From contig JAHYIO010000004.1 in NCBI GenBank assembly GCA_020543525.1, positions 992,001 to 1,056,000 on the forward strand: 64,000 nucleotides of DNA, written 5' to 3'. The translations under genes were made by a program, and so were the position numbers. The notes beneath the pieces are model-generated. The model searched no databases, had not been told where the DNA came from, and saw nothing but the letters and a program-made list of their open reading frames with translations. The stretch is from Coriolopsis trogii (Eukaryota > Basidiomycota > Agaricomycetes > Polyporales > Polyporaceae). Of the stretch, positions 1 through 64,000 are shown in pieces; position 1 is the first letter of the stretch; each line of letters opens with the position of its first letter.

Positions 1-1167
1 ATCATGAAGCTGTGAAGCGGTGTGCGAGAAGCATGAGACTCACGTCAACTCGGGAGGTATCAAGCTCATCGCAGATATTAAGGCAAATATCACAGTGATT
101 CGCAAGCTTCCGTGACTGCAAAACCTAGAGAGGCAAAGAGTAAAGAGTCCGAGAGTCCTTCAGGAAAGAGGGAAAATTTGAGGTGAAAGAGGAGCATGTC
201 CACTCCTAAGTAGACCCGGAAAAAGCTATATCAGTGGTATGTACACACGGTTCATACCCGGTGGGAACCCATACGGGCCAACGTTGAAGTCAAGAGTTGG
301 GTCCTAGGAAGTCTTCCCTGAGATGTGAGATAGACAGACACTGACAGATTGAACAGAGACAGCTCCCAAGCGGTAGGGCCAGGGGTGGAAAAGTGTCGTT
401 GTTGGAGCATCAGCAAGTGGAACAAGATGGGAAGCAAGATGCGGCCGCGTTAGACTCCAGCTCCAGGTCGACGGAGCACCACCTGTTTGACAGTCGGCTC
501 TATGCATGCTTCCGAGAGCGCTGATCATTCAGCCCAATCGAGCGAATCTGAAGCCGTAGAGAGTCTGTTCATCGCCCGTATGCACCCATTTCAAATGAGC
601 TCGTACGAAGGCTTCAACAACTGCGACTTACCGCGTGCGCTTTGAGATTGGCAGATAGATGTGGACCTCTTGCGCTTCGACCCTTCAGAGGCGCGCTATT
701 GTAAAGATGCGCTGGTACTGAACCTCGAAGCGCAATGTCCCATCTGCCAAACCACCTCCTGCGAAACGTAGTATGCGGAGCTGCTCAGCGCTAACTCCAC
801 CTCACAACGTCTTGAACTTAGGATGGCGCCTAGGACTCGACACCGTTCGTGGCTGGACGCCGGTGACCTCCGGTACCATATGGGTACAGCTTCTTCCCAA
901 CGCTTCTTCACCTGCACCTGTTCAGAATGAATGCTCGAACTTGGATAGCGAATACGTACCAAGATGCAACGCACCCTCGAACGTGGTATGTAAGGCGAAG
1001 ACCCCTGCCGAAACGTCTACGAACGTGCGTTGCAAAGTGCACTTGCCAGATCCATGAGTGCCGGGCCGCCAAGTGTATAAAGCCACCCCGTATGATGCTT
1101 CGTCCGCCAGTAGTGATTTGCAAATCCTCTTCGACACCACCGATTCCATCAGCTTGTCAGCATAGGG
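1..1167. other. no supported gene
   Basis: Only short overlapping open frames with no recognisable domain and no consistent splice pattern. The last ~150 bases should contain the promoter and leader of the SurE-like gene that starts at 1168. I see no clear TATA box or repeat here. Confidence 0.5.
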
Positions 1168-2381
1168 ATGAACCGCTGGGCTTACCTCCTCCACGTCATC
1201 CCGCTCCTTTTCCTCCTAGAGACGGTAGCGACACAAAACATCATCCTGACGAACGACGATGGATGGGCGGTCGCACAGATTCGTGCTCAGCGGATTGCCC
1301 TCGTCTCGTTAGGCTTCAATGTGAGTCGACGTGCTGACTCTAAAGAAGGCTGGAACTCACGGGCTTCAGGTGGTCCTCTCAGCGCCTGCCGATAACAAGT
1401 CCGGGACGGGCTCATCTAGTGCGACACCGCAACCACTCAGCCAGCCATGCGAGTTCAACACTTGCCCGACTGGTTCACCGGCGGAAGGCTTCAATGCTAG
1501 CGATCGTAGGTTTACTCCAAATGCCGAAGGTACACTGACTCAAACCGGGACCCAACGCGACTAAACTACGTGAACTCCTTCCCGTCAGTGAGCGTACTAT
1601 GATTATGGGAACGAAGACTTACGTGCACTGTACAGCGTCGACGCGGTCCGGTTCGGCATCGAAACATTGGCACCTAAATTCTTTGGTTCGGCGCCGGAAT
1701 TCGTGGTGAGCGGTCCTAACGTTGGAAGTCAGTAGCATCCTCGCCATACCAATAGGGAAGACACTCACTCCCCGCATATATGCAGCCAACCTTGGTACTG
1801 TCACTCAAAACTCGGGCACAGTGTGAGTTAGCGAGAGCATACTGTGCAAGCCAATCTGAGATGGTCGCAACAGCGGCGCGGCATGCGAAGCAGCTAAAGA
1901 AGGCATCCCCTCTACCGCGTTTTCCGCGAGGACCGGGTCCCAGATCTCGTACACCACACTCGAGTCTTCGCCCAACTCCTCCGACACTCGCTCAGCGCTC
2001 CTCTACGCAGCATTAACGGCAAACTTCACAAGGACCCTCCTCGTCCCGTCTGCGCGCCCAATTCTACCAACAGGAGTCATACTCAACGTGAACTACGCAC
2101 CGACGACGTTCTCCTCATCCGGCGCTCCAGACGGAGATTGCGCGAGTCCGAGCGACTTCAAGTGGATCTTCACTAGGTTGTTGAGTAACTCGAGCGCGAC
2201 CGACGTGGAGACCTGTGGAAGCACGCATCTGCCGGACGAGACGATGGTTGTGGATGCCGGATGCTTCGCGAGCGTCACCGTTATGAACGCGACCTCCAAA
2301 TCGGACGTGAGCGCAACTGTGCAAGGGCAGGTACTTGGCCGACTTTCGCCCAGCGGTTTACTCTCGTGTTTCGATGGTTGA
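1168..2381 (+). pseudogene. secreted SurE-like phosphatase gene, splice site lost
   Basis: Paralogue of the gene at 11764-13102. SurE proteins are metal-dependent acid phosphatases/nucleotidases; this one starts with a hydrophobic signal peptide (MNRWAYLLHVIPLLFLLETV), followed by the metal-binding TNDDGW motif and later SGPNVG. By homology the exons are 1168-1320, 1370-1505, about 1551-1583, 1636-1727, 1786-1822 and 1874-2381, ending in TGA. All introns close in frame except the second. Its donor GTAGGT is at 1506, but no AG acceptor exists before the needed exon (T-R-L-N-Y-V-N), and reading through meets a stop near 1562. Two later donors are the weak GTCAGT where the paralogue has GTACGT and GTAAGT. 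Everything else reads cleanly, so this is a recent pseudogene, a non-canonically spliced gene or a sequencing error. Confidence 0.7.
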
Positions 2382-2479
2382 AGTTGAAAGATGACATTGA
2401 TGACTGGAGGACTACGCGGGAAGGTAGTAATATACAATGCGTAACATACCTGTAGCATCGGACACTTGGGCATGCAATA

Positions 2480-3503
2480 TATACACGCTAGTGGCGGCTA
2501 GCATTCGCGTTTCCCCATCTGCCGCGTTCTGGTCTGCAAGACTCTGGAGTCTGAGCTATGACTGCAATGTTTCCAGGCGGCGGATTGAACCCTATTGTTC
2601 GATGCTCTTGGGAATACAGGAATGCCGCGAGCTCTGTAAGACATGGTGAGCGTTGTGTTGATTTCCGCCGCATTGGCATAGGCGCACCCTTTGTATCAGG
2701 CTGAGCACCACGCCGGGCGACAGCAGCTTGGGCCAGCAGCAATCAATGTCATAGGATCCGGATGTGGCACGCCTGGCTCCCCCTCGTGGTGGAAATGCGC
2801 GGCGGACTGTGCCTCTGCGACAAGGGAGCTCGCTAGTTTCTTCAAACATGAGCTGCCGAGCTTCAGCTGCATCCCGCATTAGTCAAGAGGAGACATCAAG
2901 ATCGCCCTATACACGCCAACGCCCCATAAGTCGATCCCGCGCGTCTCCGCTGCAGACCCCCTAACCTCGCCTTTGCAGGGACAGTGATATGTTGCATTTT
3001 ATAGCTTGGTTGTTCACACAGCTCCCGGCTATCACGAAAATCAACGGCGGCGTCCTGATGCTGCACGGGAGATTGGAGCACTCACGCGACGCGCACCGCA
3101 TCTGCCTCTGCTGCCTCTGTCAATGCTTTTTCGTCGGGAGGACAAATGCTGCCTTCGGGATGCTGGGCAGCAGCCGCTTGCGCCTGGGCTGCGAGAGACC
3201 CTTCAGGCGGGTCTGTAGCTCAAGGCCTTGTGGACTTCGGAGACGAGCTACCGTGCTTCAGCTGAACGACGCCGAATCAGAGCGCTGTTACTCGCAGGAG
3301 CGCATATGTGCATCTTGATGCTCACTTTCGCCAATGCTATACAATTCGATGCTAGCAGAGGCCGATGCAGTTGTTACGGGCTGCGTGGGAGGTTGAATCG
3401 CCAGTAATGGCTCGAATGGTGGGATGGGATGCGTGTCTTGCGGAATGCGCACAACATCGATGTACGCTGCTTGTTCAAGGTACGGCGCGTTGGAAGAGAA
3501 CAT
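2480..3503 (-). pseudogene. decayed paralogue of the SMP-like repeat protein
   Basis: Reading the minus strand from ATG at 3503 gives a plausible N-terminus (MFSSNAPYLEQAAY...), then three degraded copies of the ~60-residue repeat seen intact in the gene at 43436-45138. Unit 1 (about 3260-3087) has AEAR, a TAG stop, then SEVHKALSYR, a one-base frameshift, and PPEGSLAAQAQAAAAQHPEG. Unit 2 (about 2885-2760) keeps DAAEARQLMFEE and, after a shift and deletion, VAEAQSAA. Unit 3 (about 2670-2490) keeps SQEHRTIGFNPPPGNIA but has lost the AQSAA part. An in-frame stop, frameshifts and deletions in the same order as the intact gene mark it as a pseudogene. End points are approximate. Confidence 0.65.
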
Positions 3504-4056
3504 GATGGTGTGTGGAGAGTGTTGCGGGCATAGTGACTCGAGAAAGTATGCTGAGTAGCAGTGCAGTGGTCGTGCGCGTCGTCTGCGAAGAGTGGAACGT
3601 CACTCACCGCGGTGTAGCCACCAGCCTGATCCGCTATGGGCGCTCCTCCTCTGTGCTCCCTCTCCAACTCCTCCCATCCCCCAGTCGACACGATATTACC
3701 CAGTCCCGTTTTTCAGCCATGAACTCACAACCAGTGCACGGCTTTCAATATGGTTAATTTAAAGAGGATCCAGCGAACGAACAAGTACAGGTCGTCTAGT
3801 ATTACAGGACGTCGTACGGTGTACAGCGGACGCGACATGCACACGCGTCCGGGACGTAGCTATACGACTAGCGAGATGCGAAGATACATAGAACAGAAAG
3901 CGGAACACACACACATGGAAGGACGAGGACGCGTTACGGTTTTGGTACTATACGAGCAGCAAGCGAAGATCGAGAGACGGACCAGACCAATATCTAGCAG
4001 CCAAATACACGGGGACGGGAGTGGAGGAGTCCAGTGGGGTGAGGACGATACACCGA
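3504..4056. other. intergenic, 3' flank of NHP6 gene
   Basis: No coding feature supported. The part next to 4056 should hold the 3' untranslated region of the minus-strand HMG-box gene. The rest is probably the upstream region of the decayed repeat-protein gene. Confidence 0.4.
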
Positions 4057-4826
4057 CTAGTCATCGTCATCATCACCATCACCGCTTCCGCTGTCGGCTT
4101 TCTTTCCCTGTAACCTCCATGAGTTCGGGCCGACGGGATGAAAAAGGAGGGGTACGCACATCATAATCGTTCTTCTCGGCCTCTGCACGCGCCTTGTCCG
4201 CCGCTGCTTGATCATGGTAGGGCTACAATGTGTTGCGATCAGTGAGGCAGCTCCCAGACACACAAGCAGTCGAGCCTCCTTCGCTCGAGTCGAACATGAG
4301 CTTGGTCAACCATGCATGCGCATATATGAGCCTTGTCGGACATATATGCGCACCCAGTGATGTCGCGCGGTATCTTCGACTCGAGAGATAAGACTTGAAC
4401 CATTTCATAGTCGTACTGACCTTCTTCTCGTCATCGTCTAGCTCCTTCCACTTAGCTCCAAGGAGCTTGCCGATTTCACCTGCATATACGCGTCAAATCA
4501 GTCTTCGACGTGTCAGCGGCGCAACGACCCAATGTACTCACCGAAACCGGCGTCGGGGTTTTCAGCCTTGATCCTTTCCCTCCAATCTTGCGAGAAGAAC
4601 ATGTACGCCGACAGAGCGCGCTTCGGGGCCTTGGGGTCCTTCTTGCCCCTTCCCTTCGGCGCCTTGTCAGCCTTCACGGCGGCCTTGCGCTATCAAAGAG
4701 AACCATCAGCCATCGTCGAAGACACTGACGGGCCCCTCCAACGAACCCCAAGGTCGAGGGGAGTCGGAGCGGGAGATGTGGCGGGCATATGCTAACCTTA
4801 GTCGTCTTGGTGGTTTCTTTCGGCAT
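4057..4826 (-). CDS. NHP6: NHP6/HMGB-type non-histone chromosomal protein
   Basis: Small HMG-box DNA-bending protein that assists chromatin remodelling and the FACT complex in the nucleus. Exons (minus) 4826-4797, 4689-4542, 4479-4421, 4222-4160 and 4107-4057 sum to 351 nt, encoding 116 residues. A basic N-terminal arm (residues 1-25, Lys-rich) leads into one HMG box: [20 protein letters not shown] at about residues 28-47, then [13 protein letters not shown]. The tail is acidic (DGDDDDD). Yeast Nhp6 has the basic arm and single box but no acidic tail; the tail is common in basidiomycete orthologues. It runs tail to head with the otubain gene on the same strand, 837 bp upstream, which leaves room for its promoter. 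All splice sites are GT-AG. Confidence 0.95.
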
Positions 4827-5663
4827 CTGTAGGGAGGCAAACATCGTCAACAACATGTCCAACACAACGCGAGACTTTGTGGATGCGCGCCGACACGGCC
4901 GACACGACCGCGACGCGTCCGTCGGGTACGCGTCTCGACGCGACGCGCCGCCCCACACCTCCTGGGTGCCCTCGACGACGACAGCGGGCACGTATCGATC
5001 GCGCGCTGGCATCAGATAACGGCGAAAAAGCCCCTATACACACCTTGAATTAGTGGGGGAAGGGGGGAGTGTGTGTAGGAGACGAGAGTGTTGAGATCGG
5101 GCGGGGAGGTATGGGCAGCGCTAGGCGCAGGCGTACAGGCAGAGGAAAATGGCTGGCTGGCTGCTGGGCTGGCTGGTGAGAGGGCTCTGCCTTGGTGGGG
5201 GCGCAGGCCTGCGCGGTGAGAATCAGAGTTAAACAACCCCTTACATAAGCAGCTGTGACAGCCACACACGTGAGCACCCGCACGGACCAGTGCACTCGTG
5301 ACGCGATCGCGTAGCGTGACAGTGACACTGTGACAGAGCGCTCCCTCAGCCGAGCTAACTCGGCTGACCTTCGGCGCATCTGCCCTCTGGGTTCGTTCCT
5401 GGATGTGGTCTCATGGGAGGCAGCGCGCGACAGTTGTGCTTTCGCGCCAATTCGATTGCGACTATACGCAATACAGGACACAGCAGATGGTACAGGGGGG
5501 CTAATTATATGTACACCACGACAGCCAACATGCAAGTTTGTCTCCCCTCGGGAGTGGGTGGCAGGCGAAATGCGAACCTATTCGTGGAAGAGATGAAGAT
5601 GTCTCATGTGAGGTGACTTTAGGGGCCAGGAGGCTGATGAAAATACCCAAGTCGACTGTTGCC
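4827..5663. promoter_or_regulatory. NHP6 upstream region / otubain 3' flank
   Basis: Non-coding spacer between the NHP6 start and the otubain stop, both on the minus strand. It contains C/T-rich stretches when read on the minus strand, typical of fungal promoters and leaders of highly expressed genes. No TATA box was identified with confidence. Confidence 0.4.
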
Positions 5664-7387
5664 TCACGACACGAGAAGAGGAGGGATTGGATCCGCATCC
5701 CGGCGATCCAGGATGTCGTAATGTCCCGGACTAATGACCACTTATCAGCCAGAGAACGCACACAGATAACATCTCCTGGAGAGCGGACTCACCGGTACAG
5801 CAAGTTTACCGGCTCGAGAAACGTGAAAGGTGCGTTCTGGAACGGCACCCACGAGACATTGCCCCCCTGGTCGTGTCCGTCGAGGTACGCCACGTTGACA
5901 TTGACCTTCAGCGCAGTAGCTAGTGCGTTCATCTGCACATGATCTATACCAGTGTGATTATGGTTAGAAGAAGCACCCACGCAGGATGACACAGGGCGGG
6001 CATTTGCCAGAAACAATAAATACGGCACAGGCCTTGAGTTATCAGGTGGTGGCTCGCCTCCTCAATCAACGCAGAGCGAGGTCGGCCTGTGCTCGCCCCA
6101 GTCCTCCCTTTACCTGACACGAGCGATGCCCGCCATGGCGGAAAACCGGTGCAGTACGTTACTCACCTGCTTCTTTCCCCACCGCTTCCACAAAGTTGTT
6201 GCAAAAGTTCTCAGGGTCCATCTGCTCGCCTGTCTCGGGGTGGAGGAGGAAGCCTGCGTAATCAGGATTGGTCTTGATCTCCGCCGAGGTGAGCAAGCGC
6301 AGATACACAACAATGGAGTTCGACACTTTGTAATAGTCAGTGGGATATGAGACAGTGCGGAGCGAAGAGGCGGCGTACCTTCTGGGTTGTTGAATGCTGC
6401 GAGTAGCGAGTTGATATCAAGAAGACGGCCGTCCACAGGATTGATCACCTGGTTGATGAGCCCAGCCAGGCAATCATAGAAGTCTTCGAACACTAGTCGC
6501 TGGAACCCGACCTGTTCGAGCGTGGGTTGCGATGCCTCAAGCACAGAAAGGGCGCCAGTGGCGGCGAGCATGGTGTCCGAGGAATTCAAGATGTTCTCGA
6601 TGTATGCGAACGCCAGAGCTATCAGAGAGGCGCACGAGGTGAGTTATTCTGGCAAGCGTGGATATCTCGGGAGCTAATATGAGACCGAAGGTGAGGTCCG
6701 CACTTACACCGATAGAAACAGTCACCTAGATATCATAAAGCCACCTCAGCACGGGATGTCTGCGAACTGAGGCATATAAGAGACGGTGGCGTGAACAACT
6801 CACCGTCTCCTCGTGTGCGCCGGATTCCAATCCAGCCTTGCTTGATGAGACTGTCGATCTGCTTGACGAAGAACTGCGACCCATTCTCATATTCTTCCCG
6901 AAGCGTGAGCATCGGGGCAAGTGGCGCAATCATAGGTCTGTCGGGCACTGGCAGTAAGTCTCCCGGGAAGGTCTATCAAGGAATGTTCAGACTGAGTCCG
7001 ATGATTTCTATGGCACCGGTGAACACGCACCTCGACATGATCGAACAGGCCTGCGTCGGGCACAACGTCGTCTGTCATTTATTCGGATGTGGCGTAACAC
7101 ATTCAGCTTCGCCACTTCGCATCGAATGTTAAATCGTGCATACCTTGGGCATCCGCCATTTGTACGTCGGCGTCAGGAACGTACTCTTCCCACTGCTCAT
7201 CGACATCGGGGAGATCGGTTGTTTTTATCCTCGCTGCGGCAAATCGCGACGTCAATGTAGCTCCCGCCCCGGCGCGGTGGCTCGCTCACGTACGTGCTTC
7301 GGGCGAGCGGGACGCCGGCGCGGGCTCGGGACCGCTCGAAGTTGAGGCGTTGACTGTGTTCGTCGCGTCTCCGAACAGCGTACTCAT
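5664..7387 (-). CDS. otubain-type ubiquitin thioesterase (OTU protease)
   Basis: Cysteine protease of the OTUB1 family that cleaves ubiquitin chains. Nine exons (minus): 7387-7294, 7233-7144, 7071-7031, 6972-6804, 6725-6708, 6618-6379, 6325-6167, 5943-5793 and 5730-5664 total 1029 nt, 342 residues. The catalytic Asp/Cys sit in GDGDCFYRSLAFAYIEN and the catalytic His in RPGHYDILD near the C-terminus, as expected for otubains. The N-terminus is low-complexity (Ser/Pro/Ala), followed by an acidic stretch and then the ubiquitin-binding helical region. The catalytic Cys is encoded by an exon of only 18 nt. It is divergent from PUS3, whose start lies 474 bp away, so the two may share a promoter. 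Confidence 0.93.
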
Positions 7388-7861
7388 GGTTGGGGATGAT
7401 GAGAGAGCCACATGTATCTGCCAGCCCTCATTTATGTAGAGAAGCTTTCGTCATACACTGCCTCGTTTGTGCGCCGCGGGCTTGGGTGGACTGCTAGAAG
7501 GGACGGGAGTTGCCGATATATGTCGAACCGCACATATCTGGATGGACAATTGTTCGTGCTTCAAGCGAAGGTGGCCCTTGCAAGAATGCGTGGGATGTGA
7601 GTGGGATATGGGACCTAGATTGTCATCGGGTTGCAGCTGGCGCAACTAAGTAGTATGGTCGTGATGAGAGTAGTAGTACATCGTCAACACAAGGTGACAT
7701 GACTCTAGGCGCTCATAATTTGCCTCCCACCGTCATCTCACCCTCGTACGAAGTGAGACTAACCCTGTTCGCGCAGGAGGTCGAAGTACGTATAGTAAAC
7801 CCATTGCATGCCCGGTGGCTTCAGCTACCGTCTCTTACGACCTTATGCAAGATTCACGAGG
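7388..7861. promoter_or_regulatory. divergent promoter region, otubain / PUS3
   Basis: 474 bp between two start codons on opposite strands. No obvious TATA box. I infer a shared bidirectional promoter from the arrangement alone. Confidence 0.4.
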
Positions 7862-9370
7862 ATGGAACCGTACAAGAACTGGTCGAGGGAAGAGCTGATT
7901 GCCCGTTTGCAGCACCTCGACCCTCACCACGATCGTCCGCGCCCCCTGCAGCAACAACAGGGGAAGCCCTTCGACTTCAACGCGTACCCCAAGCGCAAGA
8001 TCGCGCTCAAGTTCACCTACAATGGCATCCACTACGGCGGGATGGAGTTCCAGAAGGACCCCGCATTGCCCACAGTAGAGGGTGTCCTCTTCGACGCACT
8101 CGTGCACACGAAACTCGTTGATCGCGAAGTGGGACTGGACGGGTGCGGATGGCAGAGATGTGGGAGGACAGACAAGGGTGTGAGCGCGGGTGGGCAGGTC
8201 GTTAGTCTATGGGTAAGGAGCACGCTGGGTGCCAAAGCCGCCACGGAGGACGAGGGGACGCAGGAGGTCGCAGAGATGGAAGCGCCACCTCCGGATACCA
8301 CGACAGAGTCTGAGGGCGGTCCTGGGCTTGAAGGAGACTTTGGACTCATGGACGACTTCGACGACCCTCCAACGAACGGATCTAAGCCCAGCGAGCCCGC
8401 GCCCTCGACAGAAGTTGAGTTCCCTTATGTCTTTGCCCTCAACCATATCCTCCCGCCCACGATTCGCATCCTGGCCTGGTCGCCCGTGGCGGATGACTTT
8501 TCCGCACGCTTCAGCTGTCGCTGGCGCCACTACAAGTACTTCTTCTCCCCCAAAGGCCTCGATCTCGCCGCCATGTCCGACGCTGCGGCGCGTCTCGTCG
8601 GCGAACACGACTTCCGCAACCTCTGCAAGATCGACGCGAGCAAACAGCTCAACATCTTTACCCGCCGCATCCTCTCCGCCACCATCGACCCCGCGCACCC
8701 TTCCTCCCCTTCCTCCGATGATTTGTACGTCTTCAACCTCCGTGGCAACGCATTCCTCTACAACATGGTTCGACATATCATGGCCATCCTCTTCCTCGTC
8801 GGCTCCGGACTCGAGCGCCCCTCGATCATGTCCGCCCTCCTCAACGCCGACCCGACGAACCCCCTCCCTCCCTTCCGCCCCGACGAGCCCGCACCCCCCA
8901 TCATCACCGGCAAGCCAGACTACCAGATCGCAGACCCGCTGCCGCTCATGCTCTGGGAGTGCGGGTACGACGACGGCGTGCTCGACTGGCGCACGGACCG
9001 CGCGAACACGAAGGCGGGGGGAGAGTCGACCAAGAGCCCTCTGCCCGGGATGGTGTGTGCCCACGAGCGCGCGAGGATCGCGGCCGCGCTCGACGAGCAA
9101 TTCGTGCGCGCGGCGGAGGCGCACCATCGGCCGCCTGTGCAGTACTTCCCGTTGGGGGCGCCGGGGGTCGAGCCGTTGCCGCCTGGGGCGATGATGAGCG
9201 TCCCCCTTGGCGGGGGCATGGTCAAGAGGGCGGGGACGTACGTGCCGCTGCTGCAGAGGAAAAGGATGCTGACGCCGGAGGAGGTGAACGAGCGCTATCG
9301 TCTCGGCCGTGGGGCGAAGAAGCTGGGTCGCAAGGCGGCAGCGGCTGCTGTGGACGATGTCGAGGAGTGA
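7862..9370 (+). CDS. PUS3: tRNA pseudouridine(38/39) synthase, PUS3/Deg1
   Basis: TruA-family enzyme that isomerises uridine to pseudouridine at positions 38/39 of the tRNA anticodon stem. Intronless, 502 residues from the ATG at 7862; the same frame is open from an ATG at 7808, but MEPYKNWSREELIARL is the typical N-terminus (a short helical segment ahead of the synthase core). The catalytic Asp lies in CGRTDKGVSAGGQVVSLWVR. NHILPPTIRILAW, the FSARFSCRWRHYKYFF segment and LYNMVRHIMAILFLVG are conserved TruA/Deg1 blocks. An acidic, Pro/Ser-rich insert (about 65 residues) separates the catalytic motif from the EFPYVFALNHILPP block. It is convergent with the BCAT gene, with 181 bp between the stops. 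Confidence 0.95.
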   Translation: MEPYKNWSREELIARLQHLDPHHDRPRPLQQQQGKPFDFNAYPKRKIALKFTYNGIHYGGMEFQKDPALPTVEGVLFDALVHTKLVDREVGLDGCGWQRCGRTDKGVSAGGQVVSLWVRSTLGAKAATEDEGTQEVAEMEAPPPDTTTESEGGPGLEGDFGLMDDFDDPPTNGSKPSEPAPSTEVEFPYVFALNHILPPTIRILAWSPVADDFSARFSCRWRHYKYFFSPKGLDLAAMSDAAARLVGEHDFRNLCKIDASKQLNIFTRRILSATIDPAHPSSPSSDDLYVFNLRGNAFLYNMVRHIMAILFLVGSGLERPSIMSALLNADPTNPLPPFRPDEPAPPIITGKPDYQIADPLPLMLWECGYDDGVLDWRTDRANTKAGGESTKSPLPGMVCAHERARIAAALDEQFVRAAEAHHRPPVQYFPLGAPGVEPLPPGAMMSVPLGGGMVKRAGTYVPLLQRKRMLTPEEVNERYRLGRGAKKLGRKAAAAAVDDVEE

Positions 9371-9551
9371 TGCGTCCCGCCTCGGGGGAAACAAAAGTAG
9401 GTCGACCTTGCCGCCTAATACACACTCGATGATGTGTGTATGCGCGTTGTATCACTAGACGTGCATTGCCCCGGTATATACAAACAGAAATACAGTAATT
9501 TTGCATGCCCTAGTCCCCACCTCCTTCCACCTGCTCGCTGACACTATGTGT

Positions 9552-11200
9552 TCAAGCATTACAAGGGACACACCAGTCCTCCCACTCGAACTTGCCCTCC
9601 TGGATGTCGGTGATGCGCTCGAAGAGCCCGCGCGCGACGGGGCCCATGACACCCTCGTACGAAGGCAACACGATGTCCTTGCCCTGGTACCCGATGCGAC
9701 CGACGGAGGACACGACGGCGGCAGTCCCGACGGTGAACGCCTCGAGCAGACGGCCTTCCTCCGACCAGGCCGCGAGCTCCGGCATCGTCAGCACGCGCTC
9801 GTGGGCGTGCAGGACGATATCAGACGAGAGCCCAGGGAGGGCCGTGCGCGATGGGTGCGCGGCGCAGAGCGCGAGACAGGAGTCGCGCGTGATGCCGGGG
9901 AGGATCGTTCCGTCGAGCGGGGGTGTGATCACGTCAAGACCTGCACGCAGCCGTCCGTCAGCCGACCCGAACCAGAAAACGGGCAGGTCCGAAGAGTCGA
10001 AGAGTCACGTACCGCCGTCATCTCTGCGCACGACGACGAAGAAGTTCATCGCGCCGGCCTCGGTGATTTTGTCGCCGAGCAGCCAGAGACACTGGTCGTA
10101 GCCGAGCTTGGCGGCGTGCATCTGTGGCTTGAAGGTCGATGCGTAGTTGAGCGCGAGCTTGTAGCCACCCGTGCCGCCTGGCCATGCGCGGACGTGATCC
10201 TGGCTTGCGAAGAGTGCGGCTGGACGCGGGCCTGTGCGGAAGTACGGTCCTGTCGGGGAGCAGATAATGTATAGCAGGGCAGAGTCTGACGGTCCTACTC
10301 CGAGAGCTGATTAAGAGTTGAGAACAGGAGTCAGCATGACACTCGGAAGGGATGTATATACGGGTACGTACAGTCGCGCGTGCCGATGATTGTGGGCCTG
10401 ACGTACAGACTGGTGCCCTTGAGGGTCGGAATCCATCGCTTCTCGATCATGACGAGCTTCTTGATGAGCTTCAGCAACTCGTTGGTGTCAAAAGGCGGGA
10501 GGGCGACGCGGCCAGCGGACATCTCCATACGCTGCATGTTCATGTTGGGACGGAACAGACGGGGCTGGCCATCTGGTCCGATGTATGCCTATGCATGGCC
10601 CACGTCAGTCTGGCTTTGGACATGGACATGGGAGGGAACTAGGTACGAACCTTCATGCCCTCGAATACGTTCGTCGCATATTGCAAACACGAACTGGCAG
10701 GATCAATGGAGAAAGGTCCGTACGGCTTGATGACAGGCGCGGACCACCCGTCTTTGGGGTTGTACGAGGCGACCATCATGTGGTCTGTGAAAAACTGTAA
10801 GTGTCGTCAGTTCCGGGCGGAGCCATGAGGTCGTGTGATTGAAATAGTAGAGTTTGGTACGCCAAGAAAACGGCAGCAATCCAACGTAGGGGCGCAAACT
10901 CGTTGAGGGTCATACCCCACAGATGTGCGTGCTCGCAGCATTCACCGATACGCCGCCGTCTATTGGGGTAGGGATATGCACTCACTTGTCCAAACACCAA
11001 ATCAGATGGAGGAGGTATGGGTTTAAGTTCAGTGGCCAGAGTCACTGTAACCTTTGAAGCCTGCAACACCGGGTGAGTTGCGTGAAGAGCATCGGAGGAT
11101 GACAATTGATACACACATCAAGCTCGGCAGGTTGAGAGACGACGTTGGTGACAATGGTGGCATCGTTGGCGTCCGCTGAGATGACCTGCGTTATGGCCAT
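9552..11200 (-). CDS. branched-chain amino-acid aminotransferase
   Basis: PLP-dependent fold-type IV transaminase that interconverts Leu/Ile/Val and their 2-oxo acids. Exons (minus) 11200-11117, 11060-10986, 10794-10651, 10588-10372, 10306-10013 and 9940-9552 total 1203 nt, 400 residues. Recognisable blocks in order: PSDLVFGQFFTDHMM, NVFEGMKAYIGPDGQPRLFR, RPTIIGTRDSLGVGPS, GGTGGYKLALNYA (the Lys here is the PLP Schiff-base residue), QCLWLLGDKITEAGAMNFF and the C-terminal YQGKDIVLPSYEGVMGP. There is no clear mitochondrial presequence, so the product is probably cytosolic. The intron at 10795-10985 is long for this window (191 nt). Confidence 0.96.
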
Positions 11201-11763
11201 GGCGATAAGAGCTGAAGGAGAATGAGTGGCGGGAGGTGGGAGAAGAAGACAGAATTGAATTTCGAGTCAGAAGTCGGTCACGAATTTATGTGGTCGGAGG
11301 AGAGTTTGTTCATCTAATCTTATCTTGGGTTGATTTTGAGGGTGTGCCCGATGGATCTGAGCGCGGTCGAGAAGCGCACCCGCCAATCGCTGACGTCTTG
11401 ACGAGACAGGCGCGCGCATCTCGTCTCTTCGCCGACTTGTCAGATTCCTCCACTCTGCCTACATAGCAGGTGCTGTCGTCTCCGTGGCATTTGCTAGGAG
11501 GGTGAGGGGCAGTTTGACGAGCACATGGCCAATGCTGGTGGAACACACCCAGTGCCCCACGTTCTGACAGAAGAGGACATCTCGGGCAGCGAAGGATCGG
11601 ACGGATGCGTAAACGTGCGTTGCTTTCTGGGCTACTGATCGTCATCCACGCTCCCCAGCGCATATGGGCAACCGAACTGGACACATATAATGGCCTGTCG
11701 TCATTACAGAAGCCGCTTGAGCGTCGTCCTCCTCTTGCACCCCCCCTCGCACCTCCTGTGGAC
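11201..11763. promoter_or_regulatory. divergent promoter region, BCAT / SurE-like gene 2
   Basis: 563 bp between divergent start codons. A TATA-like CATATAATGG at 11684-11693 lies about 75 bp ahead of the SurE-like ATG, with a C/T-rich leader after it (11700-11760). No equivalent was seen on the BCAT side. Confidence 0.5.
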
Positions 11764-13102
11764 ATGTATACCTCGAGCCTACTCCCTATACTGCTTGGCG
11801 CGTCCGTCGCGACCACGAGGATTGTCATGACCAACGATGATGGTTGGGCGACTGCTCAAATCCGTCAGGCGTTTCATGATCTCTCTAGCTCAGGCCACGA
11901 TGTCATTTTGTCTGCACCAGCACTCAACCAATCTGGGAGGGGTTCCAAATCCAAGACCCCCACGCCCCTAGAGGAGCCCTGCGAGTTCAACACCTGCCCT
12001 GCTGGATCACCTGCAACAGGGACGGAACCCGGGAGCTGTGAGTTTCCTCCTTCATCACGTGTCTCAAACAGGGCGATGACGGTAATTGCGTTTACCAAAA
12101 GCACGCATGAACTATGTCAACGGGTACCCGTACGTGTCTGCTTGATCTGAACGGTGCACCCTTTTACACCTCCTGATAGTGTCGATGCCGCGCAATACGG
12201 TGTTCAGACCCTCGCTCCCGTGTTCTGGGACGGCACTAGGCCCGACTTCGTGGTCAGCGGACCGAACGTTGGCAGTAAGTTCAGTCGTTCCCCCCAAGTT
12301 TGTCTGAAGCTCCCTTCTCCTCTCCGCATCAGAGGTGGTTGGGTCTATGCGTCGGTAATGACGTCTGCAGCGTCACAAGCGGACCCTTCTGCGGGCTTCC
12401 CTTATACAAGCATCCGAGTTGGGCAGGGTCAGCGCCCTCAACGTTAGATGATGCGTTGTGGGATTCATTCGAACCAGATCATTCTCATAATCTCTTGCTG
12501 TCCATTGGCCCCACCCGATGCTCATCTTGCGTACAGGTAATTTGGGATTCGTCGTGCTGATATCTGGTACTATGTAAGTGTAACACCCGAAGAAGTAGAT
12601 CGTCAGGTTTACTTACACTCATCTGAATAGTGGTGCCGCATGTGAGGCCGCCCGCCAGGGAGTCCCAGCCGCTGCCTTCTCTGGTGCCAGCGGGTCGCAT
12701 GTCTCTTACACCACGCTCGAGACAGACCCGCTCGGGACGTCGACGCTCGCCGCCAAGATTTACTCCAACCTTACCACGACCTTCGTCCGCGCCCTCACCT
12801 CTGCTCCTGGCCCGTACCTCCCGGATGGGGTGATCCTGAACGTCAACTACGCTTCGATCGACAACTGCCCAACGTCGGCGAGCTACAAGTGGGTGTTCTC
12901 GCGCCTCCTATGGAACCTGTTCGAGAAGGACGCGGAGACTTGCGGGTCTGACCACTTGCCGTCCGAGAGCTCAGTCATGGATGCGGGCTGTTATGCGAGC
13001 ATTTCTGTCATCAGCGCTTCGAACAAGCTGGACGTCAACGCGACGCTGCAGAGTCGGGTTTTCGACCGCCTTCAAGGCACTCTTCCATTGGCGTGCTTGT
13101 AG
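11764..13102 (+). CDS. secreted SurE-like acid phosphatase
   Basis: Survival-protein SurE fold, a metal-dependent phosphatase/nucleotidase, here with a signal peptide (MYTSSLLPILLGASVA), so probably extracellular phosphate scavenging. Exons 11764-12037, 12102-12129, 12180-12274, 12537-12573 and 12631-13102 total 906 nt, 301 residues. Motifs: IVMTNDDGWATAQI (metal-binding Asp pair), SAPALNQSG, NYVNGYPVDA, FVVSGPNVGS, ISGTIGAACEAA and the Cys-containing C-terminal region. All exons close in frame. The third intron (12275-12536, 262 nt) is far longer than the others. The paralogue at 1168 is nearly intact but has lost one acceptor. Confidence 0.88.
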
Positions 13103-14020
13103 TGACATTGTTAGTACATACATGCCTCCACGTTCTGTCCCAGATGTCTGGCTGATTTGCCTAGACTTCATGGCCTTAGGTGCATAGTTATGGAGTGTAA
13201 CTCGGTAGAGAAGGCTATAGATCCACAGTGTGGCATGCAGAACACCCGCTGTATCGCTCTTCTTTTACAGCCAAAATGAATACTGTATGCCGACCCTGGG
13301 ACATCTCAAGCTTCAGACGATGGACCTTGCGAGAACGCGCCAGAGGAAGCGAAGTGCGTGAAGGACGATTTGTCACATGACCGTAAGTACAACAAGCGCC
13401 CGTTCGAGCCGACAACGCCCATCAAAGCTGTGCAGATGATATTCTTCTACACGACGACTGCCGACTGCAGTGTTGCTTTGCATCTTGTGGCCTACTCCAC
13501 GAGATGATCGGTCGGTACAGAAGTTAACTGACCCCTGTTGCGATGGCTGGTCAGTTGAATTATCCAGTACCGCCGCAGTAAAGCAGACTGATCGTGCTTT
13601 TTCCAGGCTTGGCTTCGTGCAGCATCCCAGAACGCGGAGGTTGAATGCAACTGGACAGCTTGATGGGACGTGTACTACGTATGACAATATCATACTGCAT
13701 CCCAGCGAAGTTTTGTCGTGGACTACGCTGATGGGCTTGGAGACCCGCTGCCAATCATTACTAATCTGGCAGCCATGCGAATTTCACTGCGAGTCACACC
13801 CCAGATCTCATATTATAGGCCCTCGACGCACTTCAAGAGAAGACCGGAGGTGATTATGCCAAGCCGAAACGAAAACGGTTGCTCTCGAATGCACAGCAAT
13901 GCAAGAGGTTTGATCGCAACCGCTCCACAGTCGACGCAGTGCCCTCATGCTTTACTGCTTCCATCGTTACCGTAGGACGCCACATTCACGTCGCACAGTC
14001 AGTGCACCGTCCTGGTCGTG
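13103..14020. other. intergenic, no gene seen
   Basis: Short open frames only, none with a recognisable motif. The last ~200 bp before 14197 match the promoter of the second copy at 17340-17508, so the duplicated unit begins near 14025. Confidence 0.45.
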
Positions 14021-14085
14021 ATCAAGCATCAGTCGGGAGCAGGCCCGGGGCGACCGTCTCGCGAGACTCGGCGAGAGGACGCAAG

Positions 14086-14092
14086 TATAAAG
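14086..14092 (+). promoter_or_regulatory. TATA box of secreted gene A, copy 1
   Basis: TATAAAG, 105 bp ahead of the ATG, followed by a C/T-rich leader. The same context (GAGTATAAAGAG) occurs ahead of copy 2. Confidence 0.7.
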
Positions 14093-14196
14093 AGGGAGAA
14101 CTTCGAGAGGCTCGGACCCTCAGCATCAGCCTTCCTTTCGTCCATCGCCGACTTTTGACCTTCTTTTGCCCTTCTTTTTTCAAGACGACTACAACA

Positions 14197-15121
14197 ATGC
14201 TCGCCGGCGCCATTGTTACGATTTCGCTCTTGGGTTCGGCCATGGGCCTCAACATTGGCCGCGACTCGTACAACACGACTGGTCTCGTGCGCCGCGAAAA
14301 CCCCGCCGACGCGGACCTGCTCGCGTCCTGCCCTGGGGGTCCGAAGGACATCAAGCTCAAGCGTGCCGATAAGTGCACCTTGGTACGTGTTGAAGTATCG
14401 TCACGACTATTTTGACAGAAGCGTTGACATGGTATTGTGTCCTGTAGAATGAGCCCGTCAACAACCCTGACGTTCGTCTGTTCTCCATCCTTGGAGATCC
14501 CCAGCTGAAGTACGGGGTTGTCCTGCTCATAGCCGTACCAGCGCACTGACGTACTTCTTGCACAGCTGTGGCGGGTCCGAGACGCCTATCACGGTTACCT
14601 TGGGTGGTTCGACCACGATTACACAGACGACGACGATCAACGCCGACTTCGGGCTCGAAGCCGAGGGGCTGAAGATCGGGGGCGGGGTGTCCGACTCGCA
14701 GTCGACGGCTACGACGACGTCGAAGACAATCGAGTTCACCGTCAGCCCTGGCCGGCAGGCGGTTTTTGTTGCCGGCGTGATGCATTCGTCGCAGACGGGC
14801 AACGTGAAGGTCAATTATGGATCCAAGGTGGAAGGCCACTTCATCGTGAGTTCCTCTCTCGAACAGCTGGTGGCCGCTCAGGGCGTTCCGATGAGTTCGC
14901 GCTCATCGATCCTCCTCCAACAGTGGTTCACGGGCACGACGATCACCCAGCTCACGCCCAAGGACGATGTTGTGTTTGATGTGCACGAAAGTGATTGCGG
15001 TACGCGCCAGCTGTGTATTCTCTCCGTCTCCGACCGAGACTGACTGTGGGGATGTGCGTGCGTGCATATAGGTCAGGACCCCCGCGACCTCAACACTTTC
15101 ACCCCTTCGAGCACCCGGTGA
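14197..15121 (+). CDS. secreted protein of unknown function, family A, copy 1
   Basis: 217 residues from five exons: 14197-14382, 14448-14509, 14566-14845, 14924-14999 and 15072-15121 (654 nt). Signal peptide MLAGAIVTISLLGSAMG, then a possible dibasic processing site (VRRENP). The middle is predicted beta-rich, with alternating Thr/Ser segments (TITQTTTINADFGLEAEGL). Four cysteines (SCPGG, KCTL, NCGGS, ESDCG) could pair. I do not recognise the function; the alternating polar beta-strand pattern alone does not justify a specific fold call. It is followed on the same strand by the GPI-protein gene B1, and this pair is duplicated at 17.5-19.5 kb. Confidence 0.85.
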
Positions 15122-15682
15122 GAGGGCTTCCGGGACATGCTGGCCATGGCAGTTGCGCCCGACATGACACATCTCGGGTCTCTCGTTCATCGGAGTCTCC
15201 CAATGCTTTGTACGCCATTGTAATAAGTAGCTTCATGTCATGCGTAGCTAGGCATATAAGTATCTGGGATACTGCTTGACTTCTCCCGAGTGTGCGGGAA
15301 AGAGCCTCTCGAGTCCAGGCCTGACTGCCGCGCCCTTTCTTCCTGCTAGTACCAAGTACCTAATGTGACCTTTGTCACACGAACATAGAGCTCTGACATT
15401 ACCCAAAATGCTAGCATCACAGTCGATGATTAGATCATTGGTTGAATTCAGAGACGCGCCAGAGATTGATAGCGTTTGAGGTACAAGATGGTCACCATCA
15501 AATTCGCAAGCTTATAAGAATGCGACAGGCTGAGCAGCACAGCATTTGTCTTCTGCTTCCTCTTCTCACTGCCAGCAGTTTTCGTCTGCCTTTCACATCT
15601 CTTCAAATAACCCTGTTTTCTTGCTCGTTTCTAGATACCTTCGTATATAAGTTATTGCGCTTGGATAGTAGATACCACCACA
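15122..15682 (+). promoter_or_regulatory. promoter of gene B1
   Basis: Spacer between A1 and B1. A TATA-like CTTATAAGAA at 15511-15520 is followed by a C/T-rich leader, a typical arrangement. A second TATATAA at 15644-15650 lies only 33 bp from the ATG and is less likely to be used. Confidence 0.5.
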
Positions 15683-16487
15683 ATGCTCGGAAACGCTGTC
15701 GTCGCTATCACTATTGCCTTGGCGCTAGCCGCCCCTAGTACGTTCTTCAGGCTCTTCCTGTGCATTCGTGCAACGTCCGAGCTCACTGTTTCATAGAAGC
15801 CGTCAATGCCGAGGTTGTGTCCCTGTTCATCCCAGATACGCAGCCTGTCGCTCTCAGCGCAGACTTTGTGGGAACAGATGCAGCAGGGCATACCACTTGG
15901 CGATTCGGAGCGGGTACCGCCAGCGGCACGCTCAGCCCTCCAAAGGTCGCACTTCCCTCCGGTGCGTGCACCGTCTCTGCATGTGGTCAAAGGCTGACAT
16001 GTACATTGGACTGTCGACGGAAACAGCGACCATGGTGGTCAGCCCGACGGACATCCACGTCGTCGCAGACGTTCCGGACCTAGGAGCGACGCTGCACGAA
16101 GACTGCACGGTCAAAGACGGCGTCGCCGTCTGCACCGTCGTCATGTCCAGTGCGGGCGGGGCGACGACGATGGGAGAGACCACGCAGACGATGAGCGCGA
16201 GGGCGTTCGAGGTGCAGGTGACCGCTGTGCCTCCTGGATACTCGGCCGCCCCTAGTCCGACTCCGACTTCCGGGGCGTCGACTGTGTCTGGCCCGGCCCC
16301 GCTCGCGAATGGGGCAGGGGGAGGGGCCGCTCTTGGTTCAGGGCGTATTGCGTCGCCGTCGCCCATGAGTACCGGTGGTTCCTCGAGCGGTAGTGGTAGC
16401 GCGAATGGGGCGGCTGGCTTGAGGATGGGTTCGATGTTGGCCACGGGTCTGGGCGTAGTGGTCGTTCTGACGTCTTGCTTGCTTTGA
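15683..16487 (+). CDS. GPI-anchored secreted protein of unknown function (B1)
   Basis: 226 residues from exons 15683-15737, 15797-15961 and 16027-16487 (681 nt). Layout: signal peptide (MLGNAVVAITIALALAAP), a domain of about 130 residues with two Cys (DCTV, VCTV), then a Ser/Gly/Pro/Ala-rich linker and a C-terminal hydrophobic tail (MLATGLGVVVVLTSCLL) behind a small-residue stretch (SGSANGAAG), as expected for a GPI anchor. It therefore probably sits on the plasma membrane or cell wall. No enzymatic motif. The duplicate at 18.7-19.46 kb is broken. Confidence 0.85.
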
Positions 16488-17340
16488 CCGTCTGTTCCTT
16501 AGTCCGTGAAACATATTTGTGTCTTCGCTTGTTCTGTCAGCACGGTGTGTCGTTGGGATTGACATTATGCCACCGGTCGGAGCCGGCGGACTTGCGCAGC
16601 ACTGGCAGGTGTGGATCGGTCTTTGGTTTATGTCAACGATGTGTACCGCGTGTGTTTACTTTTTTACGGTATGTCGACACGTTGTAGAGGGTCAGGGCAG
16701 TCAAGGGGCTTGTTTGCACCTGAAGGGCACTACGTATGCCATGACATGCGACATCATATCAGGATTGAGCACTGCAATTTGTATCAGAACAAGTCGGGTA
16801 GACGATGGTCGATGGTCTTGACTGTCTTGGCATCTGCCAATATTGAGGTTGTCAACATCGACGGTAGGCTGTCGACAACTTTGCAGGTGGCCTTGCTCCG
16901 GAACAGCGATGAGAGTCAAGGGATCCGGATGCAGTTCATCGTGATTTTAGACTCGAAGCGATGCACATTGCACACCGCCGTGATCTAAGATGTCGGCACC
17001 TCTGGACGCAGATTATCAGCGGTACATTCGGGACGCATCCGAGTCCACAGCGCGCATCGAGGCAGTAGTAGTCGGGACCCAACTTCATCTCGTGTCCGTG
17101 CTATAACTGCCGTACTCAACCATTACTAGGATGTAGTATATAGGCACTGGTATGTGCTCACAAAGATGCCATCGGCAGATGTGCAGGAACAAACTGTCCG
17201 ATGTAGAGCTATGTACATAGCATCAGCATGGAACATGTCTGTCGAATCTGGGATTTGAACACGTACATAGCTGTTTGGATTGTTCATCGACCGGAATGGC
17301 TTCCGATACCATGGACGTACAGCGATGAAGACGGTTAGAA
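16488..17340. repeat. spacer holding a degenerate dispersed repeat (copy 1)
   Basis: From about 16820 to 17345 this spacer matches 27640-28265 in order and orientation, with indels. Shared landmarks: CTTGGCATCTGCCAAT, GGGTCAAGG/AGTCAAGG-GATCC, 'CATCGGCAGATG' against 'CATCGACAGATG', and GAATGGCTTCCGAT against GAATGACTTCCGAT. Neither copy is coding. I cannot assign it to a transposon class. Confidence 0.6.
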
Positions 17341-17388
17341 GGGACATCAGTCAGGAGCAAGCCTCGACCGTCTGGCGAGACGGGCGAG

Positions 17389-17395
17389 TATAAAG
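17389..17395 (+). promoter_or_regulatory. TATA box of secreted gene A, copy 2
   Basis: TATAAAG 114 bp ahead of the ATG, in the same sequence context as in copy 1. Confidence 0.7.
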
Positions 17396-17508
17396 AGAGA
17401 GGACTTCGAGAGGCTGAGATCCCCAACATCGGACTTCCTTTCCTCCATCTCTTCGTCCCATCACCATCTCGACCTTCTTTTGCCTTTCTTTCCAAGACAA
17501 CTGCAACA

Positions 17509-18451
17509 ATGCTCGCCGGCGCCATTGTTACGATTTCGCTCTTGGGTTCGGCTATGGGCCTCAACATCGGCCGCGACTCATACAGCACAACTGGTTTCGT
17601 GCGTCGCGACAATCCCACCGACGAGGACCTGTTTGCATCCTGCCCCGGGGGTCCGAAGGATATCAAGCTCATCCGTGCCGACAGGTGCACCTTGGTACGT
17701 GTCAAACGTTGAACTTCCCCGCGCTCGCGTGAATGCCCAGCGCTTGCGGCTGAACTTGATTTTGTCTTCTCAGATCAAGCCTGTCAACAACCCTGACGTT
17801 CGTCTGTTCTCCATCCTCGGAGATCCCCAGCTGAAGTACGGGGTTGTCCTGCTCATAGCCGTACCAGCGCACTGACGTACTTCTTGCACAGCTGTGGCGG
17901 GTCCGAGACGCCTATCACGGTTACCTTGGGTGGTTCGACCACGATTACACAGACGACGACGATCAACGCCGACTTTGGGCTCGAAGCCGAGGGGCTGAAG
18001 ATCGGGGGCGGGGTGTCCGACTCGCAGTCGACGGAGACGTCGACGTCGAAGACAATCGAGTTCACCGTCGACCCTGGCCGACAGGCGGTGTTTGTCGCGG
18101 GCGTGATGCATTCGTCGCAGACGGGCAACATACAAGTCAATTATGGGTCGAGGGTGGATGACCACTTCATCGTGAGTTTTGCTTCATTTCTGAATGGCTG
18201 GGCGAGGTATTCGACGAGCTCACCTGTCCTCTTCGTCCTCCCACGTATCTAGTGGTTCACGGGCACGACAATCACCCAGCTCACGCCCAAGGACGATGTT
18301 GTGTTTGATGTGCACGAAAGTGATTGTGGTACGTGCCAGCCGGTCATGTCTGCTCTCCAATGGAGCGAGGCTGAATGTTGGGAATCTACGTGTGTGTGCA
18401 GGTCAGGACCCCCGCGATCTCAACACTTTCACCCCCTCGAGCACCCGGTGA
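17509..18451 (+). CDS. secreted protein of unknown function, family A, copy 2
   Basis: 217 residues, exons 17509-17694, 17774-17835, 17892-18171, 18253-18328 and 18402-18451: the same five exon lengths as copy 1. The signal peptide, four Cys and Thr-rich strand region are kept, so this copy looks functional. Introns 1, 3 and 4 have diverged strongly from copy 1, but intron 2 (56 nt) is identical and flanking exon 2 and the first ~150 bp of exon 3 differ at only a few sites, which suggests gene conversion. Confidence 0.85.
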
Positions 18452-18739
18452 GAGGGCTTCCGGGACATGCTGGCCATGGCGGTTGCGCCCGAGGAGTCTT
18501 CCAATGCTACTCACGCCACTATGACCATCTTATGTGTAGCTAGGCATTCGAGTATATCGGAGATTGCTCGACTTCTTCTGGGTGCGCGTGAGCCTTGGAA
18601 GAGACCTGTCTGCTATGCACTATCTTCCTGCGACGTGAATGTGAGCTTGACTGTATCGCACGAGGGAAGAGCTCTGATACTACTCACGATAAGTGTTACG
18701 GACGTCTGGAGGATCGTCCGAGCTCCTTGATACGCATAA

Positions 18740-19462
18740 AAAGTCTAGAAAGTCAATGCCGAGGTTGTATCGCGATTCCCTGTTCATTCCGGATACGCAA
18801 CGCTAGCCCGTCACAGCGCCGGCCTTCTGGGTACGGATGCAACAGTACAGATGCAGCAATGCGTACCAATTGGCGATTCGGAGCGGGTACCGCCAGCGAC
18901 ACGCTCAGTCCTCCAACGGTCGCGCTTCCTTCGAGAGCGTGCTTTGGACCGTCTGTTCATCCGCTCCGAAACTGATATGGACATTCATCCTCTGACACAA
19001 GCTACCGTGGTCGTCAGTCCGACAGACATACACATCCTCACGGGCGTTCCGGCCTGAGGAGCGACGTTGCACGACGACTGTACAGTCCAACAAGGCGTCA
19101 TCGTCTGCACCGTCGTCATGTCCAGTGCGGGCGGGGCGACGACGATGGGAGAGACCACGCAGACGATGAGCGCGAGGGCGTTCGAGGTGCAGGTGACCGC
19201 TGGGCCTCCTGGATATTCCGCTACGCCTAGTCCGAGTCCGACTTCTGGGGCGTCGACTGCATCTGGCCTGGCGCCGCTCGTGAATGGGGCAGGGGGAGGG
19301 GACGCTTTCGGTTCGGGGCTTACTGCGTCGTCGTCGCCCACGAGTAAAGGTGGTGCCTTGAGCGGTAGTGGTAGCGCGAATGGGGCGGCTGGCTTGAGGA
19401 TGGGTTCGATGTTGGCCACGGGTCTGGGCGTAGTGGTCGTTTCGATGTCTTGCTTGCTTTGA
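18740..19462 (+). pseudogene. broken copy of the GPI-anchored protein gene (B2)
   Basis: Aligns with B1 (15797-16487). The signal-peptide exon has no recognisable counterpart. The first domain exon is frameshifted (about 18755-18860 against 15800-15900). At about 19053, GTTCCGGACCTAGGAGCG of B1 has become GTTCCGGCCTGAGGAGCG: one base lost and an in-frame TGA created. The 3' part (about 19067-19462), including the linker and the GPI tail, remains open and is in places identical to B1. Confidence 0.8.
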
Positions 19463-19783
19463 CCGACTGTTTCTTATGGCGATTTGCGTTTTCGATTGTT
19501 CTGTCAGTACGGCGCGTCCTTATATTTGACATGTCCTTTCGATATGACAAGTCCGAGGGAATTGGTGATAAATCAAAGGGATGATAAGTAAGGTATCGAG
19601 TCATACGTACTGATATGGCGATTGGTCTTGCACACACGACATACTCCTGCAGGAGTCTGAGGACGAAGAGGGGGTAGTGGATAGAATCTACGTGAATGAG
19701 CAACATTGGGGGAGGCGAAGTCTCGGAAGACGCACGGACTTCTCGATGATCTGTAGGACACCGGGACCTAAATCGTGCGCATA

Positions 19784-21136
19784 CACCGGGGGCACCGATA
19801 CGTGGGACACAGTGTTCCATTTGTATCGCATGCTGACCTGTGGCAAAATAGGATAATTATGCAGTGTTATGTTACATTCATGTTATATAATTGTCCCTTT
19901 TGACGTGGAGTTGCCAGAGATTTCTCAATGAACTGATATTGTTCCATTGTAATCCCACACTCTATTTGGTAAGCGTGTGGCACTGTGTCCCATTTGAATT
20001 CCATGTAGGATGAGCCACTGATGGCTTCAAAATGGGACAAAGTGTCTCACTGCTGTGCTACTCTAAATCAAAAGTAGAAATAAGCAAGATGGAACAAAAA
20101 TGTTGCACCTTGTCTCATACTATCTCAATGAGTATCCTGCTGCTATTTTATATTATAGACAATATTCAAGTAATAGCAGTAAGAAATCAGAAAAACCTTT
20201 TGTACTACAGATTGTTTATTCCATGCTTTGTATTCTAGTAATCAGAATGAATTATATAAGAAGCAGATGTACAGATTGACTGCATATTGAGAGATAAAAT
20301 ATGGGAAATTACTTATAACCAGAATGCTTAGATTGTTTATACAGCAAGCATGCTTAGATTGTACATATAGCAAGCATGCTTAGATTGTTTATACAGCAAG
20401 CATGCTTATTTTGCATATTATAGCTAGTATGCTTAGTTTGCTTAGTACTGCATATATGCTTTCTTAGGTAAGAGAGTTTGCTTGATACAGCAGGTATAGT
20501 TTTATCAGTATAGTTAGTCTACTTAGAATATCTAGTATGCTTGGTGTTATTGAAATGGAGAGTTTGCTTAGTAGAACAGATATGCTTAGCTTTCTTGGTA
20601 CACTTGGTTTCCTTAGTTTTCTTAGTTTCCTTAGTACACTCAGTTTACTTGGTATGTCTATATTTATAACAGAGAGTTTGCTTAGTACAGGAGGTACACT
20701 TAGTTTCCTTAGTATAGTTAGTTTACTAAGTATAGCTTGTATGCTTAGTATAGCTACTGTACTGTGCTTGGTTTGTTTAGTATAGAGAGCTTGCTTAGTA
20801 CAGTAGATATGCTTAGCATGCTTAGCATAGTTAGTTTGCTTAATAAAGTGAACATGCTCAGTTTGCTTAGTAGATTAAGCATGCTTAGTATCTTTATTAT
20901 GATTACTTTGCATAGTAAAATTAGTACACTGGGTTTGGTTAGCATAGTTGGTTTGCTTAGTATGGCATGAATATTTAATTTGCTTGGTACAGCTAGTATG
21001 CTAGATTTGTATACCATAGCACGCATGCTTGTTTTGTTTAGTACAGCAGGTATACTGAGCATGCTTAGTATAGTTCATTTAGTTAGTATAGGTAATATAC
21101 TTAGTATGGTTGGTACATACATTAAGTGGGATTAGT
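19784..21136 (+). repeat. left arm of the palindrome
   Basis: Terminal inverted repeat, 1,353 bp. Order from the outside: CACCGGGGGC end; TGGGACACAGTG motif at 19803, its inverse CACTGTGTCCCA at 19981, and TGGGACAAAGTG at 20033; AT-rich segment; three 26-bp tandem copies at 20326-20403; then degenerate GCTTAGTA-type units to ATTAAGTGGGATTAGT at the inner edge. Confidence 0.9.
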
Positions 21137-21254
21137 TTATAGAGCAGAGGGGTGATTCAGTACGAGTATACCTGTCATTCTAAGCATACTAAGTATATCC
21201 CCTATAACAACTAAGTATAATAGCTATGCTTATCAGTTTTAGTATGCTTATTAG

Positions 21255-22607
21255 ACTAATCCCACTTAATGTATGTACCAACCATACTAAGTATATTACC
21301 TATACTAACTAAATGAACTATACTAAGCATGCTCAGTATACCTGCTGTACTAAACAAAACAAGCATGCGTGCTATGGTATACAAATCTAGCATACTAGCT
21401 GTACCAAGCAAATTAAATATTCATGCCATACTAAGCAAACCAACTATGCTAACCAAACCCAGTGTACTAATTTTACTATGCAAAGTAATCATAATAAAGA
21501 TACTAAGCATGCTTAATCTACTAAGCAAACTGAGCATGTTCACTTTATTAAGCAAACTAACTATGCTAAGCATGCTAAGCATATCTACTGTACTAAGCAA
21601 GCTCTCTATACTAAACAAACCAAGCACAGTACAGTAGCTATACTAAGCATACAAGCTATACTTAGTAAACTAACTATACTAAGGAAACTAAGTGTACCTC
21701 CTGTACTAAGCAAACTCTCTGTTATAAATATAGACATACCAAGTAAACTGAGTGTACTAAGGAAACTAAGAAAACTAAGGAAACCAAGTGTACCAAGAAA
21801 GCTAAGCATATCTGTTCTACTAAGCAAACTCTCCATTTCAATAACACCAAGCATACTAGATATTCTAAGTAGACTAACTATACTGATAAAACTATACCTG
21901 CTGTATCAAGCAAACTCTCTTACCTAAGAAAGCATATATGCAGTACTAAGCAAACTAAGCATACTAGCTATAATATGCAAAATAAGCATGCTTGCTGTAT
22001 AAACAATCTAAGCATGCTTGCTATATGTACAATCTAAGCATGCTTGCTGTATAAACAATCTAAGCATTCTGGTTATAAGTAATTTCCCATATTTTATCTC
22101 TCAATATGCAGTCAATCTGTACATCTGCTTCTTATATAATTCATTCTGATTACTAGAATACAAAGCATGGAATAAACAATCTGTAGTACAAAAGGTTTTT
22201 CTGATTTCTTACTGCTATTACTTGAATATTGTCTATAATATAAAATAGCAGCAGGATACTCATTGAGATAGTATGAGACAAGGTGCAACATTTTTGTTCC
22301 ATCTTGCTTATTTCTACTTTTGATTTAGAGTAGCACAGCAGTGAGACACTTTGTCCCATTTTGAAGCCATCAGTGGCTCATCCTACATGGAATTCAAATG
22401 GGACACAGTGCCACACGCTTACCAAATAGAGTGTGGGATTACAATGGAACAATATCAGTTCATTGAGAAATCTCTGGCAACTCCACGTCAAAAGGGACAA
22501 TTATATAACATGAATGTAACATAACACTGCATAATTATCCTATTTTGCCACAGGTCAGCATGCGATACAAATGGAACACTGTGTCCCACATATCGGTGCC
22601 CCCGGTG
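21255..22607 (-). repeat. right arm of the palindrome
   Basis: Reverse complement of the left arm. The only difference noticed is at 22590. The 26-bp tandem copies lie at 21988-22065 and the subterminal motifs at about 22347-22358, 22399-22410 and 22577-22588. Confidence 0.9.
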
Positions 22608-23082
22608 ATAATACCATTCTGTCTCGCGGTAGAGCTCTTCCACAGTTTGAATTTGCTTGGCGCGTGTACATTCAACAATCTTCTCTAGGTGGGAGTCTAC
22701 CATGATCGCCCCTGGCCCAAGGTTGCGAAGATGAGCCACGCCATATTTCTTCTTGGTCTGCTCGCGGCGATATGCATGGAGAGCCATACGGAATTCTCGG
22801 ACGCGGTCGTCGTCAGGATGGGCCATATCAAACAAACGTCAACCTATGAGCCTAAATCGTCCTCCGTCGCAGAGTGAGAGAGGAGCAAGGCAATAGATGG
22901 TAGCTTGGAGTAGTAGACTGAGTTCAAGTTGGGAGGCTGTGACCCATCGCGACCGTGACAGTGACCGACGCGTCGAGGCGCCTTTCGTGGGACGACGTCG
23001 GCCGCTGTAATGCCGTCGTGTCTGAACTCAACTACAGCTGCCAACTCCACTCACGAACTGGACGACCTGAACGACTGAAGCC

Positions 23083-24282
23083 ATGCCCGGCCCACGCAAC
23101 CAGAAGAAGAAGAAACAATCTCAGCCAAAGAAGGATAAGAAGGTACCCGCGGCACCTACGTCCATCATCGACAGTTCTGCCGACGGTCCCCAGACTGAGC
23201 TCTGTCGATTATCGAGTCCAACATCTGCAGGTTTCATATCGCATGTACGAGCGGAGACCGCACCGCCGGCCTCACAGGATTACCAATATCATGCTTTTCC
23301 AATCTCATGCGTCCAAGAACACATCCCGGACCCAAGTATATACCCCCATCATACGTCATCCTCATACTCACCAGAAGAGCCAAACTCACCACCGATACCC
23401 TCGTCTCTGCTCAAGACACCCTTTATACACGACCCTGGGAGCGGACCACGCGTGAAAGACACGCGCGCATTCCTCGCGTCCCGCTTCGCTTCTCCTCCCT
23501 CGCTGGACGATCCCTTGTGTGCCGAATTCGCTGAGGAAGCAGTCACAGAAATGCTCTGCAGCGTTCTTCCTGATGAGACTGCACTGGTACGTCCTCATGC
23601 GAGGTCACGAGGCAGTGAACTCACGTTTGCGCTATGGCGTATCTCACAGATCTTGTGGTACAACAAGAGCAGACGCCTCTCGCGGATATGTCCCGCGTGT
23701 CAGCGATTATACCGGCTCGGGGACGTCTTACCAGAGCATCTCTCGGATCGCAGCACAGAGGAGCAGAGGGAGCGGCAGAGATCGCCGTACCTAGCGAAGG
23801 AACAGGCGTTGAGTGGGCTATGTGAGTGGTGTCTACTTGTCCCTCTACATTCCCCACTTTCAAGACTCACGTTCTTACCACTGTATTGCCCAGGTTCACC
23901 GATATGCTTCATACTCGCCGCGTACAACTATCCCGGCGCCATCCGCTCGACATGGGGACGCATGGCAGAGGAGCTCGACGACGCGACGTGGGACCTCCTG
24001 GACGGCCCTGGTCAGAACGCGAACGATATGGGCCTCGGGATGCTCGTCAAGATGACACGATGTCATGACCTCGGCCTTGGCCAATTATTCTTCCCCGACC
24101 TCGACCTCGAATCGGACGCAACGGCACATGAACCTGATAGCGAGCGCGAAGACTTGGAGGAAAGTGGGAAGGGCGGGAAGTGGAATGAGGATGACACGAT
24201 CAGACTCGAGACTTTCGAGGCTACGCGTTCAGAGGAAGGTGTGGTAGGAGATATGGAGGAGGCCGACAACGTGACGTCGTGA
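23083..24282 (+). CDS. conserved basidiomycete protein of unknown function
   Basis: The frame is open throughout (399 codons), but two stretches have strong splice sites and lengths divisible by three: 23587-23649 (63 nt, GTACGT..CAG) and 23822-23893 (72 nt, GTGAGT..CAG). Removing them joins EETAL-type sequence to ILWYNKSRRLSRICPACQRL and SGLC to SPICFILAAYNYPGAIR, giving about 354 residues; I prefer that model. The start is Lys-rich (NQKKKKQSQPKKDKK) and the middle Pro/Ser-rich. The conserved core has a CPxC motif, WGRMAEELDDATWDLL and MGLGMLVKMTRCHDLGLGQL; the tail is acidic. No known enzymatic motif. Confidence 0.8.
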   Translation: MPGPRNQKKKKQSQPKKDKKVPAAPTSIIDSSADGPQTELCRLSSPTSAGFISHVRAETAPPASQDYQYHAFPISCVQEHIPDPSIYPHHTSSSYSPEEPNSPPIPSSLLKTPFIHDPGSGPRVKDTRAFLASRFASPPSLDDPLCAEFAEEAVTEMLCSVLPDETALVRPHARSRGSELTFALWRISQILWYNKSRRLSRICPACQRLYRLGDVLPEHLSDRSTEEQRERQRSPYLAKEQALSGLCEWCLLVPLHSPLSRLTFLPLYCPGSPICFILAAYNYPGAIRSTWGRMAEELDDATWDLLDGPGQNANDMGLGMLVKMTRCHDLGLGQLFFPDLDLESDATAHEPDSEREDLEESGKGGKWNEDDTIRLETFEATRSEEGVVGDMEEADNVTS

Positions 24283-24670
24283 TATGGGATGTGAGTGTGC
24301 TATCGGCGCGACCTCTCTGTACATCGACGGTCTGCCATTCTACATGCATTAAGCTATCGCTCCGAGTCCCAATTGCAAGATGCCATAGCGTATCAAAATC
24401 CATAGTGTGAGATCTCGCGAGTGAGAAGACGCATGTTCGCTTCTGAATGCCATACTTAGTCTCCGATGGAATACGTGGAGTAGTGGCTTTCCAAGTCATC
24501 ACACAGCTCGCAAAGTTGTGTGTGCTCGTCGTCGCCGTGACCATCTTCTACGCGAGCCCCGGCTGCTCGGCACGTAACTCCGTGCAGCGTACGCGCGTTG
24601 TTCCTAGCATGAGCGCCTCTGTGCTCGTCGTCTCGACTCTCCTCCGACTACTGCACGCAGTCGTCCATCC

Positions 24671-26401
24671 ATGCCATCCAACGAAACCCGCCCGACGCTT
24701 GACTCACCGCGCGTCGGTGGACTCATCGATGTACCTGAAGACAGCCCACTCACACCGAGCGCACGCTCACCATACTTTCACCATGCTGTGACAGGCTCTG
24801 CGTCCACATTCAAGCCGGCGGGTAGCTCCTCGAGTCTCAACAGTGCCGGCGCAATCTCTCGACCTCCCTCTGCTGTGAGCCAGCGCACACCCTCGGGTCT
24901 CACCAGGTCGGGTACCGGCCGTTCGACGAGCGGCGATACCTTCAGTGGTGTCGCTACCCCGCGCAGGCCACGATCCGGGTCCCCTGCTACGGTCAAGGAG
25001 AAGGATGTTAGGGAAGAGAAAGGCTCTGGTCGTGAGCGAGAGGGAAGGGAAGGCGGCAAGAGCGCAAGGGGACCTACGGGGCCGCTCCCGACGCACCGAA
25101 TCCGGAACACACCCCATCTGCCCCACGCGAAGGACGTCGAGCTCGCGCCGGCGACGCTCATGCACTGGAGTCGGGCTCCGATGTATGGTGCGATGCCGAC
25201 GCATGGGACGCGCGCGCATAGCGTGACGCTGATCGACAGTGTTGCGTGGTTGTTTGGAGGGTGCGACGAGAGGGGATGCTGGCGAGATGTGTTTTGCTTC
25301 AACACAGGTGCGTTTCGGCAATTTGTTCCGGCGCGGTCACCACGCCGTGGGCGTACCTCTGACCATTGCCTGCGGTGCGATGAGTCTGGCTCAGGTCCCA
25401 CCATGCATCTGGGCTTGACTGGCCCAGACCCCCTCAAAACAATGTGCTGATGCCATCCACAGAAACCATGCAATGGACGCATCCTGATGTGATAGGTGAC
25501 ATACCCCCACCATGCCGCGCGCATACAGCCACCCTAGTCGACCGGAAGATCATCGTCTTCGGCGGCGGCGAAGGGCCCGCGTACTACAACGACGTGTACA
25601 TCCTGGACACGACCATGCGAAGATGGTACCATCCGGTGTTCGATCCTGAAGCCCCCATACCTCCCCCACGTCGCGCACACACGTCGGTGCTGTACAAGGG
25701 CAAGCTCTGGATATTCGGCGGAGGGAACGGAAGCAACGCCCTCAACGACATCTGGACGCTGGACGTGAGCGGGCCGGTCGAGCGGATGAGATGGGAGCCG
25801 ATCGAGACGAAGGGCAAGAAGCCGAGTCCGCGCGGTTACCATACGGCGAACCTCATTGGAAACGTTATGGTCGTCGTCGGTGGAAGCGACGGCCGTGAGT
25901 GCTTCTCGGACATCTGGTGCTTCAATCTCGGTTAGTGCTGTGCTGCATACACGGTGTGAACACAGGGTCCTGATGCGGCGTGTCAGACACGCTTATGTGG
26001 AGCTTGGTCAAGCTTATGGACAACTACAAGCGGTTGTCGCATACAGCGACTCAAGTGGGCTCCTACCTTTTCATCAGCGGTGGCCACGACGGCAACTCAT
26101 ACCAGTCTGACCTCTTGCTCTTCAACCTGGGTGCGTGGTCTTGAGTATCTTGACTTTTAGTCGTTCAATTCAGGCTGATCCTTGATTGTTCTTCGCAGTG
26201 TCACTACAGTATGAACCACGTCAGATCGCCGGTAGACCGCCTTCTGCGCGGGGATACCACGCAGCATGTCTCGCCGACAGCCGGCTGTTCCTCTTTGGCG
26301 GCTTCAACGGACTCGACGTCTATGACGACGTGCACATCCTGGACCTCGCTGGGGCTGCGTACCTCCCTCAAGTGACCAGCTTCCGCATCGACGTCGAATG
26401 A
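24671..26401 (+). CDS. Kelch-repeat protein
   Basis: Four exons, 24671-25307, 25463-25930, 25987-26130 and 26199-26401, total 1452 nt, 483 residues. Residues 1-150 are Ser/Pro/Arg-rich and probably disordered. The rest holds five or six Kelch blades, each with a Gly-Gly pair and spaced Tyr/Trp: WLFGGCDERGCWRDVFCF, IIVFGGGEGPAYYNDVYIL, LWIFGGGNGSNALNDIWTL, VMVVVGGSDGRECFSDIWCF, YLFISGGHDGNSYQSDLLLF and LFLFGGFNGLDVYDDVHIL. A six-bladed propeller is a protein-binding scaffold; fungal relatives (Tea1/Ral2-like) act in polarity or Ras signalling, which is an analogy only. The start is the first ATG in frame and could lie upstream. Confidence 0.88.
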
Positions 26402-27440
26402 ACGGGCCGTCGTGCTCCCTCGTGCCGCTCCCGATTACTCCGCCCGCCCGCCTGCCTCCTCCCCGTATCCGCGTTGCCCTCCTCCGTCTACCTTCGCCAC
26501 TCAACACTGCAGGAAGGGCTCGACATCAATGTTACGAGCATACCTCACCGTTCAACGCTAATTTATGCCATGATGGTCTCCGTATGGGTCGCCGTGAATC
26601 GTTTGTTGTATCTGACTGGTGCATGCGCACGCATGCGATCATCCGAACATTTTGGTGGATGTACCTGTGTCTCTCTGTCTCTTTCTCCCTCCCTCTCTTT
26701 CCTGTATCGTGTAGTTGCCAAAGCTGAAGTCGGAGCGCTCGCGCCAGGTCGCTGGGGAGAGCTGGAATGGTGATCTGCGTCGTATAATCCGTAATGTGTT
26801 CTCGGTGTGTATCCAGGTAGCATTGTGCGTTGTTGTATATATTTGGACTCACGCCTCAGACATCCTTCTGAAGTACAAGCGTACAAGCGGTACGACTCAT
26901 CATCAGAGTAATGAAGTAAGTTACACGAGTTAGTCCCGTATCTGGGCATACTGACCGGCTCCCACGAAACCTTGGTGGTCGGACGTGTGTCACTGTGTGT
27001 CTTGCACATTGTACCTCGGTATGCGCAGGAAGTGCCATACAAGCCGCTGGCGATGGTCCCTATGCGCGCCAACACCTATGCGTACTGGCCAACGATGATG
27101 TGCGTTCCGAGCAACCCGGAATACCAGGGTAGTGGCTCCATGGAGCGGGCTGACAGGGAAGCCATTGCCGTGGCATGCATCAAAAAGAGTATGCTTGCAG
27201 TGCACTTGCGGGGGAGGGATCGTCGACGGGGCTGACGTTGGTAACGGCAAGGCGGCGTCTGCAAATGCTATTCATAGATGAATGTGCGTGAATTGGATAT
27301 GGTGTGGTTTGTGGTTTGGACGGCGACGAGGGGTTCGTTGAGCACGATCGAGCACTGGCAGAGCCTTCGACGGGCACCGTTGGCCGACTGGCTAGCGTTT
27401 CGCTGGCAGGTTCGTTGTGTGCATGAGTACACCGAAATGT
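26402..27440. other. intergenic, no gene seen
   Basis: The 3' flank of the Kelch gene, then about 800 bp with only short non-homologous frames. A C/T-rich CTCTCTGTCTCTTTCTCCCT run lies at about 26671-26690. Confidence 0.4.
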
Positions 27441-28265
27441 GATGCTTACGGTCTGTAGGATGCTTCGCGGTGTGACATGTGCTGTGTGGTCGGATTGTAA
27501 ACGCAGGATTAAAGGGAACGTCGACGAACGGTCAACGCACGTTCAGGTTTGTTCGCATCTGGCCATGGATGGCGTGTGGATGTCTGAAGTGCCGCATCAC
27601 ATCAGCGAACTTAACTTGTTGGATACGATGGACGTGACTTGCCTTGGCATCTGCCAATCTGTGGTCCGCGGGCTGTCGACGATCTACATACCAAATCGCG
27701 CTCTCGGAACGGCGACGAAGGGTCAAGGCATCCAGATGCACGCTCGAAGCGGTGCATACCGTCGAGGTCTGAGATCCTTGCCCCTCCGGATCCGGGTCAG
27801 CAGTAATATAAGTAAGAGCGATGAAGCCACGATGCGCAACAAGGCAAGTAGTTGGGACTCAACTCCATCTCAGACCTGGCCGTGACAGTCAGAGCAAGCA
27901 GACGAAGGCACACTTTGTTGTTAGCGTGGGGGCCAATGTCCGCTCCCGGTGTATGTGGACCGGAAAGGCGAGGAGGCGAGAGGCCGAAAATATTGGTGGG
28001 ACGTATGTAGTACATGGGCGTAGGTATCTTGCTCCCGAGGATGCCATCGACAGATGGGTAGGAGAAACAGTGCCTGATGATGAACCAAGTATCAGCCAGA
28101 AACAGATCTGTCAGTGTGGCGCAGCACGAATAGTACCCCTTCGAATTCATGCCCTGATGGTCCAACATGAGGCCTGGGAGTCGGACATATATGCATTGAC
28201 CAGAATGACTTCCGATCCCAAGCAACCAAGATGGCCGGAAGGGACATCGAGGGGTCAAGCTTCAA
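27440..28265. repeat. degenerate dispersed repeat (copy 2)
   Basis: Matches 16820-17345 over several hundred bases from about 27640. It ends at GGAAGGGACATC (about 28237-28248), the same string that ends copy 1 just ahead of the gene A2 promoter. No family-A coding sequence follows here. The 27440-27640 part is included only as adjoining non-coding sequence. Confidence 0.55.
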
Positions 28266-29160
28266 GTGTTGGTAAACTGCACGGATCCCTTGTGCCGGGC
28301 TCGTGCCTGCGGCAGTTGCGTGCTGACGTACCGAGGTCCGAAGCGCGTCTCGAGGAGGACTTACCGAGGAGGGTGCGTCAGACAGCAGAGTGCACGGATC
28401 GGAGGAATGAGATCGATTATGCACCGCACCTTGAACGCGAAGGCAACACGAAGATGCTCGCGAAAGGGGCCGAGGGGCGTGCGAACCAACCCTGAATCCA
28501 TCAGCTAGGAGTTCTTACTCAAACTCTGGCGCCATGTACGACATCCAATCGCTTCTGAACTGTTTCTGTCAGTGAGAAGTCGGCCGTGAGCGCATCAGGG
28601 GCCGAATGCAACACGGTCGTAGAAGTGTACGGTACCCCGAACTGTGAGTCTGTGATAGCACCATGAAGGGGTCGGGCCAGCTGGAGATCCTCGGCAGGTT
28701 GGAGAGTCAACGTGCTGATGGGACATATGGTATGTACAGAAATAACTTTGGGTGGCGCGAAGAGAAGAGGACGGCTGGGGAGGGGCCATCACGACGCGGG
28801 TGCCGACTGGTGCTGAACAAGCGCGTGCCGAGGATCCCGAGAAAGATGCCGCTGGAATCTGCTCAGTGCCTGGATGGATCACCAGCGGGCGGATGGGGGC
28901 AAATGGGCTGCTGATGGCCGTCGGCGGGTGTTTCTGGCCATGCTCGCCGTTCACGGCGGGGACGGCGGGGGTTTGGGGGACGGCGTGAGGGCGGAGGAGG
29001 GGGGTGGAATAGCATTGCCGTGGCGACGGGGAGCGCGGGCGAGAGGAAGGGGACGATAAGGGAGCTTGAGGCGTTGGTAGGGTGACCGGATGGCGACTGG
29101 ATGACTGGCTGATCAGCCGGCGAGGGGCAGCCCGCGGCCAATGGAGACGCAGGGCAGGGA
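28266..29160. other. intergenic, upstream of the Asn/Ala-rich gene
   Basis: Long GC-rich open frames occur on both strands (e.g. 28595-29197 minus), but none has a recognisable domain, so I treat them as chance. The 28.9-29.1 kb part is purine-rich on the plus strand. Confidence 0.4.
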
Positions 29161-29163
29161 GTG

Positions 29164-29170
29164 TATATAA
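29164..29170 (+). promoter_or_regulatory. TATA box of the Asn/Ala/Gly-rich secreted gene
   Basis: TATATAA 207 bp ahead of the ATG, followed by a long C/T-rich leader (29200-29376), the usual pattern of highly expressed fungal genes. Confidence 0.7.
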
Positions 29171-29376
29171 CCCCGCGAGGTCTTGGCTCGCCATCATCCC
29201 CTTTTCCCTCTCTTGCTCTCGTCTCTGCTCGAGCTGTCGCTCACTCCTTCAGGCCGGTGCCTACTGTTCTAACTAACGCGACCCGGGGTCGTTTCGTTTC
29301 TTTCGTGCTCGTCAAAGCAAACACTTTCCCTCGTTCTTACCCAACCGGTCGTCGTTTTTTTCAACTTTCAAGCACC

Positions 29377-30906
29377 ATGTACCCTAAGGCTCTTTTCGTC
29401 GCTTTCCTTTCTCTCGCCCTCACGGCCTCCGCTGCCCCCAAGAAGGGCTCGCAGAGTGCTACGGAAACGTGCGCCGTAAGTCTCTTTTAGCCTTTGTATG
29501 CCCCGCGTTTGGCAACTTCCCACGCTGAACGACGCCCCTCGTCCGCAGGTCTCCGTCAAGACCGTCACTGTCACCGCGACGGCCGCTGCCTCCACGGGTA
29601 CTGCTGTCCTTGCGGCCAACCCCAATGCGGGCAAGGGCAACGCGGGCAAAGGCAACACAGGCAAGGGTGGTAACAATGCCGGCAAGGGTGGTAACGCCGC
29701 CAACGCTGGCCAGGCTGGCAACAACGCTGCTGCCAATGCCAACGCTGGCAAGGGCGGCAACAACGCCGGCCAGGCTGGTAACAACGCTGCTCAGGCTGGC
29801 AACAACGCCGCTCAGGCTGGCAACAATGCTGGACAGGCTGGCAACAACGCTGCGGCTGTACGTCCACATGATTCTCCTTTGTCCTTCCCTATCTCATTGC
29901 AATCATGTCTAGAACGCCAACGCGAATGCCAACGCCCAGACTTCCCTGACCATCGACCCCTCCAACATCTTCGCCTTTACCGACGACGGCAACAACCCCC
30001 CTGCCGACAACCAAGAAGCCTCCCAGACGTCCTCGAACAACTTCATCAACTTCTGTGTCCTCCCCGAGAACAAGAACCTCCAGAAGACGAACGGCAAGCA
30101 GATCGTCGAGGGCTCCTGCAACCAGACGCCGATGGGTGTCATCGCCGCGCAGGCCAAGATGCCGTCCGCGAAGTTCGTGTTCCCCGCGAACGGCGACACG
30201 GTCCCTGCGAACCAGGACTTCACGATCCAGCTCGCGATCAAGAACCTCGAGACCGGCCACTTCACGAACGCGCAGAAGACGTTCCACATGGCGCCCCAGA
30301 CGGTGAACGCGCAGGGCCTCATCCGCGGCCACTCGCACGTCACGATCGAGCCCCTCACTGAGGGCCTCGGCCAGAAGACGCCGACCGACCCCACCAAGTT
30401 CGTCTTCTTCAAGGGCCTGAACGACGTCGCGCAGAACGGCATCCTCACCACCGTCGTCCCTGGCGGTCTCCCCGCGGGCACGTACCGTATCGCGACCATC
30501 AACTCGTCTGCGAACCACCAGCCGGCGCTCGTCGCTGTCGCCCAGCGTGGTGCGCTCGACGACATGGCTTACGTGAGTGCCCCTTAATGTGTCACCCCTG
30601 TTCGAGTCCGCATCTGACCTCGCCGTCCCTTTACAGTTCACCGTGACCAACGGCGGCGGTAACAACGGCAACAACGCCCAGAACGGCAACGCTGCGAACG
30701 GCGCTCAGAACGGGAACGCTGCTGCTGCTGCCGGCCAGAACGGCAACAACGGCGCAAACGGTGCTCAGGCAGGACAGAACGCGCAGGCGGCACAGAACGC
30801 GAAGAACGCTCAGGCGGCTCAGGCTGCCAGGCAGAGGGCGCAGCAGCAGGCCGCCGCTGCTGCCCGTGCTCGCAAGGGCCAGGGCAAGAACCGCCGTACC
30901 TTCTAA
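29377..30906 (+). CDS. secreted Asn/Ala/Gly-repeat protein, conserved fungal core
   Basis: 445 residues from exons 29377-29475, 29549-29857, 29913-30572 and 30637-30906 (1338 nt). The N-terminus is a signal peptide (MYPKALFVAFLSLALTASA). Residues about 50-140 are a low-complexity array (GNNAGKGGNAA, QAGNNAAQAGNNA) encoded partly by near-perfect 21-bp tandem repeats at 29760-29850. A well-conserved core follows: NFINFCVLPENKNLQKTNGK, SCNQTPMGVIAAQAKMPSAK, IRGHSHVTIEPLTEG and SANHQPALVAVAQRGALDDM. The C-terminus is a second Asn/Ala/Gln-rich array ending in a basic tail. Cores like this are common in basidiomycete secretomes but have no assigned activity. The repeats probably expand and contract by slippage. 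Confidence 0.88.
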
Positions 30907-32994
30907 GCTGGGTTCGGTATCCTGCCTTGTTCGTCATGACCCATGCCATACCCCCCTCTGCCGTTGAACGCGTAACTTATTCCCTGCTGCGCTTGCCTCG
31001 ATGACGTTCTCTCCGCCCCTCCACCTCCCTCCCCCAACCTGATGTTACGCCTGCCTTATTTTTGCCACAAGGGACAGTTCGTACTTGATATAGAACACCG
31101 GCCGGTTCACTTTTTTTCCACCACTTTTTTACTCCCATCCTTTCAGTTGGATTGTACTACTGAACAGCATGGTGTAGCCGCCACCACACTCACGGATGTG
31201 CCTGATTGGCGGGGTGCGCCCGACGACGCTAGTTGTCGTCGGCGGCTCCTTGTAGCAGAGCGATTTAATACAGAGCACGATGGAAACTCACCTTATTGCG
31301 TGTGCGTGTGCGTGTGCGGCACAGTGCGGGGCATGGTCGGGCGTGGAGGGCATCGCATCATCGACAGACGTTATGGGGTGCGTAGCAACCGAGGTTCGAG
31401 TGCGAAGTGCGACGAGCGGCGATCTGGTGGGGGAAACTTCTCGAAGGCTTGATGCGAGGTCTATGGGCATGTCACCCCGCCTCGTTCGTTCGTCCGCTTT
31501 GGCACCCAGGTTATGAATAACAAGCCTCCTTCAGAGTCGATCGCGAGGCATCAACCATGAGTGGCATCAAGAGGCCTAGTATGAAAAGAAGGAGAAGCTG
31601 TCAGGCCTGGGTAGACAGACGGATGAGGTTGCATAGTGGGAACGTGGGTGTCGGGCGCCGCTCGCTGACGGCGGGGAGGGCGGGGATCATATGCGGGGAC
31701 GTCGGCCAATATCTCAGGATTCTGTTCTCAGCACTCGGGCTCGGACTATCGTAGGGAAAGATGCTTGTCAACTGTTCCGAGTGCTCACGTACGTCTGATC
31801 GACTCCGCTCCGTCCTGCTAGCTCTTCCGACGAGGCCGACGCTAGCACGAGAGCGGGAGGCTCCGAGCGTCACTCGGGGATTCGAAGTGGTTGCAAACCA
31901 TATGCATCCGGATCCACGACACTTGCCATATCCGCAGCGCGTATACTCACCTCCGGCCCTGGAAGATTAGCCTTTTGGTGACAGCGCACGCTGTCCACTG
32001 TACAGCAAGGGTCCAAGTGGTGACTCCTCTCCGACAGCTCTCACGTAAGGGAAGCCTGTTGGAGGAGGGGTACACAACTTGTTGAACCATGCTTGTGCTA
32101 CTGTGCAGCCTGAGTGCGCGACGAATCACAGTGCGGGGAAATCGGGATTGACAGACACGCTACGGTGTTCTATTCTTGTCCGTGCTTCGAGTTATGCTGG
32201 GAATTGGATTTAGGAAGACAAGGATAGGTCAGTGAGCTGTTTATAGACAGCCTCAGCGCGGACGGTCGTCAAGCATGTCAAGCCGTTAACGCTCAGGCCT
32301 CCGTTAGACGACTCACGAGTACTCACGGCTAACGTCGAGTGGACATGGGACGACAATCTGTGAATGATGCGCTCGTACTCTTGCTTCTTTGAGAGGGGCG
32401 GTGTGCTCGGGGAGGACCACGGTCGGACGCGGTCATCCTCGGTTCGCCAAAAAAGTGGAGCATAGCGTAGCGGCGGGGGCCGGGTACAACTCATGGACAG
32501 CTGGTCGTACCCGTAGGAACACGGACGGCGCAAGGCCAGTGAGTCAAGTCGGCCGATGTTCCAAAGGCCTTGAGCTAGTCAAAGTAGCCACGACCCCGTA
32601 TACGTGAGCGCAAACGCGGGCCTTTCGCTGAGTGCACGCGAATCTCTCGTCAGATCGGACAAGTGTATGTGTATAACGTGAATTTCGACGGACGTACCAC
32701 ATATCGCCTGTTCTTCTACTGGCCACGAGCGGAGAAGGTGCTTCACACGCAGGGGATTAACCTTCACCCGCGACTACGTACGGAGGAGAGCCATCAACTT
32801 GCCGCCGTATTCCATGTGTGCTCACCGTCGTCCAATGCAATGCGGGGAAAAGGCTATGTGGCATGGTCATCGTCTGGGGAGCGCACGCCGCGAGATGATG
32901 GGTTATCAAGGCTATATTCATTGGTTTTCTTCGGAACAGTACAAGAGTCGGGGTCTATGCAAGTAAGAAATGGTTGGTGATCAAGAAGTCAAAG
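30907..32994. other. 2.1-kb intergenic region, no gene seen
   Basis: Begins with the 3' flank of the repeat-protein gene. A GCGTGTGCGTGTGCGTGTGC microsatellite lies at about 31299-31318. Short frames on both strands show no domains, repeats or splice signals that I can support. Confidence 0.45.
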
Positions 32995-35092
32995 TCATGA
33001 AACAAGGAGACGTCGGCTACCAGGGCGTACAGGAGTCGGAGACCACGGGGCGGGTGAGTCTGGGACGATGACGATCTTCCTCAACAGCCCGCCCGCAACA
33101 GGGGCACTGGCAGGAGAGCGAGGACGCGCAGGTGCGGTTGCGACTGCAACCGAGGTCCGGGTCGGAGCCCTGGCCTTCGCATTCTCCCCAGAGTCGTGAG
33201 CACTCGAGGACTTGCGCAGAGAAGGCCGCGATGCGCTCCGAACCTTGGAGGCCGGGGTTGATGTGCGTGTCGGTGCAAAGGTGATCTTCATGTCCCGGTC
33301 AAGGGTCGCCGACTCCACTCTCGCGGGGCAGGTCTTGAATAGCCCCTGCGAGAGCGCTTTCTGGACTTTGGGCGTAGGCGTCGACGTGCGCACGGGAGCG
33401 AAGAACTCCTCGACGCTTGTCGATGCCACCACCGGTGGCGACGCCGGTGACAATGTTGTCGTCGGCGTGGGTGCTGATGTCGCGGTCGCTGTGGGCATCC
33501 CCACCGCCGCTGCACCAGTCTTGCGCTTGAGCTTGGGCGCCGCCTCGCGCCTAAGGGCGCGTATCTCCCTTCGGATTTTCCGCAATTCCGTCGAGGGACT
33601 GACGAACGGGGAGGTCGGCACCGTCGACGCATTATTTTGCGACTCGACAGTGGGAGGGACAGGGAGCTTGCGGAGGACGTCGTGCCAGCGCGCAGCATGC
33701 TCGTCCACGAAGGTCGCGAACTCGGTCAGCTCGCGGTCTTTGGCCTCGAGTAAGGAGAGCACTCGGGTCGCGCGCGCGAGCTCGGCATCGGCCCGCTCGA
33801 CCTCCCGCGTAATGACCGCCGCGGGCTGATCGTTGCTGGAACTGGCGGAAGAGGATGAAGCCGAGGAGGGCGACGGCCCAGAGATGGGGGTGTTCAAGTT
33901 CGAGTTAGAAGAAGTGTTGCGGGATCGCTGGTCTTCGAGCTGGGTCTCGAGGGTCCGGACGTTCTCTTCCTGCTCCTGCATGTGGCGGACGTGGCGACGA
34001 ATCTTCGCCTCGAGCAGGTCGAACTTGTGCTGTGGGGGCAAACGCAGAACGTCAGAAGTCCGCAGATACAACGGAAGACTTATGACATACCATGAGCTCG
34101 GACTCCGCGTCTTCAGCCTGATTCACCTCAGCGGTTGCGGATTGCGCATCTGTAGGAACATCGCCTAACGAGGAGTTCTGCTCCGTCAGAGCCGCGACAG
34201 CGGTCTAGGTTGTGCGTTGAGAATACTTCGCGAGGAATAGAGAATGCAACAACAAACTCACCATGCTCTCCGCTAGCGCTGATTCTGCCTTTTCCGTCTC
34301 AGCACGAGACGTCGCCAGAGCAGCCTGCGTGTCCTTGAGGACCTGCTCCCGATCTTTAGCATGCTTCTGCGCATCGCGCAACGCGTGTTCCAAGTCATCG
34401 ACTTTCGCCAAGCTCGCGCGGACAACGTCTGCTGCGTCCTTGAGGACCGCGTTCTGCTCCTCTACTTCTGCTGTCTTCCGCGCAGCCCTTGAATGTGCGA
34501 CCTGGAGTTCTGCGAGGAGCGCCAAGATGCGATCATCCTTTCCACTGAGCTGCGACTCGAGGAGCTTGCACTTGGCGTCGGCGATGTGCAGGCGAGCGGT
34601 CAGAGCCTCGACAGTAGGGAAGCCGAACAAGGATAGGATGAGGTTCCGTATAGCGGTGAATGTTGGGGTGAACACATTCTTGAGGTTAAAAGAGTATATC
34701 CAGGGGGCAACAGGAGGGGTAGAACCAAGAGCCGAAGGTTGATGAACCGGTGGGGAAGGAGGCGACGAGTGCTTGAGGGAGTAGGCCACGATGATGAGAG
34801 TCTGCAAGAGGTAGATGAAGCGGAGTCCGAGGATGTCCAAGCCGAAGGTACACAAGAAAAGAGAGACGAGAATGAAGATAGTGGCAGTATTCCAAGAGGT
34901 TGTGTGACGAGTGTTGAAGACAGTCCCGAAAGGTACAATCCCGCAAACAGTGATGATAGAGAGACCGAGGATAATGACCGTGAAGATGGTGCCGGTAAGG
35001 ATCGAAGTCGAGATGTGCAAGTAATAGTTGGTGAGGATCGGAGGCGTAGAGATGGTGCAAGAGGTCTGTGTGTTGTTCGCGTGAGACATCAT
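32995..35092 (-). CDS. membrane-anchored coiled-coil protein, function unknown
   Basis: 659 residues from three exons (minus): 35092-34262, 34204-34091 and 34029-32995 (1980 nt). The first ~130 residues hold four hydrophobic segments (e.g. GTIFTVIILGLSIITVCGIV, IFILVSLFLCTFGLDILGL). They are followed by long coiled coil with Glu/Lys/Ala heptads (EALTARLHIADAKCKLLESQ onward, continuing through exon 3), then a Ser/Thr/Pro-rich basic tail of about 250 residues with SP/TP sites. The layout, N-terminal membrane anchor with a cytosolic coiled coil, suits a tether or organelle-shape protein; no family was recognised. Confidence 0.8.
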
Positions 35093-35796
35093 GTTGGCGG
35101 AGTGTCGAGTCTGCGGAGGAACGGGGTGTGTGAGCGAAGGGAGATACGGAGACGGAATGAAGAGGAATGTCCTGTGTAATATAAATCTTATATAAGTAGG
35201 AGGCTAACGTGGGCCGTTGGGTTGACCGTCTTTGCGGCTGGCAGTGGACTTATTGCCTGCGCCGCCGTACCGAATAACAGTGAGGAGGCTGACATAGTCC
35301 TGACTAGCTGTTAGGGCTGTGCATCCCTAGCAAGTCCAATTCAAACAGCTGTTCCACAACATTTTAGACGCAGATACAAGCTGAAATATTGAGGTTGTCG
35401 CAGGGTGCGCATGGTCGTCAGCATGAACGAAGACAAGGAGGAACAAGCGCCAGGACGCGACGCGACGGCGTTTGGTACTATACACGTGATTGGAAACTTG
35501 CATAGTAGAGCGCCTCTTTGTTCCAGCCACCGTCCGCCTCTTCACGCTTCATCCCGGGCCGCTGTCGTGGGCCCGTGGCCTTGTCTTACTCACCGCTTTA
35601 CCTTATCCAAATCATGGCAGGCAACATGAACCGTCTTCAAAGCTGGAAATTAGCAGGGCGACTATAGCATGCGTTCCAGTGACGCTTACTCGACTTTGAA
35701 GGGTCACTTCTATATGTCCAAGTCTCCTACGCGTACAATTCTAGGTTCTACTCGTGATGCTCCAGACTCCCCTCGCCTTGGACACCAATACATATT
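35093..35796. other. intergenic
   Basis: Promoter side of the coiled-coil gene and 3' flank of the oxidoreductase gene. A TATATAA at about 35191-35197 read on the plus strand has no gene next to it. No coding sequence seen. Confidence 0.4.
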
Positions 35797-37300
<1,504 letters not shown>

Positions 37301-38080
37301 CTCGGTGTCGGCTGCAGAAGCTCGTAGGTTCTATGGAGCGGAGGGGAACACTGGCAGTGGGTTCGGAGGAGAATGTCGTGTGGCTGACCTTCGGTACGAG
37401 ATGAACTTTATACAAGGGCTTGCGTGCGCAGGGACCGCATGGGGATGGTGGAAATTGCTGACTGAGATGCGTCATTTCGAATCGTCGGGGAGGTCACCGA
37501 GCTGAGTCTGGGCTGACAACGCGAGAACATCCCTTGCTTCGGGGTCGAGGAGTATGGTTCAGGCTGCTGAATGATACCCACGCTGGCTTTCGAGACTGAT
37601 CGCGCCATCGATGCGCTAACGACGTATGCAGCTGGTTGTGTGCTAGTCTGCAAAGTTGCGTCTAAACTAATATCGACGACCGTCCGACATGTCAGTATGC
37701 TTGGCCAAGATTTTGACTTGAAGTTGAGGCCTGTGATTCTTGAATGACATCACACGCGAGACTTACCCAAGATCTACCGCGTCGAGTGCGTGCGTAACAA
37801 TTGAATGCTTCCGCAGAACTGCTGCGATGAATTACTCCACTATAATAGTGAGACGGGCCACGTTAGCGGGCCCGGGACTGTAAGGGCCACCACGATGTCA
37901 GAATCTCTCGATACACGGATAAATGATTGAATAAGATGAGAGAGACGAAGCTCCCATCTCTACGGAGGCAATATCTCCGTGTCGGACACATACTCGATAT
38001 GACAAAGCCCAGTCCCCTGTCGTGCGAGTGAAACGTCAAGCTTGACAATCCGACATCGTCGGCTATGGGTGGAACCCAAA
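37301..38080. other. intergenic
   Basis: Upstream region of the oxidoreductase gene, then non-coding sequence. No TATA box or repeat supported. Confidence 0.4.
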
Positions 38081-38089
38081 ACCGCTGAT

Positions 38090-38700
38090 GGCTATTCCAG
38101 TGCTTGTTGAAGCTGGAGGCGATCCGGATCGCGAATGTTTAGCATCCTTCGCGTCATGAGCGTTGAGGATGAGTATATTATGGCGACCACCTATCGGACT
38201 AGTGAAATGGAAAGAGGAGAACTAAGACGCACACATGTTAGAGTTGTCAGAATCCCTTCTCGGACAGGCGTGATTAGCATAACGGGGTGAATTCAGTGAC
38301 GGGAGCTAGAGGCAAATGCCTACTGTGGCGACCTGGATGGGTGTAAGTCAGGTTACAGCTCAACTCTGAACCAGAGAGCTCTTTCACATACCATATATGT
38401 CAGAATTATTGCCAGGTAGCAGATTGCAGTAATGCTGCACTGGAAAAGGAAAGATAGCACTACATGTAGACGTACCCAGAAAATTACTAGTTCTTGGCCT
38501 GTTCACTGACGGTGGTTTGGTGAGGACCCGGACTCTTTCCCAAGCTTAGAATTGGAATGTGTGTATACAGTATCAGGGGTTTAGAACGATCCATGGACGA
38601 AAGTGACGCGAACGTGCCATGTAGTAGATTGTCCTGGGCTCATAGAAAGGGAACACGAGCGACGTCAAACAATATTCTGACCATCATACGCTCTCGGGTT
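38090..38700 (-). pseudogene. relic of a DUF6533-like membrane protein gene
   Basis: Minus-strand fragments in the order of the gene at 47.9-49.3 kb: a degraded helix (about 38700-38640, VRILFDVARVPFL then a stop), SITAICYLAIILTYM followed by a GTATGT donor (about 38440-38395), PVREGILTTLTC (about 38285-38250) and the C-terminal LMTRRMLNIRDPDRLQLQQ to a stop near 38095. The N-terminal half is not recognisable. Boundaries are approximate. Confidence 0.6.
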
Positions 38701-38856
38701 GACTACGGGCCGCCATCCAGGGCTGAATGCGCTCAACTATGCATGTGATCCACGAGAGTCGTTCGCGTGTAAATTCATGTCCGTGTTCATCAAAGTGCTA
38801 CTCCGCAGGCTCCCACGGTACTGCAGCTCGAGGCCTTCCGATCGAGAAAGTTGGTT

Positions 38857-40500
38857 TCAGGGCAGTTCCATTTGCTCGTGGCGGTCGCGGAGGTTGAGCA
38901 TCATCCGGGTCATGAGTACCGAGGACAGACTGTCGGGCGGGTGCGAATTCGTGGGGGAAGACGACGCGTGACAGAATGAAAAGGTGACTCTGCTCTTACA
39001 TATTTGTTAGTGTCGCGAGGTACCCTTGGTAGCCGGGCTGGCGCGTAGACTCGGGGTCAATACATCGACTCGGCTGGACGAGACAGTTGGACATGACACG
39101 CCGCACCTTCGAGAACTGAGGGAGCAATCATACACGTTGTGAATATCGAGATATGTAAGGAAAGAGGATCGAATGATGGGCCTGCGACTCACCGGAAAGG
39201 TCAAGATGTTGGACAGATAGCATACAATGAGTATACTTGTGAGTAAGGGTACAGTGCGGATCCACAATTTACTCAAAGCCCCGGGCTAGGAGACGTACCC
39301 GAAGTACGAGTACATAGGGCCATCTCGCAGAATGACATAGAACATGCCCCTTCGCCAAGCGATACCCAGCCGAAGAGCTCGTGCGAGTGTCAAGGCGAAC
39401 ACGATGGTGTCAAAGAACAGCATGACGGTCCATGCGATCGCAAAGTCTACATGGTATCGCGCACACTCAGATGATGAACGTCATTCACAAAGAAGACGAT
39501 GGAATACTCATGTTGGCCCCAGATCGCGCGACTTTGGTGTGAGCGCTGCACGCCAAGGGGAGGAGAGGAGAAATGCACTTACTCGGTCTTCGAAAGGACT
39601 ACAATGCACCCTCCATACGAAGCCATCACGCCCGGCAGCAATCCGTCCCGGTAGGTGGACAGGGTTCCGCTAATCGCCCACTATCACAGTATTCGTGTAA
39701 GCCATGACTCAGCAAATGGAGAGTGACATCGCAAACTAATTGAGCTTCCCGCGCAAAGGATGGTAACGAGGAGCGCAAGCGCTTAGCACTCTGCGATTGC
39801 GGCCATAAAGGGCGTACGTTCGCATCTTCATCAGTACTGGAGCACAACTGGAGTGAGCGCGTGTCAATCATGCGACCAGGCTATGAGGACGTACAAGTGA
39901 CGATGCCTTGCAAAACGGCGGCAAGAAGGCCGTGGTACAGCTGTAGCACAAGAGTAATAAGAGATATCACAGTAAAGGAAAGGCTTCAACATTTGCTCAC
40001 CGATTCTGGGAAGTCACCTCACGCAGTAGTCTTCGGCGTTTTGCTGCACTGCCCAAATAGCGACTTCAGCCACCCAATGCTAGAACCAAGACGACGAACG
40101 TGGTCGAGGCACTGAAACCTTGGGATTGACGTGTACTCACTCTTGTCACCCTTGGCCTTCATGACACCCGTCAGGAGCGAAAGGCACTGATGCTAACAGA
40201 GCGGTTTCCCATCCCTGTCCATGGTAACAGAGGGTTGTTAGGGAGAAAGTCGGATACCCTGCGCCTGCCATGGCCCAAAATGGTCAGTGCAACGTGGTGT
40301 CGATGCCTTTGATGCCTCTTGTGTTCAAGCAGTACGCTGCAGTGCGGCGGTTGGCAGAACGAGAATACCGCATATACGGGACACGGAGCGCGCAGCATGA
40401 AAACTGTCACACGTTGCCTGTCGACCTGGAGGAGAGCTTTGTCATATAGTACCGCTACTTTGATCAAGGTAGCACAGGAACTCACGGTTCTTCCCTGGAA
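38857..40500 (-). pseudogene. DUF6533-like seven-helix membrane protein gene, probably decayed
   Basis: Recognisable exons on the minus strand: MKMRTYALYGRNRRVLSAC (about 39830-39775), DFAIAWTVMLFFDTIVFALT followed by RRGMFYVILRDGPMYSYFGY (about 39449-39295), SILIVCYLSNILTF with GTGAGT donor (about 39235-39190), PGYQGYLATLTNM (about 39045-39005) and the end MTRMMLNLRDRHEQMELP with TGA at 38857-38859. In the exon after RRVLSAC the frame soon meets a stop, and I could not build an intact N-terminal part between 39870 and 40500 (only VLYDKALL-like traces). It is either a pseudogene or a gene whose 5' half I misread. Confidence 0.55.
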
Positions 40501-40904
40501 GAGGTGTCGTGCAGCACTAGTGATCTACCGCAACGTACCTTCTGAATGCAACCACTTGAAACATACTTGAGCTGTAGAGAGTAATGTTCGAGTTCTGGGG
40601 TAGCTTCCTGAGACAGCTCAGGACAAGGTTCCCTCGGACGTTCGAAATCTCAACACAGGCGCTGCAGTAGTTTCACCGTGGGAACTCCGGACCGGCAGGA
40701 GGGATTGTCAGTAACTCTGATCTCACGGCACGACGGTCACTCGAAGATGTCCCCAGGCCTCCAATATGGCGATCGACGACAGCCTTGAGGCTTCGGTCAG
40801 TCAGAGGTCTAATGCTATGACAGAATTGTGACACTAATGAGCTGATGTTGTAGCTCCCGTCATGGGCGGAGATCTCTCTTCTGTCTGACGAACAGCTCTG
40901 GACG

Positions 40905-41755
40905 GTGTTCCAGATGTCAACATTTAAATTCCCCTCCCCTCCCGTGAACTCAGTGGATGTTCGACGCATTGCCATCGATGCTGTTATGAGACTAGGTCCC
41001 GCGGTGCGCGACTCCGAGGTTCTCACAATGCGGCTTGTCAGCCAGTCTTCATCCATACCTGTCCCCGCTATTCGACGAGTCATTGAAGTTGGAGGCTGTC
41101 AACAGGGAATTATCATGGACTATATTCCAGGAGAGACCTTCGGAGGCTGCTGGTCTCGCCTCAGTTACTTACAACGGATCCGTATCATTTGGACGCTCCG
41201 TGGGTACATCAGACAATTGCGACGCATTCAGGTTCCGGATACGCTGCGAAGAACCACCTTCCCTGGTCCTATCGCAAGCGAGCCCCAGGTCTGCTACGGC
41301 CCAATGTTTACTGAATATGTGCGTTCCCTGCTTGCGCTGTTGTAATCCAGTTTGATCTGACTATCTGACAGGGTGCGGGCCCGTTTGCATCATACGAGGA
41401 ACTCACAGCGTGGTTCATGCACAAACTCGAAGTCAACCGGCGCATCACGAAGTATCCGCCGCCCGGACCAGTGACGTTTGATGCGTCGCTACCCCTGGTG
41501 TTCACCCATCTTGACATCCATCCGGAGAATATCATTATCGGTGACGACGGCCGGGTATGGCTGATTGACTGGGAGCTCGCAGGGTTCTACCCGCATTGGT
41601 TTGAATATGCGGGCATGGCAGCTCATAGATGGAACATGTTTGGGCCGCTGCGGTGGGAACGGGTCATTCTGGGCCTTATGGCCGGTTTCTACGAACGGCA
41701 ACTTGAGTTTATTGCCAGTATCGGGTGGGCCCTGACTACCGGTGTACTCTTGTGA
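40905..41755 (+). CDS. aminoglycoside-phosphotransferase-like kinase
   Basis: Two exons, 40905-41318 and 41372-41755 (intron 53 nt), 265 residues as modelled. The kinase-like fold is shown by the catalytic loop THLDIHPENIII (HxDxxxxN) and the metal-binding LIDWELAG, with the hinge-region GIIMDYIPGETF upstream. The Gly-rich loop and Lys region are weak or lie in a missing 5' exon: the same frame continues upstream (SDEQLWTVFQ) to an AG at about 40854, so the true start may be earlier. Members of this fungal family phosphorylate small molecules such as hydroxylated metabolites; the substrate cannot be predicted. Confidence 0.75.
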
Positions 41756-42072
41756 CACATCTAGTGTCCCCTCCTGTGTTGACTCGTGTTGACTCATGAT
41801 ACCTCTACATCTCATAGCGAGAATCTTGTGCCACAAACGTGCATAGATCCGGGACTGTGTTCAAGCAACCGCCGCCCTTGCCATGATTGAATTCGCCCCA
41901 GTATGGAACAACATCTTTGTAATCCATGCATACAACAAGCTACAGCGTCACCGCCAACCAAGCGCGCGTCCTGCGACGCAATAAGATATTATGAACGATC
42001 CGTTCATCTAGCGAGGATCATAGCGTGTACGGGCCATACACGCGGTCGTGATAGTGTTCGAGGTCATGCGTA

Positions 42073-43040
42073 TCATCGCCTCCCCAGTGACCCCACAAGA
42101 GCCTTTTGAGCGAACCACACCGCAGACATGGCGATAGTCCAGTATATGATGGCTTGGAAGGTCATATGCACGCATTGCATATCGAGCAAGGGGACCAGTA
42201 ACATCAGAAGACCCCCAGTGATGTAAATGCCGAAGACAGTGAGACGATGTTCTATGGCGAGCGCAGCCAGACTATGATGTTGTCAACATAGATAGACAGA
42301 AAGTATTGGCAAAAGACGCAACTAGTTCGTCAGAGCAAATCCGACGGCGAATGCAGGTCCAAGGACCGTCGCGATAGTCCGCTGACCGACGGCCGCGTCT
42401 GCGTCTACGTCTACTGCTGCGCCGAGAGCGTGTACTCCTGCGGTACAGAGACCGAGGACGTGTCCTTTGAGCGTGAGCATTCTACGATCAAGGGCGCCGC
42501 CGCCGGCCGTATAACCGGCGAGATATGCAAGATCGACGATGGCTCCATTAGACAGCGAATCAAGGATGGGCCTCTCTTTGAGGCGGAGCGGTGGTGCGGA
42601 ATATTCCCAAGATAGCACAAGGAGAACGGCAATGACGATTGCGTTCGACGCACGACGGACGAGAAGCGCAGCGGCGAGAATAAAGGCCGTTGCGAGCGAT
42701 GCTGAGAGAACGACGGTGGAGTGGTATGACGGATCGAGGACGGTGCCCTCGAGGCCGTGCGCAGTCTTCCGGGGGTTGCGGAGATCAGAAGCGTAGTCGT
42801 GGACGTCGTTGATGCCAAAAACAACTGGAAAGAAGATGTGAGTGGAGTGATGTGAAGCGACGCATGAGACGGACTCGCACCCAAAGCGAGTGGGAAGGAC
42901 AGCGAGACCAGTTGGACAAGTACCGCAAGGCGGAAACGTCTTGGAGAGTGCACAAGGCCGATAGCAAACAGAATGGGTCCGAATGACCAGCCTGCTGGCC
43001 GACTGACGGCGACGACGACTCTGGCCGTCTCCAAGTCCAT
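42073..43040 (-). CDS. UbiA-family prenyltransferase
   Basis: Integral membrane enzyme that moves a prenyl group onto an aromatic or polycyclic acceptor. Exons (minus) 43040-42881, 42824-42323 and 42271-42073 total 861 nt, 286 residues. The first Asp-rich motif is NDVHDYASD (NDxxDxxxD), the second DVDADAAVGQRT, both binding Mg-diphosphate. Several hydrophobic helices follow, e.g. VVLSASLATAFILAAALLV and YITGGLLMLLVPLL. The second intron has a GTTGCG donor, unusual but needed for the frame. Fungal UbiA genes of this type are often near terpenoid or meroterpenoid genes, but no such cluster is visible here. Confidence 0.87.
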
Positions 43041-43435
43041 GGGAGAGTGCAGACCGAGGCGCCGGCGGCGGGTGAAGTGAGGTGGCGGGTGTGACAGATA
43101 CCACGTGAGTGTGACTGAGCGCGTCGGCGCGCAGTCGTCGCTAACTGATGACGCGAGGGGCACCACCTGCTCCTCGCTGTGTCTTCGCCTGCTTGCTCGA
43201 TCGCACCAAGTCCACCAAACGCGTGTTCTAGACATTGGTCTCAGCGCCCCCGCGCTCCACCATTCCCCTCATAAGCCATGACTCGCTACGCACTTCTGCC
43301 TCTGGCCCCTATCGACCCCTGCTCTCCTACCACGCATCGTTCATCGTAGCGTTCACCCTCAGTCGCCTCTGTACTCGATCTCCCTCTCCTTCTCAGCCCA
43401 GATCCTACACCACCGCGACCTATACACATATCAAT

Positions 43436-45138
43436 ATGGCCACCATGACTCAGACTCGTATTGTTCCCCGTGTCATGTCCGTCGAGACGACGGTTCCTCT
43501 TGTAGCGGGCGACGTCCTTCGTGCGGTTGACACGCCTGCAGTATCGCCTCCCGTTGTCTCCCCTCCTCCTGCAGTCCCCGTTACTTCCAACGCAACGAAC
43601 AAGACACACAGGCGCACGTCGAGCGCCGCTTCCGACAGGGCCAAAGCGTCCCCCTCTCCCACCACTTCCATCGGGTTCGCAGCAAAGAAAGGTCACAGAC
43701 GCCATTCCAGTGCCGCGTCTGACATTGCAAAGGCCGCTGGCATCGACCTCGAGGCCGTCTCCATGGGTTGGTCTTTCCCGCTCCTATCTCGCTCCGTTCC
43801 ATTCTCACTGGCTCCACTCCGCAGCCGAGGCGCGTAAGATCATGTCGGAGGAGCACAAGATCCTCGGCTTCCGCCCCCCCCACGGCTCCTTTGCCGCCGA
43901 GGTTCAATCCGTAGCTGCGAAGCATCCCGAAGGGAAACCCGAAGTTCCTATCGACACTGGCAAGTTGAAGGAGATTGCAAGAGAGGATGCTCTTCGCATC
44001 TTGTAAGCTTCTCGCGCCTTCCCCTGTGTAGTGGCTGGCCGGCTGACTCGTTCGACAGGGCTGAGCGCAAGTCAAGCACTGGGGGAGACATCTCCCCTCC
44101 TAACGGCAAGGTGACGAGCGCGGACAAGCATCCCGCTCCCGCACGTCACTCGCCCCCAAACCCCGGTGTCAATCTCAACAAGCTTAGCGCAAGTACGTAC
44201 CAAGGAATGCCCGAGGTCTCGTGCATTACTGATGATAGACGTACCTGCACAGCCGACGCTCGCATCCTCATGTCGCACGAGCACCGCGCGCTCGGTTTCC
44301 GCCCTCCCCCCGGCTCGCTCGCCGCAGAGGCTCAGAGCGCAGCCGCCCGTCATCCCGACGGCGACGGTACACACCTCGATGAGGAGACGTTGAAGGAGAT
44401 TGCCCTGCGCGATGCGGAGCGCATCAAGGCCGACCGCGAACTCAACATGGTCGGCGAGGTGAACGTCAGCACCGTTGGCAAGGGTACGTCGCATTGTGCT
44501 TCCTGCGAGAGTGGCTGTCGCTGACCCGCGATTGCGTCTTTGCAGAGGGCGCGTCTGAGATCGTCTCGGCGGAGGCGCGCGAGCTTGGCCATCGGCCACC
44601 TTCGGGCAGCATCGCCGCGGAGGCGCAGAGCGCAGGGGACAAGCACCCGGCTGGCGGTACGTTCAACCCGAGCGCCAACCCGGTCGAGATGGACGCGTTG
44701 AAGGAGGCTGCAAAGAAGGAGGGTGCGGAGCTGCGGGAGGCGGAGGCTGCTACCGGTACGAACGAGGGGGCGCCATCGTCGGATTCGAAGGCGGAGTAAG
44801 CGTTGATATGTTGCTGTGTACGATTAGTTGTACGATATTGACTGGATGTGGTCTTTTCTTTGTGTGCTCTGTACGACAGGTCAACTACGACTATGACGCC
44901 GACGACGGCTGCGAAGACGGAGGCGGATGTGCAGGCGAGCCCAAGCAAGGTCGACAAGGCGCTGCAAACCGAACCCGAGCCCGAGCCTGAGCCCAAACCG
45001 GAGCCCGAGCAGACAGTCGTCGCTGCAAAGGTTGGGCAGGTCGTCAAGGATGCGCTCGAGAGGAGACGCGAGGTGCCTCCGCTTGAGCGGATGGAGACGG
45101 GCGATTCTGTTGAGATCGTGTGCGAGGTGCTTGCTTGA
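43436..45138 (+). CDS. protein with three SMP-like repeats
   Basis: 460 residues from exons 43436-43766, 43825-44002, 44059-44192, 44253-44483, 44546-44795 and 44880-45138 (1383 nt). After a Ser/Thr/Pro-rich N-terminus (with duplicated HRRTSSAASD / HRRHSSAASD), three repeats follow, one per exon: EHKILGFRPPHGSFAAEVQS, EHRALGFRPPPGSLAAEAQS and EARELGHRPPSGSIAAEAQS, each ending in a ...KHP segment and an acidic helix. The pattern recalls seed-maturation-protein (SMP) motifs. The C-terminus is a Glu/Pro run (EPEPEPEPKPEPE). The function is unknown; a stress-protective disordered protein is a guess. A decayed paralogue lies at 2480-3503. Confidence 0.82.
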
Positions 45139-45985
45139 AGTGCGAAGGAGCGCGGACGACTCTCACCCCGTAGACTGTGGTCTGGGGTGACCGTTGACCC
45201 ATTTCATAGATTTGATCAATCCGGATGGTTGCAATTGTTTTAATGCCTCACATATCGTAGATAACGTTCGAAGCTGTTCTCAGGCTGCTCTTGGTCGTGA
45301 CTGTATTTGTACCTAGATAGCGCTGTACACACATGTAGATAGTAGAAATTGAAGCTCAAAAGCAAAGATGATGCGAGAGCTACGTGTGGCTCCGGAGTAG
45401 AAGACAAGTACCATTGCCGCGCTGCCAGATATCGGACGACTAGCTAGGAGTCTGACAGCTCAATTTAGTAGTTCAAACGCCGGCAGCGCTTACTTTCTGT
45501 CGGCTCGAGCTCATTACGACAGCACTAGCTGTGGGCCTACCGAGGCCTACCGTCGTGCTCTCTTGCCACATCTCAGCAAATCCCTCCCTCCTCGATGCCT
45601 GCAAAATCCAATGCAAGATTCCTGCTGCTGACTTACAAGTGAAACTTGACTATTATTCTGGTCAACTGGATGACATGTAGGCTTGTCGCCGTGTTTGAGG
45701 CGAGTCTGGGAAGTGTATGAATAGTGACGCGAGGCTTAAGGTCCATGGTCGTTACTCGGACAATGTAGTAAAGTAGTATTGAGCCCCATGGGGGTGTGCA
45801 ATAGGCTGACGCAGGGTCTCCGTGCAAGGGCTTTTTCCCACGACAGGTTCCAAGTTGTCTCCCCTAGGCAGACGATTTACGGACCTATTGTATGGGGGGA
45901 TGGACGGTCCTCAACGTCTGCTATCAAACGCGACCCCTTTGCAGAGAGGGTCCAAATCAGCTGAGTTTCAACGCTGCCGGCTGAG
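45139..45985. other. intergenic
   Basis: No gene supported. The sequence from about 45780 to 46140 looks like a promoter plus leader (see the duplicated TATA entry). Confidence 0.4.
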
Positions 45986-45991
45986 CCGGGC

Positions 45992-46052
45992 TACTATAAA
46001 AGGCAATTTCCTTGTAAGGACTAGCGTAGGTACTATAAAAGGCGATTTCCTT
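45992..46052 (+). promoter_or_regulatory. duplicated TATA-box segment
   Basis: TACTATAAAAGGCAATTTCC at 45992 recurs at 46031 as TACTATAAAAGGCGATTTCC; the 22-bp units differ at one base and are 39 bp apart. A C/T-rich leader and ATG (46134) follow, but the frame after it (57 codons) has no recognisable product. Confidence 0.6.
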
Positions 46053-46133
46053 ATAGAGAGAATAAACACCTCCAGAAGTATTCACCTCCTCTCGTCCGAC
46101 AAGCAACACGCTCTCTCTCTCCAACTTGCCACA

Positions 46134-46307
46134 ATGTCTGAAGGCAGGCTGTCGCCGTTGTTTTGTACCACCAGCAAGTATTTGATGACCTTGTTCTCAC
46201 CACCCATCTTGTGCTTTGCCTCTACAGAACAAGGATCCAGGGTAATCTATAAGTTTTTGAATACCTCTGCTCCTTCCAGGTTCCTCCGAAACTGTGGACA
46301 AGTATGA
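46134..46307 (+). CDS. possible small protein downstream of duplicated TATA
   Basis: 57-codon frame starting MSEGRLSPLFCTTSKYL, about 90 bp behind a TATA box and a C/T-rich leader. No homology or splice evidence. It overlaps coding-like sequence on the opposite strand, so at most one of the two is real. Confidence 0.2.
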   Translation: MSEGRLSPLFCTTSKYLMTLFSPPILCFASTEQGSRVIYKFLNTSAPSRFLRNCGQV

Positions 46308-46665
46308 TGAGTCGGCGCGGCCAGGAATTTCTCTCCTATTGGCTGCAGCATATATGCACCTTCAGATGCTGGCAGCCACTTCATGTATGATTTTGAATAC
46401 TGCATGCCAAACAAAACTCCCGCAGTATAGCTTTCTCGCCTACATGCCAATGTAATATATCATTCATCTCCAACACCTATCGCGTGCAACAACGGACTTG
46501 GCATCCCTCCCCTTTTGTACACGTTTGCTCATGACGTACCATGAACTGGTGGTAGTCGGAGTCGTGGAAATTGCATTTAAGTCCGAGTTGCTTGGAGATG
46601 ATCTTGCAGCAGAGCTCTTGACCTTCGGGTGTTGAAACATATACACAGGACCCAGGGTCACCAAA
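46247..46665 (-). pseudogene. unidentified coding-like fragment
   Basis: Minus strand 46665-46540 reads YRYFFGDPGSCVYVSTPEGQ, continues to FHDSDYHQFM and ends at a clean GTACGT donor. Downstream, 46450-46247 is open (GVLFGMQYSKSYMKWL, GAYMLQPIGEKFL). An in-frame TGA stands just ahead of the first segment, so this is probably a relic. I do not recognise the family. Confidence 0.35.
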
Positions 46666-46869
46666 GAAGTAACGGTAGAAGGATCAACCTGAGCACGTAT
46701 ATAACCGTAGTATTGGCAGCGTACAGAGAGCAAAGCGCCGGCGACGCGTCGACGCGTCGGTCGTGTATAGATCTTGACGCGTGGTCGGAGATCAAATTCG
46801 TGCTGACAAACTCAGATTTCGACCCTCACGCTAAACTGCTCCAATTGATAGCAGACTAGGTTCCAAGAG

Positions 46870-47690
46870 GCTTGAAGTCCTTATTCGACATACCCTGAAT
46901 GGCATTGAACATGGAGGCGTTCGACACAGAACCTAGCCTGCCGACCGCTCGCATTCGGGGTTGGATGACATCTTGCGTGGCCATCCTCATCATCAGATAG
47001 AAGTTCGTCCGCTTTGCCTCCTGGACGTCTTTGGTCGGCAGGTGTCACGGCACGTCCGTCTATTTGTGTTTGCTTGCCAGGCCTGTGCTACGATTATTGT
47101 CTCTCAGGCCTCGGGTCTCCATCGCTGGAAATCACTCCTCGAGGTTCATGACGAGAATGAGGTGATGTATCACTTGCGTCTTCCACATTCATCATAGTAC
47201 CATCCATGGCCAGTCGCTTCCTACCGATACCGCCACGGTCCACGATGTTCGTCTTTTCTATCTCGTGTCTAGCACATTGATACCCGATGGCCGATTAGCC
47301 CTGCCTTTTCTTTTCACCGTCGGGCTCCTTCGCAGGCACGGATATGACTCCTTCATCTCTGCTTCTCAAGTTACCCGCTCTTGACATCGTGATCTGCTTC
47401 GCTGTCTCTCACCCTTGTTTGCATGGCCCTGCGGTCAGATTCTGGTCCGCTTCGCGTTCGTGGAGATAAATATACCCCGGCCAAGGCGTGCATTACCGGG
47501 GATCAACATCATTGTCGTTGGTCAAAAGATGCCACTCTCATGCCTGTGCAATGCAAACTCGATCTGCCAGCGTGAGTTCAGGCTCGGCACCAGAGAAGAT
47601 CAGCAGACGGCGGGCCATGGATAGTAAGTAGCACACCGCGTAGGGTCCATCCTCTCTCATTCTCTCTTCTTTCGCGCTCAGCTAGTCTGG
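46870..47690. other. intergenic
   Basis: Upstream region of the seven-helix gene. A C/T-rich stretch at about 47650-47690 is compatible with a leader. No repeat or gene seen. Confidence 0.35.
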
Positions 47691-47738
47691 CAATTGTTCC
47701 CGGTTTTCGCGCTTTGACAGCCCTGGAAGGTTATTATT

Positions 47739-49317
47739 ATGGTTCACGCCGTCATGTGAGTACATATGTCCATTCTGTGCTGTTATTGTGTAGGAGCATG
47801 TACTTACGCTATCGTCAGTTCCGCAATTGGCCACGAATACAGGATCATCACTTTAGTTGCGTTCGGTACGACTCTTTCGCATTGTGTTCCGAGCATATAG
47901 CACTCAGCACCTTGTTGCAGTGATTGTCTGTTACGAATTCGTGTTAACGTTACCGATGGAGGTCGCCCTTTATTGGAAAAGCCGCTGGTCCTTGGTATCC
48001 TTCCTCTTTTTCCTGAATCGCTACGTCCTTGTCCTGTCGCATGTGCCTGTCATTTGCGAATACTTCTTGGATTTGTCGGGTGCGGTGAGTCCCCTAACAT
48101 TCTCCCGTTGCTGTGGTTTCATCAACGAGTTCGTTGATCTTAGAGGTATGTGAATTATGAGATGTGCCATTCGACCTCCCTCTCATGATGTTCGCAGATG
48201 TGCGAAGCTCCACGTGTACCATGAGATCCTGAGCGTTGTCTCGCAAGGCATTGTCGCTCGTACGCTCTATTACGTTTGTTGTGTGACGGGGGTTGGCTGA
48301 CTGGCGATCTACTTGTAGTGCTACTGGTGATGCGCACCTACGCCTTATATGAGCGCGACCGAAGAATCATTGTGCTCCTTGCCACTATTTTGATTATAGG
48401 CGGCTCAGTGAGCTTTGTACGTCAACCCCCTCTCTCACTTCCAAAGTAGTCAACAGGGAGAATCTAATATCGCGTATACGTCCCTCATTGACCGTGCCAG
48501 TGGGCAATCCATGGAACGCTCTCCTGCCCACAAAGCGATTTTGGGGATCAATGTGTGGTAGTTGTGATCCCGAACACCCAGTAAGTAAATGTCTCACCAC
48601 ATGATACCTTGCGGCATTCATTCCGAGGGGTACGAACGCTTAGGGTTCAACGTCAGTGGCACAATCTGCTTGCGAACGATTATGGGATGATGTCTTCTTA
48701 ACAATGTCGTCATTCACAGACTACGCAATCGCATGGGGCGTCATGCTACTCTTCGACACGACCGTCTTTAGCCTGACGATCGCACGGGCTCTCCTTCCCG
48801 CCCTCGCCTGGCGAAAGGGGTTGTTTTACCTAATGTTGCGAGATGGTACAGTGTACTACGGGTGCGTTTCTGCCCAGACGATCTGTATGCGACCTGAGCT
48901 GAGATCCTGCCCAAGCATACTGATGATCTGTTATCTGTCGAACGTCCTCAACTTTCTGGTGAGTCTCTTCATACTCCTATGGAACACATCGTGTACCGAA
49001 CACCATCTCTCTCCCTGGCTAGTTCTCCAAGGTATAGCGTACACTTCTGCAAGTACACACTCGCCGTACTGACACTGACTTGACGTCTCAGCCCGAGTAT
49101 CGAGGGTTTCTCGCAACGTTGACCAATGTGTGAGCACAGTTCCCATCTTCTCCGCCTGAATATTATCGCGCCCTCTCTTACACTCGTATTTGGCAGCTTG
49201 GCCTCTGTTATCGCTACCCGGATGATGCTAAACATCCGCGACCACGACGATGAAGTCTCAGAGCTGCCTTACACCCAACCTTCCCGGTCGGAAGTGTCCG
49301 AACTGCGATTCCATTGA
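47739..49317 (+). CDS. DUF6533-like seven-helix membrane protein
   Basis: Many short exons. Supported: about 47917-48083 (VIVCYEFVLTLPMEVALYWK, FFLNRYVLVL), 48198-48259 (KLHVYHEILSVVSQGIVA), 48319-48416 (VLLVMRTYALYERDRRIIVL), 48720-48845 (YAIAWGVMLLFDTTVFSLTI, GLFYLMLRDG), about 48916-48958 (SILMICYLSNVLNFL), about 49092-49128 (PEYRGFLATLTN) and a last exon to TGA at 49317 (SVIATRMMLNIRDHDDEVSE). The EVxLYWK and MRTYALYERDRR blocks are hallmarks of a large basidiomycete family of receptor-like membrane proteins with no known ligand. The start is uncertain; ATG at 47739 (MVHAVI, then GTGAGT) is a candidate. The connecting exon between 48416 and 48720 is not resolved. Confidence 0.7.
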
Positions 49318-49319
49318 AA

Positions 49320-50470
49320 GAGGACAATGAACAGGTCTCCCAGTGACTCAGAAGCCTCGTCGCCCAGTAGCTGACAGAAAGAATGACCACTCTCTAGTAA
49401 TATGCAGTACAACGCCAACGTCTCACCCGAGTGAATGACGGTTCGCTACGATTCTACTGATGTCACGGACAGTGAGGAGTTACTTGGCGCGTTCAGAAGA
49501 TTGAGATGAGGACGACGGTAAGTTTGTGGACGACACGAAAGGGCGGGTCTCCTCATCGTGATTACCTCGTGCTCTCTAGGCCATATGGACGGCAAGCCTG
49601 TCAAAGGTTGTATCCGCCAGCCCCGTACCACGCGCGCCCTGAATTGTTTCTGATGCTCACAGGAATCGTTGGCTTCAGGCTCGCCGGGCCTCCTCCAGGG
49701 AATTACAGCCAACATGATGCTCAAGATCATAGTCGCTGCGCTCAAATGCCCACGGAAATTCACATACTTGCAAGGTCTCCGGTAACTCATTCCGACTGCG
49801 AGCGGAGGCAACACGCAACTTCAAGAATGCAAGAGTTGCCTGCAAAGTTCTTGTTTCGTTCGGATCTTTCATCTACCTGACCACATTAGATGGGCACCAA
49901 GGCTTCCAACCGTCACGTTTGGATGCCTTGGTGCCCATTGACGGTCGTGATCATATGGAAGACTCAAAGTTGGAGCGAGAAGCTTGTCAAGGGAGCGGGC
50001 TCGGAGCCCGACCGCAGGAAGAATTCGGGATTCAGAATGTAAGAGTTACCACAACCAAGGTGGCAGAATTGAGGATAATGAGAGTGCTCATTTGCGCGGG
50101 CATGGATGCCGGTTGGCCAAGAATTTGTACACACGCTACTTTATGGGGATTGTCATAGACTCCCCTAGGTTGCAGGCGACACAGTGCTCATCATGCCGCT
50201 CACGCGTAGGGCGCGAGATGTCACCGCTTGCGAGACGGAGACTGCACTTTCTTCTTAGACGAAAAATGGCACACTTCCCTGTCCGCCTGGCCTGGCAGGT
50301 GCCACAAGTAGACGCGAGCCTTACTAGGAAGGGTATTGTGAATCCCTATCCTTCACTCGTAGCGAGGATTTGTGGCAGCAACCTCTCACCACATGAGTGT
50401 TGTGCATGAAATCCTCCCACACTGACACTAGCGAACAGGCCAAGATCGCCTGGCGGCTCGACTCTGACGA
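49320..50470. other. intergenic with a perfect-stem hairpin
   Basis: No coding sequence supported. It contains the inverted repeat at 49890-49938 (separate entry) and the promoter of the small secreted protein at its 3' end. Confidence 0.45.
49890..49938. repeat. hairpin-forming inverted repeat
   Basis: ATGGGCACCAAGGC (49890-49903) is matched exactly by GCCTTGGTGCCCAT (49925-49938). After one mismatch the stem continues with TCCAA/TTGGA, leaving a loop of about 9 nt. It lies in non-coding DNA with no U-tract after it, so it is not a bacterial-type terminator. Confidence 0.75.
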
Positions 50471-50472
50471 GA

Positions 50473-50479
50473 TATAAAA
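50473..50479 (+). promoter_or_regulatory. TATA box of the small secreted protein
   Basis: TATAAAA 104 bp ahead of the ATG at 50577, followed by a C/T-rich leader ending in AACCAAGATG. Confidence 0.75.
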
Positions 50480-50576
50480 GCCTGGCTCGTTGGCCCTCTA
50501 ATCGTTAGCAGTCCTCGACGACACTCTCGCATCTTCTTACACATTCTCGCCCACCCTTCCAACCCTTCCAACCAAG

Positions 50577-51095
50577 ATGAAGCTCACTGCTCTCGCCGTC
50601 GCTGCTGTGGCCTCGGCCACTAGCACCGTCGCTCGCTGGGATTTCGCCGTAAGCCGCACAACTTCTTCATCGCCCCCGTGAACAATGTTGACGTTCCAGA
50701 TCTAGCCGACCCCCGTTGGCGGCGTTTTCATCTGTCGCGACTTTGGTTGGGGAGGCCCGTGCACCCGCCTCGTCCTGCCCATCGGGATGTGCGTTGTCTT
50801 GAACAAGCAGTGGAACGACACCATTTCGACCGTCGACCCCGACCCGAACATCATCGCTACCGGTACGCACCCTTATGCTTTTTTGGTCCCGATATCGTGT
50901 CTTACCAGATGTTCCGTTGCAGGTTTCGAGTAAGTGTTCATCAAAGCTCTACATTAATTATCACTCACTTGTCTCGGACTTAGTGAGCCCACGTGTACGG
51001 GTGCAGGAGCTCGCTGGAACATCACGACCGAGGACACTACGGGGGCCACGTTCGGCAACGACAGGATCTCCGCATTCATGCTGACCGTCGCCTAG
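50577..51095 (+). CDS. small secreted protein, unknown
   Basis: 115 residues from exons 50577-50648, 50706-50862, 50923-50929 and 50984-51095 (348 nt). Signal peptide MKLTALAVAAVASATSTVA. The mature part has four Cys (FICRDF, GPCTRL, GMCVVL, PTCTG), a probable two-disulphide fold, and one N-glycosylation site (NDT). The third exon is only 7 nt (GTTTCGA) but is needed to keep frame and has perfect AG and GTAAGT flanks. Strong TATA and leader suggest high expression. No family recognised; size and Cys pattern fit a fungal small secreted protein. Confidence 0.82.
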
Positions 51096-51478
51096 TAGTG
51101 GATAGGTGTATTCGTGCGCATCGCGTTACACAGAACACATGTATATCCAGCGTTGGAAAGTGAATGTTGGTCAGCTCTGGTACGGGTCACTCGAATCGTA
51201 TCGTGTCTATCACCGATTGCAGAGCATTCGGCATCGCCGCCGCTCCTTAAGCATGACCAAGGACGGAGTCACATCAGAGGGGCAGGCTTGTTGTCTGCAC
51301 ACTGTGTCACGGGCGCATTTTCGGGACTCCATACCCTTCCCTTCGCTCGGCATTGGCAAATGATAGCTATAGGAAAGAAAATCAGGCGTCCCGCCTATTA
51401 GACCAAATCCCATCCCATTAAGTGACAACTACACTAAACAACAACCATCTCCACCGTTACAGCCTGGCCCGAATTCTT
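51096..51478. other. convergent intergenic region
   Basis: The 3' flanks of the small secreted protein gene (+) and the Hsp20 gene (-). No feature seen. Confidence 0.4.
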
Positions 51479-52068
51479 TCACTGAATGGTGATCTTCTTC
51501 GGGGCCTGCTCCGGGGTCGTCCGCGGGAATGTGACGGTCAGCACGCCGTCAGTCATCGACGCCTTGATCTCCTCAGGCTGTAATACAATCGTTAGCACCC
51601 AGCTCACCACAAATATCACGACGAAAGTCACATATGTACCTTGATTCCCTGTGGAAGCGGTAGCGACCTCGAGAACTTGCCGTAACGGCGCTCCCGGACA
51701 GAGTAGCCTTTCTCATCCCGGTCGCTGGAGATGGTCGACTCGCCAGAGACGCTCAGGACACCGTCCTTTACGTCGATCTGAACGTTCTCCTTCGTCAGCC
51801 CAGGCAGCTCAAAGGTGGCCGTTACGAGGTTCTTGTCTTGATCCTCGTGCAGGTCCATCCTAAAACCGGAGTCAACATCGAATCCTCCATACCGTCGAGT
51901 CGGATAGGAAACCTACCTTGGCCGCATGGGCCTGGAGGCCGCGTTGGTGTTGTCCCTGTTCGCCAGCGCGGTCGAGGAACCGCTAGCGCGAGCGTTGAAA
52001 GCCTCATCGAAGAGGCGGTCAAAGTCGGCGAGGGAGTAGAACGGCTCGGTGAAGAACGTGAGGGACAT
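51479..52068 (-). CDS. small heat-shock protein, Hsp20/alpha-crystallin
   Basis: ATP-independent holdase chaperone. Exons (minus) 52068-51917, 51859-51640 and 51577-51479 total 471 nt, 156 residues. The N-terminal arm (MSLTFFTEPFYSLADFDRLF...) is followed by the alpha-crystallin domain: RMDLHEDQDKNLVTATFELP, GVLSVSGES and the signature DGVLTVTFPRTTPEQAPKKI with the I-x-I end ITIQ. Cytosolic. The promoter carries a heat-shock element and a TATA box and is shared with the divergent METTL14-like gene. Confidence 0.95.
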
Positions 52069-52460
52069 CTCGAGTCGTAAGAGTCGTTAAGAAGAGTAGT
52101 GAGGGAGAAGGGGGAGAAAGAGGAAAGCGGTCGTGAACTGTGAACTTGTCTAACTTTCGTCTAGCTGAGGAGACATGGCGATCGAAGGGCGTCCTTATAT
52201 GCTCGCAGACACGATGCGTCGAATGATCGAGAATTGGCTCGTTGAAGTTTCTGGATAAGAGGTGGGCGCCAGTTCTGGATCATTCGAGCGTTGGCGGGAG
52301 TTCTTGGGCGCTTGCATTGCTAAAATCGGCGAATGGACCTGAACGTCATCGCACTGAGCTCAATCGAAAGCGTATCTTCGATGCCTTTTGGCCTCAGCCC
52401 TGCGTCCAGATTCGCCACGATCCCTTACTACAACCCACTCCTCTGACATTGCTTTGCTCA
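52069..52460. promoter_or_regulatory. divergent Hsp20 / METTL14-like promoter with HSE
   Basis: 392 bp between start codons. A heat-shock element GAAGTTTCTGGAT at 52244-52256 fits the GAAnnTTCnnGAA pattern except for the last base. On the minus strand a TATA sequence (CATATAAGGA) lies at about 52193-52202, between the HSE and Hsp20. The HSE is also about 205 bp from the METTL14-like ATG. Confidence 0.65.
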
Positions 52461-54917
52461 ATGACGACTACCACAGAATGTCTTGCATCTGCTAACGAAT
52501 TGCTGGCCACCCACAACGCGCTCATCTCCCGCATACGCAACAAGCAACGCAACTTCAGACGGCAGCTCCGGAGCCTGCCCTCGCCTCCTCACGCCATCCT
52601 CAGCTTACCATTTATATCGACACCGCCACGATCGCCTTCGCCCTCTCCGCCCTCTTCTCCACTCATTTCGTCTCCCCCGAAACCGATCCGCCCTGACCTA
52701 CCACCGGCGAAGCGAGCGCGAGTCGCGCGGTATAACAACTACGTCCCGGAAGAGGAGACCATCCGCAACGACTACTCGCAGCGATATGTAGATGGCGGGG
52801 AGTGGCCGCAGAATTGGGTCCTTGGGGCGGACCCGGAGCATCGGTTTGAGGAGTGAGTGCTGCGTCCTCGACGTCTCCTAGCATCCATCGCCCCTCCCTG
52901 CGTCAGATGGCTACGAAGAGCCCTCTCTTCATTTTGATTAGAGCGTATCTGAGTCTCAGTAGCTCCTGCTACATGGACGTTAGTTTCGCCAAGCTGATAG
53001 GCTCGTAAGGCGACGTATCGTGCGCTTTGACTGAAGTCGTCAGCTGTTAGTCTGTGTAGGATGCACGAACAGATGCGCACAATTGAGTCCTCGGGTAAAC
53101 CGCTTTAATTACTACATGTACTGAACTTGCACACCACCGGATAGGCCTCATAACTTGAATAAGAGAGGGATAATGTTGAACCCCATTGGCGCGTTTCATG
53201 CGACGATATTCTCCGTCTCTGCACTTACCTGTAATCTGACACCACCTCTCAGATATCCCAAACAACAAAGACTGCTGGCCCTGAAGAAGGCTGCAGTCGC
53301 TGCTCACACTCTTCCGCCAACCTTTTTGCCATATTCCGAACTCTCGTCATTACAGGGCTCGAAGTTCGATGTCATCCTCATTGACCCTCCATTCTCCTCT
53401 TCGTTCACATGGGAAGACCTGCAAGAACTGCCCATTCCCTTGCTCTCCGCAGACCCTTCGTTTGTGTTCCTGTGGGTTGGGTCTGGTTCCGGCGAGGGTC
53501 TCGAGCGCGGGCGTGAGGTGATGGCAAAGTGGGGGTTCCGACGATGCGAAGACATAGTGTGGGTAAAGACGAACAAAACGTCTAACAAGGGTCCTGGGGT
53601 ACGTATCACCTCTCTATACAAGACTCCCTGCATAACGGACTACGGCTAACGGCGTGCGCAGACAGATCCTCCGACAACGTCTCTGCTCACACGAACGAAG
53701 CAACACTGTCTCATGGGCATCCGCGGGACCGTCCGTCGTTCCACAGACAGTTGGTTCGTGCACTGCAACGTCGGTACGTCCCAAACGCAGTGCATACTGC
53801 CCTTCCGCCTCCAAATAACTGATCACCTCATCGCACAGACACCGACGTGCTCATATGGGAAGGCGACCCGTCAGACCCGACGCTCAAGCCACCCGAGATG
53901 TACCAACTGATCGAGAACTTCTGCCTCGGCCTCCGCCGCCTTGAGCTCTTCGGTCGCGCGCGCACCGTGCGCCGCGGCTGGGTGACCGCACTCATGCAGG
54001 GTGAAGAGGATCGGATCGAGGAAGGCATGACGCTTGGGACAGACGACGCCCAGGACGGCGCGATGCGTTGGAACCGCGAGCGCTGGGAGACGAGCATTAA
54101 GGAGCTCGCAGAGGGCCCGAAGCTTGTCGTGCCTATCACCTCCGAGATCGATGCGCTCCGGCCAAAGTCGCCCGTGCGGGGCGGGTCGGCGAACCAGGGA
54201 GGCGGCGGCGGCGGTGGGGGGATGCACAGCATGAACAACACGCCCGTCATCCCGGGAGGTTCCCCCATGCAGATGCCGATGAACATGAATGCAGGGACCC
54301 CGCGTGGGGTAGGCGGGTTCGGGAACCACAACCACAACCAGAACCGGATGATGGGTCCGCCGATGGTACCGATGAATGGGATGGCCGACATGGGCGGGAT
54401 GGGCATGATGGGCTGGCCCGCGGACGTGGGGATGGGCGGGATAGGGCTTGGGATCAACGTCGGCGCGGGCGGTATGGCTATGAACGGCATGAATGGTATG
54501 GGTGGCATGAACGGTATGAATGGTATGAACGGCATGGGTATGGTCATGGGTGGGGGTCAGCAGGGCATGGGCTTCGGCGGAGGAGCGGGCGGCGGGCGGT
54601 TCGTTGGCGGATTCGATGGTACAATGGGCATGGGCGGCGGTGGTATGGGCGGAGGAGGCATGGGCTGGATGGGGAACGGCGATCAGTTCATGGACGGGTC
54701 GGGGGGTGGGATGTGGGATGGAGGGATGGCGGAGGGGATGATGGGGATGAACGGCATGAACGGCATGGCGAACATGGGCAACATGAACAACATGAACAAC
54801 ATGGGCGGTATGGGTGCGATGCGAATGGGGATGAACTCGGGGATGGGCTCGAACATGATGGGCATGGGTATGGGCCAGTGGAACGGGGATGGTTTCGAGG
54901 GAGGATATACAGGTTGA
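52461..54917 (+). CDS. METTL14-type MT-A70 family m6A methyltransferase subunit
   Basis: Non-catalytic partner type of the mRNA N6-adenosine methyltransferase complex (METTL14/Kar4 branch). Exons 52461-52852, 53253-53598, 53662-53773 and 53839-54917 total 1929 nt, 642 residues. Diagnostic blocks: [20 protein letters not shown] (spanning exons 1-2), [10 protein letters not shown] (the DPPW/EPPL position of the family), [53 protein letters not shown] and [20 protein letters not shown]. The C-terminal ~200 residues are Met/Gly/Asn-rich ([17 protein letters not shown]), low-complexity and prion-like, replacing the RGG tail of animal METTL14. Intron 1 is unusually long (400 nt). Metazoan METTL14 has EPPL; this protein keeps DPP. 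Confidence 0.9.
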
Positions 54918-55331
54918 AGCTTGCGTCGAGACACATGCTCGGGACCACATGCGCGGATTGCCTTCTATGTTGGATTTTGTGTTACTTGGACTTTTGTTAT
55001 CAGGACGTTTGTAGATGTACATTACCTGCTATCCAGCTGAGTCGTGCCATTGCCCATCGTATAGGTACCATACGGTTACTAACGCGCATTCTTCAGATTC
55101 TACGCTATCGAATCCCGATCGTACTGTTATACTATTACTTGCGATTAGCCTCAGCCTCATGCTCTCCGTCGCTGAGGCAAAGGCATACCATATTGTTACA
55201 GCTGAGTGCGACGCATTGACTCTACATGACCCGGTGAGACGATCACATCCATACCCATGTGTCAGGAAGTCCAGAAATAATCGCGTCCACATAAGAGCCA
55301 CAGAACCCGATAAACCGACCCAACGGTATGA
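54918..55331. other. convergent intergenic region
   Basis: Between the METTL14-like stop (+) and the ATPase stop (-). Only 3' flanking sequence is expected; no feature seen. Confidence 0.4.
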
Positions 55332-58300
55332 TTACTTGAAGTGTTTCCTTGCATAGTCGTCCAACTGACGCAGGAGGGCCGTTTGATCGTCTAGAGACTT
55401 CTGCGCACTATGACACGAAGGGGTCAGAGATCGCAACCTAAACGTAAAGATTCGGATACACGCACAAGTCCTGCGCAAACTTCGGAAGGTCCTCCGGGCT
55501 CTGTAGCAGACCTTGTTCAATCAGCGCCCTCTGTCGGGTACGCAGCCTAGTCACGATTCTCTCTATCAGTGCCATTGAACGCCTAATGAAGTGACGATGA
55601 AGACGTACTTCGAGCGAGGACTGGGCGGGGGCTTGTGATGCCTCCTACGAGGCGGCCACTCTGGCTCCGGGGATTTCTCCTTCTCCTTGCCAGACGCGCG
55701 GCGCCGCTTCGCTTTCTTCGCCGCTTTCTTCTTTTCCTGTGCCTCCCTCTGAGTATCCGCGAGGCATGAACAATTATTCAACTGCGTACCTCAAGTAGCT
55801 TCTGAAGGCGCGCCGCCTCAATTGTACTCCCGGCTAGGAGGTCATCGTTGCGATGCGTGTACTGCACGCCGATGGCGGTAAGGGTCTTCTCGACATCGTT
55901 TGTTTCGTGCGTGATATCCGGAGGAGCTGTTACATCATGCGATGCGATGAGGATCATGATGGCGGTGGATACCAGAGGTGGCGCATACCATCGTCGAAAA
56001 GTAATGCACCGAGACCGCGGAGATCATCATCCTGAGAGGGGGGAGGCTTAGAACCTTGCACTTATCAACGCTGAGATCTCTGCGACTCACGAACTGCTTT
56101 CCGTGCTTGGCATCCGCTTCGTATACCCACTGGACATTATCACTTTTGGGCTTCGGACGTCTCGTCCCGCTGCCACCCATATAGGCGAAAGCCCAGTCAA
56201 GGTCACTGACGTTCGCGCGTTCAATCTGTATAGCTATCGTTAGGACTGGTCTTGAGACCATGATCGTAGCTCTTACCGCCATCTTTGTGGCTAAGGTGTT
56301 CTCATGGAGCTTGAAGATGTTCTTGATTCCGAAGAGCTCTCCTTGCTTACTCTTGTCCCCCTGAACGCCTTCGAAGTATCTGAGAAAGGCTGAGCCACTG
56401 CGCACACTGGAGATTTCCAAGGACTTGCCTGGTCTGTAGGCTAGCGTTGTAGCCAACCTGCATCTGCTGTTGCTTATATACCTGCCGAGCGTAGATAAGC
56501 TCCTCGATAGAGCCCGCACCGAGCAGCCGGTATACAGCAACGTCGCGTGTTTGTCCGAAGCGGTATGCTCGGTCCATCGCTTGTAGGTCGTGTGCAGGAT
56601 CTGTGGGAACCTGATCAGGCGTGTGCAACGACGAAGGAGAGGCAAAACAACCCACTCCAGTTCGGGTCTATTAAGTCCGGTTAGCAAAAGCCAAATGCAG
56701 CACATCAATTAGGACTCACCGAATATGACAACCTTGTTTGCGGCAGTGAGGTTAAGACCCGTGCCTCCGGCCATGGTAGAGATCAAAAAGATGAAGATGT
56801 CGGGATCCTCCTGGAACTTGTCGATCACGGGCATGCCTACGATCACCTCATCAGGAAACGTGACAGGGACGTTGTCAACATATACGTACGTTCTGACTGC
56901 TTGGTAGAACCGTCCAACTTCACGAAACCATAGCCTGACATGGTTAGGAGTTAGATCAGATGTGTAGGAGCTCAACCAACGAAGCCAGACCTTGAGTGTC
57001 GAGGTGAAACTCCAGCATATCCAGAAGTTTCACCGACTTCGTGAAGATGAGGACCTTGTTGCTGCGGTCCTTCCGCCATCCCTTCAGGAGCGTCTCCAGC
57101 ACCTGCCACTTCCCGCAGTATTCTGGGCGAAGCATCGCTGGTCCATACTTGGGAAGTGCGCCTGTGCCTGGGAAAGCTAGGCGAGCCAGCTCCCTGTTAC
57201 GCGCGGTCTGTACTGCAGGTGAGTGTATGCAGTCAAAACGAAACCTTCGCAAACGAACTTGTTCTATGGTATCCGTAGGTGCTGAGATACAAGGGTCAAT
57301 CGATGTTCACTTCAGGACCAGGATTACTCACATGGAAGAATCAAGGCCAAATGGTTCGAAATCTTGATTAGTGTCGACATGTACTTGAACAGATCGCCAG
57401 GATGGACAGGATGACAGCACTTCTTTCGGCTGAATCGAGAGATCAGTTATCAACCCAGTATTGGTTGCATGTCATACACGTACGCCTTGCCTGACTTGCA
57501 CTCGCAAGGCTCGTCTTTGCGGACCAGACTCTCCACAGCTTCGAGATTGATAATACGCTTGTATATTTCGATTTGCGTCGGTGTAAGTGGACAAAAAACG
57601 ACTTGATCGCTTTTGTTCGGTAGCTGAGCGATGACGTTGAGCGGGAAAACGGTAGAGACTGGATAAGAGAGATACAACAGACCTGGTCTTGGATAATCTG
57701 CTTTGTCCTGTGAATATCAAATCAATGCCCGTAGATTAACGATTGTGATAATTCCTCCTACCTACGCAAGAACAGCTCCGGTAAGAGCTTCTCGGTGAGA
57801 ACTTTAGCCACAAGCTAATTCAGGCAACCCTATCAGTCTCTGATGCTTTTGAATGCATATTATGACTTACAGCAGCTCTGACGTGTTCTTCGTCTGTCGC
57901 AGACTTACTCTGTCCCACCCGCAAAGGCTTCTCGACAAAGATTTCCCATTGCTTTCTCGTTCCGACAGCGCCAGGGTTAGTCCAGTTCAGCACAGTCCAG
58001 AGTTCCTCATAGCCGTTCTGAATCACTACGTACTAATTGTGTCAGTGTGGAAACGATAGTAACATGCCATGCTTCCACGTTACCTGTGCCACTGAGCCCA
58101 AATCTGCAAGCGCAGGTAAAGCGACTGAATGCAGTCGCGAGCTTCGACCTCGGGTTCTTCACGCGATGCACCTCGTCGATGAATATGCACGACCAAGGTA
58201 GCTCGTCGATGAGGTCGATGTCCATCCTCGCAACTTCGAAGGACGTCACCACTGCATCCTCCATGAGTACTCCCTTTAATGACAATACCTATGTTACGCA

Positions 58301-60171
58301 CCGACATCCAGACGACCCAACTTGAAGTCATTGAGAACCTCCGAACGACTCGCCGGCGGACCGATGTATAAGCCATGCTCGAAGTAGCCCCACTGAACGT
58401 GGTTCAGGAGGTGCATTCACACAGAAGGAGACAAGCAGCGTACCGTTTCCAACTCTCGCTCCCAATTTCCAACCACGCTACTCGGAGCAATGATCAAGCA
58501 AGTTGGCCAGGTTGCATTCGCCGGAGGTAGTCGACGATGCTTCTTCCACTCTTTTCCATCTTGGAGCTTCGAGACATGCTTGCGCCGTCGCTCAAGGTCG
58601 AATATTTCCCCTCGTTTCTGCATGATGGCGGAAAGGAACGAGATTACCTGAATAGTCTTGCCTACACAATGCGTCAGCATAGAAGGGGTGCTTCATTCGA
58701 AATTTGATACTCGCCCTGGCAAGGTACACATTAGCATCAACCAAAAGAGCAGTATACGTTGTTACGTACCAAGCCCATATCATCTCCTAGGAGGCCGCCC
58801 TTACCAGCCTTGTAACGCTCCCAGAAGAACCGGATCCCATCTCTCTGATATTCGCGCAAGAATGTGTTTATGCGATCCGGCACCTTGTGATCGCGGTCGA
58901 GGACCAGTGGGCCCAGAAGTGGTTGTCCGGGTTTCAGTGGGAATGCCGGGCGAGGTTGCGTATACTAAGATTGCATATATCAGCCCACGATCATGGGGAA
59001 CAGTAAATCAGGACTTACTTCCTCTACAAAAGGGTCAATCTCAGACTCTGGCTCTGTATCCGATCCAGAGTCGTCCGTGAGTGGCGTGGCCTTGGCGCGT
59101 AATTGGGTCGGTAGGTTGCTCTTGTTCGTTTGCGTCGCTACTTGCTGGTGAGAAAGTGGAAGGAGTAGGGGTATATGAACAAGCAGACCTGGGGCGACGG
59201 CAGAACTCGCTTGCGTCGAAGTATTCCCCTCTAACCAGTCCAACTCCTCGGGCTCTGGCTCTGTGAGCGACTCGTCTGGGTCCTCAATCTTGGCTTTCTT
59301 GCTCGGCGACGGCTTTGATCCAAGCGGTTGAGCCTGCGCTGGTCGCTTGTCACCTTGGGTGGCTAGGGCAATGAAGTCGACTTCATCGGACTCGTATTCT
59401 GTGGACAGTAAGTGGCGTACAACTGTGGATAATGTCGTGCTTACCTGTCACAGATTCTTCGGGATTAGTAGTGGCTGAGACGACAGGCAATGGTTTGGTT
59501 TGTGATGCGGGATTCTTCACTGGTATGGGTGGGGCCTGAGACGTGGGACGCCTTATATCATGCTCCTCGATGGAGTCGCGATCCTCCTCCTCTTCTTCTT
59601 CTTCCTCCTCCTCCTCTTCATCGTCCGCTTCGTCATGATCGCTATCGGACTCTACCACTGCGATGCCCAGGTTGCCTGTGATAGTCTTCAGTACGCAAAT
59701 AAGAGCAATATTCAAGCTGGGTGTTACCGAAGAATTGGCTCAAAAGATTTCTCTGGAGAGGGACAGCTTCTGTACGCTTGTAATCATCTATGGACATAGT
59801 CAGAGGTTTATATGTCATCAAAATAATATGTAACCAACCTATACGAGGCGAGCGCTCCCGACCGACACCCTCGAGATTTCCCTTGCGTCTCCTCTTACTA
59901 GGAGGTTCTCCAACCTTTTTGGATTCTCCTGACCTCCTGCTGCGTTTCTTGGGCTCTGGAACAAATGAACCAGGATTAAAGTCGGAGTCGGAATCCGGAT
60001 CTAACGACTCGGTGAGCAACAATAGCGAAACACTGGACTGCACCTGAGGTTACCTGGTGGAGCGAGGGTTGCGGCGTTATTTCCTACAAGACAAATGAGC
60101 AATCACCATTGTAGAAAACTTCAATACACACTCTTTGCATAAGCAGAGGCTTTTTGCGAAGTGGCGGACAT
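55332..60171 (-). CDS. SNF2-family ATPase, ERCC6L2-like
   Basis: Many-exon gene, ATG at 60171-60169 ([14 protein letters not shown]) to TAA at 55334-55332. Regions in order: a basic/acidic disordered N-terminus ([14 protein letters not shown], Asp/Glu runs near 59.6 kb); helicase motif I GDDMGLGKTIQVI, split by an intron (58770/58661); [15 protein letters not shown] (Ia); [11 protein letters not shown] (II, DEVH, about 58190-58160); CRFGLSGT (III); [16 protein letters not shown] and [13 protein letters not shown] (IV-V); [20 protein letters not shown] (VI, about 56590-56530). A Lys/Glu-rich helical C-terminus follows. This combination fits the ERCC6L2 branch (DNA repair/transcription-stress translocase); plain RAD26 is less likely given the long C-terminal extension. 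Exact exon ends were not all resolved. Confidence 0.85.
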
Positions 60172-60540
60172 CGTGGTTATGGAGAGAGAAGTGTAACAGA
60201 CGGCGTCTGTGATCCAGACTCGCCTAATTCGGTAAACCTCCCGAATCACTGGATCGCGATCCGGGAGCAGGCGCTCAAGGTTACCATTGTTCGCAGAAAT
60301 CATCCAACAAAAGTACCCTACCGTTACATGCGACATGCGACAGACAGCGTATGTGCAATATTGTGAGGGTCTGGATGTGCACAAACTAGGCAACGTCGAA
60401 AGGGAAGATGGCTGGGTGTACGTCTATGACAGCGTTAATGGCCCGAGGCAGACGAACTTAGGAACAGCGGCTAGCCTGCTTGAAAAGAAACATGAGCTTA
60501 GTTGCAGTGTGCACGGCGTACAAAACACGCGAAAGTGACT
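60172..60540. other. upstream region of the ATPase gene
   Basis: No gene supported; probably the promoter of the minus-strand ATPase gene. Confidence 0.35.
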
Positions 60541-60542
60541 CT

Positions 60543-60940
60543 CTAACATTTGGCCCGCTGACCCTCCTGGTGCATGTACTTGACTACCTTCGCTGCCTCA
60601 TCGTCCGATGGCACGATAGTAGTCTCGCAGCTGTTGACGAGGAGTATCACCAGAACGCGCTCGCCCCCGACCCAGACGAACGTGAGGCCATTTTCGCCTC
60701 CCACCACTCCTCTAGCTCCTTGTTCCAAAGGTTAGCAAGAGGGGGCGATCGCGAGCGGTACTCGCTGGTCTAGGATTGCACAGCCTGTTTGATCATCAAG
60801 CCATAGATCATGCGTGCGAGGAGGGCAGCTGCGGCGTTGTTTGTTGGCCTCAATGCGGGCGCCCGTGCGTAACGCAGGGGGCAGCGTGTTCAGCTCGTTC
60901 GTATGGCGGGGGGAGTGTCGAACGTGACACGCTTCGTAGT
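60543..60940 (-). other. coding-like fragments of an unidentified gene
   Basis: The minus strand shows three well-formed peptide pieces in changing frames: KRVTFDTPPAIRT (about 60930-60890), NNAAAALLARMIYGLMIKQ (about 60845-60785) and GLTFVWVGGERVLVILLVNS continuing to EAAKVVKYMHQEG and a TAG at 60543. I could not splice them into one frame, so they may be a pseudogene or a gene with indel errors. No family recognised. Confidence 0.3.
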
Positions 60941-61134
60941 CCGTTGAGATGCTGATGAGGAAGTGGAAAGCGTGGTGGATATGGTGGTCCGAGGCAGGAG
61001 TGTCGATCGAGATCGTTTGGATTATATCTAATGCACAGTTGGTACGACAGCGACTACGACGTATGTATGTATTCTACGGAAAGCACTCGCAAAGCAAAAA
61101 CCTCACTCACTCGCACACAGAATGCCTAGCTCTC
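60941..61134. other. 3' flank of the leucyl-tRNA synthetase gene
   Basis: Non-coding spacer of about 190 bp; nothing else seen. Confidence 0.4.
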
Positions 61135-64000
61135 TCAGACGTTGTAGTACTCGAATGCAGGGTTTCCGGGCTCCGCGCTCTCGACCAACGCCTTCGTGAG
61201 AACACTCAGGTCCTGCGACTTGGCTTCCTCGACCGAGAGGACCTCGGCGCCCGTCAGGTTGAGCGTCCGCTGCAAGTACGGCGAGATCTCGTGCAGCACC
61301 TTGACCTCCGAGAACGGTACCGACCGGTTGAACGCCGTCTGCGTGCCAAACTGCGCCATGCGTTTCTACAGGGAGAAGCAAGATCAGCGAGGAACACCCC
61401 CGCCCCGAGACATGGAACATACCTTGAACGCCTGGACAAACGGCATCGCTCGCTTGTCCTTAATCAGACCGCGCTGCGTCAGCAGCTCGCGCACCTTCTG
61501 GTCGTCAACCTTGTCGTGCTCAGCCGAATAAGCCTCCTTGACGATCTGCACGCAGGTCTCCTGCCAGTCGGGGAACGATGTGGTGACATAGATCCGGACC
61601 GCGCGGGGCTTCTTCGGGTCATATGTAGCCTGGCCCTGCTTGCCCTTGTTCAACTTCTTGAGCAGAGACAGCTCGGCGTCGCGCATCGTCTTGATTGTTC
61701 CGCGCATGTAGACCGCAGAGTCGAGGATCGACTGGTCGACGGACGTGGTAGGCTCGGGGTACAATGCGAGCTGCACCGACTTCGGCTCCTTGAGAATTGT
61801 TGACCATACGTGCTCGGAGAAGTGTGGAGCGACAGGGAGGACGAGGAGCGCCGCGGTACGGATCCACCATTCAACGAGGTCGGCATGCATACCCACATCT
61901 GCCGTGACCTCACGATACCAATCACGGGTGGATTGAAGCTCGTAGAAGCCGTACTTTAGAGCATCCTTATATTGCATACTTGTAGGCGAAAAAGGTATCA
62001 GACAAAGGGACAAACGAGATGGTGATCAATCTGACTCACTCCGAGTAGAATCGCTTAGTCTTGATGATCAAGTCGTTCACTTCATGCTCGAACACGATGT
62101 CGTGGTAGTTCTTCTCGTCTGTACGCAAGCTCGACTTGCCCTGAATCATCTCCTACACAGCACATGAGCTCTCTTCAAGCCAGATCCGAACGGGTTCTGG
62201 ACAACTTACATCACACCAGCCAATGAGAGTGTGCAGACGGAGAATGTTCGCGTTCGCGGTCTTCTCGTCAAAGTTCGCATCCTCGATACCGTCACCCGCG
62301 TCGGCCAAGCACAGACGTGTCGCGTCCGCACCGAACTTCTCGATACACTGGCGCATCGTCATCGAGTTGCCCTTGCTTTTGGACATCTTCTGTCCGTTAA
62401 CCATCAGATGCCCGTTCGTGCGCATGCTTCGCGGCCACTTGTCCTCGGGGAACAGCGCAGCGTGGTTGTACACACAGAAAGTGAGATGGTTCGGGATGAG
62501 GTCCTTCCCGGAGGAACGGACGTCGAAGGGGTAGAAGTAGTTGAATTGGTGCTTCATAGCATCAGCCTTCTCCTTCGGCAGGGGCGCGGGGTCGGGCCAT
62601 GCTCCATCGCCAAGGACGTACTCCCAGACCTCGTCTGTCATTTGATCCGCGGTGATGCCCAGAGACCCGGGCTGGCTTCCGTCGAGTTTGCCTGTGAGAG
62701 CGTAAGTCGCACGCAGTCGTACTCAGATGCATACACGTACTGTGCAAGAGATGGGCGACAGTGTAGTACGACATGTAGATTGTTGAATCACTCAAACTCT
62801 CCACGAGGAAGGTAGGGTCCCAGGGAATCTTCGAGCCAAGGCCGTAGGTACGTGCACAAGCCCACTTGTTCAACCACGCCAAGACGCCCTCGAAAGCGTT
62901 CCGGGTCTCAGCATTATAGGTTTCCATCCTTGCTACAAGCCTAGCGAAACATGAGCACAAGACAGCACGCGGAGATCTAAACCACGTACTTCTCAGCCTG
63001 TGCCCTCCACGTCGGCTCGCCGTAGTCCAGGTACCACTGGTCCATGAGCGCAATGACACACTCGTCCGAACTCCGTGAGATGATCAGACCCTCCGGCTCA
63101 GCATACGCGAACGCTAGGCCTGCCTCGATGAGCTTCTCGCGAACTCGTGCCTTTGCCTCCTGGACAGGGGTACCCTTGAATTCACCGACAAGCATGGTGC
63201 CGTTGTAGAAGCCCTCCTTGTACGCGATCTCCTTTGCCTCCGCGAGCTGCTTCGTATCCTTTTGTGACTGGATCTTGAGCTGCTTGATGACAGCGGGGGC
63301 GGTCATCTCGCCGTATGTCGGAGTCGAAATCACGGGAACGGGATCGAACGCACACCAGGACGGGTCGATCTTGTAAAACTCGGGCTTCTTGCGCAAATCC
63401 GTCAAAGTCTGGAAGTCATCTGGGGAGTCGGACGGAACGGAGGTCACTACACCGGTACCCTGATGTGCGTTAGTATGACCGTCAATCGAATAACGCAATG
63501 GTTCATACCTTGGTAGGCAAGACATTCTCCATTGGCAAGACGTAGACCTCCGGGTTGATGGAGAACGGCGCCTTGATCTTGGTACCAACAAGGAGAGCCC
63601 CCTCAATCTCGGTCAGCTGGTTTACTTGTCCACGGACGGCAGTGATACCCTGGAACGCCATGTTGCGCGCAGCACGGTACGTGCAGACGTACGCCTCCTG
63701 ATCGTTGATCGCAAATACACCGTACTTGATCTGAGTTCCGACAAAGCAATTCGTCTGGCCATACCTGAACGCCGCATAATCAGCAGCTCCCGTGGGGAGA
63801 TTATACTATAAAGCAACTCACATGGTCTCCGGCCTCAGAGTGGCAGCAACCAAGTACACCTTCCTGTCGCCGACCTTCTCCTTGATGACCTTTTCCGCGG
63901 CATCGCTCCAGCTGACTACCTCCATCTTGATGCCGGTGTATTCCGTCGGTCCCAGAGCCTCGCCCTCCGAACGATCGTGGTCCATGCATGGCTGTCCGTC
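61135..64000 (-). CDS. cytosolic leucyl-tRNA synthetase (3' part, runs off window)
   Basis: Class I synthetase that charges tRNA-Leu. The 5' part lies beyond 64000; the stop is at 61135. From the window edge: an editing-domain region ([44 protein letters not shown]), the Leu-domain [35 protein letters not shown] (catalytic-core side), then [20 protein letters not shown] and the [12 protein letters not shown] signature (about 62395-62350). The helical anticodon domain ([25 protein letters not shown]) and a C-terminal domain ending [13 protein letters not shown] follow. Exon ends I can place: 61135-61365, then 61423 to about 61977. The eukaryotic/archaeal-type insert pattern, not the bacterial or mitochondrial one, supports the cytosolic enzyme. 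Confidence 0.92.

Follow-up and report, generated by a model that had tools for sequence, protein, structure and literature searches.

The analysed window, a stretch of 64,000 nt from Coriolopsis trogii, contains a 2,824-bp palindrome at positions 19784-22607, which consists of two 1,353-bp arms and a 118-bp core. Taken jointly, the findings described below make it likely that this palindrome is a non-autonomous foldback transposon that is moved in trans by an EnSpm/CACTA-type enzyme and whose arms correct each other. The sequences of this one assembly indicate that the arms of the element stay matched while its copies drift apart.

Architecture of the palindrome

The left arm extends over 19784..21136 on the forward strand (1,353 bp), followed by the core at 21137..21254 (118 bp, without self-complementarity) and by the right arm at 21255..22607 on the reverse strand, which is the left arm inverted with one mismatch. 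This sole difference between the arms falls on arm site 18, a CpG position, where a C at 19801 is opposed by an A at 22590 (T when read along the arm). A repeat finder that allowed mismatches placed the boundaries slightly differently, with arms of 1,363 nt and a spacer of 98 nt. With the sub-repeats of the element set aside, one other inverted pair of at least 60 bp was found in the window, measuring 79 bp at 76% (blastn, E <=1e-5).

The composition of the arms sets them apart from the window, as the arm has a G+C content of 35% and 59 of the 64 one-kb bins of the window lie within 50-65%. Three of the five bins off this range overlap the palindrome. The observed/expected ratio of CpG is 0.18 in the arm at 19784-21136 versus 1.05 in the remaining window, and this depletion is likely a trace of cytosine methylation and deamination. 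An earlier sequence-only reading of this DNA had described two near-identical 1,353-bp arms with a 118-bp core and had called the arms AT-rich, both of which the present analysis bears out, with a single mismatch between the arms and a G+C content well below that of a window mostly at 50-65%.

From the outside inwards, each arm is composed of the CACCGGGGGCACCGATA terminus, the TGGGACACAGTG repeats, 26-bp tandem repeats and 9/18/27-bp repeats. The left terminus CACCGGGGGCACCGATA comprises 17 bases (19784..19800, forward strand), which recur inverted as the right terminus (22591..22607, reverse strand). The subterminal motif TGGGACACAGTG is located at 19803..19814 (forward), in the opposite orientation at 19981..19992 (reverse) and, with one mismatch, as TGGGACAAAGTG at 20033..20044 (forward), each of these being mirrored in the right arm. 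Counted at up to 3 mismatches, TGGGACACAGTG gave 7 matches in both orientations versus 0.52 expected from arm shuffles, although the 7 matches represent four distinct spots because the motif is partly self-complementary. Further inwards, 4.9 copies of the 26-bp tandem repeat occupy 20324..20452 (forward; mirror 21939-22067), and degenerate 9/18/27-bp repeats fill about 700 bp of the inner arm at 20402..21111 (forward; mirror 21280-21989).

Long inverted arms with internal tandem repeats, little or no middle, and dispersed copies with target-site duplications are the anatomical features of foldback elements, and all of them were found here. In addition, the Pfam scan of five arm ORFs gave no match, and the Rfam scan of the element returned zero families at threshold. 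The designation as "foldback-type" in the sequence-only reading is thereby upheld. Its remark that arms without a transposase are "unlike everything around them" did not hold, since none of the ten window ORFs scanned against Pfam (taken from 58 ORFs of at least 150 aa or from shorter ones) is a transposase; hits to ordinary housekeeping or Kelch families were obtained for three of them, and no match for the remaining seven.

An edge ORF of 115 aa, partly made up of element letters, had no match in the homologue search or in Pfam. Disruption of a gene by the insertion was considered, since the empty site is spanned by an open minus-strand frame of 107 codons, and is not claimed. Two ORFs at window positions 15768-16487 and 19067-19462 encode similar proteins with common stretches such as GETTQTMSARAFEVQVTA and without Pfam match, and are apparently a duplicated gene.

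Copies and insertion sites

The genome searched comprises 38.8 Mb in 39 contigs. Three full copies of equal length (2,824 bp) were identified, namely the copy of the window (W; C4:1011784-1014607), one at C20:555701-558524 and one at C4:1709275-1712098. A shortened relative of 1,187 bp, including two nested inserts, is located at C6:1698418-1699604, and all four insertions end in CACCGGGGGC..GCCCCCGGTG. Queries consisting of the complete arm, of its first 197 bases, or of its inner portion gave no match beyond these four elements, the match counts of such arm searches being lower bounds.

The termini are abutted by a 3-bp direct repeat in four out of four insertions, and each repeat is different (ATA, TCA, TGC, and AGA). 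If all bases are taken as equally frequent and the boundaries as fixed, chance would produce four such repeats with a probability of (1/64)^4. In the window, the ATA duplications are located at 19781..19783 and 22608..22610. No similarity was detected between the flanks of the insertions (2 kb per side, 4 kb for C6; blastn, E <=1e-3).

On the evidence of the assembled loci, the element is a dispersed non-autonomous transposon and not an assembly fold, and its identification as a mobile foldback element is made with great confidence. Dispersed copies with identical ends had been predicted by the sequence-only reading, and three full copies (that of the window included) and one short copy were recovered, all with CACCGGGGGC. 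The outcome that it had named as speaking against it, no further copy and no junction support, was not what the assembly gave, as three loci are present with unique flanks on both sides.

Exact matches to CACCGGGGGCAC occurred 13 times genome-wide, compared to 5 for the reversed control, and 8 of the 13 are the ends of the four elements. The five extra matches were attributed to chance: three of them were compared, and of the following 48 bases 8, 10, and 11, respectively, agree with the element; the arm searches gave no match at any of the five places.

After subtraction of its inserts, about 368 bp of the C6 relative remain (1,187 - 543 - 276), and its sequence suggests a MITE-like form with outer arm parts around a small loop. 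One of the nested inserts is a 273-bp element (L014:4783-5055) with the ends CACGACGGGCAA..TTGCCCGTCGTG (CAC..GTG) and the 3-bp duplication TGG. It belongs to a MITE-like family with 84 matching pieces genome-wide (both strands of one copy counted), many of them near-full-length. The other insert (L014:4145-4687) measures 543 bp and is part of a dispersed repeat with 48 matching pieces. Two piece pairs of this repeat are located on C4, 4-5 kb apart and in the same orientation, which is LTR-like, and the 543-bp insert may be a solo LTR.

Superfamily and candidate mover

Subterminal repeats are a trait of CACTA elements, and the element carries such repeats in both orientations. Its termini read CAC..GTG and are accompanied by a 3-bp target-site duplication in four out of four elements, respectively, while the five bases of classical CACTA are replaced by CACCG in all of them. 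EnSpm families of rust fungi are described with CAC..GTG termini and 3-bp duplications, consistent with EnSpm (PMC12730594). Since these fungal families have CAC..GTG only (PMC12730594) and animal CACTA relatives have CCC termini (PMC1636069), the five CACTA bases were treated as non-defining outside plants; the survey of CACTA relatives left fungal termini uncharacterised (PMC1636069). The second CAC..GTG family with a 3-bp duplication, found inside the C6 relative, was also counted for the EnSpm/CACTA reading.

The EnSpm-type transposase domain PF02992 was assigned to 12 places in the genome, of which nine exceeded the Pfam cut-off alone, one did so with its neighbours, and two remained below. 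Four of the 12 matches are located within about 20 kb of a contig end, at C2:18074 and C11:11869 (start) and at C8:1133505 and C5:1898707 (end). From the ends, the duplications, the subterminal repeats and the presence of PF02992 in the genome we infer a putative mobilisation in trans by an EnSpm/CACTA-type enzyme, which is considered probable. Judging from the anatomy, a transposase made elsewhere would recognise the CACCGGGGGC ends together with the subterminal TGGGACACAGTG repeats, and the element would be cut and pasted with a 3-bp duplication upon insertion.

Searches of the genome with the arm, the terminus and the subterminal sequence found no transposase-bearing relative with the ends of the element, and no link to the element ends was found among the compared places of the 12 PF02992 matches. 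A search for the 17-base terminus that allowed up to 3 mismatches yielded 114 matches versus 64 for the reversed control; 8 of these belong to the four elements, and the remainder is still above the control. Terminus matches were compared by eye with the 12 PF02992 places, and among the matches listed two, at C5:845254 and C8:1132215, were located some 1.3 kb ahead of a PF02992 match. The C5 site is positioned inside a frame that is open along the entire 401-bp stretch (133 aa) and looks coding, not terminal, and its own 17 bases gave 102 matches versus 104 for the control. Both sites were dropped as leads to an autonomous partner, given this open frame at C5 and the finding that the listed places included no opposing end in the vicinity of the C5 or the C8 site. 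When the subterminal 17-mer was searched with up to 3 mismatches allowed, 99 matches were obtained versus 88 for the control; the four elements account for 8 of the 99, and elsewhere nothing exceeded chance.

Plavaka elements are abundant in this genome with 86 matching pieces, and Plavaka families have been reconstructed from Agaricomycotina (PMC12730594). Their termini are described as TGT..ACA or CATCA..TGATG (PMC12730594), whereas the element reads CACCG..CGGTG. In three 7-kb stretches at three Plavaka loci, which may not contain Plavaka ends, a scan for exact 9-base inverted ends that start with CA or TGT and bear duplications detected no CACCGGGG-like end. Plavaka was rejected as the mover on account of its differently described ends and this result.

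Foldback elements are mostly tied to Mutator, with Galileo placed in the P superfamily, and the arm anatomy of the present element is that of foldback elements, which would suit a Mutator-type or other foldback element. However, target-site duplications measure about 9 bp in Mutator and about 8 bp in hAT and P and consist of TA in Tc1/mariner, and the duplications observed here are 3 bp long in all four insertions. PIF/Harbinger elements do produce 3-bp duplications, mostly at T-A rich TWA-like sites, but ATA, TCA, TGC, and AGA do not fit such targets. Membership in Mutator or in one of these other groups is accordingly regarded as unlikely, and assignment to the EnSpm/CACTA type is preferred.

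Correction between the arms

Across the three full copies, with six arms in all, 23 arm sites are variable. At 22 of these, the left and right arms of each element share the same base and the variation is between elements, while site 18 alone varies within an element. Rows 1354, 1357, 1358, and 1359 were left out of the 23, as they fall into the core when the arms are defined as 1,353 bp long and have the same left-right difference in all three copies. The arms of W differ from those of C20 at 2-3 sites, and those of either differ from the copy at C4:1709275 at 21-22 of 1,353 sites. In contrast, left-right differences within a copy amount to 1, 1, and 0, the arms at C4:1709275 being identical. 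Differences between arms (2 per 3 x 1,353) are therefore about 30-fold rarer than those between distant copies (21 per 1,353). The unpaired core shows 2 differences in 118 sites between W and the copy at C4:1709275, similar to the 1.6% found for the arms. If the arms changed independently of each other, two sets of 21 changes among 1,353 sites would share 0.33 sites on average, and they shared 5 at most in 20,000 simulations. At arm site 1294 (21077, partner 21314), a base private to W is present on both arms, and at sites 192 and 1294 W and C20 keep separate bases, each on both arms.

As the arms are matched at 0-1 differences though the copies diverge by 1.6%, the data call for correction between the arms and not for recency alone, and correction in place is very likely. 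Selection for matched arms is not required by any observation here. The sequence-only reading had offered a very recent insertion or active homogenisation of the arms; homogenisation is favoured by the mirrored bases at 22 of 23 sites, while recency as a full account is at odds with the 1.6% between copies. The arms could pair across the short core as a hairpin or cruciform, and one arm would then be the template for the other through template switching, break repair from the sister arm, or mismatch repair in the hairpin stem. The outcome of this step is seen in the assembly, its mechanism being conjectural. Occasional exchange between the arms would perhaps invert the interior.

Correction might also take place only upon movement, when repair at transposition or excision rebuilds the arms and all later changes stay unmatched. 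Under this view, the small number of unmatched changes, at site 18 in two copies, could postdate the last insertion, and three copies cannot tell such correction apart from correction in place. Were correction part of the element's own cycle, a hairpin intermediate at movement or excision repair would rebuild both arms from one, each move would reset a perfect palindrome, and the element would spread as a self-copying mirror image, which is an improbable course. To our knowledge, no hairpin step that copies an arm has been described for CACTA elements. Moreover, correction in place is documented in other inverted repeats (PMC8604942, PMC1803023) and would suffice, so that correction restricted to movement appears quite doubtful.

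The loci could be real and the likeness of their arms a product of assembly or polishing, considering that the arms exceed short-read length and that no unmatched site is more than 51 bp away from unique flank, in which reads can be anchored. If reads were misassigned between arms, they would be expected to be misassigned between copies as well. W and C20 are as alike as the arms, yet they have separate bases at sites 192 and 1294 on both arms, which argues against a consensus artefact and leaves it with a small chance. Plain recency, in which the arms match through a very recent origin or insertion without any correction, is extremely improbable, because it agrees with the mere 2-3 arm sites between W and C20 but accounts neither for the copy at C4:1709275, 21-22 sites from both and with identical arms of its own, nor for the mirrored bases at 22 sites.

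With correction in place as the preferred reading, site 18 stands out as uncorrected in two of the three full copies. W has C on the left and T on the right arm, C20 has the reverse, and the third copy has C on both. The pattern could represent a single inherited change, with the interior later flipped against the ends by arm exchange, or two changes at the same CpG. The second explanation stands, since CpG sites change fast here: across all arms 9 CpG positions occur, and 5 of them belong to the 23 variable sites. All unmatched sites are located within the outer 51 bp, namely site 18 in W and C20 and the three mismatched sites 14, 44, and 51 in the C6 relative, which was compared over the outer 133 bp of its arms only. 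Correction may be weaker towards the ends, the outer sites may be young CpG changes, as CpGs concentrate there, or only the ends may have been resolved by reads anchored in the flanks.

A second inverted duplication is located 159 bp past the third copy, with 752-bp arms that differ by 2 mismatches and are about 700 bp apart (C4:1712258-1713009 and 1713718-1714469, equal to L013:4984-5735 and L013:6444 to L080:371). Weaker relatives of its arm (71-83%) form a cluster at C4:1.51-1.63 Mb, with one on C3. Given the near-identical arms of this second duplication, matched arms are perhaps not special to the transposon.

Comparison with known systems

The element resembles fungal EnSpm/CACTA elements in its CAC..GTG ends and 3-bp duplications and differs from those described by its lack of a transposase, by consisting almost entirely of inverted arms, and by reading CACCG instead of CACTA (PMC12730594). 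Long, internally repetitive inverted arms are shared with Galileo of Drosophila, a member of the P superfamily (PMC3573991). Galileo arms are reported as 98-100% identical within a copy, for which its authors invoke recombination and conversion (PMC3573991). Unlike the element, Galileo has duplications of 7-8 bp (PMC4168063), belongs to another superfamily, and has known coding copies. Tetris and DAIBAM of Drosophila virilis offer a similar case, Tetris being described as a non-autonomous foldback element with arms that contain tandem repeats, three structurally complete copies, a short partner with common ends, and no autonomous source found (PMC4079207). They differ in their animal host and in their larger arm repeats of about 220 bp, and their superfamily was left open by the authors (PMC4079207).

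Joint evolution of arms, as seen in the element, is also reported for inverted repeats of yeast, Caenorhabditis, and the primate X (PMC8604942, PMC1803023, PMC8981503). In short inverted repeats of yeast, template switching homogenises the arms and inverts the spacer (PMC8604942), gene conversion has been proposed for the maintained inverted repeats of Caenorhabditis (PMC1803023), and palindromes of mammalian sex chromosomes, including those of the primate X, are stated to undergo frequent conversion (PMC8981503). These cases are host loci, whereas the element represents several copies of one mobile element.

Among the matches listed from the open-licence PMC literature, whose titles and abstract openings were covered, none was a foldback element in fungi or in CACTA, which speaks only weakly for the absence of such a report. 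Arm correction is already known from other inverted repeats, and what is new is the foldback anatomy on EnSpm-like ends in a fungus together with the site-by-site evidence of arm correction. The three full copies with their mirrored differences provide a natural readout of arm-to-arm correction at defined sites. Chromosome breakage is known to arise from long palindromes, and the persistence of the element in the face of this risk is a testable question. The view that the foldback shape evolves repeatedly from different transposons, which is cited in PMC4079207, gains support from a fungal foldback element with EnSpm-like ends.
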